DNA of 64,000 nt from Campylobacterota bacterium. Its GTDB lineage: Bacteria > Campylobacterota > Campylobacteria > Campylobacterales > Arcobacteraceae. The stretch covers positions 1 to 64,000 of the forward strand of contig QMKX01000003.1 in NCBI GenBank assembly GCA_003643835.1, given 5' to 3'. Of this stretch, positions 1-64,000 are shown in pieces (the stretch's first letter is position 1; each line of letters begins with the position of its first letter). The position numbers were made by a program, and so were the translations under genes. The notes below the pieces were generated by a model. That model worked only from the letters and a program-made list of their open reading frames with translations. It ran no database searches and had not been told where the DNA came from.

Positions 1-508
1 CTTTTTTTTTGAGGTAATCCCATTCAAACTTATTTTTTTTGTCTTGCTTTTTTTTGATTTGCCTTATGGCATTTTTCATATCATCAAAATCTATATTTCC
101 ATAATACTGATAATAAATAGTTTTTATAAATATATTTGTAAGTTCGATATCAAGATTGATAATCTCTTTGTATTGTAAACTATCTTTTGACAAAGCTATA
201 GTTTTGGTTTTTATGAGATTTTTTGCTTTGTTTGAGTATAATTCATCTTGCGCTGATAGTCCTATTAAGTCTAAATAATTTGATTTTAATTTGTTGTTAT
301 CGTCTATCCAAAAAAACTTTCGTCCTTTTTTGCAGTTGTTTGTGTAAAGTTCGACAACAAATTTTTTTTTATCTATTCTCGCAAAATCATTCAAATTTTT
401 TTCATATATATTCTCGCAAATTGTTTTAGGAATAACCTTGAAAGGCTCTTTTGGCGTATTGGCATACAAGGATGCTGCTACAAGTATTAATAAAAGATTG
501 TTTTTCAA
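1..508 (-). CDS. Secreted protein, possible L,D-transpeptidase of the LdtD/YcbB type, N-terminal part (runs off the left edge)
   Basis: The frame opens with TTG at 508, preceded at good distance by AGGAG, and stays open to base 1, so the C-terminus lies outside the window. The start MKNNLLLILVAASLYA is a signal peptide. The next stretch (ELYTNNCKKGRKFFWID, then a segment LDIELTNIFIKTIYYQYYG) resembles the scaffold domain that precedes the catalytic domain in YcbB-type murein L,D-transpeptidases, which cross-link peptidoglycan in the periplasm. The catalytic Cys/His region is not in the window, so the family call is inference. The start lies 11 bases after the luxS stop and the ribosome site overlaps that stop, so it should be translated from the luxS message, downstream of a wall glucosaminidase. 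Confidence 0.5.
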   Translation of the reverse strand, partial: MKNNLLLILVAASLYANTPKEPFKVIPKTICENIYEKNLNDFARIDKKKFVVELYTNNCKKGRKFFWIDDNNKLKSNYLDLIGLSAQDELYSNKAKNLIKTKTIALSKDSLQYKEIINLDIELTNIFIKTIYYQYYGNIDFDDMKNAIRQIKKKQDKKNKFEWDYLKKK

Positions 509-519
509 TTATATGCTCC

Positions 520-1020
520 TCATAAAAGGGTTTCGTCAAGTTTAAGTTTATCGTTGTCCATGATTTTTATATCTTTTTTTAGGACTTTTTTTGCTATCTT
601 TTTTGCTTTTTTCAAGCTATGTAGCTTGTATGTACCACATTGGTATATGTTTAGTTCGGGTATATCTTTTTTATTTTTGACATTTAAAACGTCTTTCATA
701 GAGGCTTGCCAAGCATCAGCAACTTTTTGTGGTTTGACATCACCTATAACACTCATATAAAAACCAGTTTGGCAACCCATAGGGCTACAGTCTATCACTT
801 CTGTGATATTATCTTCTAAATGCTCTCGTAAAAATCCGGCAAACAGATGTTCTAATGTGTGTAAACCTTTTGTATCCATACGATTTTTATTTGGTTCACA
901 AAATCTTATATCAAATACTGTTATAGTATCGCCAGATGGAGTTTTCATAATTTTAGCAACTCTAACTGCCGGCGCGGGCATAACTGTATGATTGACCTTG
1001 AAGCTATCTAATAGCGGCAT
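520..1020 (-). CDS. luxS: S-ribosylhomocysteine lyase LuxS
   Basis: LuxS splits S-ribosylhomocysteine into homocysteine and the autoinducer-2 precursor DPD in the cytoplasm, as the second step of S-adenosylhomocysteine recycling. At 166 residues it has the family's usual length. The metal-binding motif HTLEH sits at residues 54-58, the catalytic Cys at 83 ([10 protein letters not shown]), and the last metal ligand Cys at 128 (CGTY). It is the fifth gene of the minus-strand chain from the speE-like gene and is followed directly by the partial cell-wall gene. The enzyme for the preceding step, MtnN, is at the right edge of the window. A signalling role for the AI-2 by-product cannot be read from sequence. 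Confidence 0.97.
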
Positions 1021-1078
1021 AAGTATATCCTTTTTGATTATATTATCTAAACAAATTTAAAATATCTTTTCTTTGCTG

Positions 1079-1786
1079 TTATTTATCATATTTTAATAGA
1101 TTATTAAGCGTAATCATATTTTTAAGCCGCCTTAAATACTCACCTTTTAGCTCCGAATAGTTTATGTATCCTTTGTATATACCCAAGCCATCAACTTTTT
1201 TACCTTTTTCCAATAGTTTAGCTCTAAGTGCTCTCACTTTTTTATATGCGACATTTGAGTTGATATTGTTCATATATGCTTCAAGAGAGCTCGCAAGTGA
1301 GTTAAATATTCTTATTTTGTGTTTGGCTCCTTTGCTTCGTCTTTTTGGTATTAAACCTTTTTTGCCATATGTCCAGTGCCCAAATATATTGTTGCCTTCT
1401 TTGACAAATCTACTTTTGCCCCAACCGCTCTCTAATGCCGCTTGCGCTATAATTATAGATGTAGGAACGGTGTTTATTTTGTGAAGATATGTTTCTTTAT
1501 CGTATAAATTATTTATTTTATACTGTTTTTGCAATAGTTTTAGCCTGCTTATTTCACGGTTGTTGTTTTTCATAGTTTGATAATGATTAAAAAATCTTTT
1601 GACAAACCCCCTATCTTTTAGTATAACCATATTTTGTTTTTTTATCAGTGGAGTTAATATGTCAAAAAATACCTCTTTTTGTTTTTTGATAGATTTTATT
1701 TTATAGTAACTATCCGGCAAGCCCCCTGCGCTCACACTTATGGCTATAAATAATAGCGCCAATATCCTAACTAATTTGTTGTTCAC
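1079..1786 (-). CDS. Bax-like glucosaminidase (peptidoglycan hydrolase), exported
   Basis: This 235-residue protein starts at GTG 1786, inside the 3' end of dapF. Residues 1-20 (MNNKLVRILALLFIAISVSA) form a signal peptide. The region from about 105 to 200 carries the glucosaminidase/Bax fold with the signature AALESGWGKSRF, whose Glu is the expected catalytic acid, followed by NNIFGHW. Members cut N-acetylglucosaminyl bonds in murein glycan strands in the periplasm. Between dapF (diaminopimelate supply) and a possible L,D-transpeptidase, it fits a wall-remodelling role. A short 58-bp gap separates it from luxS. The substrate bond is inferred from the family only. Confidence 0.85.
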   Translation of the reverse strand: MNNKLVRILALLFIAISVSAGGLPDSYYKIKSIKKQKEVFFDILTPLIKKQNMVILKDRGFVKRFFNHYQTMKNNNREISRLKLLQKQYKINNLYDKETYLHKINTVPTSIIIAQAALESGWGKSRFVKEGNNIFGHWTYGKKGLIPKRRSKGAKHKIRIFNSLASSLEAYMNNINSNVAYKKVRALRAKLLEKGKKVDGLGIYKGYINYSELKGEYLRRLKNMITLNNLLKYDK

Positions 1787-2516
1787 TAACTTCTCCTTTT
1801 AAATATATTTTTTTATCTTTTTTGTATACAAAAATATGCAAACCGCTTTTTGGCAATACTTTAATTTCATTTGATACAAGATTTTGCTTTAATGCATACA
1901 AAAAACTAGCCACCATACCGGTGCCACAACTTAAAGTTTCACCTTCAACTCCTCGTTCAAAGGTTCTAACTGACAGTTTGTTGCTTGATAATATTTCTAC
2001 AAAATTTACATTTGCATCAAATTTTTCTCGCATATTTATAGCCAATTTTATATCAAATACTTTTATATCATCGACTATAGTAACTAAGTGCGGAACTCCT
2101 GTGTCTACCATCCACCAAGTTTTTGTTTTGTATTGAAATGGTTTTTTTAACTCAGTATGCTTTGTCATGGTTGTTTGCACCATATTTTTATCTATTATTG
2201 TTTTTATCACTCCTGCGTCTGTCAAAAAAGATATTTTTAGTTTAGGCTTGATGTATTTAAAATAATACATAGCAACTGCTCTCGTGCCATTGCCACACAT
2301 TGAGGCAGTTGTGCCATTATTATTGTAAAATTGCCATACAAAATCAATTTTATATTTTGATATTTGCTCAAAGGTCGGTTTTGTGACAACGATAAGTCCG
2401 TCAGTTTTATATTTTTTGCATAAAAGTTTTGCTTCGTTTGTATAATCTGCAACTTTATCGTTTTGTGTTATCACAAAATTATTCCCCGTAGCATCAAATA
2501 CTCTAATATTTCGCAC
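1767..2516 (-). CDS. dapF: Diaminopimelate epimerase
   Basis: DapF interconverts LL- and meso-2,6-diaminopimelate, giving the meso form for lysine and peptidoglycan. The two catalytic cysteines are visible: Cys74 in MCGNGTR and a second in the SCGTGM motif near residue 197. The N-terminal FDATGNNFVI matches the family substrate loop. At 249 residues it is slightly short but complete. The GTG start at 2516 lies inside the end of coaE (14-base overlap), a sign of translational coupling. The linkage coaE-dapF is typical of Campylobacterota. dapE, a preceding pathway step, is elsewhere in the window at 24352. Confidence 0.96.
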   Translation of the reverse strand: MRNIRVFDATGNNFVITQNDKVADYTNEAKLLCKKYKTDGLIVVTKPTFEQISKYKIDFVWQFYNNNGTTASMCGNGTRAVAMYYFKYIKPKLKISFLTDAGVIKTIIDKNMVQTTMTKHTELKKPFQYKTKTWWMVDTGVPHLVTIVDDIKVFDIKLAINMREKFDANVNFVEILSSNKLSVRTFERGVEGETLSCGTGMVASFLYALKQNLVSNEIKVLPKSGLHIFVYKKDKKIYLKGEVSEQQIS

Positions 2517-3105
2517 TACAAAGCTCCTTTTTTAGCTTGCTTACTTCATCTTGTAAGTATGTTATATCTTTTGTATTATCAATCATATAATCACAAAGCT
2601 GCTTTTTTGATTGTGTGTCTATTTGGTTGTTTATGATATATTCTACCTGTTTTTTTGTTCTGGAGTCTCTTTTCATCACTCTTTGTATTTGTAAATGTTT
2701 AGAGCAAAAAACTAAAATAGTTTTTGGCAAACAATAACTCTGTGTTTCAAAATATAATGGTATATCCACTATATAAGGAGTAGCTTTTTTTTCAAGTATT
2801 TTCGCTTGTTTTATCACTTGGTCATATATAAGCGGATGAATAAAATTTTCTAATTTTATCTTATTTTTTTTATTTTCAAAAATAAGATCAGATAACTTTT
2901 GTCTGTTTATTGTGCCATTTGTGATATAATCTTTTCCAAACAAAGTTTCTATCTGTTTTGTGTTTTTGTTCAAAATGTCTTTCGCAATTTTATCTGTATC
3001 TATGATATCAAACCCATATACCATAAGTAAAGAACAAACTGTGCTTTTACCACTACCTATGCCACCTGTTAGGGCTATGGCATATCGCAAGTTATCTTTT
3101 TGCAA
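2503..3105 (-). CDS. coaE: Dephospho-CoA kinase
   Basis: CoaE phosphorylates the 3'-hydroxyl of dephospho-CoA, the last step of coenzyme A synthesis. The P-loop ALTGGIGSGKST is near the N-terminus (residues 11-22), followed by the DIIDTDKIAK substrate region and IVDIPLYFE, as expected. Length 200 residues is normal. The start is TTG at 3105, overlapping the end of the speE-like gene by 14 bases. The gene for the preceding CoA step, coaD, is also in this window (26389-26877), so both final steps are present. No unusual residues were seen. Confidence 0.96.
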   Translation of the reverse strand: MQKDNLRYAIALTGGIGSGKSTVCSLLMVYGFDIIDTDKIAKDILNKNTKQIETLFGKDYITNGTINRQKLSDLIFENKKNKIKLENFIHPLIYDQVIKQAKILEKKATPYIVDIPLYFETQSYCLPKTILVFCSKHLQIQRVMKRDSRTKKQVEYIINNQIDTQSKKQLCDYMIDNTKDITYLQDEVSKLKKELCSAKY

Positions 3106-3610
3106 TACCTGTTAGCCTATCATGATAATATTTCGGATATACAAAAGAACAATTTTGTATCTCACTTGTATAATACACAGTATCTGGTATCATATCAGAT
3201 ACGCTCCATCTGATATCCGCTTGAGGGTGATATTTTTTAGATGCGAATATAGCATTTGAGTTATAAAAATGATAAGGCATAGCTATCCAAAAAAATGGCG
3301 AAACTATTTTTATATCTTGTATCACATCATTTGACGGAAAACACAATATAGAATCCTCTGGCTGAAGCATCGTGTTTATTTTTTCTATATCTGTTTTATC
3401 TATTTTTTCTAAACATAAAACAACATCATACTTTTTGTTTGCCGCTTCATTTAGGTTGCGAACATATACGACATCTATATCATAAAAGTTTATATGTTTT
3501 TGAAAGTTAGCATCGTGCTCTCCTACGACTAGCGCTCTTTTTGGATCTTGATGGGTTGTAAAAGATACATGTATTAGCATCTCGTTTAAAACATTAATCT
3601 CATTTAGCAT
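3092..3610 (-). CDS. speE: SpeE-like spermidine synthase family protein, short form
   Basis: I place the start at ATG 3610, preceded by AAAGGAA. The open frame extends further upstream, but that part is not protein-like and crosses the promoter area. The 172-residue product has a Rossmann-type segment KRALVVGEHDANFQKHI followed by YDVVLCL, as in the SpeE aminopropyltransferases of Campylobacterota. Spermidine synthases normally have an N-terminal beta domain (Helicobacter forms are about 260 residues), and that domain is missing here. Position before coaE matches speE in related genomes. Whether it still makes spermidine is doubtful, because the decarboxylated-SAM site is only partly recognisable. 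It is the first gene of the minus-strand chain. Confidence 0.7.
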   Translation of the reverse strand: MLNEINVLNEMLIHVSFTTHQDPKRALVVGEHDANFQKHINFYDIDVVYVRNLNEAANKKYDVVLCLEKIDKTDIEKINTMLQPEDSILCFPSNDVIQDIKIVSPFFWIAMPYHFYNSNAIFASKKYHPQADIRWSVSDMIPDTVYYTSEIQNCSFVYPKYYHDRLTGIAKR

Positions 3611-3664
3611 ATTTTTTGGTTCCTTTAAGCATAATTGGATATAATATCTAAATTTTCTTAAACT

Positions 3665-3723
3665 TACTTCTAAAAATGAATATAGTCTGCAAATTTTGCT
3701 AAAAGTATCTATTTTTAGAAGTA
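3665..3723. repeat. 13-bp perfect inverted repeat between divergent genes
   Basis: TACTTCTAAAAAT at 3665-3677 is repeated as its exact complement at 3711-3723, 33 bases apart. It lies between the speE-like gene (minus) and the DUF2892 gene (plus). A possible plus-strand -10 (TATAGT, 3681-3686) falls between the arms. It could be a regulator site or an RNA hairpin in the DUF2892 leader. Confidence 0.6.
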
Positions 3724-3740
3724 TCAACAAAAGGGCAAAT

Positions 3741-3929
3741 ATGAATAAATATGATAAAATAAAAAATTTTTGTAAAAAATTTAGGATAAGCTTGGGTATT
3801 GTTCTTATAGCTATAGGAGTATCTACATCAAATATATGGTTTTATCTCGGCATAGTGCCGCTTCTGGCAGGATTATTTGACTTTTGTCCTACTTGTATTA
3901 TAACAAAAAAATGCACACCTAAAAGTTAG
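3741..3929 (+). CDS. Small inner-membrane protein, DUF2892 family
   Basis: The start is taken at ATG 3741, preceded by AAGGG, giving 62 residues; an upstream in-frame ATG has no ribosome site. Two hydrophobic segments, about residues 16-32 and 33-47, end in FDFCPTCIITKKC, which matches the cysteine-proline end (CP-x-C/Y) of DUF2892 proteins. Some relatives are fused to rhodanese domains, but no partner is fused here. Function is unknown. The stop is directly followed by the purM ATG with only two bases between, so the two are translated together. Confidence 0.75.
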   Translation: MNKYDKIKNFCKKFRISLGIVLIAIGVSTSNIWFYLGIVPLLAGLFDFCPTCIITKKCTPKS

Positions 3930-3931
3930 AT

Positions 3932-4927
3932 ATGTCAAATATATCCTACAAGGATGCCGGAGTTGATATAGATGCTGGCAACATCTTCGTAAAAAACATA
4001 ACCTCTTTGGTGTCATCTACCAATACCGAAGGAGTAATAGGCGGTATCGGTTCGTTTGCAGGTGCTTTTGAGCTACCAAAAACATATAAAAATCCAGTGC
4101 TTTTGTCTGCTACAGACGGTGTTGGCACAAAACTAAAACTTGCTATAAAATACAAAAAATTTGATACTGTGGGTATTGACTTGGTGGCCATGTGTGTCAA
4201 TGATATATTGTGTAATCACGGCAAACCTTTGTTTTTTTTAGATTATTATGCCACAGGCAAACTTAATATAAGTGAAGCAACACAAGTAGTTAAGGGCATA
4301 GCTGAAGGTTGTCGCCAAAGTCAGTGTGCCTTGATAGGTGGAGAAACTGCTGAGATGCCTACTATGTATACAGATGGAGATTTTGATTTAGCTGGATTTT
4401 GTGTTGGTATAGCCGAAAAAGATGAGATAGATAGAAAGAATCACATAAATGATGGCGATGTTGTATTGGCGATGCCTAGTAGCGGTATTCATTCAAATGG
4501 TTTTAGCTTAGTCAATAAGATATTTTTTGATAAACTTAACATAAAACAAAATGAAAAACTTGCAGGCAAGAATATAATCGATATTCTCATGGAGCCTACT
4601 CGTATATATGCAAAAGAGTTTTTGTCGAACAAAGCACAAATAAAAGCGATGTCTCACATAACAGGCGGCGGCATAATAGAAAACTTGCCAAGAGTATTAC
4701 CAAAAAATCTAACAGCCGTTATAAACAAGAATAAGATAAAATCTATGCCAATATTTGATGAAATAGCTTTATATGTAAACAAAGAAGAGATGTATAGGAC
4801 GTTTAATATGGGGGTCGGTGCTATTTGGATTGTAGATAAGAATGATGTACAAAAAGTTCTACAAAACACAGATGCATATGAAATAGGTAACATAACAAAA
4901 GGCAACCTTGGTTGCAAAATGATATAG
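3932..4927 (+). CDS. purM: Phosphoribosylformylglycinamidine cyclo-ligase (AIR synthetase)
   Basis: PurM closes the imidazole ring of FGAM with ATP, forming aminoimidazole ribotide in purine synthesis. The 331 residues match the family length. Seen in order: [12 protein letters not shown] at the N-terminus, [12 protein letters not shown], the glycine-rich [29 protein letters not shown] and [12 protein letters not shown], then [13 protein letters not shown] in the second half. All key motifs are intact. It begins two bases after the DUF2892 stop and ends nine bases before rpoD. The neighbourhood of coaE/dapF and purM is common in Campylobacterota. Confidence 0.97.
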
Positions 4928-4935
4928 GAGTTCAA

Positions 4936-6777
4936 ATGGCCAAAATAAATATTTCAAAACTTTTAGAAAAATTTTTCAAGGAAAATAAAAACGGCAAACA
5001 AACATACGAGTGTCTTATCGCAAACTTTGATAAGATGCCAACTTTTGCAAATTGTAAAAAGATAGAAGCCCTACAAAAATTATACAATGTAAAACTTCTC
5101 AGCTCTAGAGAGCTTATATTTTCCGAAAGAGATGAAAATATCAAACAAAAAAAACTTCAACGAATAAAAGATATGCAAGAGTATAGAGCAGAAGATATAT
5201 TAAATTCAAAAGAGATGTCAGAGTGGAGCAGGACAGATTCGCCTGTGAGAATGTATCTTCGACAAATGGGCACAGTGCCACTTTTGACTAAAGAGTTAGA
5301 GATAAAGCTCAGCAAATCAATCAAGCAAGGTGAAGACACTATTTTAAATGCAATTTGTTCTATACCGTATTTGGTTCAGTTTGTTCTTGATTATAAAGAA
5401 CCTTTGGTTAATCGTGAGAGAAAAGTTAAAGAACTTTTTAAAAGTTATGACAATTTGGAAGAAACACCCCAAGAAAACGATAAAGATACCAATAATAATT
5501 TAGATAAGGTAGAAAAAAAACAAAAATTTTTTGAGAAAAGAGAAAAAACTATCCGAAAAGATTTTAAATACTTAGAAAAGGCTTCAAAAGAGTTGCAGCA
5601 GTTTGAAAAACAATACAAAAAAACAAAAGCAAAAGACAACACAACTAAACTATTTGACAAATTGAGCTTCGCATATAAAAGAGACCAAATGAAACAAGGA
5701 TTGAATATACTTTGTCCTACTACTAAACTTATAAACGAGATTGTTAAAACACTTGGAACCACTATAAGCGGCGATGATAGTTTTGATACAAGATTAAAAC
5801 TACTTGAGTATAAGCTTCCTTTATTTAGTGATACTCTCAAAAAAAATCATGATAAAATTTTATCAAAGATTGTAACCTTGTCTAAAGAAGAGGTAGCTAA
5901 AATGGCGCCAGAAGTTACTATGGTAAATATCTATATGGAGATAAAAAAACTTTTCAAAACAAAAGAGGCAAGCAACACCGGATTTGATATAGATGAAGAT
6001 GAACTGAAAAATATATTAGAGCAGATAAAAATAGGCAAAAAAATAGCAAGCGAAGCTAAATACAATATGGCAAAAGCAAACTTAAGATTAGTCGTGTCTG
6101 TTGCTAAAAAATATACAAACAGAGGATTGGCATTTTTAGATTTGATACAAGAAGGAAATATCGGCTTGATGAAAGCAGTAGATAAATTTGAACACGAAAA
6201 AGGTTATAAGTTTTCTACATATGCAACATGGTGGATAAGGCAAGGCATCACAAGGGCGATAGCTGACCAAGCAAGAACGATAAGAATACCTATCCATATG
6301 ATAGAGACAGTCAATCGTATCAATATAACCACAAGAAAATATATACAAGAAACAGGGGAAGAACCTGATACTAAAACACTATCACGGCTTCTTGATATAG
6401 ATGAATATAAGTTAAATCAAGTGCTAAGAATTACAAAAAAACCAATGTCGTTAGAGACACCAGTAGGCGAAGAAGAGGATGGAAAATTAGGCAATTTTAT
6501 AACAGATGAGAAACTTAGAAGTCCATTGGATATGCTCATGACAGAAGATTTAAAACTACAAATAGAAAATATAATAGGACAGCTAACCGATACAGAACAA
6601 ACAGTAATCAAAATGAGATTTGGGCTTACAGAAGATGGTAGCGATAAAACACTTGATGAGATATCAAAGGAGCTTAACATATCCAGAGAGCGCATAAGGC
6701 ATATAGAGGCAACTGCCATAAAAAAAATGAAACACCCAGAAATGGGTGGAAATCTCAAAAAATATGTCGAAAGTTAG
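4936..6777 (+). CDS. rpoD: Primary sigma factor RpoD (sigma-70)
   Basis: This is the housekeeping sigma subunit that directs RNA polymerase to most promoters. The start is ATG 4936 with AGGAG five bases upstream; an earlier in-frame Met is inside purM. The 613-residue product has region 1.2 ([19 protein letters not shown]), a charged non-conserved stretch around residues 160-230, region 2 ([21 protein letters not shown], with [15 protein letters not shown] at 2.3/2.4), region 3 and a region 4 helix-turn-helix ([19 protein letters not shown]). It is a full-length group 1 sigma. Its last 14 bases overlap the start of pyrB. Confidence 0.97.
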
Positions 6778-7654
6778 ACAAATTCGCCACCTTATCACAG
6801 AGAATGATTTTTCAAAAGATGAAATAAAAGATATATTAAGCAAAGCAAAAATATTTTCAAATATACAAAGCTACGACAAACTCAAAGATAAGCTAATCAT
6901 CACACTATTTTTTGAAAACTCTACAAGAACAAGAAGTAGTTTTGAGATAGCCGCTAAAAGACTTGGAGCAAAAGTTGTAAATTTGGATATAGGAACAAGC
7001 TCAAGCAGCAAGGGTGAGAGCTTGGAAGATACTGTGTCGAACTTAAATGCTATGAAACCGGACGCAATAGTCATAAGACACAAAACTTCTGGCTTGCCAG
7101 ATAGCTTGATAAAATATGTTGATTGTCCCATAATCAATGCAGGAGACGGCAAAAATTCACACCCAACACAAGCTATGCTTGATCTATATACCATACATGA
7201 GCACTTTAATGGCGATATTGAAAATAAAACTATAGCTATAGTAGGAGATATAAAAAACTCAAGGGTTGCTTCTAGTAATCTTAGGTTATTGCCACGATTT
7301 GGTATCATACCTATATTGGTATCTCCAGATTGTTTTATGCCAGATGACGATATATTTGAAAAAGCGAATAGTTTAGAAGATGTCATAGATAAAGTAGATA
7401 TAGTGATGAGTTTGAGAGCCCAAATTGAAAGACATGGGCAAAATTACTATAAAACTCCAAAACATTATGCAATTGATTATTGTGTCACTAAAGAGATACT
7501 CGGAGATAAAGACATAATACTGCTTCACCCAGGACCTGTCAATAGAAATATAGACATAAGCGATGATATGTTATCGGACGAAAGGTGTAAAGTGTTGCAA
7601 CAAGTGACAAACGGGGTTGCTGTTCGTATGGCTATACTTGAAAAACTACTTTAA
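6764..7654 (+). CDS. pyrB: Aspartate carbamoyltransferase catalytic subunit
   Basis: PyrB joins carbamoyl phosphate and aspartate, the first committed step of pyrimidine synthesis. I chose ATG 6764 over an upstream GTG (6746) because relatives begin close to the RHLIT segment. The 296-residue product shows the carbamoyl-phosphate loop [20 protein letters not shown], the mobile loop [19 protein letters not shown] and [11 protein letters not shown]. All match the family. No pyrI regulatory subunit gene is adjacent, in line with unregulated trimers in many bacteria. The start overlaps the rpoD end. Confidence 0.96.
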
Positions 7655-7694
7655 TGACAATCATTTAACCCCACTTTTATATCTTTTAAATACT

Positions 7695-7707
7695 TGGTAA
7701 ATTACCA
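7695..7707. promoter_or_regulatory. 6+6 bp dyad upstream of ilvB
   Basis: TGGTAAATTACCA has perfect six-base arms around one central base. It lies 55 bases before the ilvB -10 box, in a 133-bp gap. A regulator-binding site is possible, but no regulator gene is nearby to link it to. Confidence 0.4.
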
Positions 7708-7733
7708 TAAAAAAATATAAGTTTTTTGAGGTG

Positions 7734-7743
7734 CACTATAGTG
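7734..7743. promoter_or_regulatory. 10-bp palindrome over the ilvB -35 region
   Basis: CACTATAGTG is a perfect 10-bp palindrome. It sits 18 bases upstream of the putative -10 box of ilvB, where a -35 element would be, which fits an operator. The AGTGGGTT overlapping its right half also pairs, with one extra C, with AACCCCACT near 7669-7677, so a longer hairpin is possible. Confidence 0.4.
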
Positions 7744-7761
7744 GGTTTAAGCATAGTTGGC

Positions 7762-7767
7762 TATAAT
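7762..7767 (+). promoter_or_regulatory. Putative -10 box of the ilvB-ilvH-gltX operon
   Basis: TATAAT stands 20 bases before the ilvB ATG, with AAAAGGAG between. No clear -35 hexamer was seen, as is common in Campylobacterota. Confidence 0.55.
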
Positions 7768-7787
7768 TACTTCTAAAAAGGAGTTTT

Positions 7788-9482
7788 ATGATACTCACAG
7801 GTTCGCAAATGGTTATAAAAGCTTTGGTTCTTGAGGGGGTTGAAGTAGTTTTTGGGTATCCCGGCGGGGCTATTATGAATGTATACGATGAGATATATAA
7901 ACAAACAGATTTCCAACATATATTAACAAAACATGAGCAAGGCGCAGTGCATGCTGCTGACGCATATGCTAGAAGTAGTGGCAAAACAGGAGTGGCTATC
8001 GTGACGTCTGGACCTGGATTTACCAATGCCGTCACAGGTTTGGCAACGGCATATACCGATAGTATTCCTATGGTAGTTATAAGCGGACAAGTGCCGACAT
8101 CAGTTATAGGTACAGATGCCTTTCAAGAGATAGATGCTGTGGGAATTAGCAGGTCTTGCACCAAGCACAATTTTTTAGTAAATAAAATAGAAGATCTAAA
8201 TAGAGTGCTAAAAATTGCTTTTCATATAGCGTCTACAGGGCGACCAGGTCCAGTGCTTATTGATTTGCCAAAAGATGTGTCTAACATGAAAGCAGAGTTT
8301 AATTATAAACAAGATTTTCCACTACCAACATATAAGCCTACTACAAAAGGCAACTTACGGCAAATAAAAAATGCTATGTCGCATATTTCAAAAGCAAAAC
8401 GACCTGTAGTATATATTGGTGGCGGAGCAGTTTTAAGCGATAGCTATATTGAAATACGAAAATTTGTTAAAAAAACAAATATACCAGTAGTAGAAACTCT
8501 CATGGCTCGAGGTATATTGAGCCACGATGATAAGCTTTTATTTGGTATGCTTGGTATGCACGGTGAATATGCTGCAAATATGGCTATGAGTGAAACAGAT
8601 ATGATAATATGTTTAGGAGCTAGGTTTGATGACAGAGTGACAGGTAGGCTTGATGTTTTTGCTAAAAAAGCACATATAGTTCATATAGATATAGACCCGG
8701 CAACAATAGGCAAAATAGTCAAACCAAATTATCCTATAGTTGGTGATTTGAATATTGTCATGAAGCAGATACTTGAAATAACAGATGAATACAAATTTAA
8801 TGACCACTCATCTTGGATAAAACAACTTCAAAATTATAAAGAAAAAGAGCCTATTCGATACATAGATAGTGAAAAAATTATAAAGCCGCAGTGGGTTATA
8901 GAACAAACAGGCAAGATGCTGGGTGATACAGCTATAATATCTACAGATGTGGGGCAACACCAAATGTGGACAGCGCAGTTTTATCCATTTGGGTATCCAA
9001 GGCAGTTTTTAACTAGTGGCGGGCTTGGCACTATGGGAGTAGGGCTTCCATATGCTATGGGAGCAAAAAGAGCAAATAAAGATAAAATTTCTATAAATTT
9101 TTCAGGTGATGGAAGCATCATGATGAATATACAAGAGCTACTGACATGCTTTCAATATGAGCTGCCAATTATTAATATCGTATTAAATAATAGAAGACTT
9201 GGTATGGTTAGGCAATGGCAGACATTTTTTTATGGAGAGCGATTTGCTGAAACTTTGCTTGATACACAGCCAGATTTTATTTTATTGGCGAAAAGTATGG
9301 GCGGAGTTGGCTATCAAGTGCATACAAAATCACAATTTGACATAGCTTTAAAAGATGCTATAGCTTCAAATAGGCCAGCTATCATAGATGTGATAGTAGA
9401 CAAAGACGAAAATGTCTTTCCTATGGTGCCAAACGGTCATGCACTAAATGATATGATGCTTTTAGAAGGGGATAAACGATGA
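7788..9482 (+). CDS. ilvB: Acetolactate synthase large subunit
   Basis: This enzyme condenses two pyruvates (or pyruvate and 2-oxobutyrate) using thiamine diphosphate, the first step of valine, leucine and isoleucine synthesis. The 564-residue protein has the usual three domains: FGYPGGAIMNVYDEIYK and the activating Glu in KHEQGAVHAADAYAR; a central FAD-binding domain (GGGAVLSDS, GARFDDRVTGR); and the ThDP motif GDGSIMMNIQEL ending NNRRLGMVRQWQ. The start follows AAAAGGAG. It overlaps ilvH by 4 bases (ATGA), so large and small subunits are made together. Two dyads upstream may control it. Confidence 0.97.
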   Translation: MILTGSQMVIKALVLEGVEVVFGYPGGAIMNVYDEIYKQTDFQHILTKHEQGAVHAADAYARSSGKTGVAIVTSGPGFTNAVTGLATAYTDSIPMVVISGQVPTSVIGTDAFQEIDAVGISRSCTKHNFLVNKIEDLNRVLKIAFHIASTGRPGPVLIDLPKDVSNMKAEFNYKQDFPLPTYKPTTKGNLRQIKNAMSHISKAKRPVVYIGGGAVLSDSYIEIRKFVKKTNIPVVETLMARGILSHDDKLLFGMLGMHGEYAANMAMSETDMIICLGARFDDRVTGRLDVFAKKAHIVHIDIDPATIGKIVKPNYPIVGDLNIVMKQILEITDEYKFNDHSSWIKQLQNYKEKEPIRYIDSEKIIKPQWVIEQTGKMLGDTAIISTDVGQHQMWTAQFYPFGYPRQFLTSGGLGTMGVGLPYAMGAKRANKDKISINFSGDGSIMMNIQELLTCFQYELPIINIVLNNRRLGMVRQWQTFFYGERFAETLLDTQPDFILLAKSMGGVGYQVHTKSQFDIALKDAIASNRPAIIDVIVDKDENVFPMVPNGHALNDMMLLEGDKR

Positions 9483-9976
9483 ATAATTTCAAAGATTTTT
9501 ACAATAGTGAAGATAAACGCGAGGTGTTATCAATAGTTGTAGTCAATAGAGATTCGGTGCTTAGTAGAATAGTAGATCTGTTTTCAGCAAGAGGATACAA
9601 TATAGATAGTCTAACAGTAGCACCTATAGCCAACAGCGAGTTTTCAAGAGTTACAATAGTCACAAATGGCAAGGCAAGAACTATAGACCAGATAGTTAAA
9701 CAACTAAATAAATTAGTGCCGGTAAAGACAGTAACAGAACACAAAAATGCAATAGAAAAGGACACTGTGCTTATCAAGATACCACTCGATAAAAATTTGA
9801 GTGATATAGATGTGCTTTCTCGTGCTTATCATGGAAGCATTTTACATGCAACCGACAACGCAGTCGTAGTCAGTGCTACAGATGAACCTCATAGGATTAT
9901 GAGTTTTATCAAAGTAATGCAACAATACAATCCTCTTGAGGTTGTTAGAAGTGGCGTGGTGGCTATTGAGCGATGA
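9479..9976 (+). CDS. ilvH: Acetolactate synthase small (regulatory) subunit
   Basis: The 165-residue protein carries an N-terminal ACT domain (LSIVVVNRDSVLSRIVDLFSARGYNIDSL, about residues 18-90) and the C-terminal ALS_ss domain ending with VVRSGVVAIER. It binds the IlvB catalytic subunit, stimulates it and gives valine feedback. Length is standard. ATGA overlap with ilvB on one side and with gltX on the other shows one transcript with coupled translation. Confidence 0.96.
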   Translation: MNNFKDFYNSEDKREVLSIVVVNRDSVLSRIVDLFSARGYNIDSLTVAPIANSEFSRVTIVTNGKARTIDQIVKQLNKLVPVKTVTEHKNAIEKDTVLIKIPLDKNLSDIDVLSRAYHGSILHATDNAVVVSATDEPHRIMSFIKVMQQYNPLEVVRSGVVAIER

Positions 9977-11382
9977 TGACCAGATTTGCTCCAAGCCCTA
10001 CTGGATATTTACATATAGGAGGTCTTAGAACCGCTTTATATAACTACCTATGGGCTAAAAAAAATAAAGGGAAGTTTAAATTAAGAATCGAAGACACAGA
10101 TAAAAAAAGGCACAACAAAGATGCGGCAAAAACAATATTTGAAGTATTTGAATGGGTAGGTATGGAACAAGATGGCGACATAGAGTTTCAAAGCAAAAGA
10201 GGTAAAATATATCAAAAATGTATCAACCAACTTCTCAGTGAAGGTAAAGCATACAGGTGCTACAAAACAAAAGATGAGTTAGCCCACGATAGAGAACAAG
10301 CAAAAACAAACAAACAAACATTTAGATACGATGAGACATGGCGACCAGAATATGGAAAAACCCTGCCAGATATTCCCCAAGATATAAAGCCTGCCATTCG
10401 TATAAAAACAAAAAAATTAGGAGAAATAATACTCAAAGATGGAGTGAAAGGAGATATAGTTTTTCAAGCACAAGAGATAGATGATTTTATAATAGCAAGG
10501 GACAGCGGTGAGCCAACATATAATTTTGTCGCAGCAATTGATGATGCTACGATGGGTATAAGTGATATCTTGCGAGGAGATGACCATATTAGCAATACAC
10601 CTAAACAACTCGCAGTATACGAGGCTATGGGCTTTGATAAACCGATATTTTTTCATATCCCGATGATAAACAATAAAAATGGCAAAAAACTATCTAAAAG
10701 AGATGGCGCAACCGATGTGATGGATTATAAAAAACAAGGATACCTACCTGAAGCGTTATTAAATTTTTTAGTTCGTTTAGGTTGGTCAAATGGTGACCAG
10801 GAGATATTTAGTTTAGATGAGATGATAAAACTATTTGACCCAAAAAATATAAACAGTTCAAGCTCATCATATAACGAAGAGAAACTATTGTGGTTGAACT
10901 CTTTTTATATTAAACAAAGTAATACAAAAAGATTATTAGAAGAGCTGAAAAATTTTGGCACCGATATATACGATTTTGAGAAAAAAGATGAGATTATCAA
11001 CTTGTGCAAACAAAGAGCAAATACAATATTGCAACTACAACAACTGGTCGAAGATATATTAAATACTCCAAATAACTACGACACAAAAGGAGTAAAAAAG
11101 TTTATCAATAATAATACGATTGATATGTTGTATAGTTTTATGCAATTGTTAAAAAAACACAAAAAAAACTTAAATTTTCCGCAGGAAATTGAAGGCGTTT
11201 GTGTGCCATTTATAAAAGAAAATAACCTAAAAATGCCTTTGTTTTTTCAACCAATTAGATTGTGCTTGACTGGTAAAACTACTGCACCATCTGTATATGA
11301 TATAATATGGATTATAGGTATAGATGAAGTTATAAAAAGAATGAAGTTGGCGATAAGTTTAAATTTTGGGAGTAAAATATGA
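9973..11382 (+). CDS. gltX: Glutamyl-tRNA synthetase
   Basis: GltX charges tRNA-Glu with glutamate. Class I synthetase signatures are seen: FAPSPTGYLHIGG at the N-terminus and the KLSKR loop near residue 240. The protein is 469 residues, as usual for bacterial GluRS. Two adjacent ATG codons (9973 and 9976) could serve as start; both overlap the ilvH stop. Many Campylobacterota carry two GltX paralogues with different tRNA specificity, and I cannot tell from one copy which this is. Co-transcription with ilvBH is unusual in function but is clear from the overlaps. Confidence 0.95.
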   Translation: MMTRFAPSPTGYLHIGGLRTALYNYLWAKKNKGKFKLRIEDTDKKRHNKDAAKTIFEVFEWVGMEQDGDIEFQSKRGKIYQKCINQLLSEGKAYRCYKTKDELAHDREQAKTNKQTFRYDETWRPEYGKTLPDIPQDIKPAIRIKTKKLGEIILKDGVKGDIVFQAQEIDDFIIARDSGEPTYNFVAAIDDATMGISDILRGDDHISNTPKQLAVYEAMGFDKPIFFHIPMINNKNGKKLSKRDGATDVMDYKKQGYLPEALLNFLVRLGWSNGDQEIFSLDEMIKLFDPKNINSSSSSYNEEKLLWLNSFYIKQSNTKRLLEELKNFGTDIYDFEKKDEIINLCKQRANTILQLQQLVEDILNTPNNYDTKGVKKFINNNTIDMLYSFMQLLKKHKKNLNFPQEIEGVCVPFIKENNLKMPLFFQPIRLCLTGKTTAPSVYDIIWIIGIDEVIKRMKLAISLNFGSKI

Positions 11383-11807
11383 GCTGCGAGATAAATAATA
11401 TATACACAAACGATGATGAACTGATTGACATCTTAATATCTACAAAATCTATAGCCATCATAGGTTGTAGTCCAAATGAAAATAAAGATAGCCACAAAGT
11501 AGCAAAATATCTGTTAGAAGCTGGCTATACAATATATCCAGTATATCCAAAAGAAGATATTATTTTAGGACAAAAAGTGTATAGAAGTTTAGATAAAATT
11601 CCTCATAAGGTGGATATGGTAGATATATTCAGAAAAGCAAAAATCATAGAAAATATTGTAGATGTTTGTATAAGTAAAGGTGATATTGATACGATATGGT
11701 CTCAATTGGGTTTAGTAAATAATCAAGCTATGGAAAAAGCAAGAAAACACAACATAAAAACAATTCAAAACTTATGCACAAAACTTGAGCACAAAAGGTT
11801 GATATGA
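11379..11807 (+). CDS. CoA-binding domain protein (YccU family)
   Basis: The 142-residue protein matches the CoA_binding_2 Rossmann fold: IAIIGCSPNENKDSHKVAKY, then YLLEAGYTIYPVYP, and an ending of the type NLCTKLEHKRL that is typical of the YccU family. Members bind coenzyme A; their cellular role is not established. It overlaps gltX by 4 bases and the next membrane-protein gene by 4 bases. Confidence 0.85.
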   Translation: MSCEINNIYTNDDELIDILISTKSIAIIGCSPNENKDSHKVAKYLLEAGYTIYPVYPKEDIILGQKVYRSLDKIPHKVDMVDIFRKAKIIENIVDVCISKGDIDTIWSQLGLVNNQAMEKARKHNIKTIQNLCTKLEHKRLI

Positions 11808-12223
11808 TATATGTAGTTATTCATTTGATACACATTTTTTCTGTATTTATATATGCAGGCTTTTTAATCACGGACAATTTAATACTGATGAAAATGCAAA
11901 AAAATTTGTCGCAAGCAAGATATATTGAAGTTCGTTCATATTTTCAAGGTTATACAAGAGCTTTGGTTCCAAAAGCTTTAGTTGTAGCCGTAGTTAGTGG
12001 CGCTTATCTTTTTTATGTAAATTTTGGTATAGTTATTGATGATAATTTATCAAACTTTCAGATAATGCTTTTAATCAAAGCATTTTTGGGTTCTTGGCTT
12101 GGTTTGAGGGGTGTGTTGCAGGTATTTTTTGGTATTCAGCCAATACTATTCAAGTCGCACATATTGCCATTTGTATTTATAATATTGATTATATTTTTAT
12201 CTCAATTTATGGCTGTGATATAA
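11804..12223 (+). CDS. Integral membrane protein of unknown function, four predicted helices
   Basis: The 139-residue protein shows hydrophobic segments at about 2-22, 50-72, 86-106 and 116-137. Two histidines, 7 and 10, sit in the first helix (HLIHIF), a pattern that in other small membrane proteins can hold haem or copper, but nothing here proves it. A conserved-looking KAFLGSWLGLRG lies before the third helix end. I do not recognise the family with certainty; it recalls small membrane proteins found widely in Campylobacterota. It overlaps the CoA-binding gene by 4 bases and is followed by a 43-bp gap. Confidence 0.65.
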   Translation: MIYVVIHLIHIFSVFIYAGFLITDNLILMKMQKNLSQARYIEVRSYFQGYTRALVPKALVVAVVSGAYLFYVNFGIVIDDNLSNFQIMLLIKAFLGSWLGLRGVLQVFFGIQPILFKSHILPFVFIILIIFLSQFMAVI

Positions 12224-12266
12224 AATAGTTTTGATACTAAATAAAAAATTACTAAAAATAAACTAA

Positions 12267-12833
12267 ATGAGATGCACATCTTGTGGCAAATTTAGCCTAT
12301 ATATACTCTGCAAACTTTGTAAAATAAAACTACTGCGTCCAACTGTAACAAAAAGATTAATAGATGGTAATTTTGCAGTTTATAGTTTTTATAACTATGA
12401 AGAGATTAAAAATTTAGTGGATTCTAAGTATTATTTTCATGGCGATAGAGTTTACAAAGAGTTATCAAAAATATCGTTCGCACAATTTAATCCAAAGTTT
12501 GACACCAAAATATCTGCTATACCAATAGATGACCACACAAGACATGGATTTTCGCAAACAGCAATACTATCAAAGTATTTTCAGCAACCAAACATAAAGG
12601 CAATATATGGAAGCTTGAGGGCTACAAAATATGTCAAATATGCTGGAAAAGATTTACTTTATAGACAAAAACACAAACGAAACTTTGAGTATAGTGGCGA
12701 AAGTTGCTTGAAAGTTGTATTGATAGATGATATCATCACCACTGGTTTAACTATACTTGAAGCAAAAAGCTGTTTAGAAGCACACAACTGTGAAATTCTT
12801 TTTGCCTTGACTTTAAGCGATGCAAAAGTTTAG
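12267..12833 (+). CDS. ComF-type phosphoribosyltransferase
   Basis: The 188-residue protein has an N-terminal zinc-finger-like set of cysteines (CTSCG and CKLCK within the first 20 residues) and a C-terminal PRPP-binding motif VVLIDDIITTGLTI, with the RHGFSQT segment before it. This is the ComF/GntX arrangement. Family members are linked to DNA uptake or DNA metabolism, yet the substrate is unknown. No other competence gene is nearby. The start ATG 12267 has no strong ribosome site. Confidence 0.82.
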   Translation: MRCTSCGKFSLYILCKLCKIKLLRPTVTKRLIDGNFAVYSFYNYEEIKNLVDSKYYFHGDRVYKELSKISFAQFNPKFDTKISAIPIDDHTRHGFSQTAILSKYFQQPNIKAIYGSLRATKYVKYAGKDLLYRQKHKRNFEYSGESCLKVVLIDDIITTGLTILEAKSCLEAHNCEILFALTLSDAKV

Positions 12834-12854
12834 AAATTTATAGTATAATCTCTT

Positions 12855-14123
12855 ATGAAGTATTTTGAACTTATAAATCTGTGTGCTTATATTCAGAAAT
12901 TTAAGCAGCTTAATCATATCAAAAGAGTAGAAAGAAAATTGTTTAAGATTGAGTTTGAAAATGAAAATATATTTTATTTTGATATGACAGGCGGTCAAAG
13001 TGAAGTATTTAAAAAGCCAAAAGCCAAATACGAATCTAAAAATTTCCTCTCGCCATTTGATATCATGCTGACAAAACATATCAACAAAACGAATATAGAA
13101 AATATATCTATAATAAACCAAGATAAAATTCTAAGATTTTGTTTGATAAAAAAATCAAGCTACAAATACAATAAAACATATTTACAATTTGAATTTACAG
13201 GCAAGCTAACAAATGTAATAATACTAAATCATAACTATAAGGTAATAGAAGCCTTGAAACACATAAATCAGGATGTATCTGTAAGAGTAGTTAAAATTGG
13301 TATAACTCTTGAAAATCCACCAAAGCCACCTTTTGTGCCCAAACAACAAGAGATAAAAAATATGGAGTTATATTTATACGAAAAACATGAAAAAAGATAT
13401 ACTAATAAACTTATAGATATAAAACAACAAAAGCTAAATACAATCATAAAACAGCAAAAAAAACTGCAAAATATATACGATGAATTTGAAGATTTGAAAC
13501 AGCTTGAAACACAATTGAAAAATAGTTCCTGTCAAGCACAAAAGATAATCCAGACAATGTATCAAAAAAAAGGTTATGAAAAAAGCAAAGCCTCTAATCA
13601 GTCAAATGACTTATTTAAAAAAGCTAAAAAAATCAAACAAAAAATAAAAAACCAACATATAGAACAATCAAGCATAAAAGAGAAATTGGAGTTTTTAGAT
13701 AAAGCCATACAAACTATAAACATCACAAACTCTATAGATGAATTAGAGTTTTATTTTGCAAAACAGACAAGCAAGCAAAACAAAACAAAACAAAAAATAC
13801 AATACAAACAGTTTGTATATGGCGAATATATTATAAAATTGGGCAGAAACGAAAACGAAAATAGTTATTTGCTTAAAAATAGCAAAAGCAGTGATATATG
13901 GTTTCATCTAAAAGATAGACCATCCTCTCATCTTATACTCAAAACAAAGAAAACACAACTTCCAGATGAAATCATAGAAAAATGTGCCACAATAGTAGCT
14001 AAATTTTCTACAAGTTTTTCGGGTGATTATTTGGTAGATTGGACAAAAAGAGCAAATGTCAAAGTAGTATCAAAAGCAAATGTAACTTATCGTGATTATA
14101 AGACAATAAAAGTCATAATTTAA
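12855..14123 (+). CDS. NFACT (RqcH-like) ribosome quality-control protein
   Basis: NFACT proteins bind stalled large ribosomal subunits; the bacterial RqcH adds C-terminal alanine tails to the trapped peptide. The 422-residue product has an N-terminal NFACT-N segment (RKLFKIEFENENIFYFDMTG), a lysine-rich coiled coil around residues 180-310, and the C-terminal NFACT-R domain (SSDIWFHLKDRPSSHLIL, later VDWTKRANVKVV). It is shorter than the 560-570 residues of Bacillus RqcH, as in other Campylobacterota. Older annotations call it fibronectin-binding protein. The exact tailing activity is inference. Confidence 0.82.
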   Translation: MKYFELINLCAYIQKFKQLNHIKRVERKLFKIEFENENIFYFDMTGGQSEVFKKPKAKYESKNFLSPFDIMLTKHINKTNIENISIINQDKILRFCLIKKSSYKYNKTYLQFEFTGKLTNVIILNHNYKVIEALKHINQDVSVRVVKIGITLENPPKPPFVPKQQEIKNMELYLYEKHEKRYTNKLIDIKQQKLNTIIKQQKKLQNIYDEFEDLKQLETQLKNSSCQAQKIIQTMYQKKGYEKSKASNQSNDLFKKAKKIKQKIKNQHIEQSSIKEKLEFLDKAIQTINITNSIDELEFYFAKQTSKQNKTKQKIQYKQFVYGEYIIKLGRNENENSYLLKNSKSSDIWFHLKDRPSSHLILKTKKTQLPDEIIEKCATIVAKFSTSFSGDYLVDWTKRANVKVVSKANVTYRDYKTIKVII

Positions 14124-14206
14124 GGAAACTTTAAGTTTAAAAACAATAAAAACACTTTAAAATAGACTTTTTATACTTTTTATAGCTTAAATTAAGATTA
14201 AATTGA

Positions 14207-14212
14207 TACAAT
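14207..14212 (+). promoter_or_regulatory. Putative -10 box upstream of ffh
   Basis: TACAAT, preceded by TTGA as in an extended -10, lies 28 bases before the ffh GTG and upstream of AAAAGGAC. The rest of the 117-bp gap is AT-rich with a weak AAACTT/AAGTTT dyad. No -35 was recognised. Confidence 0.35.
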
Positions 14213-14240
14213 ACAAGAAATTATTTAAAAGGACAAAATA

Positions 14241-15581
14241 GTGTTTGAACAAATCGCAGAAAACTTAAAAAATATTTCAAATAAAATACGCTTTAAAGAT
14301 GATTTTACAGCTTTAGATAAAGCTTCTGCGTCTCTCAAAAAAACTATGCTAAAATCTGACTTGCACTACAAAACTACTAAAGAGTTAATCCAATCGGTAA
14401 ATACAACCACAAAGAAATTAGGCATAGGACAAAATAATTTTATAAACGCACTACAAAAAGAACTTCTAAATATGCTCACCAGTAAAGGTAATCAAGGTTT
14501 TGTATATGCTAAAACACCCCTTACTACTATACTTATGACGGGTCTTCAAGGCGGGGGAAAAACTACAACTACTGCAAAGCTTGGTTTGTATCTAAAAAAC
14601 AAAAACAAAAAAATCTTAATATCCGCTTGCGACACTCAAAGATTGGCAGCAATAGAACAGCTTAAACAACTTTGTGAGAAAATAGAGGTTGATTTGTATT
14701 ATGATGACAATGAGAAAAATCCAGCAATTATAGCAAAAAAAGCAAAACAAAAAGCTATAGACGAGTTATACGATGTGCTGCTTGTAGACACAGCAGGACG
14801 ACTTGCTATAGATGACAAACTTATGAAGGAGCTCAAAAATATCAAAAAAGCTATTGATCCAGATGAGACATTTTATGTAGCAGATTTGCTTACAGGTCAC
14901 GATGCGACAAGAACGGCTATTGGCTTTGATGATACAATTGGTTTAGAAGGTGTGGTGCTCACTAAGTTTGATGGTGATGCAAAAGGTGGGGTGGCATTGA
15001 GTATAGCGCATCAAGTTGGTATTCCACTTAGATTTGTAGGCACCGGTGAAAATATGCCAGATATAGAACCATTTGTGCCGCAGCGGATAGTTTCAAGACT
15101 TATGGGACAAGGTGATATTGAGGGCCTTGTAGAAAAAACCTCAACATTGATAGATGAGAAAAAATTTAAACACATAAAGACAAAAATAAAAAAAGGCGAA
15201 TTTAATTTTGATGATTTCTTAAGCCAAATGAATATGCTCAAAAAAATGGGTTCTATGAAATCTATGCTTGGTATGATACCAGGTATGGGACAAATGGCTT
15301 CAAAATTAGGCAGTATGGATATAGAAAACTCAGACCAAATGAAAAATATAAAAGCTCTAATATCATCTATGACTAAAAAAGAGAGACAGATGCCATCGAT
15401 ACTAAATCAAAGTAGAAAAAACAGGATATCTCAAGGAGCAGGACTAAATATTCAACAAACAAATAGAATACTCAAGCAGTTTAAAAATGCTTCAAAAATG
15501 GCAAAAAAACTTTCTGGCAAAAATGGCAAAACTATGAAAGATATGATAAATAGCATGGAAGGCAAGCAAATACCAAAATAA
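14241..15581 (+). CDS. ffh: Signal recognition particle protein Ffh
   Basis: Ffh binds 4.5S RNA and signal sequences and, with FtsY, brings membrane proteins to the translocon. The 446-residue protein starts at GTG 14241. It has an N domain, the G domain with P-loop GLQGGGKTTTTAKL (a Gly where Ser is more usual), DTAGRL, TKFDGDAKGG, and a methionine-rich M domain (MNMLKKMGSMKSMLGMIPGMG). It opens the ribosomal-type group ffh-rpsP-KH-rimM. Its partner ftsY is 2.5 kb downstream. Confidence 0.97.
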   Translation: MFEQIAENLKNISNKIRFKDDFTALDKASASLKKTMLKSDLHYKTTKELIQSVNTTTKKLGIGQNNFINALQKELLNMLTSKGNQGFVYAKTPLTTILMTGLQGGGKTTTTAKLGLYLKNKNKKILISACDTQRLAAIEQLKQLCEKIEVDLYYDDNEKNPAIIAKKAKQKAIDELYDVLLVDTAGRLAIDDKLMKELKNIKKAIDPDETFYVADLLTGHDATRTAIGFDDTIGLEGVVLTKFDGDAKGGVALSIAHQVGIPLRFVGTGENMPDIEPFVPQRIVSRLMGQGDIEGLVEKTSTLIDEKKFKHIKTKIKKGEFNFDDFLSQMNMLKKMGSMKSMLGMIPGMGQMASKLGSMDIENSDQMKNIKALISSMTKKERQMPSILNQSRKNRISQGAGLNIQQTNRILKQFKNASKMAKKLSGKNGKTMKDMINSMEGKQIPK

Positions 15582-15647
15582 TAAGCGCTAAGTGTTATGC
15601 AAATGTTTAGCACTTATTATAAAGGAAAATTTTTAAAAAGGAAAAAT

Positions 15648-15875
15648 ATGACAACCATAAGATTGACAAGAATGGGGCGAAAAAAGAAACCATTTTACAG
15701 GATAGTAGTAACAGATAGTAGAAAAAGAAGAGATTCAGGCTGGATAGAATCGCTTGGGTATTATAATCCAATATCCGAACCAAAAGAGCTTAATATAGAT
15801 GATGATAGATTTGATTATTGGGTAGGTGTGGGTGCTAAAATGAGTAGCCGCGTGAAAAAAATTACAGGCAGATAA
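15648..15875 (+). CDS. rpsP: 30S ribosomal protein S16
   Basis: The start is ATG 15648 after AAAAGGAAAAAT; the open frame extends upstream but relatives begin with [20 protein letters not shown]. The 75-residue protein also contains [16 protein letters not shown]-like segments, standard for S16, which binds 16S rRNA in the body of the 30S subunit. The next gene begins four bases after its stop. Confidence 0.97.
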
Positions 15876-15879
15876 GTTG

Positions 15880-16119
15880 ATGGCAAAAGAGTTTGTAGAG
15901 AATTATTTGACACTATTGTTAGAGCAAGGTGTTAAATTTAAAGTTCTAATAGAAGATGTGAGTGAAAGTTTTGCTTACCTTACAATATATGTACAACCTG
16001 AATACATAGGAGTAGTCGTAGGGAAACGAAGTATGCTCAAAAATGCACTAAAAACAGTGATAAACGGGTGCAAAGTAAAAAAGCAAAAAGTTTATAAAAT
16101 AAATGTCAAAGAGAGTTAA
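15880..16119 (+). CDS. KH-domain RNA-binding protein (KhpA-like)
   Basis: The 79-residue protein sits between rpsP and rimM, the normal place of the small KH protein KhpA, which binds RNA in the cytoplasm. The core runs YIGVVVGKRSMLKNALKTVI. The RNA-gripping GxxG loop of the family reads GKRS here, with Ser in the last position, so RNA contacts may differ. ATG 15880 is used; a TTG three bases earlier is also possible. Confidence 0.8.
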   Translation: MAKEFVENYLTLLLEQGVKFKVLIEDVSESFAYLTIYVQPEYIGVVVGKRSMLKNALKTVINGCKVKKQKVYKINVKES

Positions 16120-16122
16120 TAT

Positions 16123-16638
16123 ATGATACAAGTAGCTGTCATTGGCAAAACTATTGGCCTAAAAGGGCAACTAAAATTGCACCATAAAACAGATTTTGAT
16201 AAACAGTTTGAGAAAGATAAAATAGTTTATATTAAACAAAATAAAAGTTTGCGAATAGAATCTTATAGCGAAAAAACAAAAACCATAAAGTTTTATGATT
16301 TTGATACAATAGACAAGGCAAAAACACTTACAAATAGTAGTCTTTGGACAACCGAGCAAGACACGAGGGACACTTGTAAGCTTTCGGCGGGTCAGTATTT
16401 TTGGTTTGATATCATAAACTGTGATATATTTCAAGAGAATGAGCTTTTGGGTAAAGTTATAGATATACAAAGGTTTGCCGATATTGATTATTTGCTTATC
16501 AAAACAGATAAAAACTTGACAGATAAAAATTTTTCAAAAACTTTTTTGTTGCCATATGACAAAGATTTGTTGTCTTGTGATATTGACAATAATAAAATAA
16601 TAACAATAAATGCGAAGCAGTTATTGCAAAATAGTTAG
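16123..16638 (+). CDS. rimM: 16S rRNA processing / 30S maturation protein RimM
   Basis: RimM helps assemble the 30S head around S19. The 171-residue product opens with VAVIGKTIGLKGQLKLHHKTDF (RimM N domain, compared by its GxxGLKG motif) and has the PRC-barrel-like half with YFWFDIINCDIF and LLPYDKDLL. Position after rpsP and the KH gene supports the call. In most bacteria trmD and rplS follow; here rsfS follows instead after 17 bases. Confidence 0.92.
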   Translation: MIQVAVIGKTIGLKGQLKLHHKTDFDKQFEKDKIVYIKQNKSLRIESYSEKTKTIKFYDFDTIDKAKTLTNSSLWTTEQDTRDTCKLSAGQYFWFDIINCDIFQENELLGKVIDIQRFADIDYLLIKTDKNLTDKNFSKTFLLPYDKDLLSCDIDNNKIITINAKQLLQNS

Positions 16639-16655
16639 GAGAGCAGACGAGCAAT

Positions 16656-16973
16656 ATGATAGATATCATCAAAAATATACTAAATGAAAAAAAAGCTTTA
16701 GATATAGCCTTTTTTGATTTGTTAAAAAAGAACTATATTGTTGATGTAGTAGTTTTGTGCACAAGTTTAAACGAAAAGCATGCTTTGTCTTTAGTAGATA
16801 GTCTAAAAAAAGGTATAAAACAATACGATGAAGAGCTTTTGAGGATTGACGATGGTGATGGTTGGATAGCCATCGATATGGGTGATAAGCTAATACACAT
16901 AATGACAAAAGAGTTTAGACAAAAATATGATATGGACCAATTCTTAAAAGATTTTGGCAATAAGGAGAAATGA
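16656..16973 (+). CDS. rsfS: Ribosomal silencing factor RsfS
   Basis: RsfS binds L14 on the 50S subunit and blocks subunit joining in starvation. The 105-residue protein has the family pattern: DIAFFDLLKKNYIVDVVVLCT at residues 16-36 and the signature DGWIAIDMGDKLIHIMTKEFRQKYDMD toward the end, cited here only by its core WIAIDMGD. It overlaps the first TlpA gene by one base or a few, depending on the start chosen there. Confidence 0.93.
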   Translation: MIDIIKNILNEKKALDIAFFDLLKKNYIVDVVVLCTSLNEKHALSLVDSLKKGIKQYDEELLRIDDGDGWIAIDMGDKLIHIMTKEFRQKYDMDQFLKDFGNKEK

Positions 16974-17581
16974 TGAATAGAATATCGGCTACAATAGTAT
17001 GGCTGGCACTTGGTGTGTTTTTTATAGGATGTGAAGAAAAACAAACAATTACTGAGGATAATTTAGCAGTTAAAACAGAACAAAAAAATAAAACAAAAAA
17101 TAAAACAACAGTTTTGAATTTAAAAACTATAGAAAGCAAAAAAATAAAACTAACAATAAACAAAAAAGCATGGAAGTTTGAAGCAGAAGGATACGACAAT
17201 AAGATAGTTTTGTTGGATTTTTTTGCTACTTGGTGCCCGCCTTGTATCAAAAGTATTCCACACCTTAACGACATAGCAGACAAATATAAAAAAGATGTAG
17301 TAGTTTTGGGATTAGAGATAGGAAAAAGCGGCACAGGAGAGATAGAAGATATTGACATACTCAAAGAGTTTGTTATGAAACATGATATAAAATACGAAAT
17401 AACCAATGGTAAAGTAACCAACGAACTTATGTTTGGTTTGAAATCTCTAAACGAATATGGCTCTATACCTTTTGTTGTGATATTTGACAAACAAGGCACA
17501 TATAGCGATAGTTTTCTTGGTATGACAAGTCAAGAAGATTTAGAAAATCAGATAAACAAAATCTTAAAAGAGGCCAAATAG
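16973..17581 (+). CDS. TlpA-like thioredoxin-fold lipoprotein, first copy
   Basis: Two ATG codons stand together (16970, 16973); the second is better spaced from AAGGAG. The lipobox FIGC near residue 17-20 marks it as a lipoprotein. A charged linker follows, then a thioredoxin fold with the redox motif FFATWCPPCIKS and the cis-Pro region GSIPFVVIFD. TlpA-type proteins reduce disulfides in the periplasm, for example in cytochrome c assembly or protein repair. A second, different copy follows immediately. Such a protein upstream of ftsY is seen in other Campylobacterota. Confidence 0.88.
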   Translation: MNRISATIVWLALGVFFIGCEEKQTITEDNLAVKTEQKNKTKNKTTVLNLKTIESKKIKLTINKKAWKFEAEGYDNKIVLLDFFATWCPPCIKSIPHLNDIADKYKKDVVVLGLEIGKSGTGEIEDIDILKEFVMKHDIKYEITNGKVTNELMFGLKSLNEYGSIPFVVIFDKQGTYSDSFLGMTSQEDLENQINKILKEAK

Positions 17582-18112
17582 TTGAAAAAATTATTTATAA
17601 TACCGATAGTTGTTTTGACTTTTTTTACGGCATGCGATGAAGAAAAAGCAGAAATAAAAACAAAACCAATCAAGAAAACTTTCATATTAAAAACTTTTGA
17701 CGACAACAAAAGCCATACAATTTTGAGAAATGATACAAAATTCACAACCTCTAACAATAAAACTACTATCGTTAATTTTTTCGCTACTTGGTGCGAACCT
17801 TGTCATATAGAAGCCGAGCATTTAAATGAGTTATACGACAAATATGCTGAAGACATAAATATAATATCTATATCATTAGAGCAAAAAATATCCAAATATG
17901 ATTTAAACCAATTTAAAATAAAAAATAATATAAAATACGATATCATAAACAATGAAGATGGCTTTGCTTTATCTAAAGCTATAGGTTCTGTTAGGTCATT
18001 TCCTACGATGTTTTTGATAAATAAAGACGGAAAACTTATAGAAAAATATGTAGGTATTGTGCCTATTGAAATGCTTGATTATGATATCAAAAAAACTATA
18101 GGGCAGCATTAG
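17582..18112 (+). CDS. TlpA-like thioredoxin-fold lipoprotein, second copy
   Basis: It starts at TTG 17582, directly after the stop of the first copy. The 176-residue precursor has a lipobox (FFTAC, Cys near 18), then a thioredoxin fold with FFATWCEPCHIE as redox motif and SFPTMFLINKDG around the cis-Pro. The redox pair is CEPC rather than CPPC, so its potential and partners should differ from those of the first copy. Apart from the shared fold the two proteins are quite divergent, so this is an old duplication. ftsY starts two bases after its stop. Confidence 0.87.
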   Translation: MKKLFIIPIVVLTFFTACDEEKAEIKTKPIKKTFILKTFDDNKSHTILRNDTKFTTSNNKTTIVNFFATWCEPCHIEAEHLNELYDKYAEDINIISISLEQKISKYDLNQFKIKNNIKYDIINNEDGFALSKAIGSVRSFPTMFLINKDGKLIEKYVGIVPIEMLDYDIKKTIGQH

Positions 18113-18114
18113 AT

Positions 18115-18945
18115 TTGTTAAATATTTTTAAAAACAAAAACAAAAAAATAGGTTTTGATGATATAGAACAAAAATTAATACAATCAGATATAAGCTATGA
18201 ATTGATAGAAAAGATAATGGACGGTTTACCACAACAAGTATCACAAAAAGAGTTAAATCATAGGCTGGTTATGCTTTTTGAACATATAACCGATGAAACA
18301 AAACAAACGGTTGATAAGCCATATGTGGAGTTAGTATTTGGTGTTAATGGTGCAGGCAAGACAACCACTATAGCAAAACTATCAAATATGTATAAAGAAG
18401 GTGGAGAAAGTGTGATATTGGGAGCTGCCGATACATTTAGAGCGGCAGCAATTGAGCAACTTGATAGATGGGCAACAAAAATATCTGTGTCTATCATTAA
18501 GACCAAACAAGGCCATGATCCAAGCGCTGTTGCATACGATACAATAAGTAGTGCAGTAGCAAAAGGCATAGATAGAGTTATAATAGACACGGCAGGACGA
18601 CTACAAACAAAAAAAAACTTGAATAAAGAACTACAAAAAATTAACAAAGTTTGTCAAAAGGCAAAAGTTGGCTCTCCGCATAGGAAGCTATTGATAGTTG
18701 ATGGCACGCAAGGCAACACAGCAGTAGCTCAAGCAAAAGATTTCCAAGATATTATAGGCATAGATGGTGTGATAATCACAAAATTGGATGGCACAGCAAA
18801 GGGTGGAGCTGTATTTGGTATATCAAATATTTTGCAGTTGCCTATATTGTATGTAGGATATGGTGAAAATGAAAATGATATAAAGAAGTTCAATAAATAT
18901 GATTTTGTAGATGATTTGACAAGGAGCATATATGAACAGTTTTGA
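18115..18945 (+). CDS. ftsY: Signal recognition particle receptor FtsY
   Basis: FtsY is the membrane-associated GTPase that receives the Ffh-ribosome complex. The 276-residue protein begins at TTG 18115 and lacks the long acidic A domain of the E. coli protein, as in other Campylobacterota. NG-domain motifs are FGVNGAGKTTTIAKL, DTFRAAAIEQL, DTAGRLQTKKNL and TKLDGTAKGG. Its last 14 bases overlap the next gene. Confidence 0.96.
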   Translation: MLNIFKNKNKKIGFDDIEQKLIQSDISYELIEKIMDGLPQQVSQKELNHRLVMLFEHITDETKQTVDKPYVELVFGVNGAGKTTTIAKLSNMYKEGGESVILGAADTFRAAAIEQLDRWATKISVSIIKTKQGHDPSAVAYDTISSAVAKGIDRVIIDTAGRLQTKKNLNKELQKINKVCQKAKVGSPHRKLLIVDGTQGNTAVAQAKDFQDIIGIDGVIITKLDGTAKGGAVFGISNILQLPILYVGYGENENDIKKFNKYDFVDDLTRSIYEQF

Positions 18946-19306
18946 GCAGATATCTTTTGAAGAGTTTAAGGATAACTTCGAACCAATTCAAAATTTTATT
19001 GATGATGAGGCTGGTATGGACGGCATGTTGTTTGATATTTGTGGCGAAGAGTTGAATTATGTCAAAGAAGAGTCCTCGTCTGGAACAGTTTGGACACTGA
19101 TAGAAAAACATAAACAAAGATATATACTAGAGGGTTTTCATATCAAAGACCGTGTGGGATACATAATAACAGCTATACCAAATACCAATATTAATATCAA
19201 ATTAGAAGTGATATTTGAAAAGAAAAAGATATTACAAGAGCAACAAGTTGAAGTGCAACAAACAAAACAAACATTTTTACAAAAACTTTTTGGAATCTTT
19301 AGATGA
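18932..19306 (+). CDS. Unknown protein between ftsY and ruvA
   Basis: The 124-residue protein is acidic at its N-terminus and basic at its C-terminus, ends in [11 protein letters not shown] (a possible amphipathic membrane-touching helix), and has no signal peptide or transmembrane segment. A central beta-rich stretch ([21 protein letters not shown], cited by its ends) is followed by a glutamine-rich tail. I do not recognise a family. The gene overlaps ftsY by 14 bases and ruvA by 4, so it is very likely translated. Confidence 0.65.
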
Positions 19307-19857
19307 TAGTAGGACTAATTGGTCAAATAGAAAAAAAAGAGCCCACTAAGATAGAACTAAATGTGCGAGGAGTTATATATGAGATATTTGTATCAATAAA
19401 TTGTAGCAATAAAATAGATACAAAAGAGATAAAAATGCTAACCACCCATATCGTCAAAGAGGAGTCATCAAACTTATATGGTTTTATAGATAAATACGAA
19501 CAACAAATGTTTGACAGAGTTATCAAGATAAATGGAGTTGGACCCAAGGTTGCTTTGGCTATTTGTAGCACATTTAGCCCAAGTCATTTTGCTACAATTG
19601 TAGCCAATAAAAGTGTAGATATACTCAAATCAGTGCCCGGAATTGGGCCTAAAGGTGCCAGTAGATTATTAGTAGAACTTAGTGGTTTTGTGGTAGATGC
19701 AAATGATGACAATAGCAGTATAAATATTCAAGAAGCCACTATGGCTTTGGAGAGTTTAGGATTCAAAAAAGAACAGATAACAAAAGTTATAACAAGGTGT
19801 GATATATCCGATACGACATCATTGATAAGACAAGCACTCAAAAAATTACAAAGGTAA
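19303..19857 (+). CDS. ruvA: Holliday junction branch migration protein RuvA
   Basis: RuvA binds four-way DNA junctions and recruits the RuvB motor. The 184-residue protein has domain I (beta barrel, [20 protein letters not shown] at the start), two helix-hairpin-helix motifs ([13 protein letters not shown] and [16 protein letters not shown]) and domain III at the C-terminus ([15 protein letters not shown]). It overlaps the preceding unknown gene by 4 bases. ruvB and ruvC are not in the window. Confidence 0.96.
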
Positions 19858-19860
19858 AAT

Positions 19861-20895
19861 ATGAAATACGGAATAATATTTGGAAGCAAAAGTTTTGAGC
19901 ACGAGATAAGTATCGTAAGTGCAATTGCTATGAAAAAAGTATTAACAGTTCAGCCTGTTTATATATTTGTAGATAAGCATAAGCATTTTTACAATATACC
20001 AACACAACAAATAACATCTAAACTTTTTAGTAGTGGTGAGTATAAAAAGTTTGACAAACTTACCATAAAGCAAGGTGGATTTTTCAAAAAATCATTTTTT
20101 AGTGAAACAAAATTGGAGTTTGACATCGTATTAAATTTGATACACGGCAAAGATGGAGAAGATGGTATTATGGCATCGCTGTTAGAGTTTTTTGATATAA
20201 AATATGTAGGACCGAGAGTACAAGCGAGCACTATAAGCTATAATAAAATATTAACCAAACAATACGCAAAATATATCGGTGTAAAAACCTTGAGATTTAA
20301 AAGTTATAAAAAGAACGACAATGTTATCATTGATTATTATCCTGCGATAATAAAACCAGCAAGTTTAGGAAGTAGCATAGGAGTTTCTATAGTTAAAAAT
20401 AAAGATGAGTTGGAGTATGCTTTGGATGTGGCATTTGAGTTTGATAATGAGGTAATAATAGAACCATTTATCAAAAACATAAGAGAGCTAAATATAGCAG
20501 GAGCAAAGATAAACGAAAAGTTTCATTTTTCTATAATTGAAGAGCCAGAAAAAGATGTATTTTTGGATTTTGACAAAAAATATTTAGATTTTAACAGAAC
20601 AACAAGGGTCAATAAAGCAAACATAGATGAAATTATAAAACAACGAATACAAGAAGTATTTGAAATGATTTATAATAAAGATTTTGAGGGAGCTATAATA
20701 AGATGTGATATGTTTATATATAAAGGAGAAGTAGTTTTAAACGAGATAAACTCAATACCTGGTAGCTATGCAAACTATCTATTTGATGATTTTAATAAAG
20801 TGCTTGACGGGGTTGCAAATAGTTTGCCAAAAACCACAGATATAAAAATAGACTATGCATATGTCAATAAAATAGAAAATGCTAAGGGTAAATAG
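19861..20895 (+). CDS. ddl: D-alanine--D-alanine ligase
   Basis: Ddl joins two D-alanines with ATP for the peptidoglycan stem peptide. The 344-residue product has the ATP-grasp layout: GSKSFEHEISIVSA near the start, LIHGKDGEDG, PASLGSSIGVSIV and the C-terminal NEINSIPGSYANYLF. It starts three bases after ruvA, an order seen in Campylobacter relatives, and shares one base with the GTG of moeA. Confidence 0.96.
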   Translation: MKYGIIFGSKSFEHEISIVSAIAMKKVLTVQPVYIFVDKHKHFYNIPTQQITSKLFSSGEYKKFDKLTIKQGGFFKKSFFSETKLEFDIVLNLIHGKDGEDGIMASLLEFFDIKYVGPRVQASTISYNKILTKQYAKYIGVKTLRFKSYKKNDNVIIDYYPAIIKPASLGSSIGVSIVKNKDELEYALDVAFEFDNEVIIEPFIKNIRELNIAGAKINEKFHFSIIEEPEKDVFLDFDKKYLDFNRTTRVNKANIDEIIKQRIQEVFEMIYNKDFEGAIIRCDMFIYKGEVVLNEINSIPGSYANYLFDDFNKVLDGVANSLPKTTDIKIDYAYVNKIENAKGK

Positions 20896-22094
20896 TGCAT
20901 AAAATATCTTTTGAGAAGTCGCTTGGGATTATAAATGATATATCGTTTGATACAATTAGTTCGCAAAAAATTAGCATAAACGATAGCTTGAACAGAGTTT
21001 TGTCTGTTGATATAATAGCAAGTGAAAATTTGCCAATAAAACCAACATCGGCTATGGATGGCTACGCTATAAGATATGAAGATATAAATACAAAAATCAA
21101 AATACAATGCGACAACCCAGCTGGAAATGATAAAAGTTTTGTCGTTACAAAAGAGATTTGTATCAAAACTTTTACGGGCTCACTTATGCCAAAAGGCAGC
21201 GACACACTGGTGCCGATTGAAAACGTATTGGTCGATGATGATGTTATTGTCGTAAATAAACCAGTGTCAAAAGGTTTTGCTGTGCGAGATATTGGGGAGT
21301 CATATAAAAAAGACGAGTTATTAATACCTAAAGGTACTAAAATAGGCTTCGCACAAATTGCCGTGATAGTTAGTTTAAATATAACAGAAGTGCAAGTATA
21401 TAAAAAACCTATTGTAGCGGTAGCAAGCACAGGCGATGAGATACTCGAAATTGGTGAAAAGCGAACCAATATCTCACAAATAAGAGGCACCAACCATATA
21501 ACTATGGAGGCTATAGCCAAGCTTAATGGGGCAGATATATTGCAAATGGGCATAATCAAAGATAACAAAAAAGCGATACAAGATATGTATAAAATAGCAT
21601 TGAACAAGGCAGATATCGTAGTGACGACAGGCGGTGTATCTGTAGGAGATTATGATTTTGTCAAAGATATTATTAAGTTTGAACTAAACGCCGATGTGTT
21701 ATTTCATGGAGTTCTTATAAAACCCGGACAGCACATAATCGTAGCAAAAAAAGCCAACAAAATAATAGTAGGACTTCCTGGTTTTGCTTATAGTAGCACT
21801 GTCACTTTTTTGCTTTATATATTGCCACTTATTTATAAGCTACAAGGCAAAACAAAAAAATTTGAAACTATAAAAGCAAAAGCTCTTATGGATGTGCCTT
21901 TGGCATTTGAAAAGTCAGTTTTTATAGCATGTGATATTAAAAATATTGATGGTTATTATGCGGTAGACACTTGCGGTAAAAAAACAGGCTCAAGTGCAAT
22001 ACTTACCAATTTGTTGGGAAACCTTGTACTATTATATCAAAAACCAAACAATTCAATAAAAAAAGGTGACATAGTGGATGTGATAAAAATATAA
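20895..22094 (+). CDS. moeA: Molybdopterin molybdenumtransferase MoeA
   Basis: MoeA inserts molybdate into adenylated molybdopterin to make active molybdenum cofactor. The 399 residues include the substrate motif PTSAMDGYAIRYEDI (early), FTGSLMPKGSDTLVPIENV, VASTGDEILEIGE, the MoCF-domain GGVSVGDYDFV and GVLIKPGQHIIVA, followed by GLPGFAYSS. The start is GTG 20895, overlapping the ddl stop by one base. Its placement among wall genes is a convenience of the transcript rather than a functional link. Confidence 0.95.
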   Translation: MHKISFEKSLGIINDISFDTISSQKISINDSLNRVLSVDIIASENLPIKPTSAMDGYAIRYEDINTKIKIQCDNPAGNDKSFVVTKEICIKTFTGSLMPKGSDTLVPIENVLVDDDVIVVNKPVSKGFAVRDIGESYKKDELLIPKGTKIGFAQIAVIVSLNITEVQVYKKPIVAVASTGDEILEIGEKRTNISQIRGTNHITMEAIAKLNGADILQMGIIKDNKKAIQDMYKIALNKADIVVTTGGVSVGDYDFVKDIIKFELNADVLFHGVLIKPGQHIIVAKKANKIIVGLPGFAYSSTVTFLLYILPLIYKLQGKTKKFETIKAKALMDVPLAFEKSVFIACDIKNIDGYYAVDTCGKKTGSSAILTNLLGNLVLLYQKPNNSIKKGDIVDVIKI

Positions 22095-22825
22095 TGGCAA
22101 AAAAGCAGATAACCTACAACTCTAAAATATTTGATATATCTTATAGTATAACAAACCAATATCAAAAAGATAGCGTGCTATTTTTACATGGTTGGGGCAG
22201 CACTAAAGAGATTATGCAAAAATCATTTGAACCATATTTAAATGAGTTTAAGCATATATATATGGATATGCCCGGGTTTGGCAAAAGTCCAAACAACGAA
22301 GTTTTAAATACAGATGATTATAAAAATATTGTAGACATATTTATAAACAGTTTAACATTGAACACAAAAAAGATTGTCATTGTAGGACATAGTTTTGGAG
22401 GAAAAGTAGCAACAAAATTATCTCCAAAACTATTGGTGTTGATTGGTTCATCTGGTATAATAGAAGCTAAAACATTTAAAACAAAACTAATAATAACTTT
22501 GTCAAAAATACTAAATACACTTGGACTGGCAAATATAAGCAAATTATTCAGAAGCGCAGATGTAGAAAATATGTGTGAAAATATGTATAAAACATTTAAA
22601 AATATAGTAGATGAAGATTTTGAACGTGAGTTTGAAAAACGAAAAACGAAAACACTGATATTTTGGGGCAAAAACGATAATGCCACAGCTTTATCTTCAG
22701 GTCAAAAAATCGCCAACTTGATGATTAATAGCAAGCTTATTATTTTCGATGGAGACCACTATTTTTTCGCCAATTATAGCAAGCAAATATCAAAAAAAAT
22801 TGAGGAAAATTTTGATAAACTATAA
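22094..22825 (+). CDS. Alpha/beta hydrolase
   Basis: The 243-residue protein has the alpha/beta hydrolase fold: oxyanion region FLHGWGSTKEIM near residue 29, nucleophile elbow GHSFGG near 97, and the catalytic His in FDGDHYFFANY near the C-terminus. Substrate is unknown. In Campylobacter relatives a similar hydrolase lies by ddl and murF; here murF is absent and moeA lies between. It overlaps moeA by one base and the SulP gene by 14. Confidence 0.85.
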   Translation: MAKKQITYNSKIFDISYSITNQYQKDSVLFLHGWGSTKEIMQKSFEPYLNEFKHIYMDMPGFGKSPNNEVLNTDDYKNIVDIFINSLTLNTKKIVIVGHSFGGKVATKLSPKLLVLIGSSGIIEAKTFKTKLIITLSKILNTLGLANISKLFRSADVENMCENMYKTFKNIVDEDFEREFEKRKTKTLIFWGKNDNATALSSGQKIANLMINSKLIIFDGDHYFFANYSKQISKKIEENFDKL

Positions 22826-24362
22826 AGATACAATTGTAGGCAAGAGTGCTAAAAATGAGGTATTATCAGGATTGGTTGTAGCCGTTGCTTTGGTTCCTGA
22901 AGCTATAGCATTTTCATTTATTGCACAAGTTAGTCCTATTGTTGGTTTGTATGCTGCTTTTATTTTAGGTTTGGTTACTGCTTTATTTGGTGGAAAACCA
23001 GGTATGATAAGTGGAGCTACTGGAGCAGTGGCTATAGTATTGGTGGGCTTGAGCATAGCTTCAAAAAATATACTTATAGCTCAAGGATTGAGTGGCGATG
23101 AGTTAAGTAGTGGTATAATATCCTATATTACTTATACAGCTATATTAGCAGGAATCATTCAAATATCAATAGGTGCTTTGAAATTAGGTAAATTTATAAG
23201 GCTTGTGCCACAGCCAGCACTGCACGGATTTGTAAATGGTTTGGCTGTAGTTATAGCATTAAGCCAGTTTAAATTTTTAGAAAATGCTACATATTCTATG
23301 TATGTTGTTATTGTGTTGACTATGTCTATCATGTTTTTGTTGCCAAAGCGCACAAAAGCCGTGCCAGCAGGCTTGGTAGCTATCATTGGATTTACAGCTA
23401 TTGTGTATGTATTTGAGTTTGATATGACACTTGTGGGTGATATGGCCAACCTATCTCAGTTTGCGGGAACTTTGCCAGTATTTGAGATACCTTTTGTGAT
23501 ATTTTCATATAAAGCTTTTATTTTGGTGCTCCCATATGCTATTGTTGTAGCACTTGTTGGTATCATAGAATCGCTTTTGACTTTGTCGGTGCTTGATGAG
23601 ATAAGCAATACAAGAGGAAGTGGAAACCAAGAGTGTTTGGCACAAGGTGTTGGAAATATAACTTGTGGTTTGTTTGGAGCAATGCCCGGATGTGCCATGA
23701 TAGGTCAAAGCATCATAAACTATACATCAGGCGGTATTGGTAGGTTGTCATCTATTGTTGCATCAGTTGGCTTGATATTGCTTGTAGTAACTTTAACCGA
23801 TATCCTAAGTATCATACCTATAGCTATACTTGTAGGTATCATGTGGATGGTATCCATAGGCACATTTGAGTGGAGTAGTTTTAGCAGAATTACAAAAATG
23901 CCCAGAAGTGATGCTTTTGTATTGGTGGCCGTCACTCTTATCACAATATTTTTTGATCTTGCTATCGCTGTTATATCTGGAGTTATTATATCGGCTTTGG
24001 TGTTTGCTTGGAATCATGCTAAGGTTACATCAAGAACACATAGAGAATATGCAAAAAATGGAGAGATAAAAATATATGAATTTGATGGCCCTTTGTTTTT
24101 CGGCAGTGTGACATCATTTTTAAGTGAATTTGATATAAAACATGATCCAAAAAGTGTTGTGCTGGATTTCAAAAATGCTAGGGTTATGGATATAAGTGGA
24201 GTTGAGGCTATTGATGCTATCACTAAAAAATATCTTGAGGCAAAAAAAACTATCAAAATACGACACTTAAGCAACGAATGTAAAGAGATGATGCAAAATG
24301 CTAAACAGTTCTGCACTTTTGAAGAAGATGACCCTAAATACAAGGTAATTTATGATTATTGA
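22812..24362 (+). CDS. SulP family anion transporter with STAS domain
   Basis: I place the start at TTG 22812, where GAGGA lies six bases upstream; the frame also runs back into the hydrolase gene but that part has no ribosome site. The 516-residue protein has a hydrophobic transport core with GLVVAVALVPEAIAFSF in helix 1 and QGVGNITCGLFGAMPGCAMIGQS in the middle (cited by its ends), then a STAS domain from about residue 425 (FFGSVTSFLSEF, VVLDFKNARVMDISGVEAI). SulP proteins carry sulfate, bicarbonate or similar anions across the inner membrane. The substrate cannot be read here. Confidence 0.9.
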   Translation: MINYKDTIVGKSAKNEVLSGLVVAVALVPEAIAFSFIAQVSPIVGLYAAFILGLVTALFGGKPGMISGATGAVAIVLVGLSIASKNILIAQGLSGDELSSGIISYITYTAILAGIIQISIGALKLGKFIRLVPQPALHGFVNGLAVVIALSQFKFLENATYSMYVVIVLTMSIMFLLPKRTKAVPAGLVAIIGFTAIVYVFEFDMTLVGDMANLSQFAGTLPVFEIPFVIFSYKAFILVLPYAIVVALVGIIESLLTLSVLDEISNTRGSGNQECLAQGVGNITCGLFGAMPGCAMIGQSIINYTSGGIGRLSSIVASVGLILLVVTLTDILSIIPIAILVGIMWMVSIGTFEWSSFSRITKMPRSDAFVLVAVTLITIFFDLAIAVISGVIISALVFAWNHAKVTSRTHREYAKNGEIKIYEFDGPLFFGSVTSFLSEFDIKHDPKSVVLDFKNARVMDISGVEAIDAITKKYLEAKKTIKIRHLSNECKEMMQNAKQFCTFEEDDPKYKVIYDY

Positions 24363-25458
24363 TGAGATAGAACTGTTTAAAAAATTGTTGTCATTTCGTT
24401 CTATAACGCCATACGATGATGGAGCTTTTGAATTTATAGACGATTTTTTAGGAACACAATGGCAAGTTGCCAAACTGAACTTTGGTGAGGTCAAAAATAG
24501 AGTATATATCAAAAAATTTGGAAATAGTGATATCAATATATGTTTCGCCGGACACATAGATGTAGTGCCTGCTGGTGATGGTTGGAATACAAACCCATTT
24601 AAACCCACAATAAAAAATAGAAAAATATTTGCCAGAGGCTCACAAGATATGAAAAGTGGAGTCGCTAGTTTTTTATATGCTTGTAAACATACAAAAAACT
24701 TCAAAGGCACCTTGACCATAGTGCTCACAAGCGATGAGGAGGGTGAGGCAACACATGGCACCGTTAAGGTTTTGGAGTATCTTAAAGAACAAAATAGTTT
24801 GCCAGATTTTGCAGTTGTAGCAGAACCAACATGCGAAAAAGTATTTGGCGATATTTTAAAGATAGGCAGAAGAGGCAGTATAAATGGATATTTGCAACTC
24901 CAAGGCGAGCAAGGACATGTAGCTTATCCAGAAAAAGCAACTAATCCAATACAGCAGATTGCCTCAATACTTCCAAAAATATCAAATAAAAACATAGATG
25001 ACGGTGATAAATTTTTTGCACCGTCTAAGTTGGTAATCACTGATATAAGAGCGGGTATGCAAGTAGTTAATGTAACGCCTAATAATCTTAAACTTATGTT
25101 CAATGTGCGAAATTCTACAAAAACAACTCAAAAAGAGATTAATATATTGGTAGATAAATATTTTAGTGGTTTAAAATATGATTTTCGTATGACTCAAAGT
25201 TCATATCCATTTGTTACAAATAAAAATAGCCTCATAGTTCAAAAGCTGCAAATAGCAATAAAAAAAGTTTTAAAAATAGATACAAAATTTAGCACAGCTG
25301 GTGGCACAAGTGATGCTAGATTTTTTGCTTTGTTTGATATAGATGTAGTTGAGTTTGGTGTTATCAACGATAAAATTCATAAAGCAAATGAGAGCACGAC
25401 CATCGATGAAGTCAAAGCGCTTCAAAAAATTTTTAAGGAACTATTAGAACTATTTTGA
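24352..25458 (+). CDS. dapE: Succinyl-diaminopimelate desuccinylase
   Basis: DapE removes succinate from N-succinyl-LL-diaminopimelate, giving the substrate of DapF. The M20 metallopeptidase motifs are present: CFAGHIDVVPAGDGW (metal His/Asp), GSQDMKSGVASF, LTSDEEGEATHG with the catalytic Glu pair, and GGTSDARFFA near the C-terminus. The 368 residues fit the family. ATG 24352 overlaps the SulP stop by 11 bases. It is the last gene of the long plus-strand run and converges on crcB with a gap of 9 bases. Confidence 0.95.
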   Translation: MIIDEIELFKKLLSFRSITPYDDGAFEFIDDFLGTQWQVAKLNFGEVKNRVYIKKFGNSDINICFAGHIDVVPAGDGWNTNPFKPTIKNRKIFARGSQDMKSGVASFLYACKHTKNFKGTLTIVLTSDEEGEATHGTVKVLEYLKEQNSLPDFAVVAEPTCEKVFGDILKIGRRGSINGYLQLQGEQGHVAYPEKATNPIQQIASILPKISNKNIDDGDKFFAPSKLVITDIRAGMQVVNVTPNNLKLMFNVRNSTKTTQKEINILVDKYFSGLKYDFRMTQSSYPFVTNKNSLIVQKLQIAIKKVLKIDTKFSTAGGTSDARFFALFDIDVVEFGVINDKIHKANESTTIDEVKALQKIFKELLELF

Positions 25459-25467
25459 AGTTCTCTT

Positions 25468-25857
25468 TCATAAAAAATATGTATGAAATATAATAGTTAT
25501 TTTAAAGCCTAAAAAAACAAATAAAATTGAGCCAAATAGATTTATAAAAATATTTAGGCCAGCTAAACCAAAAGATACTTTTGATAACATTAGTGTCTCT
25601 ATAGCAAAGGCAGAATAGGTTGTCAAGCTTCCCAATAAACCAGTGATCAGTATAAGTTTAGATGTATTTGATGCGCTTGTATATGAAAACACGGCAAATA
25701 ACACACCTACAACAAGACTACCAAATAGATTGACAAACATAGTTGCTATTGGTATGTGGTAGGTATAATTTTTAGCTACGAATATGTTTATAGCATATCT
25801 AATAGATGCACCAACTGCTCCGCCAACTGCTACGGCTATAAAATTGTTTAGGTTCAT
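25468..25857 (-). CDS. crcB: Fluoride channel CrcB/Fluc
   Basis: CrcB dimers let fluoride leave the cell. The 129-residue protein has four hydrophobic helices, the GGAVGASIRYAIN motif in helix 1, VNLFGSLVVG in helix 2 and GLLGSLTTYSAFAIET in helix 3, with the phenylalanines of the pore region conserved. It overlaps the tmk gene by 4 bases and closes the secDF operon. No fluoride riboswitch was seen, and none would be expected inside the transcript. Confidence 0.93.
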   Translation of the reverse strand: MNLNNFIAVAVGGAVGASIRYAINIFVAKNYTYHIPIATMFVNLFGSLVVGVLFAVFSYTSASNTSKLILITGLLGSLTTYSAFAIETLMLSKVSFGLAGLNIFINLFGSILFVFLGFKITIIFHTYFL

Positions 25858-26417
25858 TTTATAAACTTTTGTATCTTTGAAGTTAATATATCTGGGTGCG
25901 ATGAAGCATCTAATACAATATTGTCAATTTGTAGTTTATTTATAACTTTTGATATATTGTTTTGTATGTCTAAAAGATACTCCACACCTCTTTGTTCTAT
26001 CTTGTCATTTGTTTTTTTGTTCAGTCGGTTGGTCAGTTCTTTGCGACTTATCTTCAAAAATACTACTTGCGTAGGCAATAAACCATCACAAGATATTATA
26101 TTTAGTTTAGTTGCTGTATCTATGTCAATATCTTTTGCATAAGCTATACCACTTATAAGCGACCTGTCAGTTATAATCATATCGGGGTTTAGTTGTTTTA
26201 ACTTGTGAATATGTTCGGCTCTATCACTTAAAAATAGGAAAAATTCAGCATATTTTGAATTGATTGTTTTTTCTAATAGTATTTGCCTTAAAGCACTACC
26301 AAATATAGTGCCACCGGGTTCTTTTGTAAATAAAGCATTAGAGTAGATAGTTTTGAGTTTTGAAATCTGAGTAGATTTACCTGATGTATCAATTCCCTCT
26401 ATTGTGATATATTTCAT
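25854..26417 (-). CDS. tmk: Thymidylate kinase
   Basis: Tmk phosphorylates dTMP to dTDP. The start is ATG 26417 with AAGGAT upstream; the frame extends further but that part lies inside coaD. The 187-residue product has P-loop IEGIDTSGKSTQ, the DRSLISGIAYA segment and KEPGGT, all usual for Tmk. It overlaps coaD by 29 bases and crcB by 4. Confidence 0.95.
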   Translation of the reverse strand: MKYITIEGIDTSGKSTQISKLKTIYSNALFTKEPGGTIFGSALRQILLEKTINSKYAEFFLFLSDRAEHIHKLKQLNPDMIITDRSLISGIAYAKDIDIDTATKLNIISCDGLLPTQVVFLKISRKELTNRLNKKTNDKIEQRGVEYLLDIQNNISKVINKLQIDNIVLDASSHPDILTSKIQKFIK

Positions 26418-26877
26418 AAATATCCTTCGATATCTCTTTTGGCACAAGGTGTTCAAATTTGCCACCAAATCGTATTAACTCTCTTATGATTGATGAGCTT
26501 ATAAAGGCATTTTGAACTTTTGGCATAAAAAACACAGTCCGTATATTTTTATTTAAAGAGCTATTTGCATATCCCATTTGAAACTCATATTCAAAATCAC
26601 TCACGGCCCTAAGTCCTCTTATGACATGTTTTATATGCAAACTGTATGCAAGATCAACAAGTAAGTTATCAAATGCCACAACCTTAATTTTTGGCAACCT
26701 TTTAAGTGAATTTTCCACTAGTTTAACTCTATCTTTTATATCAAACATAGGTTTTTTTGTCCGACTAACTGCTACTGCCACAACTACCTCATCAAATACA
26801 CTTAAAGATGTTTCTATGATATCAATATGACCTATAGTTATAGGGTCAAATGTGCCACTATATAAAGCTTTTGTCAT
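26389..26877 (-). CDS. coaD: Phosphopantetheine adenylyltransferase
   Basis: CoaD makes dephospho-CoA from 4'-phosphopantetheine and ATP, the step before CoaE. The 162-residue protein has SGTFDPITIGHIDII (nucleotidyl-transferase TxGH motif), IRGLRAVSDFEYE and ISSSIIREL. Length and motifs are standard. It follows secF by 6 bases, and its end overlaps the tmk start. Confidence 0.96.
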   Translation of the reverse strand: MTKALYSGTFDPITIGHIDIIETSLSVFDEVVVAVAVSRTKKPMFDIKDRVKLVENSLKRLPKIKVVAFDNLLVDLAYSLHIKHVIRGLRAVSDFEYEFQMGYANSSLNKNIRTVFFMPKVQNAFISSSIIRELIRFGGKFEHLVPKEISKDIYEIYHNRGN

Positions 26878-26883
26878 AAATAT

Positions 26884-27855
26884 TTATATTGTGCCTTGTT
26901 CAAATTGTGCTCTTAGCCTATCTTTTTCTTGTTGTTGTTTGAGCTTAACAGCTAATATTTTTTTGTAGTTTGCTATTGAGAAATTTAAATTTATCAATAT
27001 AGTAGATGCTACAAATATAGACGAGTATGTTCCTACAACAATACCTACAAGAAGTGTAAAACTAAAACCTCTTATTATCTCCCCACCAAAAATATAAAGT
27101 GTAAATACCACAAAAAATGTCGTAAGAGATGTCAAAGTAGTTCTTGTAAGCGTTCTTGATACGCTATCATTGATAACTTCATCGAGCTTATTTGTTTTGG
27201 AGTTTGTGATACCTTCACGAATTCTATCAAATACTATAATCGTATCATTTAAAGAGTATCCCAATATAGTCAATATCGCTGCTAATATATCAAGATTTAC
27301 ATCAATAGCAAATAGCGATATGGCTCCCAGTGCTATTGATATATCGTGCACCAAAGCTACCACCGAAGAGATCGCAAATCGCCATTGGAATCTATACGAT
27401 ACATAAATAATGATAACTATTATAGATAACAATATAGCCATAATTCCTTTTGTCTGTAGCTCGTCACCTACTTTTGGTCCAACCATATCTACTTTTCTTA
27501 TCTCAAATTTGCCTGTAGAGGCTATAGTTTTTGATACTTCATCTCCTACATCGTTTGATATATTTTTTGTGCTTGTTGGTATTTTTAAAACAACCTCGTC
27601 ATTGGTTCCAAAATAGGAAACTATCGTGCCATCAAACTTACTGTTTTGTTTTAGTTTTTCCCGTATGCTGCTTATTGGTGCATCGCTTTGGTATTTGATT
27701 TGCACTGTTGTGCCGCCTGTGAAGTCTATACCATAATTTAAACCTTTAGTAAACAACAAAAAAAATGAAGCGACTACAAGCACTACAGATATTGATAATG
27801 ATATCTTTCTTTGTCCCATAAAATCATACATTTTATATTTTTTTAATAATTCCAT
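26884..27855 (-). CDS. secF: Protein-export membrane protein SecF
   Basis: SecF works with SecD to pull exported proteins across the inner membrane using the proton gradient. The 323-residue protein has six hydrophobic helices, the GLNYGIDFTGGTTVQI motif after helix 1, and GYSLNDTIIVFDRIRE near helix 4-5. Its ATG shares one base with the secD stop. A glutamine-rich, charged tail ends the protein. Confidence 0.96.
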   Translation of the reverse strand: MELLKKYKMYDFMGQRKISLSISVVLVVASFFLLFTKGLNYGIDFTGGTTVQIKYQSDAPISSIREKLKQNSKFDGTIVSYFGTNDEVVLKIPTSTKNISNDVGDEVSKTIASTGKFEIRKVDMVGPKVGDELQTKGIMAILLSIIVIIIYVSYRFQWRFAISSVVALVHDISIALGAISLFAIDVNLDILAAILTILGYSLNDTIIVFDRIREGITNSKTNKLDEVINDSVSRTLTRTTLTSLTTFFVVFTLYIFGGEIIRGFSFTLLVGIVVGTYSSIFVASTILINLNFSIANYKKILAVKLKQQQEKDRLRAQFEQGTI

Positions 27856-29423
27856 TATTTAATCCCAAACCATTTTCTTAAACTTTTTGCTTTTGCTATA
27901 TTTGGCATAAGTGTGTGATATATACCGTGAGTTCCAAGTATCGCAGTAAGCATAGATGCCAATATCCCTATAGATATAGTTATCGCAAACCCTTTGATAG
28001 GTCCTGTGCCATATACATACAATATCACCGCAACCAAAAGTGTGGTAATGTTTGCATCAAGTATCGCACTCATAGCGTTGTTGTAACCGTGTGTTATGCT
28101 AAACGATATGGAGTTTCCTTTTTTCAAAAGTTCGCGAACTCTTTCATTTATGATGACATTGGCATCTACTGCCATACCAACAGTGAGCACTATTCCTGCC
28201 ATACCGGGCAAAGTTAAAGTAGCTCCAAACATCGCCATAACAGCTATAATAATAAATATATTTGCTATCAAAGCTATGTTTGCTATAATACCCGCATATC
28301 CATAATACACAACCATAAAAATAACAACAAGTAAAAATCCTGCAAGGAGGGCAAGTATTGAAGATTTGACACTATCTGCACCCAAGCTAGGGCCTACACT
28401 TCTTTTTTCGAGCATCGCAACAGGAGCTTTGAGTGCCCCACTTCGTAAAGCAATTGCTACATTGCCTGCTTCATTGACCGTGAAACCTCCACTTATTTGA
28501 CCACTACCTCCACCTATTCGCTCTCTTATCACAGGAGCTGAATAAACCAAATTATCAAGCACGACAGCTAGTCGCACTCCAATATTTTTGCCAGTAAAAT
28601 CACCGAATATTCTAGCACCTGTAGCATCGAGCTTGAAGTTGATTATTGGTTGATTATTTTGGTCAAATGCTACAGACGCATCTGTAATTTGCGATCCAGT
28701 TAAAAGAGGTATAGCTTTTAGTAAGTATTTTGTCTCATTGTTGTCCGAACTAGGAAGTATCACATTGCCATAATTTTTGACATCTTCTTTGGACATGGTA
28801 TATACTTGGTCTGCTCTTTTTTCATCTATTGTCATCATTTCAAGTTTTGCAGGTTTTGCTATTAGCTCTCTTGCTCTTTGTTCTTCTTCGACAGTTTTGA
28901 TGCCAGGAAGCCCAATTGATATATCACTTTTGCCTTGTCTCGTGACTGATGGTTCTGCCAATCCAAACTGATCTAATCTATTTCGTATAGTTTCTACTAC
29001 TTGTGATACTGCTTTGTCTTTGATGTTTTGTTGTTCTATTTCATCTATAGTAACTTTATATCGTAAATTACTATCTTTGGTAAATTTCAAACCTATTGTG
29101 TCTGTTAGCATTTTTTCTATATTGACTTGTTCGTCACTATCAAGTAGCAAGAAACTAAAATGGTAATCATCGATTATAAGCTCTTCTATAAGTATAGAAG
29201 AATCATCTGTAAAATATTGCACACTTGAAGCTATAGACTTAATCTTCGATACTACTGCTTGGTCTGTTTGAACCCCCAAGAGCATATGTAAGCCACCTTG
29301 CAAGTCAAGTCCCAGCGATATTTTTTTGCCACTTGATGTTTGTAAAAACGAAGGCATAGAAAATACAATAGCACCCACTAAAGTAATAGCAAATATGACT
29401 ATACGATAGTTTATTCTGCTCAT
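27855..29423 (-). CDS. secD: Protein-export membrane protein SecD
   Basis: The 522-residue partner of SecF has an N-terminal helix, GLDLQGGLHMLLGV, a large periplasmic domain (about residues 50-340) and six C-terminal helices with GMAVDANVIINERVRE. It anchors the late steps of Sec export. It overlaps yajC by 4 bases and secF by 1. Length is as expected for Campylobacterota. Confidence 0.96.
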   Translation of the reverse strand: MSRINYRIVIFAITLVGAIVFSMPSFLQTSSGKKISLGLDLQGGLHMLLGVQTDQAVVSKIKSIASSVQYFTDDSSILIEELIIDDYHFSFLLLDSDEQVNIEKMLTDTIGLKFTKDSNLRYKVTIDEIEQQNIKDKAVSQVVETIRNRLDQFGLAEPSVTRQGKSDISIGLPGIKTVEEEQRARELIAKPAKLEMMTIDEKRADQVYTMSKEDVKNYGNVILPSSDNNETKYLLKAIPLLTGSQITDASVAFDQNNQPIINFKLDATGARIFGDFTGKNIGVRLAVVLDNLVYSAPVIRERIGGGSGQISGGFTVNEAGNVAIALRSGALKAPVAMLEKRSVGPSLGADSVKSSILALLAGFLLVVIFMVVYYGYAGIIANIALIANIFIIIAVMAMFGATLTLPGMAGIVLTVGMAVDANVIINERVRELLKKGNSISFSITHGYNNAMSAILDANITTLLVAVILYVYGTGPIKGFAITISIGILASMLTAILGTHGIYHTLMPNIAKAKSLRKWFGIK

Positions 29424-29695
29424 TTTTCTATTTTTGATGCTATATAATCAATAGCTACTTTCATCTTGCTACCATCCATATTTTTAACTTCATAAAAACT
29501 GTCTGTAATTTTGTTTATCACTACAATCACACCGCCATTTGTAACCACCTCGTCACCAACTTTTAATGCCGCTACCATCTGTTTGTGTTCTTTTGCTTGT
29601 CTTTGCTGAGGTCTTATTATTAAAAAATAAAAAATAGCAAAAAGTGCCACCAATGGCAACAATGAACCCAATAGATTTCCGCCTTGCGTATCCAT
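29420..29695 (-). CDS. yajC: Preprotein translocase subunit YajC
   Basis: YajC is a small membrane protein bound to SecDF. The 91 residues have one N-terminal helix (SLLPLVALFAIFYFLIIRPQ) followed by the typical RPQQRQAKEHKQMV and LKVGDEVVTNGGVIVV. It is the first gene of the minus-strand secDF transcript, with AAAGGAG before its ATG and a clear -10 box further upstream. Confidence 0.96.
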   Translation of the reverse strand: MDTQGGNLLGSLLPLVALFAIFYFLIIRPQQRQAKEHKQMVAALKVGDEVVTNGGVIVVINKITDSFYEVKNMDGSKMKVAIDYIASKIEK

Positions 29696-29713
29696 AATTC
29701 TCCTTTTTTGGTT

Positions 29714-29719
29714 ATTATA
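29714..29719 (-). promoter_or_regulatory. Putative -10 box of the yajC-secD-secF operon
   Basis: TATAAT on the minus strand, 18 bases before the yajC ATG with AAAGGAG between. A divergent gene, lnt, starts within 40 bases. Confidence 0.55.
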
Positions 29720-29751
29720 CTAAAATTAACTTATATATGATACAATATGTT

Positions 29752-30945
29752 ATGAATATATTAAAATCTTTTGTTCTTGCTTGTATATTTTCATCTTCAA
29801 TATATTTGCAATATTTTAATATTAGCTATTTGTGGTTAAACAGTTTTATAGGAATAGCAGCAATATATCTTGTGTTAAAGCAAACTAAAAAAACTCTTTT
29901 TTTTGTAGGTTTTTTTGTAGGCATATTGTGGTTTTGGTGGGTTTATCATAGTTTTGAGTATTATGGACTTTCTCATATATCGTATTTTGTCGTAATTCTT
30001 ATAGGCCTTATATACGGCGCAGTTTTTTATATAGTTGGTATTAGTTCAAATATATATATAAAAGCTTCACTATTTGGTAGTTTGTATTTTGTGTCTATTC
30101 TCGGGTTCAATTGGTTTAAGCCACAAGCTATATTTGCAAATAGTTATTTTGATGTTACTTTTATAGCATTTGCTACAATACTATTAAGTTTGTCATTAGT
30201 GATACAAAAACGAAATTGGTATTATGCTCTTTTATTGGTATTTGCTTTTGATTTTTCAAGCCTTAAAATAAACAAACCAACATTAAATATATATATGCCA
30301 CAATATAACACACCACAAGACCAAAAATGGAAAAAATCCTACAAACAAACCTTGATAAATCAAAATTTAGAAAATATAAACTATGCTATAAATATGGGCT
30401 ATGAGTTTATAATATTACCTGAAACTGCATTTCCTTTTGCCTTAAACAAAGATGAAAAACTATTACAACTATTGCAAGAAAAAAGTAAAACTATAGCCAT
30501 AGTCGCTGGCGGATTGGAGCTTGTAGATGACAAGTATTATAATACTAGTTATTTTTTTCACAAACAAAAACTTAAAATAGCAAGAAAGCTTGTGCTTGTG
30601 CCATTTGGTGAGGCGGTGCCACTTCCGGCTATGATTAGAGACTGGGTAAATGACAAGTTTTATAATGGAGCAAAAGATTACGAAGTAGCAAAAAAACCAA
30701 CAACATTTGATATAAGTGGCATAAAGTTTCGCAACGCCATATGTTACGAGGCAACAACAGATAAAATATTTGAAAATTTAGATACAAGATATATGGTTGT
30801 ATTGTCAAACAATGCTTGGTTTGTTCCATCTATTGAGCCTGCGCTACAAAATATGCTTTTGAAGTACTATGCTAGAAAATATGATATGATGATATACCAT
30901 AGTTCAAACAGTTCTGAAAATACAATTATTAAAAACAGTTTTTAA
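29752..30945 (+). CDS. lnt: Apolipoprotein N-acyltransferase
   Basis: Lnt adds the third acyl chain to lipoproteins in the inner membrane, relevant here for the lipoproteins of this window. Several N-terminal helices are followed by a nitrilase-like domain. The triad is visible: Glu in LPETAFPFAL, Lys in KIARKLVLVPFGE and Cys in NAICYEATT. ATG 29752 gives 397 residues; another ATG at 29737 lies inside a TATGATACAAT sequence that looks like a promoter, and neither has a ribosome site. The C-terminus ends soon after YHSSNSSE and is short compared with many Lnt proteins. Confidence 0.88.
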   Translation: MNILKSFVLACIFSSSIYLQYFNISYLWLNSFIGIAAIYLVLKQTKKTLFFVGFFVGILWFWWVYHSFEYYGLSHISYFVVILIGLIYGAVFYIVGISSNIYIKASLFGSLYFVSILGFNWFKPQAIFANSYFDVTFIAFATILLSLSLVIQKRNWYYALLLVFAFDFSSLKINKPTLNIYMPQYNTPQDQKWKKSYKQTLINQNLENINYAINMGYEFIILPETAFPFALNKDEKLLQLLQEKSKTIAIVAGGLELVDDKYYNTSYFFHKQKLKIARKLVLVPFGEAVPLPAMIRDWVNDKFYNGAKDYEVAKKPTTFDISGIKFRNAICYEATTDKIFENLDTRYMVVLSNNAWFVPSIEPALQNMLLKYYARKYDMMIYHSSNSSENTIIKNSF

Positions 30946-30983
30946 GTTAAAAATGGTATCATTCAATTAAAAATAAGGCACAT

Positions 30984-31649
30984 ATGAAAAACTACATACT
31001 AAAAAATACAGGCAAGCTTGGTTTTATATTTATAGCATCAATGTTCTTGTATCTTTCTTATAACTTATATATTGCCCCAGTAGATGGGTTTACCGAAAAA
31101 TTTATATATCTTATAAAAACATATGGATATGTGATGCTTTTTGCTTGGAGTGTGCTTGAGGGCGAAACTGGTCTTGTCATGGCCGGACTTTTGTCACATA
31201 CTGGCGATATGAATTTGTATTTATCTATATTTATAGCAGGGCTCGGAGGTTTCGTAGGCGATCAGATATACTTTTATATAGGCCGTTTTAACAAACAATA
31301 TGTAACTAAAAAACTCAAAAAACAAAGACGAAAATTTGCATTTGCGCATCTACTTTTGAAAAGATTTGGTTGGCCTATAATATTTGTGCAAAGATATATG
31401 TATGGTCTTAGAACCATCATACCAATATCTATTGGTTTGACAAGATACGATGCTAAAACATTTGCTTTTATTAACTTGATATCAGCATGGGTTTGGGGTG
31501 CTATAACTATCGTGCCTGTGTGGTATTTTGGTGAAGAGATACTAATAATAATCAATACTATAAAAGAACACTGGTATTTTGTGTTACCATTTATATTGAT
31601 AATAGGTAGCTCTATATATATTTATTTTCACAAACAAACAAAAAAATAA
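30984..31649 (+). CDS. DedA family membrane protein
   Basis: The 221-residue protein has the DedA/VTT fold: an early Glu in SVLEGETGLVMAG, GGFVGDQIYFYIGR, and KRFGWPIIFVQRYMYGLRT with the conserved arginines, ending with re-entrant and transmembrane helices. Family members flip undecaprenyl phosphate or other lipids across the inner membrane. It has an extra N-terminal helix. It lies between lnt and a hemolysin III protein with short gaps. Confidence 0.88.
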   Translation: MKNYILKNTGKLGFIFIASMFLYLSYNLYIAPVDGFTEKFIYLIKTYGYVMLFAWSVLEGETGLVMAGLLSHTGDMNLYLSIFIAGLGGFVGDQIYFYIGRFNKQYVTKKLKKQRRKFAFAHLLLKRFGWPIIFVQRYMYGLRTIIPISIGLTRYDAKTFAFINLISAWVWGAITIVPVWYFGEEILIIINTIKEHWYFVLPFILIIGSSIYIYFHKQTKK

Positions 31650-31666
31650 GCAACAAGGAATAAACA

Positions 31667-32329
31667 ATGACACAAAAGACAAAACAACACAGAATAACAG
31701 CAAAATATACCATAATAGAAGAGGTGATTAACTCTACAACTCATGGCATAGGTATATTGTTTAGTATTGTTGGTTTGACAGTGCTTGTCGCTTTTGCATC
31801 TCTAAATGGCTCTCCTATACTTATAACAAGCTGTGCTATTTTTGGCGGCACTATGATATTTGCCTATTCGTCATCAACTTTATATCATGCTATTACAAAC
31901 GAAAAAGCAAAACAAATATTTAGACAATTTGACCATGCCTCAATATACCTTTTGATAGCAGGCACTTATACACCTATATCGCTAATTTTGTTAAACGATT
32001 CGTTAAGGTGGTTTATATTTTTTGTTATATGGATTGTAGCCATAGTTGGAGTTGTTTTAAAATTTGTTTATGCAAATAGATTTAAAAGATTATCTTTGGT
32101 TTTGTATTTAATCATGGGTTGGTTTATAGTTGTAGCCACAAATCAACTTATGACAAATATGCAAACCAATGGTTTGTGGCTTTTATTGATAGGTGGACTT
32201 TTCTATTCTGTGGGCGTTATTTTTTATGTATGGAGGTTGTTGCCTTACAATCATGCGATATGGCACTTGTTTGTGTTGTCAGGAAGTGTCACTCACTATT
32301 TTATGGTTTTGTTTTATGTCATACCATAA
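31667..32329 (+). CDS. Hemolysin III (YqfA/PAQR) family membrane protein
   Basis: The 220-residue protein has seven predicted helices and the family metal-site residues: NSTTHGIGI near the start, SSTLYHAI, FDHASIYLLIAGTYTP and the C-terminal YNHAIWHLFVL. PAQR-type proteins are membrane hydrolases or receptors; the bacterial role is not settled and the hemolysin name is historic. It ends 51 bases before the convergent aldehyde dehydrogenase gene. Confidence 0.9.
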   Translation: MTQKTKQHRITAKYTIIEEVINSTTHGIGILFSIVGLTVLVAFASLNGSPILITSCAIFGGTMIFAYSSSTLYHAITNEKAKQIFRQFDHASIYLLIAGTYTPISLILLNDSLRWFIFFVIWIVAIVGVVLKFVYANRFKRLSLVLYLIMGWFIVVATNQLMTNMQTNGLWLLLIGGLFYSVGVIFYVWRLLPYNHAIWHLFVLSGSVTHYFMVLFYVIP

Positions 32330-32363
32330 AGTTATCAAGTTTATAAATTTTGTAAAGAATATA

Positions 32364-32378
32364 AAGGTCACCTCTAAA
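32364..32378. repeat. Left copy of an exact 15-bp inverted pair
   Basis: AAGGTCACCTCTAAA is the exact complement of TTTAGAGGTGACCTT at 40435-40449. It lies two bases after the end of the aldehyde dehydrogenase gene, in the 51-bp gap between two convergent genes. The pair brackets the whole minus-strand block. The core AGGTCACCT is itself a 4+4 dyad. Confidence 0.75.
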
Positions 32379-32380
32379 AA

Positions 32381-33796
32381 CTAACAGATAGTTACTGATT
32401 TTATGTCAGTCATCTCTTCTATTGCATATTTGGGTCCCTCTTTTCCAATACCACTTTGTCCTATACCACCATATGGTTGGATATCAAATCTTAATGTCGG
32501 TATATCGTTTATTATTACACCACCACACGATGCTTCTTGTATAAATTGTTTTGTTTGATTTAAATTGTTTGTAAATATTGAGTATTGAAGTCCATATTGA
32601 GAGCTATTAATTTTTTTTATAGCTTCATCAAAATTTTTAACTTTTATCAAACTTACTATTGGAGCAAACACCTCTTCACAAACTATGTTCATATCATCTG
32701 TAACATTCGTCATAATTGTAGGGTAAAAATTTAAATCTTCGTTGAAACCACCCGTAAGTATATTAGCGCCTTGTGATGCAGCATCGCGACACCACTTTTT
32801 TGCCCTATTTACACTATCTTGATTGATAAGTGGCCCGATAAATGTATTTTCATCGTATGGGTTCCCAACGATAAGTTTGTTTGTTTCTGTTTTTAAGATA
32901 TCTGTAAACTTGTCATAAATAGTCTCATCTATATATATTCGCTGTAAGCTTATACATACTTGCCCACTATTGACAAAAGCACCAAACACTGCTCTTTTAG
33001 CAGCTAACTCTATATTTGCTGTTGTGTCTATATATGTGCCAGCATTGCCGCCCAATTCCAGTGCCAGTTTTTTTATGCCAGCTTTTTGAGCGATAATTTT
33101 ACCTACAGGAACACTACCTGTAAAGCTAATCATTCGTGGTATCGGCGAAGATACTAAAGTTTCACCCACTTCTACATCGCCATATACTAAACTTATTGCA
33201 TCTTTTATAGCATATTTGCTTTGGATAAAAAGTTTTATAAATTTATATGCTGTTAGCGGTGCTTCGGGTGTAGGCTTGAGCACAATAGCGTTACCAGATA
33301 TGATAGCTGGAGCTATTTTGTGTGCCACTAAATTTAATGGAAAGTTAAAAGGGGTAATACAAGCTACCACTCCTACAGGCTCCCTATACCAATAAGACAA
33401 AGTTTTTTTGCCACTATTTTGAGCATCTGTATGATATGTTTGGCCGTTTAGCTCATACATAGCAGATATACTCAAGTGTATTGTTTCTATGCATCTATCT
33501 ACTTCAATTTTAGAAAAACTTATGGGCTTGCCTACTTCATCTGTAATAGTTTTGGCCATATCGTTTTTTTTATCTTTTAAATTTTTTGCAACATCTTCAA
33601 GCCACGCAACTCTTTGTGAAAGTTTTGAGCTTTTGGTATCGTTAGATGCTTTTTTTGCTATGGTTAAAGCACGCTTTGTATCATCTATGCTACATAAAGC
33701 ATATTTTGATACTATTTTTTTGTCATATGGACTAAATCTTGTTTTTAGAACATCTCTTGATATCTCTTCACTTCCTAAAAATATATTTGCAATCAT
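32381..33796 (-). CDS. NAD(P)-dependent aldehyde dehydrogenase
   Basis: The 471-residue protein has all ALDH residues: the Asn in ITPFNFPLN, Lys in VLKPTPEAPL, Glu in LALELGGNAG and the catalytic Cys in NSGQVCISLQRIYID. Sequence style (ELGGNAG, GQVCISLQR) resembles the lactaldehyde / phosphonoacetaldehyde / small-aldehyde group; the true substrate is not determinable. It overlaps folB by 4 bases at its start, so it is read with folB and plsY. It is unrelated in role to the second ALDH domain in this window, in PutA. Confidence 0.88.
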   Translation of the reverse strand: MIANIFLGSEEISRDVLKTRFSPYDKKIVSKYALCSIDDTKRALTIAKKASNDTKSSKLSQRVAWLEDVAKNLKDKKNDMAKTITDEVGKPISFSKIEVDRCIETIHLSISAMYELNGQTYHTDAQNSGKKTLSYWYREPVGVVACITPFNFPLNLVAHKIAPAIISGNAIVLKPTPEAPLTAYKFIKLFIQSKYAIKDAISLVYGDVEVGETLVSSPIPRMISFTGSVPVGKIIAQKAGIKKLALELGGNAGTYIDTTANIELAAKRAVFGAFVNSGQVCISLQRIYIDETIYDKFTDILKTETNKLIVGNPYDENTFIGPLINQDSVNRAKKWCRDAASQGANILTGGFNEDLNFYPTIMTNVTDDMNIVCEEVFAPIVSLIKVKNFDEAIKKINSSQYGLQYSIFTNNLNQTKQFIQEASCGGVIINDIPTLRFDIQPYGGIGQSGIGKEGPKYAIEEMTDIKSVTIC

Positions 33797-34110
33797 AATC
33801 TAGCTCCTACTACACAATTTGATAAAATATCTGGCTTTGATATTTTAATATCTACATTGTTTACATTGTGTTTAGTTTTAAAGTAGTATTTGCATGCAAT
33901 TAAAGCTTGCTCTATGAGTTCAAACTTACCATCTATTATGATATTTTGTATGTCAGTTGTGACTTTTGAGTAGTCAATATAAAGGTTTTTTTGTTTGTCA
34001 TAATTATAATCAAGTTCTATATCCACGATGATTATTTGCATATTGTGTCGCTCGTGTTCCAAAACACCTAATATAGCTTTAAATTTTAGACCACTAATAA
34101 ATAGCTTCAA
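33793..34110 (-). CDS. folB: Dihydroneopterin aldolase family protein FolB
   Basis: FolB splits dihydroneopterin to the pterin precursor of folate. The 105-residue protein has IRGV-type start ISGLKFKAILGVLEHERHN with the conserved Glu, and a C-terminal region with a KPDILSNCVVGARL end. It is a little shorter than typical (about 120), and divergent, so activity is likely but not certain. It overlaps both neighbours by 4 bases. Confidence 0.85.
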   Translation of the reverse strand: MKLFISGLKFKAILGVLEHERHNMQIIIVDIELDYNYDKQKNLYIDYSKVTTDIQNIIIDGKFELIEQALIACKYYFKTKHNVNNVDIKISKPDILSNCVVGARL

Positions 34111-34724
34111 ATTTTTTTCTCTTTCCCTTGAAATACTCTTATGATATTTGGTATATGTTTATAAAAAATTATAAATATTATTATGTAAAGCGGGGCATTT
34201 GAATTTATACCTAATCCATCGTTGAGAACAATAGCACTTAACATAATACCAGCTAAAGCAGCAAGCGAGCTTATAGATGATATTTTAAATAGTTTTGCGC
34301 TTGCTACCCAGACCACAACACCTATCAATGTAGGTATAGGCAACAAAATCAAAAAAACACCTAGCGCTGTCGCAACTCCTTTGCCACCTTCAAATACAAG
34401 ATATATACTATAACAATGTCCAAGCACAGATAGCACACCAACTGCCCATACAGTTTCAAGAGACAAGTCAAACATATATGCTACTGTTATTATACCCATG
34501 CCTTTTGTGCCATCAAATAAAATCGTAGCTATGCCAAGCTTTTGAGCTAAACGAGGATCTTTTTCTTTAACCACTCTTAAAACATTGGTAGCACCTATAC
34601 TTTGGCTACCAGATTGCTGTATATTTACTTTTGCGAACAATTTTGCGAGGATCAAACCAAATGGAATAGACCCTACAAGATATGCCGATAGATAAAACAT
34701 TATATTTATATTTAAATACTCCAT
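34107..34724 (-). CDS. plsY: Glycerol-3-phosphate acyltransferase PlsY
   Basis: PlsY transfers the acyl group from acyl phosphate to glycerol-3-phosphate, the first step of phospholipid synthesis, in the inner membrane. The 205-residue protein has the family motifs YLVGSIPFGLILAK, GSQSIGATNVLR and GGKGVATALGV, and five hydrophobic helices. It starts after AAGGAG. The hairpin upstream separates it from mgtE, so it likely has its own promoter. Confidence 0.95.
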   Translation of the reverse strand: MEYLNINIMFYLSAYLVGSIPFGLILAKLFAKVNIQQSGSQSIGATNVLRVVKEKDPRLAQKLGIATILFDGTKGMGIITVAYMFDLSLETVWAVGVLSVLGHCYSIYLVFEGGKGVATALGVFLILLPIPTLIGVVVWVASAKLFKISSISSLAALAGIMLSAIVLNDGLGINSNAPLYIIIFIIFYKHIPNIIRVFQGKEKKI

Positions 34725-34768
34725 AAAACTCCTTAGTTTTTAATCAATTTTTTAGTTAAAATACTTAT

Positions 34769-34813
34769 AATAAATTAGAATAGAAAATCTTTAGAAAGAT
34801 TTTCTAATTTATT
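34769..34813. terminator. AT-rich hairpin between mgtE and plsY
   Basis: AGAAAATCTTT pairs perfectly with AAAGATTTTCT around a two-base loop, and outside it AATAAATTAGAA pairs with TTCTAATTTATT after a five-base bulge. It lies downstream of mgtE on the minus strand, 45 bases before the plsY start. It fits an mgtE terminator, although the T-run is interrupted. Confidence 0.6.
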
Positions 34814-34835
34814 TTCAATTATGTCTGTAATTATA

Positions 34836-36164
34836 TCATAATAATATCAAAGTTGCCAACCATAAAAATACAAAGAATCCTACAACATCTGTAATAGTAG
34901 TCAAAACTACAGTGCTACCAATAGCTGGGTCAATCTCATATTTTTGTAGCATCAGTGGTATTGTAGCCCCAAAGAATCCTGCAATAACTATATTTATAAC
35001 CATACTAATCGCTATCACAAAACCCAAATAAGGTATATCAAACCAAATATACGATACGGCTCCTATCGCAAATCCAAATATTGCGCCATTAAACAATGCT
35101 ATAATTAACTCTTTTTTTATAACTCTTTTAGTATCTCTTTGGTCTATCTCACCTATAGCTAATTGACGAACCGCCACGGTTAGACTTTGTGTGCCAGCAT
35201 TGCCACCCATGGACGCAACTATAGGCATAAGCACAGCAAGAGCTACAATAGTTTCCAAAGTATCAGTAAATAAACCTATCACTACAGATGCTATTATAGC
35301 TGTAAACAGATTGATACCAAGCCAAACTGCTCTTGTTTTTGTGGATTTATAAATATCTTCATCCTCTTCGGCGTCATCATTTACCCCTGCTAAATTATAT
35401 ATCTGTTTTGTAGCTTGTTCATTTATGATGTCATAAATATCGTCAGATGTAATTCGTCCAATAAGTATGCCATAACGATCAACTATCGGCATAACAGATA
35501 GGTCATATTGTTCAAAACTATACACTACATCTTTTATCTCATTTGTATCTCGTGCCCAAATTACATCAAAATTATCTTTACTATCTTGTATGTTCTCTAT
35601 CAGGCTTTTCTTAAACTCAAATACAAGCAGATCGTCTAATCCTATAGTATATTTAAGAACATTTTTATCGTCTGTTATAAATAGATTTTGTATATGTTCA
35701 AGATCGCCACTTTTTTTTAGCTTAGCAAATCGCTTGATGACATCGTGAACATTTTCATTCAAATTTGCCCCAAAAAGCTCTGTTTGCATATACGAACCAG
35801 CTTTGTTTTCATCGTAAGTTTTGAGTTTTTGTATATCTTGCTGATCTTTTATGCTTAGGCGCTTGAAAAGTATTTTTGCTTTTTGTTCATCTACTTCTTC
35901 TATCTCTTGTATCATTTTAACCTGATCGTCTGATTCTAAACTATTTAAAGCTGTTGATAATACATCTATATCACTTGTATTTATGATTTGATTTATAAAT
36001 CTATCTGGCAAGGCAAGCGCAACATCGCCCAGAAGTGTAGCAGGTATAAGCTTTATCGCTACATCAAACTCTGACTCACTAAACTGTTTTAAGATATTGA
36101 CTAAAGGAGATGCGTGAAGCTGACTAAACTCTTTTGATTTTAGATATTCTTTTATTCTATGCAT
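34836..36164 (-). CDS. mgtE: Magnesium transporter MgtE
   Basis: MgtE is a magnesium channel gated by its own cytoplasmic domains. The 442-residue protein has the superhelical N domain (residues about 1-125), paired CBS domains (about 130-255) and five C-terminal helices with VASMGGNAGTQSLTVAVRQLA, the signature of the pore region, followed by the FFGATIPLMLQK segment. The start overlaps the end of lpxK by 8 bases. Regulation by a magnesium riboswitch was not seen and would be odd inside the transcript. Confidence 0.95.
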   Translation of the reverse strand: MHRIKEYLKSKEFSQLHASPLVNILKQFSESEFDVAIKLIPATLLGDVALALPDRFINQIINTSDIDVLSTALNSLESDDQVKMIQEIEEVDEQKAKILFKRLSIKDQQDIQKLKTYDENKAGSYMQTELFGANLNENVHDVIKRFAKLKKSGDLEHIQNLFITDDKNVLKYTIGLDDLLVFEFKKSLIENIQDSKDNFDVIWARDTNEIKDVVYSFEQYDLSVMPIVDRYGILIGRITSDDIYDIINEQATKQIYNLAGVNDDAEEDEDIYKSTKTRAVWLGINLFTAIIASVVIGLFTDTLETIVALAVLMPIVASMGGNAGTQSLTVAVRQLAIGEIDQRDTKRVIKKELIIALFNGAIFGFAIGAVSYIWFDIPYLGFVIAISMVINIVIAGFFGATIPLMLQKYEIDPAIGSTVVLTTITDVVGFFVFLWLATLILL

Positions 36165-37128
36165 ATTTATATTCTTTTATATAATCGTCTATCAATTTTA
36201 TATTAAAACTTTTTTTTATTTTTATATTTAATTTGATTAAAATTGGCTCTTCGTCTAACATATTTGATAATTTTACGATATCTTTTGTTGTTGTTATTAT
36301 AGTATGATTTGCATAGTTTTGTTTAATTTCGTCTATATCTGATTTTTTAAATCTATAATGGTCGTAAAAAGACTTTATGTCGCAATTATTCGGCAAAAAC
36401 TCTTGCAATCGTTTTGGTTTTGATATGGCTGTGATACAAACTACATCTTCGGGAAGAGTTTTTAATTTTTGACCATTTTGCTCAAAACTTACAACTCTTT
36501 GAAAATCAACTCCATCTTGCACAACCATATCAGCCATGCTATAAAATGATTTTGGTTGCTTGTAGCCACCACTTGGCAAACAAAAAAGGTTAGTAGGTTC
36601 GCCTTTTGGGCGTATGAGAATGTCAAATTTTTTGATATTTTGTTTCGCAAATGCATCATCAAGAAAAACAACCTTGCAGCCTAATTCGTGCGCTTTGATT
36701 ATGCCTTTTATTCTATCTTCGCTTACTATTATTGTAGCTGCTTTTAGTGCTACTGCCAATTGCATAGCTTCATCGCCACTTTGCTTGGAGCAAACTTTTA
36801 TATTTCCACACGATGATACTACTATCAAACCTTTTGTAAGTCGCCCATATCCACGAAGCACAATTGCGATATCATTATATTTTGAAGATAGGTTTTGCAC
36901 TATTGGAGTTTTGCCACTACCGCCTAAAATTAAGTTTCCTATGCTTATAGTAGGTATTGGGGGCACAAATAAAATACCAGTTTTTGCTCTTTTGTATAAA
37001 ATAACCAGACAATACAATATCGTTAATGGAAAAAGAGTTATAGAGATAAGTTTTTGAAATATATTTGGAAAAAATAGATACTGTTCTACCCATAAAAAAA
37101 TCTCATTTTTGAGTTTATCTATACCCAT
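36157..37128 (-). CDS. lpxK: Tetraacyldisaccharide 4'-kinase LpxK
   Basis: LpxK phosphorylates the 4' position of the lipid A disaccharide at the inner membrane. I chose ATG 37128 (MGIDKLKNEIFLWVEQYLF); the frame extends ten codons earlier into the DegT-like gene. The 323-residue product has an N-terminal membrane helix (SITLFPLTILYCLVILY) and the modified P-loop ISIGNLILGGSGKTPIV, then DDAFAKQNI-type segment. It overlaps the neighbours on both sides. lpxK beside nadE is typical for Campylobacterota. Confidence 0.94.
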   Translation of the reverse strand: MGIDKLKNEIFLWVEQYLFFPNIFQKLISITLFPLTILYCLVILYKRAKTGILFVPPIPTISIGNLILGGSGKTPIVQNLSSKYNDIAIVLRGYGRLTKGLIVVSSCGNIKVCSKQSGDEAMQLAVALKAATIIVSEDRIKGIIKAHELGCKVVFLDDAFAKQNIKKFDILIRPKGEPTNLFCLPSGGYKQPKSFYSMADMVVQDGVDFQRVVSFEQNGQKLKTLPEDVVCITAISKPKRLQEFLPNNCDIKSFYDHYRFKKSDIDEIKQNYANHTIITTTKDIVKLSNMLDEEPILIKLNIKIKKSFNIKLIDDYIKEYKYA

Positions 37129-38258
37129 TTTGCATCTAAATCTATGATTTGTTGACATACATAATTTACTTGGCTGTATGTCAAGTTCGCATATATAGGC
37201 AAAGATAAAACCCTACTAAAACTACTTAAGGCATTTGGATATTTTGTGATTTTATTTTTATATTTTTCTTTATAATATGTCAATAAGTGAAGTGGTATAT
37301 AGTGCAGCCCTGTTGATATGCCTTTTTGTTTTAGTTCTTTTGCAAATGCATCTCTATTTTTATCTACCTCTATGATAAGTTCATTATATATATAACTGTT
37401 GTCAAATTTTTTTATAGTTATATGTTTTAAACCTTGGAGTCTATCACAGTATATCTTTGCTATCTCTACTCTTTTTTGTATAAATATACGATATTTATTT
37501 AGTTGTGATAGGTTAAAAGTGATAGACAAAGTGTCAACTAAAAAATCATATCCTATATCATTGACATCATACAAATAATCAAGTCCCATATCATCAAAAT
37601 AAATAGGAGGCAAACCATTCTGACTATAAACTCTAATTTTTTCAGCAATTATTTCATCTTGGGTTGTCATAAAAGCCAAATCCCCAACTCTTTTGTTCAT
37701 TTGTTGTTTTATAATTGTAAATATAGATATATCAGCTTTTTTTACCGATATCTCACAGTTTTTATACTTTTGTCCTAACATATTGAAGGCCACTTTAACT
37801 AATTTGATATTAAATCTTTTACAAATCTTTTGCAATTTATCTATGTCTGTCAAGGTGTCTGGCATGATTGTTATTATAGCTATTTTTATTTTTTTATGAT
37901 AATATTCTTTGAGATATTTTTCAAACATATCTATATCCATGTTGTAATTATTTTGCATAGTGTCTATGAATATAGGCTTACAATCAAGGTGTCTAACTGC
38001 TTGCGGCAAAACTACTGGCGAGTTTACACTCATAAGCACTTCGTCTGCTCTTTTTGTTTCATATACTGTCAGTGCCAATTTTATAGCGAAGCTCGTATTT
38101 GGTGAAACTACACAATGTTCTACATCAAACATATTTTCTATTTTGTTTTCTATATCTTTTGCGCAAAATGTTTTTGTATTTTTTAAGGTATTGGTCATAT
38201 AGTTTATGTCGTCTTCATCTATAAAAGGAGTAAAAAATGGTATATTTTTATGTTTCAC
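37119..38258 (-). CDS. DegT/DnrJ/EryC1-type aminotransferase fold protein with altered PLP site
   Basis: The 379-residue protein follows the DegT family from end to end: IPFFTPFIDEDDINYM at the start, a large PLP-domain, and the C-terminal GISTGLHYIPLHLLTYYKE. The key sites look changed. The phosphate-binding GTAAL reads PNTSFA; the Asp that holds the PLP ring (usual EDAAQA) reads KVAFNM; and the region of the PLP lysine reads IIKQQMNKRVGDLAF with no Lys at the usual place. It may be an enzyme of altered chemistry or a non-catalytic relative. It lies between nadE and lpxK with short overlaps, which suggests an envelope sugar link. Confidence 0.72.
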   Translation of the reverse strand: MKHKNIPFFTPFIDEDDINYMTNTLKNTKTFCAKDIENKIENMFDVEHCVVSPNTSFAIKLALTVYETKRADEVLMSVNSPVVLPQAVRHLDCKPIFIDTMQNNYNMDIDMFEKYLKEYYHKKIKIAIITIMPDTLTDIDKLQKICKRFNIKLVKVAFNMLGQKYKNCEISVKKADISIFTIIKQQMNKRVGDLAFMTTQDEIIAEKIRVYSQNGLPPIYFDDMGLDYLYDVNDIGYDFLVDTLSITFNLSQLNKYRIFIQKRVEIAKIYCDRLQGLKHITIKKFDNSYIYNELIIEVDKNRDAFAKELKQKGISTGLHYIPLHLLTYYKEKYKNKITKYPNALSSFSRVLSLPIYANLTYSQVNYVCQQIIDLDAKWV

Positions 38259-39012
38259 GATTTAACTTTGCTATATTTGGTAGTTTTTGCTTGAAGCTAT
38301 TGTTTGACATACGGGTTTGTACCATATCTAAAAGTTTTTTGTTAAACCCAAATTTCATAAGTTGGCTCGCTTTTATATTTTCGTCTATCAGTTTTTTTAA
38401 AACTTCGTCTATTTTGTCATAATTAAAACCAAGTTCGTATTCGTCTGTTTGCCCACTCCATAAGTCTGCTGATGGTTTTTTGGTTAGTATATTGTTTGTA
38501 ACTCCAAGATATGAAGCAAAGCTATATTCATCACTTTTGTATATATCACCAATAGGATTAAAAGCACAAGCAGTATCTCCATATATTGTGCCATAACCAA
38601 GCAGTATCTCAGAGCGATTTGATGTTCCTACAACTACACCATTTATATCGCTACTCGTATCATACAAAACTGCCATTCTGATCCTAGCGCAAAAGTTTCC
38701 TATTCTTAAGCTGGTAGCTTTTTTTTGCTTGAAGAAGTTATCTGTGATATTGCTAATATCAACAATATCATAATTTATATCAAACTTTTCGCACAGCTGT
38801 TTTGCATCGGTTATGCTGCTTTTGCTTGAACCACTTGAAGGCATAAGAATACATTTTAAGTTTTTTTTGCCAACAGCATGCAAACACAATATAGCCACAA
38901 TAGCAGAATCAAGCCCACCACTTAGTCCTACTACTAATTTTTTTACTTTTGTTTGTTTGAGTTCATCTTGTATAAATCGCACAAGACTTTCTTGCAATTT
39001 TTTATGGTTCAT
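38248..39012 (-). CDS. nadE: NH3-dependent NAD+ synthetase
   Basis: NadE amidates nicotinic acid adenine dinucleotide to NAD with ATP and ammonia. The 254-residue protein is the single-domain type without a glutaminase part. Motifs are VGLSGGLDSAIVA (ATP pyrophosphatase SGGxDS), NRSEILLGYGTIYGD and PSADLWSGQTDEYELGF. It overlaps the antiporter gene by 4 bases and the DegT-like gene by 11. Confidence 0.96.
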   Translation of the reverse strand: MNHKKLQESLVRFIQDELKQTKVKKLVVGLSGGLDSAIVAILCLHAVGKKNLKCILMPSSGSSKSSITDAKQLCEKFDINYDIVDISNITDNFFKQKKATSLRIGNFCARIRMAVLYDTSSDINGVVVGTSNRSEILLGYGTIYGDTACAFNPIGDIYKSDEYSFASYLGVTNNILTKKPSADLWSGQTDEYELGFNYDKIDEVLKKLIDENIKASQLMKFGFNKKLLDMVQTRMSNNSFKQKLPNIAKLNRET

Positions 39013-40361
39013 ATATCATCTTTCCAAATATTTTCTTTTCTTGATAATTGTATGCCAAAAAGTTTTAGTTGCTTTTTGCCGAGATAATAAGGTTTCCACC
39101 ATTTTATAGCAGATGGAACTGTCATATTTAGCAAAAAAACTACGCCTATTAGGATATAAAACTGTTCCAAAGATATAATATGATTCTGGGCATATGCTAT
39201 ATTTATGACTATAAAAGCAAGCTCTGCTCGTCCTAACATACCAAAACCTATCATCACACTTTCGTGCCACTTGTATTTACCTGTCCATCTTGCTGCCATG
39301 CTCGCTGCCAAAACTTGAAATACAAGCACTGAAATAAACAAGACAAATATAGGTAAAAGAACAGTTGACAATATCTCAACATCAAACAAAAGTTTAGTTC
39401 CTAACATCAAGAAAAATATAGGACCAAAGATTGTAAATGCTAAGTGATCCATAATATATTTTGCATCTTCTTGATGCGATTTTATCTCTTCGTTTATACT
39501 GAAATTAAAATACTCACCTTTTAGAAATAAACCACCAAAATACGCACCAATAGCTGGATGAAAGCCAAATATTTCTGCCAAAAGCCCAAATATAAATGCA
39601 ATAAGTATCATAATAACTGGTGTGAATTTACCATTTTGCGTCACGAGTAATTTTCTGATACCAAGTTCGTGCCTAACTTTCATAGCTATATCGAAGACAA
39701 TACTATGTTTTTTATTTTTTTCAACTGCAAGCGAGTCAGGAAAAAGAATAAGCCCAATAAACGACATAAGCGAAAAGAATAGTATCACTTTTATGATAAT
39801 AATACCAAGGCTACCTATATCAAATCCTACTGATGAGGCTTCGCCTGCACTTAAAATTATAGGTATAAGTATAGACAGCCCTATAAGTGAAAGAACATCA
39901 TCGACTACTGCTGCTGTCATGATAGCCGTGGCAGCTGTTGATTTGTGGAGATTTTCATCTTTTAAGCTAACCATGGTTAGCGACACAGCAGTCGCTGTCA
40001 TAGTAAGACCCCATATCATTTGACTATAAAAATCAAAACCAAAAAATCCTGCGGTATAAAAACCAGCTAAAAATGGAAACAAAGCTCCCACTATAGCGAT
40101 ACCCATACTTTTTTTAAGACCTCTCATAAAGTTCGATAAGTTTTCATCGAAACCCAAAGCAAACATAACAAATACGATTCCCCACTCACCAATAGCCTCA
40201 ATAACCTGATGTTCTTTGGGCAAAATACCAATATTTACAGCAATGCTACCAAACAATATAAGCCACAAGACATCAACTGTTCTTGTCTTTGCTGACAATA
40301 TCTTGGCTGCTACTATAAGCAAGATAACAATAGTAGAGTATAACCATAAATCATGGTGCAT
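39009..40361 (-). CDS. CPA2-type sodium/proton (Kef/NapA-like) antiporter
   Basis: The 450-residue protein has twelve or so hydrophobic helices and the motif TAAVVDDVLSLIGL, where the paired Asp residues are those used for ion exchange in NapA-type proteins. VFVMFALGFDENLSNF is the usual helix-3 segment. No TrkA/RCK domain follows, so it is a bare antiporter rather than a complete KefB/C. Ion specificity is inferred. It is the first gene of the minus-strand block; its 5' gap of 126 bp to gltB carries the right 15-bp repeat. Confidence 0.88.
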   Translation of the reverse strand: MHHDLWLYSTIVILLIVAAKILSAKTRTVDVLWLILFGSIAVNIGILPKEHQVIEAIGEWGIVFVMFALGFDENLSNFMRGLKKSMGIAIVGALFPFLAGFYTAGFFGFDFYSQMIWGLTMTATAVSLTMVSLKDENLHKSTAATAIMTAAVVDDVLSLIGLSILIPIILSAGEASSVGFDIGSLGIIIIKVILFFSLMSFIGLILFPDSLAVEKNKKHSIVFDIAMKVRHELGIRKLLVTQNGKFTPVIMILIAFIFGLLAEIFGFHPAIGAYFGGLFLKGEYFNFSINEEIKSHQEDAKYIMDHLAFTIFGPIFFLMLGTKLLFDVEILSTVLLPIFVLFISVLVFQVLAASMAARWTGKYKWHESVMIGFGMLGRAELAFIVINIAYAQNHIISLEQFYILIGVVFLLNMTVPSAIKWWKPYYLGKKQLKLFGIQLSRKENIWKDDI

Positions 40362-40434
40362 GGTATTCCTTTTGTTGTTTTAACAGATTATATCATTTTA
40401 AAATTAAATGATTTAGAAAAGTGTAAAATTAAAC

Positions 40435-40449
40435 TTTAGAGGTGACCTT
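40435..40449. repeat. Right copy of an exact 15-bp inverted pair, upstream of gltB
   Basis: TTTAGAGGTGACCTT stands 13 bases before the putative gltB -10 box, over the -35 position. Its exact complement is at 32364-32378. It may be a transcription-factor site for gltB and/or one end of an inverted DNA segment. Confidence 0.75.
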
Positions 40450-40462
40450 AAGATTTATTAGA

Positions 40463-40468
40463 TATGAT
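40463..40468 (+). promoter_or_regulatory. Putative -10 box of gltB-gltD
   Basis: TATGAT lies 19 bases before the gltB ATG, with AAAAAAGGAA between. The 15-bp motif occupies the -35 region. Confidence 0.4.
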
Positions 40469-40487
40469 TATATAAAAAAGGAATTTT

Positions 40488-43400
40488 ATGGCTTGTAATG
40501 CTGACTTACTTACATCGTTTAAAGACAATTGCGGTTTCGGTCTTTTGTGCGATTTAAAAAATAGACACACTCATCAAAATCTGAAAGATGCTATAGAATC
40601 GCTATCTAAAATGATGCATCGCGGCGCTGTCGCTGCCGATGGCAAGAGTGGTGACGGTAGCGGACTATTGCTTTCTATGCCCTATGAATTTTTTCAAAAA
40701 GAGTTAAAAAAACAAAACATAACTTTGCCAAAACAGTATGCGGTTGCTATGATATTCGCTACAAATAAAAAACAACTTGATATATTTGATAAACATTGTA
40801 GCGCAAACGGACTAAAAAGTGTATTTTCAAGAGTTGTGCCTACAGACAAAACAGTATTAGGGCAAAGTGCTCTTGAAAATTTACCTCTCATATACCAAAT
40901 ATTTGTAATACCAAACTCTATAAACTCATATAATAGATTTGATGCAATGTTGTATTTATCAAGAAAAGAGTGTGAGCACGAACTAAAAGAAAATGAGGAT
41001 TTTTATATAGCTTCATTTTCAAGCAAAGTCATATCTTATAAAGGTCTGGTCATGCCTACAACTATCAAACTTTTTTATAAGGACCTCCAAGACAAAAATT
41101 TTAAGATTAGTTTTGCACTTTTTCACCAAAGATTCTCTACAAACACACTACCAAAGTGGCGATTGGCTCAACCATTTAGAACTATAGCACACAATGGCGA
41201 GATAAACTCCATAGAAGCAAATAGATTTAGCACTAAAATTAAACAAGAACATCTGAAAAGTGATATTTTTACAAGTAGTGAGATCAGCCGTATTTTGCCT
41301 ATACTTCAAGATAATATAAGCGATAGCGCTAGCTTGGATAATATGTTTGAGTTTATGTTGGTAAATGGAGTTGATTTTTTTAAAGCAAGTAGAGCTTTGG
41401 TGCCGGCACCTTGGCAAAATTCACCACATATGGATCCACAGCTAAGAGCATTTTATGAGTATATGTCTACATGTTTTGAAGCATGGGATGGGCCAGCGGC
41501 TATTAGTTTGGCAGATGGCAATTATATTGGGTGTTTGATTGATAGAAATGGTTTACGCCCTAGTAAGTATATCATAACCAATGACGATAGATTTTTTATT
41601 ACAAGCGAATATGGCACTATAGATATAGATGAAAACAATATTTTGCAACGAGGCAAGTTAAAATCGGGCCAAATGATAGCAGTAGATTTAAAGCATGGCA
41701 AAGTATTAAAAGATGATGATATCAACAACTATTTAAAAAATTCACAAAATTATTCAAGATGGCTTGTCAAAGATATGGTATATCTTCAAGAACATATTGA
41801 AGAAACATTTGTTAATTTTAGCGATTATAGATTTGAAAACATAGAAAACAAACAAAATTATTTTAATATCACTTATGAAGTTATAACTCAAATGATTGAG
41901 CCTATGGCACTCGAAGGCAAAGAGCCGACAGCATCAATGGGTGATGATACACCTCTTAATTGTTTTAGCCAACACCACAGAAACTTTACAGATTTTTTTA
42001 GACAGAAGTTTGCGCAAGTAACAAACCCCCCTATAGATCCTTATAGAGAAAAAATAGTTATGAGTTTAAATACTGGTTTTGGACAAATGCATAATATTCT
42101 TGAAGAGAAAGAGAGTTTTGCAAAAAGACTTAAAGTTACAAGCCCAATACTTATGAAAGAAAAAATAGATGTGCTTTTAGGGTTTGGAGATACAAAAAAT
42201 AAAAAATATGATAAATATTATAAATACAGAAAGTTTGACACTACATTTAAATCAGGGCTTAAAAACTCACTTGAAAAATTGTATCAAAAAATAAAATATG
42301 ATATTTTAAATGATGACGTGAATATAGTGGTGCTCGATGATAGAGCCTTGTCAAAAACAACAAAAGTTATACCAATGGTTATGGTAGTAGGGTATCTTAA
42401 TCAAAATTTGACCAAACAAGGACTTAAAAGTAATATATCCATACTTGCAATTAGTGGTGAAGTATATGACCCCCATAGTTGTGCTGTGCTGATAGCATTT
42501 GGTGCAACTGCTGTATATCCATATCTTTTATATGGAACAATAGTCGCAACAAATAAAAGAAAAAAAATAGACAAACAAACCACCACAGCACATCTTAAGA
42601 ATACACACAAAGCTTTAGGCGCCGGGGTTATGAAGATTATGTCAAAGATGGGAATAGCTACTGTGGCATCTTATAGGCACTCATCGCTTTTTGATATAAT
42701 TGGTTTGAGTGATGATATCATAAAAAGTTGTTTCAGCGATGCCAAAAGTGATATTTGTGGCCTTAGTTTTGATGATATAGAAGAAAAATTGCATAAATCT
42801 TCAAAAGATTCATTTAAGCAAAACAAACAAAATTTTGCTTTGAGATTTGGTGGATATTATAAATACATATTTGACGGAGAGTATCATGACTTCTCACCAG
42901 CATTTACAAAGGCTATCAACCAAACTAACGATTTGCCAAAAATAAAATCTATGATAGAAAATAGAGATAAAAAAAATATACGAGATTTTTTTCAGTTTAA
43001 ATCAAATAATAAATCTATAGATATAAGTTTAGTTGAACCAAAAACAGAGATATTTAAACGATTTGACGCAGCAGCTATGAGTTGCGGTTCTATATCAATA
43101 GAGGCACACGAAGCCATAGCGATGGCTATGAATAAAATAGGTGCAAAAAGCAACTCAGGAGAGGGTGGCGAAGATCCCAAAAGATTTAGAACAAATAAAA
43201 ACTCAAAAATCAAACAAATAGCTAGTGGTAGGTTTGGCGTTACTCCCGCTTATTTACGAAGCGCAGATGAATTACAAATAAAAATAGCACAAGGTGCAAA
43301 ACCTGGCGAAGGAGGCCAACTACCTGGTTCAAAGGTGAGTAATATGATAGCTACTTTGAGACATACAACTCCTGGGGTTACATTGATATCGCCACCTCCA

Positions 43401-44900
43401 CACCATGATATATATAGCATAGAAGATTTATCTCAACTTATATTTGATTTAAAGCAGGTTAATCCACATGCAACAGTGACGGTCAAGCTTGTATCAACTA
43501 TAGGAGTGGGCACAATAGCAGCGGGAGTCGCTAAAGCATATGCCGATAAAATTATAATATCGGGATGCGATGGTGGAACAGGAGCAGCACCACTGACATC
43601 TATAAAACATACAGGAAATCCATGGGAGATAGGATTGAGTGAAGCGCACAATGCTTTAAAAGCAAATGATTTACGAAAGTTTGTCACCTTGCAAACAGAT
43701 GGTGGCTTAAAGAGCGGTGTTGATATAGTTAAAGCTGCTATGTTGGGTGCAGAGAGTTTTGGATTTGGAACAACAGTTCTTACAATATTAGGCTGCAAGA
43801 TTTTGAGAATTTGCCACACAAATAAATGTAGTGTAGGAGTAGCTACCCAGGAAAAAAGTTTAAGAGAGCATTTTAAAGGTGATGTAAATAAAATAGTGCG
43901 ATATTTTGAGTTTTTAGCACACGACATACGAACTATACTTAGCACTCTTGGTTATGAAAGTTTAGAGCAAATAATTGGAAGAAACGATCTTTTAGAAGTG
44001 ATAGACGATGAGTTTGCTAAAAAATTTGATTTTCAAAATATTTTACGAAAAATAGATGGTATTGATACTTGCCAATATAAATCAAACAAACCTTTTGATA
44101 GTCATATATTGGAGAAAAAAGTTCTTAAAACTCTAACCCCAACTATACAAAACCCAAAAAATAAAATAAGTTTAGATTTAGTTATAAACAATACAAATAG
44201 AAGTTTCGGCGCCTTGATATCTGGAGAGATAGCCCAAAAATATGGCGACCAAGGATTGAAAAACAATACAATAAAACTAAATATCAGCGGAGTAGCTGGG
44301 CAATCATTTGGTGTATTTTTGAGTCGCGGTATCAAAATAGTCTTAAACGGTGTCGCCAATGATTATGTAGGCAAAGGTATGAGTGGTGGTAAAATTATAA
44401 TCAAATCAAAACTACAAGGCGAACACAATGCAAGTGCAGGAAATACATGTTTATATGGAGCAACAGGCGGCTTGTTATATGTGCGAGCTGGTGTAGGTGA
44501 GAGGTTTGCTGTGCGAAATTCTGGGGCTATCGCTATAGTTGAAGGCACTGGTGATAATGCTTGCGAATATATGACAGGAGGAATCGTAGTGGTGTTAGGC
44601 GAGACCGGCACAAATTTTGCAGCTGGTATGACTGGTGGTGTTGCATTTGTGTATGATGAGTTTAGGAATTTTATTGATAATATGAATCAAGAACTCGTAG
44701 AAGCTGTGAGGATTGATACAGACGAAGCAGAAACACAAAAAATATACTTGAAAAAACTTTTAAATAACTATATAAAAGAAACAAACTCACAAAAAGCTAA
44801 AAATATAGTGCAAAACTACAGAGCTATGATAAGAAACTTCTGGATGATAAAGCCAAAAGATATGGTTGAGCTACCGCTCAATCCAGTAGAAGGAGAGTAG
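40488..44900 (+). CDS. gltB: Glutamate synthase large subunit
   Basis: GltB takes the amide nitrogen of glutamine, tunnels ammonia to 2-oxoglutarate and forms glutamate. At 1470 residues it is full length. Cys15 in DNCGFGLLCD becomes the N-terminal nucleophile after a short propeptide is removed, as in E. coli. The glutaminase domain (about 15-410), central domain, FMN-binding synthase domain (SNSGEGGEDPKRF, CDGGTGAAPLTS) and beta-helix C-domain follow. The iron-sulfur cysteines are in CKILRICHTNKCSVGVATQ. gltD starts two bases after the stop. Confidence 0.97.
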   Translation: MACNADLLTSFKDNCGFGLLCDLKNRHTHQNLKDAIESLSKMMHRGAVAADGKSGDGSGLLLSMPYEFFQKELKKQNITLPKQYAVAMIFATNKKQLDIFDKHCSANGLKSVFSRVVPTDKTVLGQSALENLPLIYQIFVIPNSINSYNRFDAMLYLSRKECEHELKENEDFYIASFSSKVISYKGLVMPTTIKLFYKDLQDKNFKISFALFHQRFSTNTLPKWRLAQPFRTIAHNGEINSIEANRFSTKIKQEHLKSDIFTSSEISRILPILQDNISDSASLDNMFEFMLVNGVDFFKASRALVPAPWQNSPHMDPQLRAFYEYMSTCFEAWDGPAAISLADGNYIGCLIDRNGLRPSKYIITNDDRFFITSEYGTIDIDENNILQRGKLKSGQMIAVDLKHGKVLKDDDINNYLKNSQNYSRWLVKDMVYLQEHIEETFVNFSDYRFENIENKQNYFNITYEVITQMIEPMALEGKEPTASMGDDTPLNCFSQHHRNFTDFFRQKFAQVTNPPIDPYREKIVMSLNTGFGQMHNILEEKESFAKRLKVTSPILMKEKIDVLLGFGDTKNKKYDKYYKYRKFDTTFKSGLKNSLEKLYQKIKYDILNDDVNIVVLDDRALSKTTKVIPMVMVVGYLNQNLTKQGLKSNISILAISGEVYDPHSCAVLIAFGATAVYPYLLYGTIVATNKRKKIDKQTTTAHLKNTHKALGAGVMKIMSKMGIATVASYRHSSLFDIIGLSDDIIKSCFSDAKSDICGLSFDDIEEKLHKSSKDSFKQNKQNFALRFGGYYKYIFDGEYHDFSPAFTKAINQTNDLPKIKSMIENRDKKNIRDFFQFKSNNKSIDISLVEPKTEIFKRFDAAAMSCGSISIEAHEAIAMAMNKIGAKSNSGEGGEDPKRFRTNKNSKIKQIASGRFGVTPAYLRSADELQIKIAQGAKPGEGGQLPGSKVSNMIATLRHTTPGVTLISPPPHHDIYSIEDLSQLIFDLKQVNPHATVTVKLVSTIGVGTIAAGVAKAYADKIIISGCDGGTGAAPLTSIKHTGNPWEIGLSEAHNALKANDLRKFVTLQTDGGLKSGVDIVKAAMLGAESFGFGTTVLTILGCKILRICHTNKCSVGVATQEKSLREHFKGDVNKIVRYFEFLAHDIRTILSTLGYESLEQIIGRNDLLEVIDDEFAKKFDFQNILRKIDGIDTCQYKSNKPFDSHILEKKVLKTLTPTIQNPKNKISLDLVINNTNRSFGALISGEIAQKYGDQGLKNNTIKLNISGVAGQSFGVFLSRGIKIVLNGVANDYVGKGMSGGKIIIKSKLQGEHNASAGNTCLYGATGGLLYVRAGVGERFAVRNSGAIAIVEGTGDNACEYMTGGIVVVLGETGTNFAAGMTGGVAFVYDEFRNFIDNMNQELVEAVRIDTDEAETQKIYLKKLLNNYIKETNSQKAKNIVQNYRAMIRNFWMIKPKDMVELPLNPVEGE

Positions 44901-44902
44901 AT

Positions 44903-46249
44903 ATGTTGGAGTTTACAAAAATACAGCGAGACGATCAAAACAAAAGAGGCGTGATGAATCGTATCAAAGATTTTGATGAAGTTTATGAGATATTTGATGA
45001 ATTAAAATCAGCCAAACAAGCAAGTAGGTGTATGCAGTGCGGCGATCCATATTGTCATACTGGTTGTCCTTTGCACAATATAATCCCAGCTTGGCTCAAA
45101 CAAACTGCACAAAATGATTTAGAGCTTGCTTTTGATATATCCAATGAAACTTCACCTTTTCCTGAAATACTTGGTAGAATCTGTCCTCAAGATGTGCTGT
45201 GTGAAGGTGCTTGTAGTTTAAATGACACCCACAAAGCTATAACCATAGGTTCTATAGAAACTTACATAAGCGAAACAGGATTCAATAGTGGTCTAAAACC
45301 AAAATATAACAAAACCAAAATAGGTAAAAAAGTAGCCATAGTTGGTAGTGGTCCTGCCGGGCTAAGTTGTGCAACATTTTTACTGCGTGCTGGTATAGAT
45401 GTGACCATATATGAAAGAGCATCAAAACCGGGCGGTTTATTAACATACGGAATACCAGGATTTAAGCTTGATAAAAAGGTTATAAATAGACGAATAAAAT
45501 TATTGCAAGAGATAGGCTTGCAAATAAAATTAGAGTGTGAAATAGGTGAAAATATAAGCATAGATAGCTTGCAAAAAGATTTTGATGCTGTGTTTTTATC
45601 AATAGGCGCTACAAAAGGCAACTATGCAAATATACCAGGTGAAAAAAACTCCAATGTTTATGCGTCTATGGAGTTTTTAATATCTGCTCAAAAAACATTA
45701 TATAAAGAAAAGAACTTCAAAACAATAGATGTAAACAATAAAAATATAGTAGTAGTTGGTGGCGGTGATACTGCTATGGATTGCTTGAGAGTTGCTATAA
45801 GACAGGGCGCTAATAGTATCAAATGTTTATACAGACGAAGTGAAAAAAGTATGCCAGGAAGCAAAAAAGAGATAGCCAATGCAAAGGAAGAGGGTGCTGA
45901 ATTTGTGTTTAATGTTGCACCAATAGAGATACTAAAGAATAGTATCAAGTTGCAAAAAACTAAAGAATTTGATAAAAAATTAACTACAATAAAAAATAGC
46001 GAATTTGAAATTAAAGCCGATATAGTTATATTAGCTTTAGGATTTTCTCAAGCTTTGCCAAAGTTTTTAACCGGAATGAATATAAAACTCGATAAATGGC
46101 ACGGCGTAATAGTAGATGAAAATCAACAAACATCAATCAAAAATATTTACGCAGGCGGCGATATGACAAGAGGTGCGCACTTAGCAGTGACTGCCACAAA
46201 TGATGGCAAAATAGCAGCAAAATCTATCGCTAAATCGTTTGAAAATTGA
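44903..46249 (+). CDS. gltD: Glutamate synthase small subunit
   Basis: GltD passes electrons from NADPH through FAD and iron-sulfur clusters to GltB. The 448-residue product has the cysteine cluster ASRCMQCGDPYCHTGCPLHN at residues about 39-58, the FAD motif VAIVGSGPAGLSCA, the NADPH motif VVVGGGDTAMDC and a C-terminal YAGGDMTRGAHLAV. It follows gltB in the same transcript. Confidence 0.97.
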   Translation: MLEFTKIQRDDQNKRGVMNRIKDFDEVYEIFDELKSAKQASRCMQCGDPYCHTGCPLHNIIPAWLKQTAQNDLELAFDISNETSPFPEILGRICPQDVLCEGACSLNDTHKAITIGSIETYISETGFNSGLKPKYNKTKIGKKVAIVGSGPAGLSCATFLLRAGIDVTIYERASKPGGLLTYGIPGFKLDKKVINRRIKLLQEIGLQIKLECEIGENISIDSLQKDFDAVFLSIGATKGNYANIPGEKNSNVYASMEFLISAQKTLYKEKNFKTIDVNNKNIVVVGGGDTAMDCLRVAIRQGANSIKCLYRRSEKSMPGSKKEIANAKEEGAEFVFNVAPIEILKNSIKLQKTKEFDKKLTTIKNSEFEIKADIVILALGFSQALPKFLTGMNIKLDKWHGVIVDENQQTSIKNIYAGGDMTRGAHLAVTATNDGKIAAKSIAKSFEN

Positions 46250-46322
46250 TATTATAAAAAGTGTATAAAAAGCAAACAATTATGACAATTGATAACAAAT
46301 ATGCAAATAAAGGTAAATATCT

Positions 46323-46724
46323 ATGAATATACGAATATATTATGAAGATACTGATATGGGTGGGGTTGTATATCATACAAACTATATAAAATATTGCGAA
46401 AGAGCGAGAAGTGAAGTGTTTCTGTCTCATGGTGTATCACCACACCATAATAGCGGATTTTTTGTAGTGAAAAATCTATCGGCAAACTATATAAAACCAG
46501 CTAAATTTGGTGATATTATCAATGTCCAAACAAAAATCAAGAGACTTAAAAAAGTCTCGATTGAGTTATCACAGACAATCACAAACAATTATAATGTTAA
46601 GATGTTTACTCTTGAGACATTGTTGGTTTTTGTTAAAAATAGCAAACCAATAAGCATGCCAGCCGAGTTTGTAGATATTTTAAATACAAATTTAGAGCCT
46701 ATTGTTGACACAATTTTATCTTAA
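46323..46724 (+). CDS. ybgC: YbgC/FadM-type acyl-CoA thioesterase
   Basis: The 133-residue hot-dog-fold protein begins IRIYYEDTDMGGVVYHTNYIKYCERARSE, cited by its motif YYEDTDMGGVVYH with the catalytic Asp. Members hydrolyse short acyl-CoA or acyl-ACP thioesters. In many bacteria ybgC belongs to the tol-pal cluster; no tol gene is here, but a TolC-like gene follows. Its start is preceded by AAAGGTAAAT. Confidence 0.9.
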   Translation: MNIRIYYEDTDMGGVVYHTNYIKYCERARSEVFLSHGVSPHHNSGFFVVKNLSANYIKPAKFGDIINVQTKIKRLKKVSIELSQTITNNYNVKMFTLETLLVFVKNSKPISMPAEFVDILNTNLEPIVDTILS

Positions 46725-46735
46725 TATGATACAAT
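46705..46735 (+). promoter_or_regulatory. Putative promoter of the TolC-like gene
   Basis: TTGACA (46705-46710) and TACAAT (46730-46735), 19 bases apart, the -10 preceded by TGA. The -35 lies inside the end of ybgC. The next start is ATG 46756 after AAAAAAGG. Confidence 0.45.
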
Positions 46736-46755
46736 AATAAAAAAGGTTCATATTT

Positions 46756-47898
46756 ATGATTAAAATTTTTATTTTTATTTGCTTGGTAATTTTTTCGTAT
46801 GCCAATGACAGTATTTTGCTCGAAGAGAGGCTCAAAGATCTTGAATATGATTATGACAAAATAGAACAAGACAGCACAAAAGAGAGTTTAAGCTGGATAA
46901 ATCCAGTTCGCTTAAGTTATGTCAAAAATGAAAATGAATACACAGAAAATGAATTTATCAGTGTGTCAATTGACCAGCCAGTGTTTAAGTTTGGCGGTAT
47001 TTATAATGCCATAAAATATGCTAGCGTGAACGAAAAATACAAAAAACTTAACCATAAAATACAAAAAATTATGATGATAAAAGATGCTTATAAAACATTG
47101 ATAAATCTAAAAACTATAGACATAAATCTCAAAAAGCAAGCTTTGTTAATACAAAACAAAAAAATAATAGTGCAACAAATCAAACAAGAGTTTCAAAGTG
47201 GATTAAGCAGTATCGAGCGACTTAACAATGAAGCTATGGAACTGAATAAGTTGCAAATAGGTAGAATTGATTTAAAATCTACAAGAGACCAATTGCTTGA
47301 TAGTTTCAAAGACATTTCAACCCAAGATTATAAAATATTTGCTTTGCCAAAATTAGAACTAAAAACAAAAGAATTAAAACTAAAAGATAATTTGTATATA
47401 AAAAGGTCATATGAACAGCAAGAAAAGTTAAGATACTATAAAAATTTGACAATCACAAAATACCTTCCAACAGTAAGCTTAACATATGATTATCAAGACG
47501 ATAAAATAAATGACAGGCAAACAAATACAAGAGGCTTCAAAGTTACTATGCCACTTAATATCACATTTTGGGCAGATACACAAAGTGCAAAATTGTCTTA
47601 TATGAGAGCAAGAACAGCAGATAAACTCGAACAAAAAAAACAACAAAGATATCAAAAAAGAATGATAAATAAAATCAAACTGCTTGATGAAAAGATAGAA
47701 ACACAAAAGGTGAATTTTAAGTTTTTTGAAAAACTTTATAAAGATATAAAAGCACAAAGAGATGCTGGTTTTAAATCAACAGACGATGTGACAATACTTG
47801 AAAACTCAACAAAAGCAGAGCAGCTTAGTTTAGAGGTTTTTGAGTTGGAAAAACAAGTAGATCTTTTAGAGCTTTATGCTACTTATGAACTTCTCTAA
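46756..47898 (+). CDS. Outer-membrane efflux protein, TolC-like
   Basis: The 380-residue protein has a signal peptide (MIKIFIFICLVIFSYA), long alpha-helical coiled-coil stretches rich in Lys/Glu/Gln (about 70-190 and 270-370), and short beta segments including SISVDQPVFKFGG-like and TRGFKVTMPLNITFW. This is the arrangement of TolC family outer-membrane channels, though shorter than the typical 420-480. No inner-membrane pump or adaptor gene is adjacent, so its partner is unknown. Its end overlaps the methyltransferase start. Confidence 0.75.
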   Translation: MIKIFIFICLVIFSYANDSILLEERLKDLEYDYDKIEQDSTKESLSWINPVRLSYVKNENEYTENEFISVSIDQPVFKFGGIYNAIKYASVNEKYKKLNHKIQKIMMIKDAYKTLINLKTIDINLKKQALLIQNKKIIVQQIKQEFQSGLSSIERLNNEAMELNKLQIGRIDLKSTRDQLLDSFKDISTQDYKIFALPKLELKTKELKLKDNLYIKRSYEQQEKLRYYKNLTITKYLPTVSLTYDYQDDKINDRQTNTRGFKVTMPLNITFWADTQSAKLSYMRARTADKLEQKKQQRYQKRMINKIKLLDEKIETQKVNFKFFEKLYKDIKAQRDAGFKSTDDVTILENSTKAEQLSLEVFELEKQVDLLELYATYELL

Positions 47899-48904
47899 AT
47901 ATATAGAAAGTTGGCTTTTTGATAAAGATGGTTACTATTGTAACTATAAAGATATAGGCAAGGAAGGTGACTTTTGGACAGCAGTTAGTGCCTCAATGTT
48001 TTTTGGTGGCACGGTAGCAAAAAAAATAATCGATACCATAGAGCAAAATATTTTACCAAAAGATACAACAATAGTAGAAATAGGAGCTCATGCGGGCTAT
48101 CTTATGGCTGACATCATACAGTTTATATATACACTAAAGCCAAAATTGTTAGAAAGCTTGAAGTTTGTTATAGTAGAACAAAACAAAGCTATGCTTAAAA
48201 AACAAAAAGAGTATATAAATAAGTGTTTTGGCGATAAGTTAAATATAAAATTTGTTGCAAATATAAAAGATATAAAACTCCCAAGTGCTTTTATAGTGGC
48301 AAATGAGCTATTTGATACATTTATTTGTGAATTGGTTTGGACAAACAAACAAAACAAACTACAAAAAGCAGTTGCAAAAAATCACACAATAAAGTTTGTA
48401 GATTTTGACAAAGAGGATAAATATATTAAAGAAATTTGTGATAAATACAATATAACTAAAGGCGAGGTCTCTTTAGGATTTGAGGATTTTGCCAAAACAC
48501 TTACTAGAAGTTTTGGCAAATTTGAGTTTATCACATTTGATTATGGCGAATATTATCATAGGCAAGATTTTTCTTGTAGAATATATAAACAACATAAAGT
48601 TTATGCTATATTTGAAGAGGGGTTAGACATACAAAAGTTTTATAAGAATAGTGATATTACTTATGATGTTCACTTCAAGCACCTCATAGATAGTTTCAAA
48701 AGTAATGATATACAAAAAATAGCATATAAATCGTTATTGAAAGCTATGGTGGAGTTTGGTATGATTGAACTTCTTGAGATTTTGAAAAATAAAACAGATG
48801 AAAATACATACGCAAAACATATTAATCAAGTTAAACCAATACTTGACCCAGCACAAATGGGTGAAAGATTTAAAATGGCGCATTTTAGGTTTAGTTCTAA
48901 ATGA
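47885..48904 (+). CDS. SAM-dependent methyltransferase of the NDUFAF7/MidA type (COG1565)
   Basis: The 339-residue protein (start ATG 47885; ATG 47876 is an alternative) has a Rossmann motif TIVEIGAHAGYLMADI and FIVANELFDTFI, then FITFDYGEYY and GLDIQKFYKNSDITYDVHF. This matches SAM methyltransferases of COG1565, whose mitochondrial member methylates a complex I subunit arginine. The bacterial substrate is unproved. It overlaps the TolC-like gene by 14 bases. Confidence 0.82.
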   Translation: MNFSKYIESWLFDKDGYYCNYKDIGKEGDFWTAVSASMFFGGTVAKKIIDTIEQNILPKDTTIVEIGAHAGYLMADIIQFIYTLKPKLLESLKFVIVEQNKAMLKKQKEYINKCFGDKLNIKFVANIKDIKLPSAFIVANELFDTFICELVWTNKQNKLQKAVAKNHTIKFVDFDKEDKYIKEICDKYNITKGEVSLGFEDFAKTLTRSFGKFEFITFDYGEYYHRQDFSCRIYKQHKVYAIFEEGLDIQKFYKNSDITYDVHFKHLIDSFKSNDIQKIAYKSLLKAMVEFGMIELLEILKNKTDENTYAKHINQVKPILDPAQMGERFKMAHFRFSSK

Positions 48905-48930
48905 TTTGAGTTAAATTCAACTAATTTAGA

Positions 48931-48936
48931 TATAAT
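48931..48936 (+). promoter_or_regulatory. Putative -10 box of the rplY-pth-lptG operon
   Basis: TATAAT, 28 bases before the rplY GTG, with AAAAGGAC between. No -35 was recognised. Confidence 0.5.
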
Positions 48937-48964
48937 ATGATTTATATCAAGAAAAGGACAAAAA

Positions 48965-49501
48965 GTGTTAGAAGGAATAGTTAGAGATAGTATTGTAAAA
49001 CAAGCTACAAAACAGTTTAGACGAGATGGTTATCTAATTGCAAATATTTATGGCAAAGATTTGCCAAACATCAATGGAGCATTTAAGACAAATGATTTTA
49101 TAAGATTTATGAAAAATAAAAAAGAGTTAGCATTTGATATTAAAGTAGGAGATGAAACAAAAAAAGTAGTCGTGCAAGAGTATCAAAAACATCCAGTCAG
49201 AGGTGATTTATTGCATGTTGATATGATGATAGTCCAAGATGACGTCAAAGCATTTTTTCAAGTGCCAGTTACAGTTCAGGGCACACCAAAAGGTCTTAAA
49301 AACAAAGGCATATTTGTGTTCCACAGAAAGAGAGTTAAAGTCAAGGCTTTATATAAAGATCTGCCAAAGTCATTTCATATAATGATAGATGATTTGGATA
49401 CAGGCAACAATGTATTGATAAGAGACCTTGATATCCCAGAAAATATATCTTGCTTTTTGGACGATAGAGTTCCAGTTGTGGGTGTGATAAAGGCAAAATA
49501 G
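48965..49501 (+). CDS. rplY: 50S ribosomal protein L25/CTC
   Basis: L25 binds 5S rRNA. The 178-residue protein is the long CTC form: N-terminal L25 domain with IANIYGKDLPNINGAF and KHPVRGDLLHVDMM, and a C-terminal TL5-type domain (VTVQGTPKGLKNKGIF, LIRDLDIPENISC). The start is GTG 48965 after AAAAGGAC. The last base is shared with the pth GTG. Confidence 0.96.
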   Translation: MLEGIVRDSIVKQATKQFRRDGYLIANIYGKDLPNINGAFKTNDFIRFMKNKKELAFDIKVGDETKKVVVQEYQKHPVRGDLLHVDMMIVQDDVKAFFQVPVTVQGTPKGLKNKGIFVFHRKRVKVKALYKDLPKSFHIMIDDLDTGNNVLIRDLDIPENISCFLDDRVPVVGVIKAK

Positions 49502-50064
49502 TGTATCTTGTAGCAGGACTTGGAAATCCTGGGCTGTTGTCAAAATACAATCGCCACAATGTAGGCTTTTTGATGATAGACAAAATCATCAAAAATAGCC
49601 AAACTATAGCCAAATTTCAAGACAAGTTCCGGTCAAAATTTCTAAAAAATGAAAGCATACTATATATTAAACCTCAAACATATATGAACTTAAGTGGCCA
49701 AGCGATATATGTTATAAAAAATTATTATAAAATAAAACTTGAAGATATAGTAGTCATACATGATGATATTGATCTACCTTTTGGTGCAATTAAGCTTAAA
49801 ACTGGGGGCAGTAGTGGTGGGCACAACGGACTAAAAAGTATTGATGATTGTGTTGGAAATAATTACACAAGAGTGCGTATAGGAGTAGGCGAAAACGAAA
49901 GAGATCAAGATAGCTCAACATTTGTTTTGTCAAATTTTACAAACAAACAAATAGAGCAGTTAGATGACATAGCCATACATATAAAAGAGTGCATAGACGC
50001 TTGGCTAAAAACAGATGATATAAATAAAATAAAATCCATATATACAAAAAAGGCTACACTATGA
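49501..50064 (+). CDS. pth: Peptidyl-tRNA hydrolase
   Basis: Pth frees tRNA from dropped peptides. The 187-residue product has GLGNPGLLSKYNRHNVGF with the catalytic His, KPQTYMNLSGQ, and HDDIDLPFGAIKLK followed by GGSSGGHNGLKSI, all family signatures. rplY-pth pairing is widespread. It overlaps lptG by 4 bases. Confidence 0.97.
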   Translation: MYLVAGLGNPGLLSKYNRHNVGFLMIDKIIKNSQTIAKFQDKFRSKFLKNESILYIKPQTYMNLSGQAIYVIKNYYKIKLEDIVVIHDDIDLPFGAIKLKTGGSSGGHNGLKSIDDCVGNNYTRVRIGVGENERDQDSSTFVLSNFTNKQIEQLDDIAIHIKECIDAWLKTDDINKIKSIYTKKATL

Positions 50065-51116
50065 GTTTGGCATTTAAGTATATAGGGTTAAAATATCTCA
50101 AATCTTTTTTGATAGTATTTTTAAGTTTGTTGATATTTTTTGTCAGTATGGATATCATGGCAGTATTTAACAAGCTGCCATCTTCGGCTGGTTTGAAGCT
50201 GTTGTATATCTTGAATAGTGCTCATTTTCAAGCTACAATTATAGTTCCGCTTGCTATTTTGTTTGGGTTTGTGTTATTTGTGTTAAATCTTATTAAGAAT
50301 AATATTTTTACTGCTATTTATTCGGTTGGGTTGTCAAAAATAGATCTTATGAAACCTGTATTTTTTATAGCTTTTGCCATAACATCGCTTATGCTTGTCA
50401 CACAGAGCACCCAATTGGCATATGCCGAAGATGTAAAAAAAAGAATACTCAAAGGAACCTATTTTGATACTCAAAAAGATAATATTTTTTTAAAATACGA
50501 TGACTTTTTTGTATATTTTGGGAAACTATACCCGCTTCAAAAAAAAGCAACAAATATAAAAATATTTAAAATAATTGAAAATAAGCTTATATATGAAATA
50601 GAAGCTAATACCGCAACATATGAAAACAATGCTTGGATACTTAAAGATGTAAAAACAATCATACAAGATAAAGAAAACGGCTTAAAAATAATAAAAAACA
50701 AAAGCAAAACTATATTAGAAGGTTTTAAGCCAAAAATTATGGATAAGGTGTATGAAGTAAAAAATAGATACTCAATAATAGATGCTATAGATACATACAG
50801 CCTATTAAGAACGCAAAATATAGATACAAATGCCATAAGAGCGTCATTTTATTGGAGTGCAATTTTGCCATTTTTTGTATTGTGTGGCATCGTGCTTATA
50901 TTCAGCTATATTTCAACAAATGCAAGATTTTTTGACAAAAATTTATTTGTATTGAGTTCATTGGGATTTTCTATATTCTTATGGGGTGTGTTGTTCTTTC
51001 TCTACAAGTTATCAAGCAGCAATAAAATTTTGCCTGAGTTGTCTTTGTTGTTGCCTTTTATATTGTTAAATGTTATAACGATTTGGATATATAACAACAA
51101 AAAAGGTAACTTATGA
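50061..51116 (+). CDS. lptG: LPS export permease LptG/LptF (YjgP/YjgQ family)
   Basis: The 351-residue protein has about six helices arranged as three, then a large periplasmic domain (about 105-255), then three, as in LptF/LptG. These permeases, with LptB and LptC, move LPS out of the inner membrane. MDIMAVFNKLPSSAGLKLLYIL at helix 1-2 is typical, cited by its start MDIMAVFNKLPS. Only one gene of the pair is here; whether this is F or G is not certain. It is coupled to pth and the Nudix gene by 4-base overlaps. Confidence 0.88.
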   Translation: MSLAFKYIGLKYLKSFLIVFLSLLIFFVSMDIMAVFNKLPSSAGLKLLYILNSAHFQATIIVPLAILFGFVLFVLNLIKNNIFTAIYSVGLSKIDLMKPVFFIAFAITSLMLVTQSTQLAYAEDVKKRILKGTYFDTQKDNIFLKYDDFFVYFGKLYPLQKKATNIKIFKIIENKLIYEIEANTATYENNAWILKDVKTIIQDKENGLKIIKNKSKTILEGFKPKIMDKVYEVKNRYSIIDAIDTYSLLRTQNIDTNAIRASFYWSAILPFFVLCGIVLIFSYISTNARFFDKNLFVLSSLGFSIFLWGVLFFLYKLSSSNKILPELSLLLPFILLNVITIWIYNNKKGNL

Positions 51117-51529
51117 TTGAAAGTTTCGGTATTACTATATTGAATATATACAACAACAAGGCTCATATTTTGTTGTGTAAGTCTGCTAAATCAAGAATAA
51201 AATGGGGTTTTGTGAAAGGAAAAACGAAAAAACAAGAGATACCAAAGCAAACTGCAATACGTGAATTTAAAGAAGAAACAGGTATAGTTATAGAGTATGA
51301 AAAGCTTGTTGATATATTTTTTTATACAAGCGAAAGTATAAATATCGGTATATATCTTGTGCATAAAGCTGACATAAAAAATATAGATAGGTATTTTAAT
51401 ATAGAAAAATTAAAGTCAAAATTTACAGATACTGAAAATAGTGAGGTTAGGTTTTTTGATATAGACAACTTGCCACCAATAAAAAACAAACAAATAGATA
51501 TAATAAACCAAATAAGGAGTGCCATATGA
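51113..51529 (+). CDS. Nudix hydrolase
   Basis: The 138-residue protein carries the full Nudix box, beginning KGKTKKQEIPKQTA and continuing IREFKEETGI, with the metal-binding Glu residues in place. Nudix enzymes cleave nucleoside diphosphates linked to other groups. The exact substrate (oxidised nucleotide, RNA 5' end, dinucleoside polyphosphate) is not known. It overlaps both neighbours by 4 bases. Confidence 0.87.
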   Translation: MIESFGITILNIYNNKAHILLCKSAKSRIKWGFVKGKTKKQEIPKQTAIREFKEETGIVIEYEKLVDIFFYTSESINIGIYLVHKADIKNIDRYFNIEKLKSKFTDTENSEVRFFDIDNLPPIKNKQIDIINQIRSAI

Positions 51530-52560
51530 GTTCAACAAAAAGAGTGCAAGAAGCAATACAAGAGATAAAAAAAGGCAATATGATAATAATGTTAGATGAT
51601 GAAAATAGAGAAAATGAGGGCGACTTAGTATATGCTGGCACATTTAGCACTGCTCAAAAGGTAAATTTTTTAGCTACACACGCAAAAGGACTCATATGCG
51701 TAACAGTCAAATCTACAACAGCAAATAGGTTAGAATTAAATCATATGGTCACACAAAACAACTCATCATACCAAACAGCCTTTACAGTATCGGTTGATTG
51801 TAAAAAAGCAACCACAGGCATAAGCGCAAAAGAACGAGATGACACTATTAAAATACTCTCAAATCCTCGAAGTAAACCAAGCGAACTTGTGAGGCCTGGG
51901 CATATATTTCCTCTCATAGCAAAAGATGGCGGTGTTCTTGAAAGAACAGGTCACACTGAAGGCTCTACAGATATATGCATGTTGTCTGGCATCAAAGAGA
52001 TAGCGGTGATATGTGAGATTATGAAAGAAGATGGAACTATGGCAAGACGCGATGATTTAGATATATTCGCTAAAAAACACAATATCAAACAACTTTATAT
52101 ATCTGATATAGTCTCATATAGACTGTCAAACGAATCACTTATAGAGCAAACAAATGAAACAAAACAGACCTTTTTTGGAATAGATGTGATCAAAAAAAGT
52201 TTCAAAGACCATCTGAGCAATAATCATGAAGTTATAATATTTGGCAAAATTGGCAAAATTGTAAATGTTAGATTTCATCCAGTGTCGTTTGATAAAGAGT
52301 TGCTTGAAGATAAACAAAAGTTTGATTATATGGCAAATAGTATTAAATATCTTCAAGCAAACACTGGGTTGTTGATATTTATGGATCATAATCAGCAAGC
52401 AAATGATATAAAAAAAGATTTTGGTTTGGGTGCTGGTATATTAAAAAAACTTAATATCACAAATATAAATTTGCTTGTAAGTCAAAAAATAGAACATATA
52501 TTTAAAGCGATTGATGGGTTTGGTATAATTATAGATAGCGAGGTTGTTGTAAAACAATAA
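51526..52560 (+). CDS. ribB: 3,4-dihydroxy-2-butanone 4-phosphate synthase with degenerate RibA-like C-domain
   Basis: The N-terminal RibB domain (residues about 5-205) makes the four-carbon unit of riboflavin from ribulose 5-phosphate; LDDENRENEGDLVYAG and RPGHIFPLIAKDGG with HTEGSTD are intact. The second half has the length and order of GTP cyclohydrolase II (for example the segment around KKDFGLGAGILKKLNI) but has none of the zinc-binding cysteines CX2GX7CXC. So it looks like a RibBA whose RibA half is inactive, as in other Campylobacterota. An independent ribA should be elsewhere. Confidence 0.9.
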   Translation: MSSTKRVQEAIQEIKKGNMIIMLDDENRENEGDLVYAGTFSTAQKVNFLATHAKGLICVTVKSTTANRLELNHMVTQNNSSYQTAFTVSVDCKKATTGISAKERDDTIKILSNPRSKPSELVRPGHIFPLIAKDGGVLERTGHTEGSTDICMLSGIKEIAVICEIMKEDGTMARRDDLDIFAKKHNIKQLYISDIVSYRLSNESLIEQTNETKQTFFGIDVIKKSFKDHLSNNHEVIIFGKIGKIVNVRFHPVSFDKELLEDKQKFDYMANSIKYLQANTGLLIFMDHNQQANDIKKDFGLGAGILKKLNITNINLLVSQKIEHIFKAIDGFGIIIDSEVVVKQ

Positions 52561-52568
52561 AACATAAA

Positions 52569-53633
52569 GTGCTTTTGTATATACATATACCTTTTTGTGA
52601 TAGTAAGTGTTATTATTGTGATTTTAATTCGTATGTAAAACTACATCATCTACACAAACAATATATTGATGTTTTACTTGATGAACTAAAACAAAAAATA
52701 CAAAAATACAAAATATCAAAATTTGACACAGTATTTATAGGCGGCGGCACTCCTAGCTGTATAGATGCAAAACTTTTTGGTCCTGTATTTAAGCTAATTC
52801 AAGGTTATATTTCAAAGCAAACAGAAATAACTATAGAAGCAAATCCTTCCACTGCTACAAAAAAATGGCTTGAATTTATGAAAAATATGGGAGTAAATAG
52901 ATTGAGTTTGGGTGTTCAAAGCTTAAGAGATGATAAGCTAAAATATTTAGGTAGAAATCATACTAAAGATATAGCCATTGACACTATAAACACAGCTAAA
53001 ATGGTTGGTTTTGAAAATATAAACTGCGATATTATTTATAATGTCAAAGGAGATACTAAAAAAAATCTAACACAAGATATTGAAGATATACTCAAATTGG
53101 ATATACAACATATAAGTTTATATAGCTTAACCATAGAAAAAGGAACAATATTTTCAAAAAAAAACGAAAAATCACAAAACAACAAAGATAAATTAGTATC
53201 AAATATAATGAAAAGTAATTTTTTTTTTCAATATGAGGTATCTGCTTGGGCAAAAAAAAAGAGTTTTATATGTAAACACAATTTGGGTTATTGGAAATAT
53301 AAACCATATTTGGGTATAGGAGCAGGGGCAGTAAGCTGTATAAAAAATGAACGGTATAAGAATAAAAAAAATATACTAAAATATTTAAATAATTCACAAA
53401 ATGTGCAAAGTTTTGAAACTTTATCAAAAGAGGAAATAATAACAGAAAAAACGTTGCTCGGATTAAGATCTATAGTTGGTTGTAGTATTGATATTTATAA
53501 TGACAAACAAAAAGATTATATATATGAGCTTATCGTTGCAAACAAATTAAAAATCAATAACAATAGAATATTTGCTATTGATTATATGATAGCAGATGAG
53601 TTAAGTTTGTATGTATTGGGAAGTTCTTTCTAA
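52569..53633 (+). CDS. hemW: Radical SAM haem chaperone HemW-like protein
   Basis: The 354-residue protein starts at GTG 52569 and opens with IHIPFCDSKCYYCDFNSY, the radical-SAM CX3CX2C cluster in its HemW form. FIGGGTPSCID and RLSLGVQSLRDDKL follow, as in HemW proteins, which were once listed as HemN-like coproporphyrinogen oxidase but act as haem chaperones. No strong ribosome site precedes the GTG. It closes the transcript begun at rplY. Confidence 0.88.
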   Translation: MLLYIHIPFCDSKCYYCDFNSYVKLHHLHKQYIDVLLDELKQKIQKYKISKFDTVFIGGGTPSCIDAKLFGPVFKLIQGYISKQTEITIEANPSTATKKWLEFMKNMGVNRLSLGVQSLRDDKLKYLGRNHTKDIAIDTINTAKMVGFENINCDIIYNVKGDTKKNLTQDIEDILKLDIQHISLYSLTIEKGTIFSKKNEKSQNNKDKLVSNIMKSNFFFQYEVSAWAKKKSFICKHNLGYWKYKPYLGIGAGAVSCIKNERYKNKKNILKYLNNSQNVQSFETLSKEEIITEKTLLGLRSIVGCSIDIYNDKQKDYIYELIVANKLKINNNRIFAIDYMIADELSLYVLGSSF

Positions 53634-53694
53634 GATAGTTAGTGCTTAAAAATAAGCCAAAAGGTCAGTTTAAGAAAGTTATGTTATAATTTTT

Positions 53695-53700
53695 AACATT
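53695..53700 (+). promoter_or_regulatory. Putative -10 box of the amino-acid ABC transporter operon
   Basis: TATAAT within TTATGTTATAATT, the same 13 bases as found before the nrdD element (61211-61223). The start codon is 51 bases downstream. Confidence 0.5.
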
Positions 53701-53751
53701 AGTTTCAACTAATTTTGATGGCGGTATGTAGAACAAACAAAAAGGAAAAAT

Positions 53752-54642
53752 ATGAAAACAAATAAGATATTATTATTATTGATAATGGTGGTTTTTGTAA
53801 TGGTGGGGTGTAATGACCAGCCAAAACAAGCACAAGCGACAAAGGTAGTCAAAGCAAGCGAGCCTGCAAAAGCAGCGAAAACTGGCGGTGATATGCTAGA
53901 TAAAGTTATCAAATCAGGCAAGCTAAATTGTGGTGTGGTGCTAGACTTTCCACCTATGGGGTATTTTGACAAAGCAAACAAACCAGCAGGGTTTGATGTG
54001 GATTATTGCAACGACTTAGCCAAAGTTTTGGGTGTAGATGCAAATGTTTTGAACTTGACATGGGGCGATAGGATACCCTCTTTGGTATCTGGCAAGACAG
54101 ATGTAGTCATAGGTTCTACTTCGGATACTTTAGAGCGAGCCAAATCTGTAGGATTTTCATATCCATACTTCGTGTTTAAGTTTCAAGTCATATCTAAAAG
54201 CGACAAAAATATAAACTCATTTGATGATCTTAAAAATGTCAAAGTAGGAGCAGCACTAGGGACTACATATGAGACAGAGTATCTAGCATATGCAGAAAAA
54301 AAGGGTTGGGGCAAAGACAATTACACAGCATTTAAAAGTGAAAACGATGCCTATCTAGGACTTCATCAAGGCAAAGTAGATGCTCTAATATCTACAAACA
54401 CAAACATAGCCACCAAACTTCAGACAGACGAGTTCAAGGATTTTGTAGCTGGTCCATTTGTGCCAAATTATGACGATGTTGTAGGATTGATAGCCAAACG
54501 AAGCGAGACTGCTTGGATAAACTATCTAAACCTGTTTTTGATACATCAGATAAGAGATGGTGGCATGAACAAAGCATACAACAAACACTTCGGTAGCGAT
54601 GCTCCACAAAGCTTGATACAGTCACTAAGAGACAACAAATAG
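53752..54642 (+). CDS. Amino-acid ABC transporter substrate-binding lipoprotein
   Basis: The 296-residue precursor has a lipoprotein signal with VMVGC as lipobox, an Ala/Lys-rich linker, and a type II periplasmic binding fold: GKLNCGVVLDFPPMGYFD, AGFDVDYCNDLAKVLG, and IGSTSDTLERAKSVGFSYPYF with the Arg that binds the amino-acid carboxylate. This is the polar amino-acid (Glu/Gln/Asp/His) family. The exact ligand is open; linkage with putA makes proline or glutamate reasonable. Start ATG 53752 follows AAAGGAAAAAT. Confidence 0.92.
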   Translation: MKTNKILLLLIMVVFVMVGCNDQPKQAQATKVVKASEPAKAAKTGGDMLDKVIKSGKLNCGVVLDFPPMGYFDKANKPAGFDVDYCNDLAKVLGVDANVLNLTWGDRIPSLVSGKTDVVIGSTSDTLERAKSVGFSYPYFVFKFQVISKSDKNINSFDDLKNVKVGAALGTTYETEYLAYAEKKGWGKDNYTAFKSENDAYLGLHQGKVDALISTNTNIATKLQTDEFKDFVAGPFVPNYDDVVGLIAKRSETAWINYLNLFLIHQIRDGGMNKAYNKHFGSDAPQSLIQSLRDNK

Positions 54643-54650
54643 ATTGATAT

Positions 54651-54678
54651 AAGCTCGTAGTATATAACTTATGAGCTT
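54651..54678 (+). promoter_or_regulatory. Intercistronic stem-loop after the binding-protein gene
   Basis: AAGCTCGTAG pairs with TTATGAGCTT (two G.U pairs) around an eight-base loop. It lies nine bases after the binding-protein stop and before the permease. Such hairpins often protect the upstream message or lower downstream expression, giving more binding protein than permease. Confidence 0.5.
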
Positions 54679-54693
54679 GATGATATATAGTTT

Positions 54694-55365
54694 ATGGGTG
54701 ATTATCAGTTTCATTGGGGCGTGGCATTTGACGCCATGCCACAACTACTTCAAGGAGCATGGACTACTATACATGTCTCCGTGCTATCTATGTTAGTAGG
54801 CATAATAATCGCTATATTTTTAAGTTTAGGCAAGATGTCAAAATCAAAAGTTCTGTATGGTATAGCAAACACATGGATAGAAATAGCTAGAAATACTCCG
54901 GCTTTGTTTCAGATATATATGGCGTATTTTGGTTTGGGTGCCTTCGGTATCCATCTTAGTCCATATTTTGCTGTGTTTTCGGCACTTGTGTTTATCAATG
55001 CTGGCTATCTCGCAGAGACATTTCGCGGTGGTTTTAACTCAATTCCACAAACACAATATAGTGCTTCCAAATCTCTGGGGTTAAAACCATATCAAGTATA
55101 TAGATATATCATATTGCCACAAATGTTTAGGCGAATTTACCACCCACTTACAAATCAGTTTGTGTGGTCTATTCTCATGAGCTCTTTGGGTATATTGGTA
55201 GGTATGAGCGAGCTTTCTGGCGAGACACAAAGACTTCAGTCGCTGTCGTTTCGGACTTTGGAGTTTTTCATAGTAGCGGCGATTTTGTATTATGTCATCA
55301 CAAAGCTAGTGCTACTAGGGTCTGATATCACTGCAAAGATATTTTTCAAAGGCGACATATCATGA
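54694..55365 (+). CDS. Amino-acid ABC transporter permease, first subunit
   Basis: The 223-residue protein has five helices and the HisM/HEQRo permease segments GAWTTIHVSVLSMLVG, EIARNTPALFQIYMAYFGLG and the EAA-type cytoplasmic loop SASKSLGLKPYQVYRYIILPQ that docks the ATPase. It forms the inner-membrane channel with the next gene. It overlaps that gene by 4 bases. Confidence 0.92.
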   Translation: MGDYQFHWGVAFDAMPQLLQGAWTTIHVSVLSMLVGIIIAIFLSLGKMSKSKVLYGIANTWIEIARNTPALFQIYMAYFGLGAFGIHLSPYFAVFSALVFINAGYLAETFRGGFNSIPQTQYSASKSLGLKPYQVYRYIILPQMFRRIYHPLTNQFVWSILMSSLGILVGMSELSGETQRLQSLSFRTLEFFIVAAILYYVITKLVLLGSDITAKIFFKGDIS

Positions 55366-56012
55366 GTTTGTTTACTCCGCTGTCTATGAACGATGTGCCG
55401 TTTATCCTACAAGGTGTGCTTAACACTATATATATATCGGTTGTAGCCATAACCATAGGCACAATTCTTGGGGCTATTGTAGGGTTTGCTAGAGCAGAGT
55501 CAAACAGATACATAAACTTTTTGTTTGGGTTAGTGCTAGATATATTTAGGACTGTTCCGCTCATCATCCAGCTGATACTTTTCTCTACATATATTGGAGT
55601 GTCTGGCTATCCATTGAGTCCTTTTGTCGCTGGGTCTATTGTGCTGTCGCTTTATACTATGGCATTTATGTCCGAAGTTTTTCGTGGGGGCTTTGAAAGT
55701 GTGCCAAATACTATGAGAACTGCTTCTAGAAGTTTAGGTATGAGCTACTGGCAAACTATACGATATATAAGGTTTCCTATAGGACTTCGCACTGTATTTG
55801 CCTCGTGGTTGGGTGTAGCTTTGAGTGTCATCAAAGACTCAGCTTTGGTATCGGTCATAGGGTATATGGAGTTACTTCGCACAGGCGAACAGCTCATATC
55901 ACGAACACAACAACCTTTGCAGATACTCATAGGTATAGGGGTGTTTTATTTTGTCATATCATACCCGCTATCAAAATACGGACAACACAAAGAGAGGAGC
56001 ATGGCTATATGA
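55362..56012 (+). CDS. Amino-acid ABC transporter permease, second subunit
   Basis: The 216-residue permease has the same plan: GVLNTIYISVVAITIGTILG, DIFRTVPLIIQLILFS and the EAA loop TASRSLGMSYWQTIRYIRFP. Two distinct permeases, as here, suggest a heterodimer. The stop overlaps the ATPase start (ATGA). Confidence 0.92.
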   Translation: MSLFTPLSMNDVPFILQGVLNTIYISVVAITIGTILGAIVGFARAESNRYINFLFGLVLDIFRTVPLIIQLILFSTYIGVSGYPLSPFVAGSIVLSLYTMAFMSEVFRGGFESVPNTMRTASRSLGMSYWQTIRYIRFPIGLRTVFASWLGVALSVIKDSALVSVIGYMELLRTGEQLISRTQQPLQILIGIGVFYFVISYPLSKYGQHKERSMAI

Positions 56013-56734
56013 TACAGATACAAGGGGTTCACAAATCGTTTGGTGAGTTGGAGGTGCTAAAGGGTATAGACTTAGAGGTTCAAAAAGGCGAGGTCATCAG
56101 TATAATAGGAGCAAGCGGTAGTGGTAAGTCTACTTTGTTGTATTGTATCAATGCTATAGAAAAGATACAACAAGGTAACATAATAGTAGATGGCGTAGAT
56201 GTGCATGACAAAAAAACAAACCAAAATAAGCTACGAGAAAAGCTAGGTATGGTGTTTCAGCAGTGGAACTCTTTTCCACATATGACTGTGCTAGAAAACA
56301 CAGCCCTAGCTCCACGAGTGGTGCAGGGTTTATCAAAAGAAGAAGCTATGAGTGTAGCAAAAAAGGAGCTAGAGCATGTAGGTTTAGGCGACAAACTAGA
56401 TGTCTATCCTACTCGTATGTCTGGCGGACAACAGCAGCGACTTGCCATCGCACGAGCACTTGCTATGAAGCCTGATTATATGTTGTTTGATGAGGTTACA
56501 TCAGCACTTGATCCAGAGCTAGTAGGCGAAGTGTTAGATACTTTGAGGTTGCTACAAAACGATGGTATGACTATGATTACTGTCACCCATGAGATAGCCT
56601 TTGCCAAAGAGGTATCAAACAGAGTTGCCTTTTTTCACCAAGGTATCATAGAGGAGATAGGCCACCCCACGCAAGTTATTGAAAATCCACAAAGGGAACA
56701 TACCAAACAATTTTTAAGCAAAGTGCTAATCTAA
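56009..56734 (+). CDS. Amino-acid ABC transporter ATPase (GlnQ/HisP type)
   Basis: I take ATG 56009 (MIQIQGVHKSFGELEVLKGI); the frame runs further back but only as an overlap with the permease. The 241-residue ATPase has Walker A GASGSGKSTLL, Q-loop FQQWNSFPHMTVLEN, signature RMSGGQQQRLAIARAL, Walker B YMLFDEVTSALDPE and the switch His in VTHEIAFA. It powers uptake through the two permeases. putA follows after 16 bases. Confidence 0.95.
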   Translation: MIQIQGVHKSFGELEVLKGIDLEVQKGEVISIIGASGSGKSTLLYCINAIEKIQQGNIIVDGVDVHDKKTNQNKLREKLGMVFQQWNSFPHMTVLENTALAPRVVQGLSKEEAMSVAKKELEHVGLGDKLDVYPTRMSGGQQQRLAIARALAMKPDYMLFDEVTSALDPELVGEVLDTLRLLQNDGMTMITVTHEIAFAKEVSNRVAFFHQGIIEEIGHPTQVIENPQREHTKQFLSKVLI

Positions 56735-56750
56735 CAACAAAGGGGCAAAG

Positions 56751-59700
56751 ATGCAACCAAAAGTAGTAGAAAATGCTATAAATCTAGCAAAAACATGGCA
56801 AAACGAAGCAAACAAAAATATAGGCACATTTGAAAAGACATTTCACACAAAGATGAAAAAGATGCTCAAAAACCCTACAGACAAGGTGCTACTCATAGAG
56901 CTGATGGATCAATGCTTCAGGACAGACAACACCACAAGAGTAGCCGACCAGATAGAGTATATATTTCAAAAGTATGGAGCGGCTACATTTTTCACTAGTG
57001 GCGAGAAGTTTTTGATATATTTGTTTAGGAATATCGGTGTGTATATGCCAAATATATCTGTGCCGTTGTTTATAAATACTATACGAGAAGAGACAAAAAC
57101 TTTAGTCATAAAAGGCGAAGAGGACGAACTAAACACACACTTGAAAAAACGAAAAAATGAAAACATACAAGTAGGTATAAATCTCATAGGCGAGATAGTG
57201 ATAGGCGAAAAAGAAGCAAACGAAAGGATAGACAAATACATACAAGCTTTGAAAAATCCAAACATATCGTATCTGTCTATCAAACTATCTACGATATTTT
57301 CACAGATAAACCCTATATCGCACAACCACACTATAGCACAGCTGGTGCAAAGATTGTCAAAGATATACTCACAAGCAAAAACAGAAGACAAATATGTACA
57401 TCTGGATATGGAAGAGTATAGAGATTTAGACCTAACTTATGAAGCATTTACACAGACTTTGGACAAAGAGGAGTTTGGACAATTGTCCGCAGGTATAGTG
57501 CTACAAGCATATCTGCCAGACTCACAAATATACCAACAAAAGCTCACCACATGGGCAAAAGACAGAGTAGCAAAAGGCGGCAAACCTATCAAGATACGAG
57601 TAGTCAAAGGTGCAAATATGGAGATGGAACAGACCGAAAGCTCTATAAAAGACTGGAATATAACAACATACGAAAAAAAGCTAGACACAGACAGCAATTA
57701 CAAAGCTATGATAGAGTATGGACTTGACAAACAAAATGCTCCATATGTGAAAATAGCAGTAGCATCGCACAATCTTTTCGAGCTAGCCTATGCTGTAGAA
57801 CTTGGCAAGCAAAATGACACTACTAGATACTTGTCGCTGGAGATGTTGGAGGGTATGAGCGAAGCAGTGAGAGTTGCTATATGCAAACTGTCACACGATG
57901 TGACACTATACACACCAGCTGCTAAAAAAGACCAATGGACAAATGTCATAGCCTATTTGGTGCGAAGGTTAGATGAAAATACAAGCAAAGATAATTTTAT
58001 GCGTTACTCTTTTGGATTACAAACAAACTCAAAAGAGTGGCAGATGTTGCAACAACAATTTGTATCGTCTATAGAAAACAGACAAAATATATTTGTAGGA
58101 GCAAAACGAGACCAAGATAGAACAGCAGAGAACTGGCAAGACTATAAGGGTGGTTCGTATCATACAGGAGAGTTTACAAACGAACCAGACACGGACTTTG
58201 TGATGAGTCCAAACAAACGATGGGCAGAAGATATCAGGACAAAGTGGCGACCAACCAACCAAACTAAACCAGATATCACTCCCTTAGTCGTAGCAAACAA
58301 AGAGATAAGAGATGACAGACAAACCGTAGATGTGATAGACAAATCCCAATACAAAGACGGTATAATATGTGGCAAAGTAGCACAAGCGAGCAAACAAGAC
58401 CTCATAGATGCTGTAGCCGTAGCCAAAAAGGACATAGATGGATGGAGAAGTTTGTCGCACAAACAAAGATATGAGGTATTGTCAAAAGTTGCAAATATAA
58501 TACGACAAAGAAGAGATGACTTGATCGGTGTGGCTGCTACTGAAGTAGGCAAGGTATTTAGCGAAACAGATGTAGAGGTGAGTGAAGCGGTGGATTTCAT
58601 AGAGTTTTATGCCTATAGTGCTAGGTATTTTGAAAAGTTTGAAAACTTACATTTCAAAGGTCTAGGAGTAGGTGTAGTAGTCTCGCCGTGGAATTTCCCT
58701 ATAGCTATAGCTTTGGGTGGAGTGGCATCTATACTTGCAAGTGGTAACTGCTGTATCATCAAGCCAGCATCGGCATCTGCTATGTGTGCTTATGAATTGT
58801 GCAAATGCTTTTGGGATGCAGGAGTTAGTAAAAATAGTTTGCAATATGTGCCATGTAGTGGAATGATAGCTGGAAAATATCTCATAAATAACACAGATGT
58901 GGATTTTGTGATATTAACGGGTGGTGAAGACACAGCATATAATATGTTGAGACAAAGACCGCAGCTATATCTGACCGCCGAAACAGGTGGAAAGAATGCT
59001 ACTATAGTCACCGCTATGGCAGATAAAGAACAAGCTATCAAAAATATAGTGCATTCGGCTTTTTCAAATAGCGGTCAAAAATGTTCAGCTACATCTCTTT
59101 TGATACTTGAAGCTGAAGTATACGATGATAAAAGTTTTCAAGATGCCATAGTAGATGCTACAAAAAGTTTAGATGTAGGTTCTGTGTGGGAGTTTAAAAA
59201 TAGATTAGGAACGATGGCTACAAAAATAAGTGGAGACTTGAAATATGCAGTAGAAAACTTAGATAAAGATGAGTATTGGGCTTTGGAGCCAAAATATATA
59301 GATGAAAATCCATATATGCTTGCCCCTGCAATTCGATATGGTGTCAAAGATGGCGCATTTTGTCATATGACGGAGCTTTTTGGCCCAGTATTGTCAGTCA
59401 TGAGAGCAGATGATTTAGACCACGCGATACAGCATGTCAATAAAACAGGCTTTGGTCTAACATCTGGTATAGAGACACTAGACGAGCGAGAAGCTACAAA
59501 GTGGAAAAACTCTATAAAAGCAGGAAATTTATATATAAATAGAAGCACTACAGGAGCCGTAGTGATGAGACAACCATTTGGTGGTATGGGCAAATCTGCC
59601 ATAGGAGCTGGACGAAAAGTTGGGTTTTATAACTATATCACCCAGTTTGTGAAGTTCAAAGAAAAAGACTATCCAACTATAAAATATGAGCAAAAAAATA

Positions 59701-60290
59701 GTCTAACAAAAATTATAGACGAGATAACAATTTATGAACCAGACAACAAAAATATAAAAAAATTAAACAAAGCAGTGCAATCGTATTTGCAAAACTATCA
59801 AGATACTTTTACCGCTGAAACAGACTACTTTAAACTTCGTGGCGAGGACAATCTGTTTCGGTATATACCGCTGGACGATATCGTCATACGAGTTAGTGAC
59901 GATGATAGTGTATTTGAAGTATTTAGTCGTATTCTTGCAGCACATATATCAAAAGTCGGCTTCACAGTAAGCATAGATGACAACAAGCAGATAAAAGATA
60001 TTTTAGATGACTTATCAGATATGTTGCCTATAAAAAAAGGCAAGTTGATACAGCAAAACGATGAGAAGTTTGCTACAAATTTGGCACAATACGAGAGGAT
60101 AATCTATAGCGATATAAAAAAGGTTCCAGATGTGGTGTTTAAATCCGCTGCAAAAACCGCTACATTTATCACTAGACACCAGCCACTTATGGACGGACGG
60201 CTTGAGCTTTTGAATTATTTTAAAGAACAAGCGATATCTCACTCATATCACAGATACGGCAACTTGGGGGCTAGGGCGATTGAGGTATAG
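56751..60290 (+). CDS. putA: Bifunctional proline dehydrogenase / P5C dehydrogenase PutA
   Basis: PutA oxidises proline to glutamate in two steps. The 1179-residue protein has the FAD proline-dehydrogenase barrel (about residues 100-450, with IKIRVVKGANMEMEQ and KIAVASHNLFEL) and an ALDH-type P5C dehydrogenase (about 530-990, with VVSPWNFPIAIALGG, AETGGKNATIV and the catalytic Cys in SGQKCSATS), followed by a C-terminal tail to 1179. There is no ribbon-helix-helix DNA-binding domain, so it does not repress itself. Length matches Helicobacter/Campylobacter PutA. It is in the ABC transporter transcript. Confidence 0.96.
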   Translation: MQPKVVENAINLAKTWQNEANKNIGTFEKTFHTKMKKMLKNPTDKVLLIELMDQCFRTDNTTRVADQIEYIFQKYGAATFFTSGEKFLIYLFRNIGVYMPNISVPLFINTIREETKTLVIKGEEDELNTHLKKRKNENIQVGINLIGEIVIGEKEANERIDKYIQALKNPNISYLSIKLSTIFSQINPISHNHTIAQLVQRLSKIYSQAKTEDKYVHLDMEEYRDLDLTYEAFTQTLDKEEFGQLSAGIVLQAYLPDSQIYQQKLTTWAKDRVAKGGKPIKIRVVKGANMEMEQTESSIKDWNITTYEKKLDTDSNYKAMIEYGLDKQNAPYVKIAVASHNLFELAYAVELGKQNDTTRYLSLEMLEGMSEAVRVAICKLSHDVTLYTPAAKKDQWTNVIAYLVRRLDENTSKDNFMRYSFGLQTNSKEWQMLQQQFVSSIENRQNIFVGAKRDQDRTAENWQDYKGGSYHTGEFTNEPDTDFVMSPNKRWAEDIRTKWRPTNQTKPDITPLVVANKEIRDDRQTVDVIDKSQYKDGIICGKVAQASKQDLIDAVAVAKKDIDGWRSLSHKQRYEVLSKVANIIRQRRDDLIGVAATEVGKVFSETDVEVSEAVDFIEFYAYSARYFEKFENLHFKGLGVGVVVSPWNFPIAIALGGVASILASGNCCIIKPASASAMCAYELCKCFWDAGVSKNSLQYVPCSGMIAGKYLINNTDVDFVILTGGEDTAYNMLRQRPQLYLTAETGGKNATIVTAMADKEQAIKNIVHSAFSNSGQKCSATSLLILEAEVYDDKSFQDAIVDATKSLDVGSVWEFKNRLGTMATKISGDLKYAVENLDKDEYWALEPKYIDENPYMLAPAIRYGVKDGAFCHMTELFGPVLSVMRADDLDHAIQHVNKTGFGLTSGIETLDEREATKWKNSIKAGNLYINRSTTGAVVMRQPFGGMGKSAIGAGRKVGFYNYITQFVKFKEKDYPTIKYEQKNSLTKIIDEITIYEPDNKNIKKLNKAVQSYLQNYQDTFTAETDYFKLRGEDNLFRYIPLDDIVIRVSDDDSVFEVFSRILAAHISKVGFTVSIDDNKQIKDILDDLSDMLPIKKGKLIQQNDEKFATNLAQYERIIYSDIKKVPDVVFKSAAKTATFITRHQPLMDGRLELLNYFKEQAISHSYHRYGNLGARAIEV

Positions 60291-61158
60291 CAAAAATGTT
60301 TATATCTATGTAGCCGTGTGTGTGATGCTGTGGGCCATGATACCAGTAGCAGCAAAGCTAGGGCAGGGAACTTTAGACCATCATCAATATCTCTTTTATT
60401 CTAGTTTGCTATCTTTTACAACTATGCTCGTAGTTGGAGCATATAGTCAAAAACTTCATCTAGTGCTACAATACAAGACAAAAGATATATTGTCTGTAGT
60501 AGTGCTAGGATTTTTAGGGACTTATATTTACTATCTACTTTTGTATTTTGGCTACAAATATGCCGTAGGTTTAGAGGTGTTGGTGGTGCAATATCTATGG
60601 CCTGTACTTATAGTGGTATTTGGGGCTGTTGTATTGAAAGAAAGATTGACATATAGAAAGATAGTCGCCGTGTCGCTAGGATTTGTCGCAGTTGTAGCTG
60701 TAGTCACCAAAGGCGATATATCGAGCATAGATATATCAAATACCAAAGTATTGATACTAGTGTTTGTAGGGGCTAGTGCTTTTGCTCTGTTTTCTGTGCT
60801 GTCAAAGAGGATCACACTAGAACCCATAGGAGCTATCACTGGCTATTTTCTAGTAGCGACCGTGTCATCGTGGGTATCTATGATGATATTTAGCGATGTG
60901 CGACTACCACAGACGGCAGATATAGCTCCCATAGTCATAAATGGAGTGTTTCTAAATGGTATCTCATATCTGTTTTGGATAAAGGCACTCAAACTCAAAG
61001 ATGCTTCATATATAGCACCATATATCTATGCTACTCCTGTGTTGTCGGCATTTTTGTTGATACTTGTGTTTGATGAACCGCTTTATATATCCTATATATT
61101 TAGTTTGATATTGGTGATAGTATCAGGACTTATCAATATAAATACAACTACAAAATAG
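60280..61158 (+). CDS. EamA-family (drug/metabolite) transporter
   Basis: The 292-residue protein has ten predicted helices and two EamA repeats (about 5-130 and 150-285), with VVQYLWPVLIVVFGAVVLKE in the first and the AxPVLSAFLLILVFDEP pattern in the second. Members move small metabolites or amino acids outward. TTG 60280 overlaps the end of putA by 11 bases; a start a few codons later is possible. The linkage with an importer and putA suggests amino-acid overflow, but this is inference. Confidence 0.8.
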   Translation: MRYSKNVYIYVAVCVMLWAMIPVAAKLGQGTLDHHQYLFYSSLLSFTTMLVVGAYSQKLHLVLQYKTKDILSVVVLGFLGTYIYYLLLYFGYKYAVGLEVLVVQYLWPVLIVVFGAVVLKERLTYRKIVAVSLGFVAVVAVVTKGDISSIDISNTKVLILVFVGASAFALFSVLSKRITLEPIGAITGYFLVATVSSWVSMMIFSDVRLPQTADIAPIVINGVFLNGISYLFWIKALKLKDASYIAPYIYATPVLSAFLLILVFDEPLYISYIFSLILVIVSGLININTTTK

Positions 61159-61216
61159 ACAAAGTGAAAGTATCTACTAAATTCTTTTATTTCATAAAAT
61201 TTTAAGTTATTTATGT

Positions 61217-61222
61217 TATAAT
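61217..61222 (+). promoter_or_regulatory. Putative -10 box directly before the nested repeat element
   Basis: TATAAT inside TTATGTTATAATT. Counting the usual six to eight bases, transcription should begin at about 61229-61231, the first base of the repeat element. Confidence 0.5.
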
Positions 61223-61267
61223 TATGTATTGAACCCTCTGATTAAATAACAAGCTCATAGCTTTAGG

Positions 61268-61350
61268 ATAGCTTTTTATATTGTTGAGTTCTGTTTTGAT
61301 GGACTACTTAGGTAATTCGAAAGACATAACTCAACAATATGAAAAGCTAT
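61268..61350 (+). repeat. Internal 23-bp hairpin of the element
   Basis: The left arm starts ATAGCTTTTTATATTG and the right arm ends CAATATGAAAAGCTAT; all 23 positions pair in RNA, one as G.U. The loop is 61291-61327. As DNA it would also form a cruciform inside the outer repeats. Confidence 0.75.
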
Positions 61351-61379
61351 ACAAAGCCCGTAGGGAAGGGAAGTTTTAG
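61299..61379 (+). CDS. 26-residue open frame inside the element, unknown
   Basis: ATG 61299 to TAG 61379 encodes a peptide beginning MDYLGNSKDITQQ and ending KARREGKF. Its composition (charged, aromatic, no low-complexity run) is protein-like and hydrophilic. The start lies in the loop of the inner hairpin and has no clear ribosome site; the frame stays open upstream to about 61272. It could be a real small peptide, a remnant of a transposase, or chance. I do not recognise it. Confidence 0.3.
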   Translation: MDYLGNSKDITQQYEKLYKARREGKF

Positions 61380-61513
61380 CGAAAAAAGTCCATAAAAATT
61401 CTTGAATTAACCAGTTAGTCCTTCAAATTTTTCATGAACTTTTATTCATCAAAAACTGCTCCTTCTATGAGCCTGTTATTTAATCAGAGGGTTCTATTAT
61501 AAAAAGGGTAAAT

Positions 61514-63322
61514 ATGGTAAAGCTAAACAAAGCACAACTAAACAAAAAAATACAATATATCAATGACTATATAGTATCGCAAAACGCAGCAGAAGGTTCA
61601 AAATTTGATGCAAATGCAAATGTAGATATCAAAAATATAGCTACATTAGAAACAGAGATACACAAAGATATCAACATACAAGTAAATAGGGAACTCTTGA
61701 GATATGAGATAGAAAATTTATATAACAAAGAGCTCTCATATGAATATATCAACCAATTAGAAAAACACGAAATATACACACACGATGAAACCTCACTCAA
61801 ACCATATTGTGTGTCGGTGACTTTGTATCCATTTTTGATAGACGGTGTTACTAAATTGGGCGGCGAAAGCAAAGCCCCTATACATTTAAACTCATTTAGC
61901 GGGTCATTTATCAACTTTGTGTTTGCAACTGCCGCACAGTTTGCTGGAGCTGTGGCTACTGTGGAGTGGCTTATGTATTTTGATTATTTTGCTAGAAATG
62001 ATTTTGGGGAAGATTATATAAATACACACATAAAAGAGATATCAGATGCTTTGCAACATGTCGTATATTCACTTAATCAGCCAGCAGCTGCGAGAGGTTA
62101 CCAAAGTGTATTTTGGAATATATCTATATACGATAAACCATATTTTGAAGCTATGTTTGACAATTTTATTTTTCCAGATAATACAAAACCAACATATGTA
62201 TCATTGGATAAGCTACAACGATTTTTTATGAAATGGTTCAACAAAGAAAGACAAAAAGCAGTTTTGACCTATCCTGTTGTTACTGCTGCATGCTTAAGTA
62301 GTGGCACAACGATGACAGATAAAAAATTTCAAGAATTTATCAGCGAAGAGTTAGCGCAAGGCAATTCATTTTTCATATTTATGAGTGAAAATGCTCATGC
62401 CTTATCGAGCTGTTGTCGTTTGAAAAATGATGTATCAGATCAAATAAATGATTTTAGCTACTCTTTAGGAGCTGGTGGCGTGGCTACAGGTTCTATCAAT
62501 GTTATAACGATAAACCTAAACAGACTAATACAAAATGCATATTTGAACAAACAAAATATCTTTGAAGCACTCAAATTACAAACACAGAAAATCCACAAAT
62601 ACCAAATAGCATTTAGACAGCTTATAAATAAGTACAAAAAAGCAAAAATGCTGCCTGTATATGATGCTGGTTTTATATCTTTGGAAAAACAGTATCTCAC
62701 TATTGGAATAAATGGATTAGTAGAAGGAGCAGAGTTTTTAGGTTTAGATATAAGCATAAACGATAAGTATATGAAGTTTGCTTCTAAACTACTCAAAACA
62801 ATATCTGATGAAAATAAAAAGATATCTAATCTATCTGGTTATAAGTTTAATACAGAGTTTGTGCCAGCTGAAAACCTCGGTGTCAAAAATGCAAAATGGG
62901 ACAAAAATGATGGCTATGTAGTTCATAGGGATTGTTATAATTCATATATGTATCTTGTAGAAGACAACGACATATCTACAACCCAGAAATTTGAGCTCCA
63001 AGGAGCAGAGTTTATGAAATACCTTGATGGGGGTAGTGCATATCATTGTAATTTGGAGGAAACACCAAATAAAGAAACATTTATAAAACTACTAGATGTG
63101 GCAGCTGTAGAAAAATGTGATTATTTTTGTTTTAATATCAAAATAACCATCTGTAACGAATGCTCCAACATAGACAAAAGAACATTATACAAGTGTCCTA
63201 AATGTGGCTCTACAAACATAGACTGGGGCACACGAATTATAGGCTACCTTAAAAGAATCTCATCTTTTAGTAAAGCAAGACAACAAGAACATGATATTAG
63301 GTATTATGATATTGGTGCTTGA
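61514..63322 (+). CDS. nrdD: Anaerobic (class III) ribonucleoside-triphosphate reductase
   Basis: NrdD reduces ribonucleotides to deoxyribonucleotides with a glycyl radical, without oxygen. At 602 residues it lacks the N-terminal ATP-cone that regulates the 712-residue E. coli enzyme. FDANANVDIKNIATLE opens the core, DFSYSLGAGGVATGSIN lies in the middle, four Zn cysteines are at 547, 550, 561 and 564, and the radical glycine is expected at 577 in RIIGYLKR. The ribosome site AAAAAGGG lies just outside the repeat element. nrdG follows directly. Confidence 0.95.
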   Translation: MVKLNKAQLNKKIQYINDYIVSQNAAEGSKFDANANVDIKNIATLETEIHKDINIQVNRELLRYEIENLYNKELSYEYINQLEKHEIYTHDETSLKPYCVSVTLYPFLIDGVTKLGGESKAPIHLNSFSGSFINFVFATAAQFAGAVATVEWLMYFDYFARNDFGEDYINTHIKEISDALQHVVYSLNQPAAARGYQSVFWNISIYDKPYFEAMFDNFIFPDNTKPTYVSLDKLQRFFMKWFNKERQKAVLTYPVVTAACLSSGTTMTDKKFQEFISEELAQGNSFFIFMSENAHALSSCCRLKNDVSDQINDFSYSLGAGGVATGSINVITINLNRLIQNAYLNKQNIFEALKLQTQKIHKYQIAFRQLINKYKKAKMLPVYDAGFISLEKQYLTIGINGLVEGAEFLGLDISINDKYMKFASKLLKTISDENKKISNLSGYKFNTEFVPAENLGVKNAKWDKNDGYVVHRDCYNSYMYLVEDNDISTTQKFELQGAEFMKYLDGGSAYHCNLEETPNKETFIKLLDVAAVEKCDYFCFNIKITICNECSNIDKRTLYKCPKCGSTNIDWGTRIIGYLKRISSFSKARQQEHDIRYYDIGA

Positions 63323-63784
63323 TTGATTTATTTTTCATATGCTCAAGAGACACTCCAAGCAGTGCCCGGTGAGATATCTATAAGTTTATCTATTAGTGGT
63401 TGTTCAATAAACTGCAAAGGATGCCACAGTGTAGATACACATAAATCAAACTTTGGACAAAAACTTACGAAACAAAAGTTCCTTGATTTATTGTATAAGC
63501 ATAAACATATCTCGTGTGTGCTTTTTTATGGTGGCGAGTGGGTAGCAGATGAGTTGCTGCTTTATGTTGATATAGCAAAGCAGAAATATCTTAAAACAGC
63601 TATATATACTGGATTAGAATTGCATAATTTAGAAAAAAAGTTTATAAATGCATTTGATTATGTAAAAACAGGAAAATATATACAAAAATTAGGAGCAATA
63701 AACTCAAAAACTACAAATCAAAAGTTTTATAAAATCATAGATGGAAAATATATAGATATTAGTTCAATTTTTTTATATTTTTAG
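63323..63784 (+). CDS. nrdG: Anaerobic RNR activating protein (radical SAM)
   Basis: NrdG makes the glycyl radical on NrdD using SAM and a 4Fe-4S cluster. The 153-residue protein begins at TTG 63323, immediately after the nrdD stop. The cluster motif CSINCKGCHSVDTH (CX3CX2C) and the FYGGEWVADELL segment are typical. The last 26 bases overlap the convergent mtnN gene. Confidence 0.92.
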   Translation: MIYFSYAQETLQAVPGEISISLSISGCSINCKGCHSVDTHKSNFGQKLTKQKFLDLLYKHKHISCVLFYGGEWVADELLLYVDIAKQKYLKTAIYTGLELHNLEKKFINAFDYVKTGKYIQKLGAINSKTTNQKFYKIIDGKYIDISSIFLYF

Positions 63785-64000
63785 ATATGTATGCAACTAT
63801 TGTTATCATGAGTTTTGCTGATATATTTGCAGACGAATCTAAAAATTTATCAAAATCAAACCCAGCATCAGTATCAGCAGTATCGCTTATTGATCTAATT
63901 ATAAGAAGCGGTATATTTAAACTATGACATACTACTGCTACACTTGCGCCCTCCATCTCTATAGCATCTGCTTGAAAATTATCAAAGATAAATTTTTTTC
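63759..64000 (-). CDS. mtnN: MTA/SAH (and aminofutalosine) nucleosidase, C-terminal part
   Basis: The frame enters from the right edge and ends with TAA at 63759. The visible part has ADAIEMEGASVAVVC, holding the Glu-Met-Glu substrate motif, then IIRSISDTADTDAGFDF with the catalytic Asp. MtnN removes adenine from methylthioadenosine and S-adenosylhomocysteine, feeding LuxS; in Campylobacterota the enzyme also serves the futalosine route to menaquinone. The N-terminus is outside the window. Confidence 0.92.
   Translation of the reverse strand, partial: KKFIFDNFQADAIEMEGASVAVVCHSLNIPLLIIRSISDTADTDAGFDFDKFLDSSANISAKLMITIVAYISKNIKKLN

Follow-up and report, generated by a model that had tools for sequence, protein, structure and literature searches.

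A 264-bp element at positions 61231-61494 of the window (the whole 64,000-nt, or 64 kb, stretch of DNA analyzed here) is best explained as a non-autonomous, MITE-like element with IS5-type ends and a conserved ~222-nt two-hairpin core that is a module of its own; we assign this reading a probability of roughly 0.65. MITEs are usually viewed as dead insertion sequences whose interior is unimportant. Here, it is the core that is the conserved part with a history of its own—present in 22 of 87 sampled genera and having survived at least nine changes of ends—while the ends are replaceable.

The first-pass annotation had reported 30-bp terminal inverted repeats, complementary at 29 of 30 positions, with TATT on both outer sides, and both features are confirmed by the sequence and by a repeat search (arms 61228-61260 and 61465-61497; 33 nt, 94% complementary). 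The element's end 20-mer occurs at only two places in the window, i.e., at the two element ends, against 0 expected. The predicted RNA fold of 61225-61500 is very stable (-107.4 kcal/mol versus -50.7 ± 4.2 for shuffles; z = -13.5; 0 of 200 shuffles as stable), which bears out the annotation's view of an ordered interior, except that this interior comprises two hairpins, connected by CCCGTAGGG, rather than the one proposed (Table 1). Hairpin 2 is an inverted relative of hairpin 1. Specifically, a hairpin-1 model matches hairpin 2 on the minus strand (E = 1e-8), and matches to the covariance model described below span 61252-61373 (+) and 61357-61473 (-). No ORF of at least 40 aa lies within 61231-61494, and the element is without a transposase gene.

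Table 1. Features of the element and its downstream neighbor in the window, with the basis for each assignment.
Feature	Position	Strand	Basis or remark
Left target-site duplication TATT	61227..61230	.	Sequence; 4-bp duplications are usual for A- and B-ended relatives
Left terminal inverted repeat	61231..61260	+	Outer ~21 bp are an IS5-like A end, GAACCCTCTGATTAAATAACA; full-length IS5 with the same ends in L187
Inner part of left terminal repeat, GCTCATAG	within 61231..61260	+	Part of the shared core
Two-hairpin core, ~222 nt, conserved and common to differently ended elements	61252..61473	.	Model matches; order-wide alignment
Hairpin 1 (H1), apparent top-strand fold constraint	61261..61356 (arms 61263-61297 / 61321-61355)	+	Inverted repeat, covariation, wobble polarity
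H1 tip, GGACTACTTAGGTAATTC	61301-61318		
Junction mini-hairpin CCC-GTA-GGG	61357..61365	+	CCC/GGG retained in nearly all cores
Hairpin 2 (H2), inverted relative of H1, apparent bottom-strand fold constraint	61366..61456 (limits approximate)	-	Minus-strand model match, wobble polarity
H2 tip, GAATTAACCAGTTAGTCC	61404-61421		
Right terminal inverted repeat	61465..61494	-	Inverted-repeat and end-20-mer searches
Right target-site duplication TATT	61495..61498	.	Sequence
nrdD (anaerobic ribonucleotide reductase), neighbor outside the element	61514..63322	+	TIGR02827, E = 1.9e-263

The window's own genome (Arcobacteraceae-type) carries at least nine core copies at different places (the window copy and at least eight others), several of them at contig ends, as expected since repeats break assemblies, and relatives of the element are present in three same-genus genomes and in one from another family (G038). 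These copies are dispersed and intergenic, and no long ORF spanned a copy among the 53 examined. Most copies in the genus have the core in common and differ in their outermost 21-23 bp. A ends (Table 1) mark the window copy and B ends (GGKCACCTCTAAAAACCTCTAT) most others; some copies are 97% identical in the core yet entirely different in their ends (A vs B). Mixed elements, A at one end and B at the other, also occur (L033, L139, L144). Exact 4-bp duplications flank 12 of 16 same-genus B-ended copies, against ~1% per copy expected in AT-rich DNA. The first-pass annotation had cautioned that a four-base duplication is weak evidence alone; this holds for the single copy, and it is the family that strongly supports the duplication. 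Its suggestion of a MITE-like element gains support from the same observations (multiple dispersed intergenic copies with target duplications) and from ends held in common with autonomous insertion sequences.

These insertion sequences belong to the IS5 family. In G001, a transposase fragment (L178) is followed by CTTAATCAGAGGGTTC, and the relative G060 carries a full-length A-ended IS5-family element (L187; 1240 bp, GAACCCTCTGAATAA...TTATTCAGAGGGTTC, duplication GATT) whose transposase is 70% identical to the L178 fragment and scores above the NF033581 cut-off. B-like ends are found on further IS5 elements, whose 4-bp duplications are TTAT, TTAA and ATAT, and the A-kind and B-kind transposases share only 30% identity. 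Judged by these sequence matches alone, the window copy carries the ends of an IS5-family insertion sequence, B ends are those of another IS5 group, and the element is probably a non-autonomous one moved by IS5-family transposases; this is inferred from shared ends, as no transposition was observed. The annotation's remark that no described element has these ends needs qualification: they match IS5-family elements of relatives, which are unnamed, and ISfinder lay outside the comparison. No intact A-type insertion sequence was found in the window's genome assembly, which holds one damaged IS5 gene (L177/L191); frameshifted and without clear ends, this gene was rejected as the driver. Elsewhere, many near-identical IS5-family copies occur (L189-L215; at least 16 in G024 and 8 in G060), and those inspected have B-like ends (GGGAACCTCTAAAAAT).

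Beyond A and B, the core is found with ends of type A2 (GAGACCTCTGAA), C (GAGACCACTGCACAG), D (AACCTGAGTTCGAC), E (GGCGACTCCAAGG), F (TAGACTTC) and others, at least eight in total, and D, E and B ends occur together in a single genome, G310. A tree of the cores requires at least nine end-type changes, with D arising twice and well-supported branches forcing at least five changes for B, though the tree method was a quick one and end types were assigned by eye. Duplication lengths also vary with end type: 14 of 29 copies in a wider B-type set have exact 4-bp duplications (six of the 14 from the window's genus), C-ended copies have 5-bp duplications (exact in 5 of 12, with a single mismatch in another 6) and D-ended copies 3-bp duplications (3 of 6). 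As these lengths differ, different transposases are probably at work, but the lengths for C and D were picked after viewing the flanks and their p-values are flattered. No transposase was seen beside C or D ends, the ORFs read there being host genes only, as judged by eye. With at least eight end types, the core is shown to have changed its terminal repeats repeatedly, so that a single core rides several transposition signatures. A conserved core common to at least eight end types does not meet the MITE test that the interior be decayed IS sequence; a decayed interior is a common rather than strictly defining feature of MITEs, and we therefore keep the MITE-like label.

The extent of the core was surveyed with a covariance model built from 14 copies and covering hairpin 1 together with the linker. 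Matches occur in 52 of the 399 genomes sampled from the order, representing 22 of 87 genera, and there is frequently more than one per genome; E-values are rough, and the genomes are mostly fragmented MAGs, some carriers (e.g., G039 and G141) being single-contig genomes. Inspected matches are true relatives: they have the tip and the junction AAAGCCC-NNA-GGGAAG in common, and a further hairpin bearing the tip in inverse form is present although the model covered the first half only. Most of 47 aligned cores (alignment restricted to 190-240 nt) are 219-225 nt long, and the internal loops and junction are kept among them. The tip, GGACTARC..GYTAATTC, is fixed but imperfect, lies as inverted copies on the two hairpins and retains one G.T and one C.A at fixed positions in nearly all copies. 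In hairpin 1, all 43 of 43 pairs have changes on both sides, 1171 such cells in all; shuffling gave 353, and sliding the partners likewise left far fewer. The alignment behind this count was fitted to the model and hence leans towards it; a structure-free alignment of the first copy set gave a similar picture of covariation. Rfam yielded no match at the gathering score in the window or 16 further loci, which answers the annotation's call for a check against known RNA families, and relaxed thresholds returned only miRNA-like chance hairpins. Nor was there a match in the plasmids, phages and viral contigs searched. The core is not recognizable as IS debris and instead forms an independent module.

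The two hairpins appear to be constrained on opposite strands. A folded single strand tolerates G.U (or G.T) pairs, not A.C. Counted on the plus strand, G.U to A.C numbers are 75:7 in hairpin 1, 17:67 in hairpin 2 and 13:11 in the closing stem. Because these copies were found via a hairpin-1 RNA model, which favors G.U, a second count was made on 16 copies identified solely from their ends, giving 28:2, 0:28 and 2:5, respectively. The direction agrees in both sets and is opposite between the two hairpins, though the cells come from related copies, are not independent, and the p-values overstate certainty. As a statistical pattern, then, the constraint on hairpin 1 appears to be that of a top-strand fold and the constraint on hairpin 2 that of a bottom-strand fold, while the closing stem looks constrained only as an inverted repeat, as expected of transposon ends.

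We infer that an IS5-family transposase supplied elsewhere would act in trans on the ends, and that the core would travel as a passenger module, i.e., two long inverted hairpins joined by a CCC-NNA-GGG mini-hairpin. Each hairpin would act as a folded single strand, RNA or single-stranded DNA, its function being inferred only, and reading into the element from either side would meet the correctly folded hairpin first. The likeliest use of the core, which we can offer only tentatively as no transcription was observed, is two-way processing, arrest or insulation of read-in transcripts. The window copy has no promoter or terminator beyond chance, no terminator-like site was found, and the genes around copies (30 tandem, 12 convergent and 11 divergent; crude ORF calls with a few near-duplicate rows) show no excess of convergent positions, so that this transcript-handling role is without positional support.

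The next candidate for the use of the core, somewhat unlikely in our estimation, is that of a DNA recognition module, in which the hairpins would be extruded in single-stranded DNA or as a cruciform, one per strand, and would serve as binding sites for a protein of replication or recombination, e.g., a Y1/HUH (REP-type) transposase or a replication factor, although no binding was observed. The opposite strand polarity of the hairpins suits this idea, as does their arrangement as an inverted pair with a conserved imperfect tip, like REP/inverted-REP pairs. Y1 genes are also commoner in carriers (34 of 52 vs 160 of 347, p = 0.011, uncorrected for kinship), and in G385 a REP-type Y1 transposase gene has a C-ended element immediately 5' of it (L371:1-1073). 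However, this is the one adjacency among 14 Y1 loci examined, and no Y1 gene (PF01797) was detected in the window's genome (G000), G002 or G003; with co-occurrence weak and adjacency not systematic, the specific REP/Y1 hypothesis was rejected. A link to Xer/difH sites was likewise rejected, the A. butzleri difH 40-mer TTAATTAGTATTGAAAACTATAATTTTCAAATAAAATATA (PMC2731167) being unlike the tip. The same polarity bears on whether the core needs a function at all, for it could belong to an ordinary MITE whose inner palindromes were passively perfected by arm-to-arm correction (template switching). Arms do agree better within copies than between them, two-sided changes greatly outnumber one-sided ones, as correction would give, and long palindromes together with modular swaps of hairpin 2 (L004, L120, L171) suggest that template switching occurs. 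Yet correction predicts neither opposite polarity in the two hairpins nor its absence in the closing stem, and it leaves unexplained the kept junction and internal loops and the 219-225 nt length of most copies. The tip's fixed G.T and C.A, moreover, persist where a perfect palindrome should have formed, indicating that the arms are not undergoing simple homogenization. We consider a functionless core improbable.

The first-pass annotation had offered a self-contained RNA gene as its other option, here a single non-coding RNA transcribed from one strand and flanked by transposon ends by chance. The strongly conserved structure in this proposal stands, given the covariation, the conserved loops and the constant length, but one RNA does not explain two hairpins constrained on opposite strands: on the plus strand hairpin 2 has A.C where hairpin 1 has G.U, so that neither strand is constrained throughout. 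With no Rfam match and promoter and terminator at the window copy not beyond chance, we regard it as quite improbable; opposite polarity thus argues against both a single RNA and passive palindrome repair. A fixed regulatory leader of nrdD, suggested by an element end 19 bp before the nrdD start codon, is already refuted by the multicopy distribution and keeps a negligible share of our belief. Copies lie at many unrelated loci, and a search for nrdD in the three congeneric genomes, which carry relatives of the element, detected none; confinement to one place before nrdD, which the annotation had said would refute mobility, does not hold. The element is thus not a fixed nrdD leader, though a secondary effect on nrdD expression is possible. 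No empty site was found for the window copy, as the congeners' neighborhood differs and nrdD is undetected there, and for the latter reason the locus may reflect a recent gain of genes. nrdD is accompanied downstream of the element by a probable activase partner, nrdG (together 61514-63784).

The reading we prefer, a MITE-like element with IS5-type ends around an independent core, can be set against known systems. Reviewed prokaryotic IS-derived MITEs are described as decayed transposons, each with ends from a single source (PMC10969869; QMITE2 of Coxiella, PMC5896051). The element resembles them in being short and ORF-less, with IS-shared terminal repeats, target duplications, AT-rich intergenic sites and stable folds, and is unlike them in an interior conserved over 22 genera and in exchanged ends; it is MITE-like by every tested criterion except the interior, which is a conserved end-swapping module and not an IS remnant. 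With the IS5 family (NCBIfam NF033581 group) it shares the ends and the 4-bp duplications of A- and B-ended copies, but neither a transposase gene nor any resemblance of the interior to the IS sequences seen here. Two imperfect inverted hairpins with conserved tip asymmetry recall BIME/REP pairs (REP-associated Y1 transposases), from which the element differs by its DDE-type ends, target duplications, ~95-nt hairpins and lack of a fixed GTAG foot, and by Y1 genes that are absent or distant in most carriers examined. Like TIMEs (Tn3-derived miniature elements; PMC4133298), it is non-autonomous and becomes mosaic; TIMEs, however, have Tn3-type 38-bp ends and gain gene modules between constant ends (PMC4133298), a pattern that the element reverses, its core being constant and its ends changing. 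The Thiomargarita group I intron-MITE combination (PMC4853749) also joins a structured nucleic acid to MITE-type ends in dispersed copies, but the element has no intron-like core and no Rfam match. Whether it represents a distinct class—a two-hairpin lineage whose hairpins would work as folded single strands on opposite strands and which would repeatedly acquire the ends of any DDE transposon at hand as it spreads across the order—we raise as a possibility at somewhat under even odds.

No description of the family was found in open papers (ISfinder not covered), and within that scope it is apparently undescribed. The family makes directly testable how hosts continue to benefit from, or at least tolerate, a non-coding passenger, and the opposite strand constraints indicate a specific, checkable mode of action. 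As a structured family missing from Rfam, it would also aid annotation of Campylobacterota genomes whose assemblies break at its repeats.

Several smaller observations accompany the family. Palindromes of 46-51 bp, scarcely more than two B ends, occur at L118:202-250, L119:202-247, L159:515-563 and L174:421-468, with exact 4-bp duplications at three of the four, and amount to minimal core-less elements. Lone A ends without a recognizable partner (L133, L134, L138, L140, L141, L152), mostly with AATT before GAACCCTCTGATTA and some near gene starts, are either decayed elements or chance or exapted end sequences. The copies with swapped hairpin 2 named above (L004, L120, L171) carry an alternative module (GGATATTTCACCAAAAATTTTT...) in its place, which indicates that hairpins have been exchanged within the genus. 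Small palindromic repeats (AGCCGTGGCGATTTTCGC...GCGAAAAA) inside or beside copies in the window's genus (L005, L006, L130, L017) are apparently a second repeat family.
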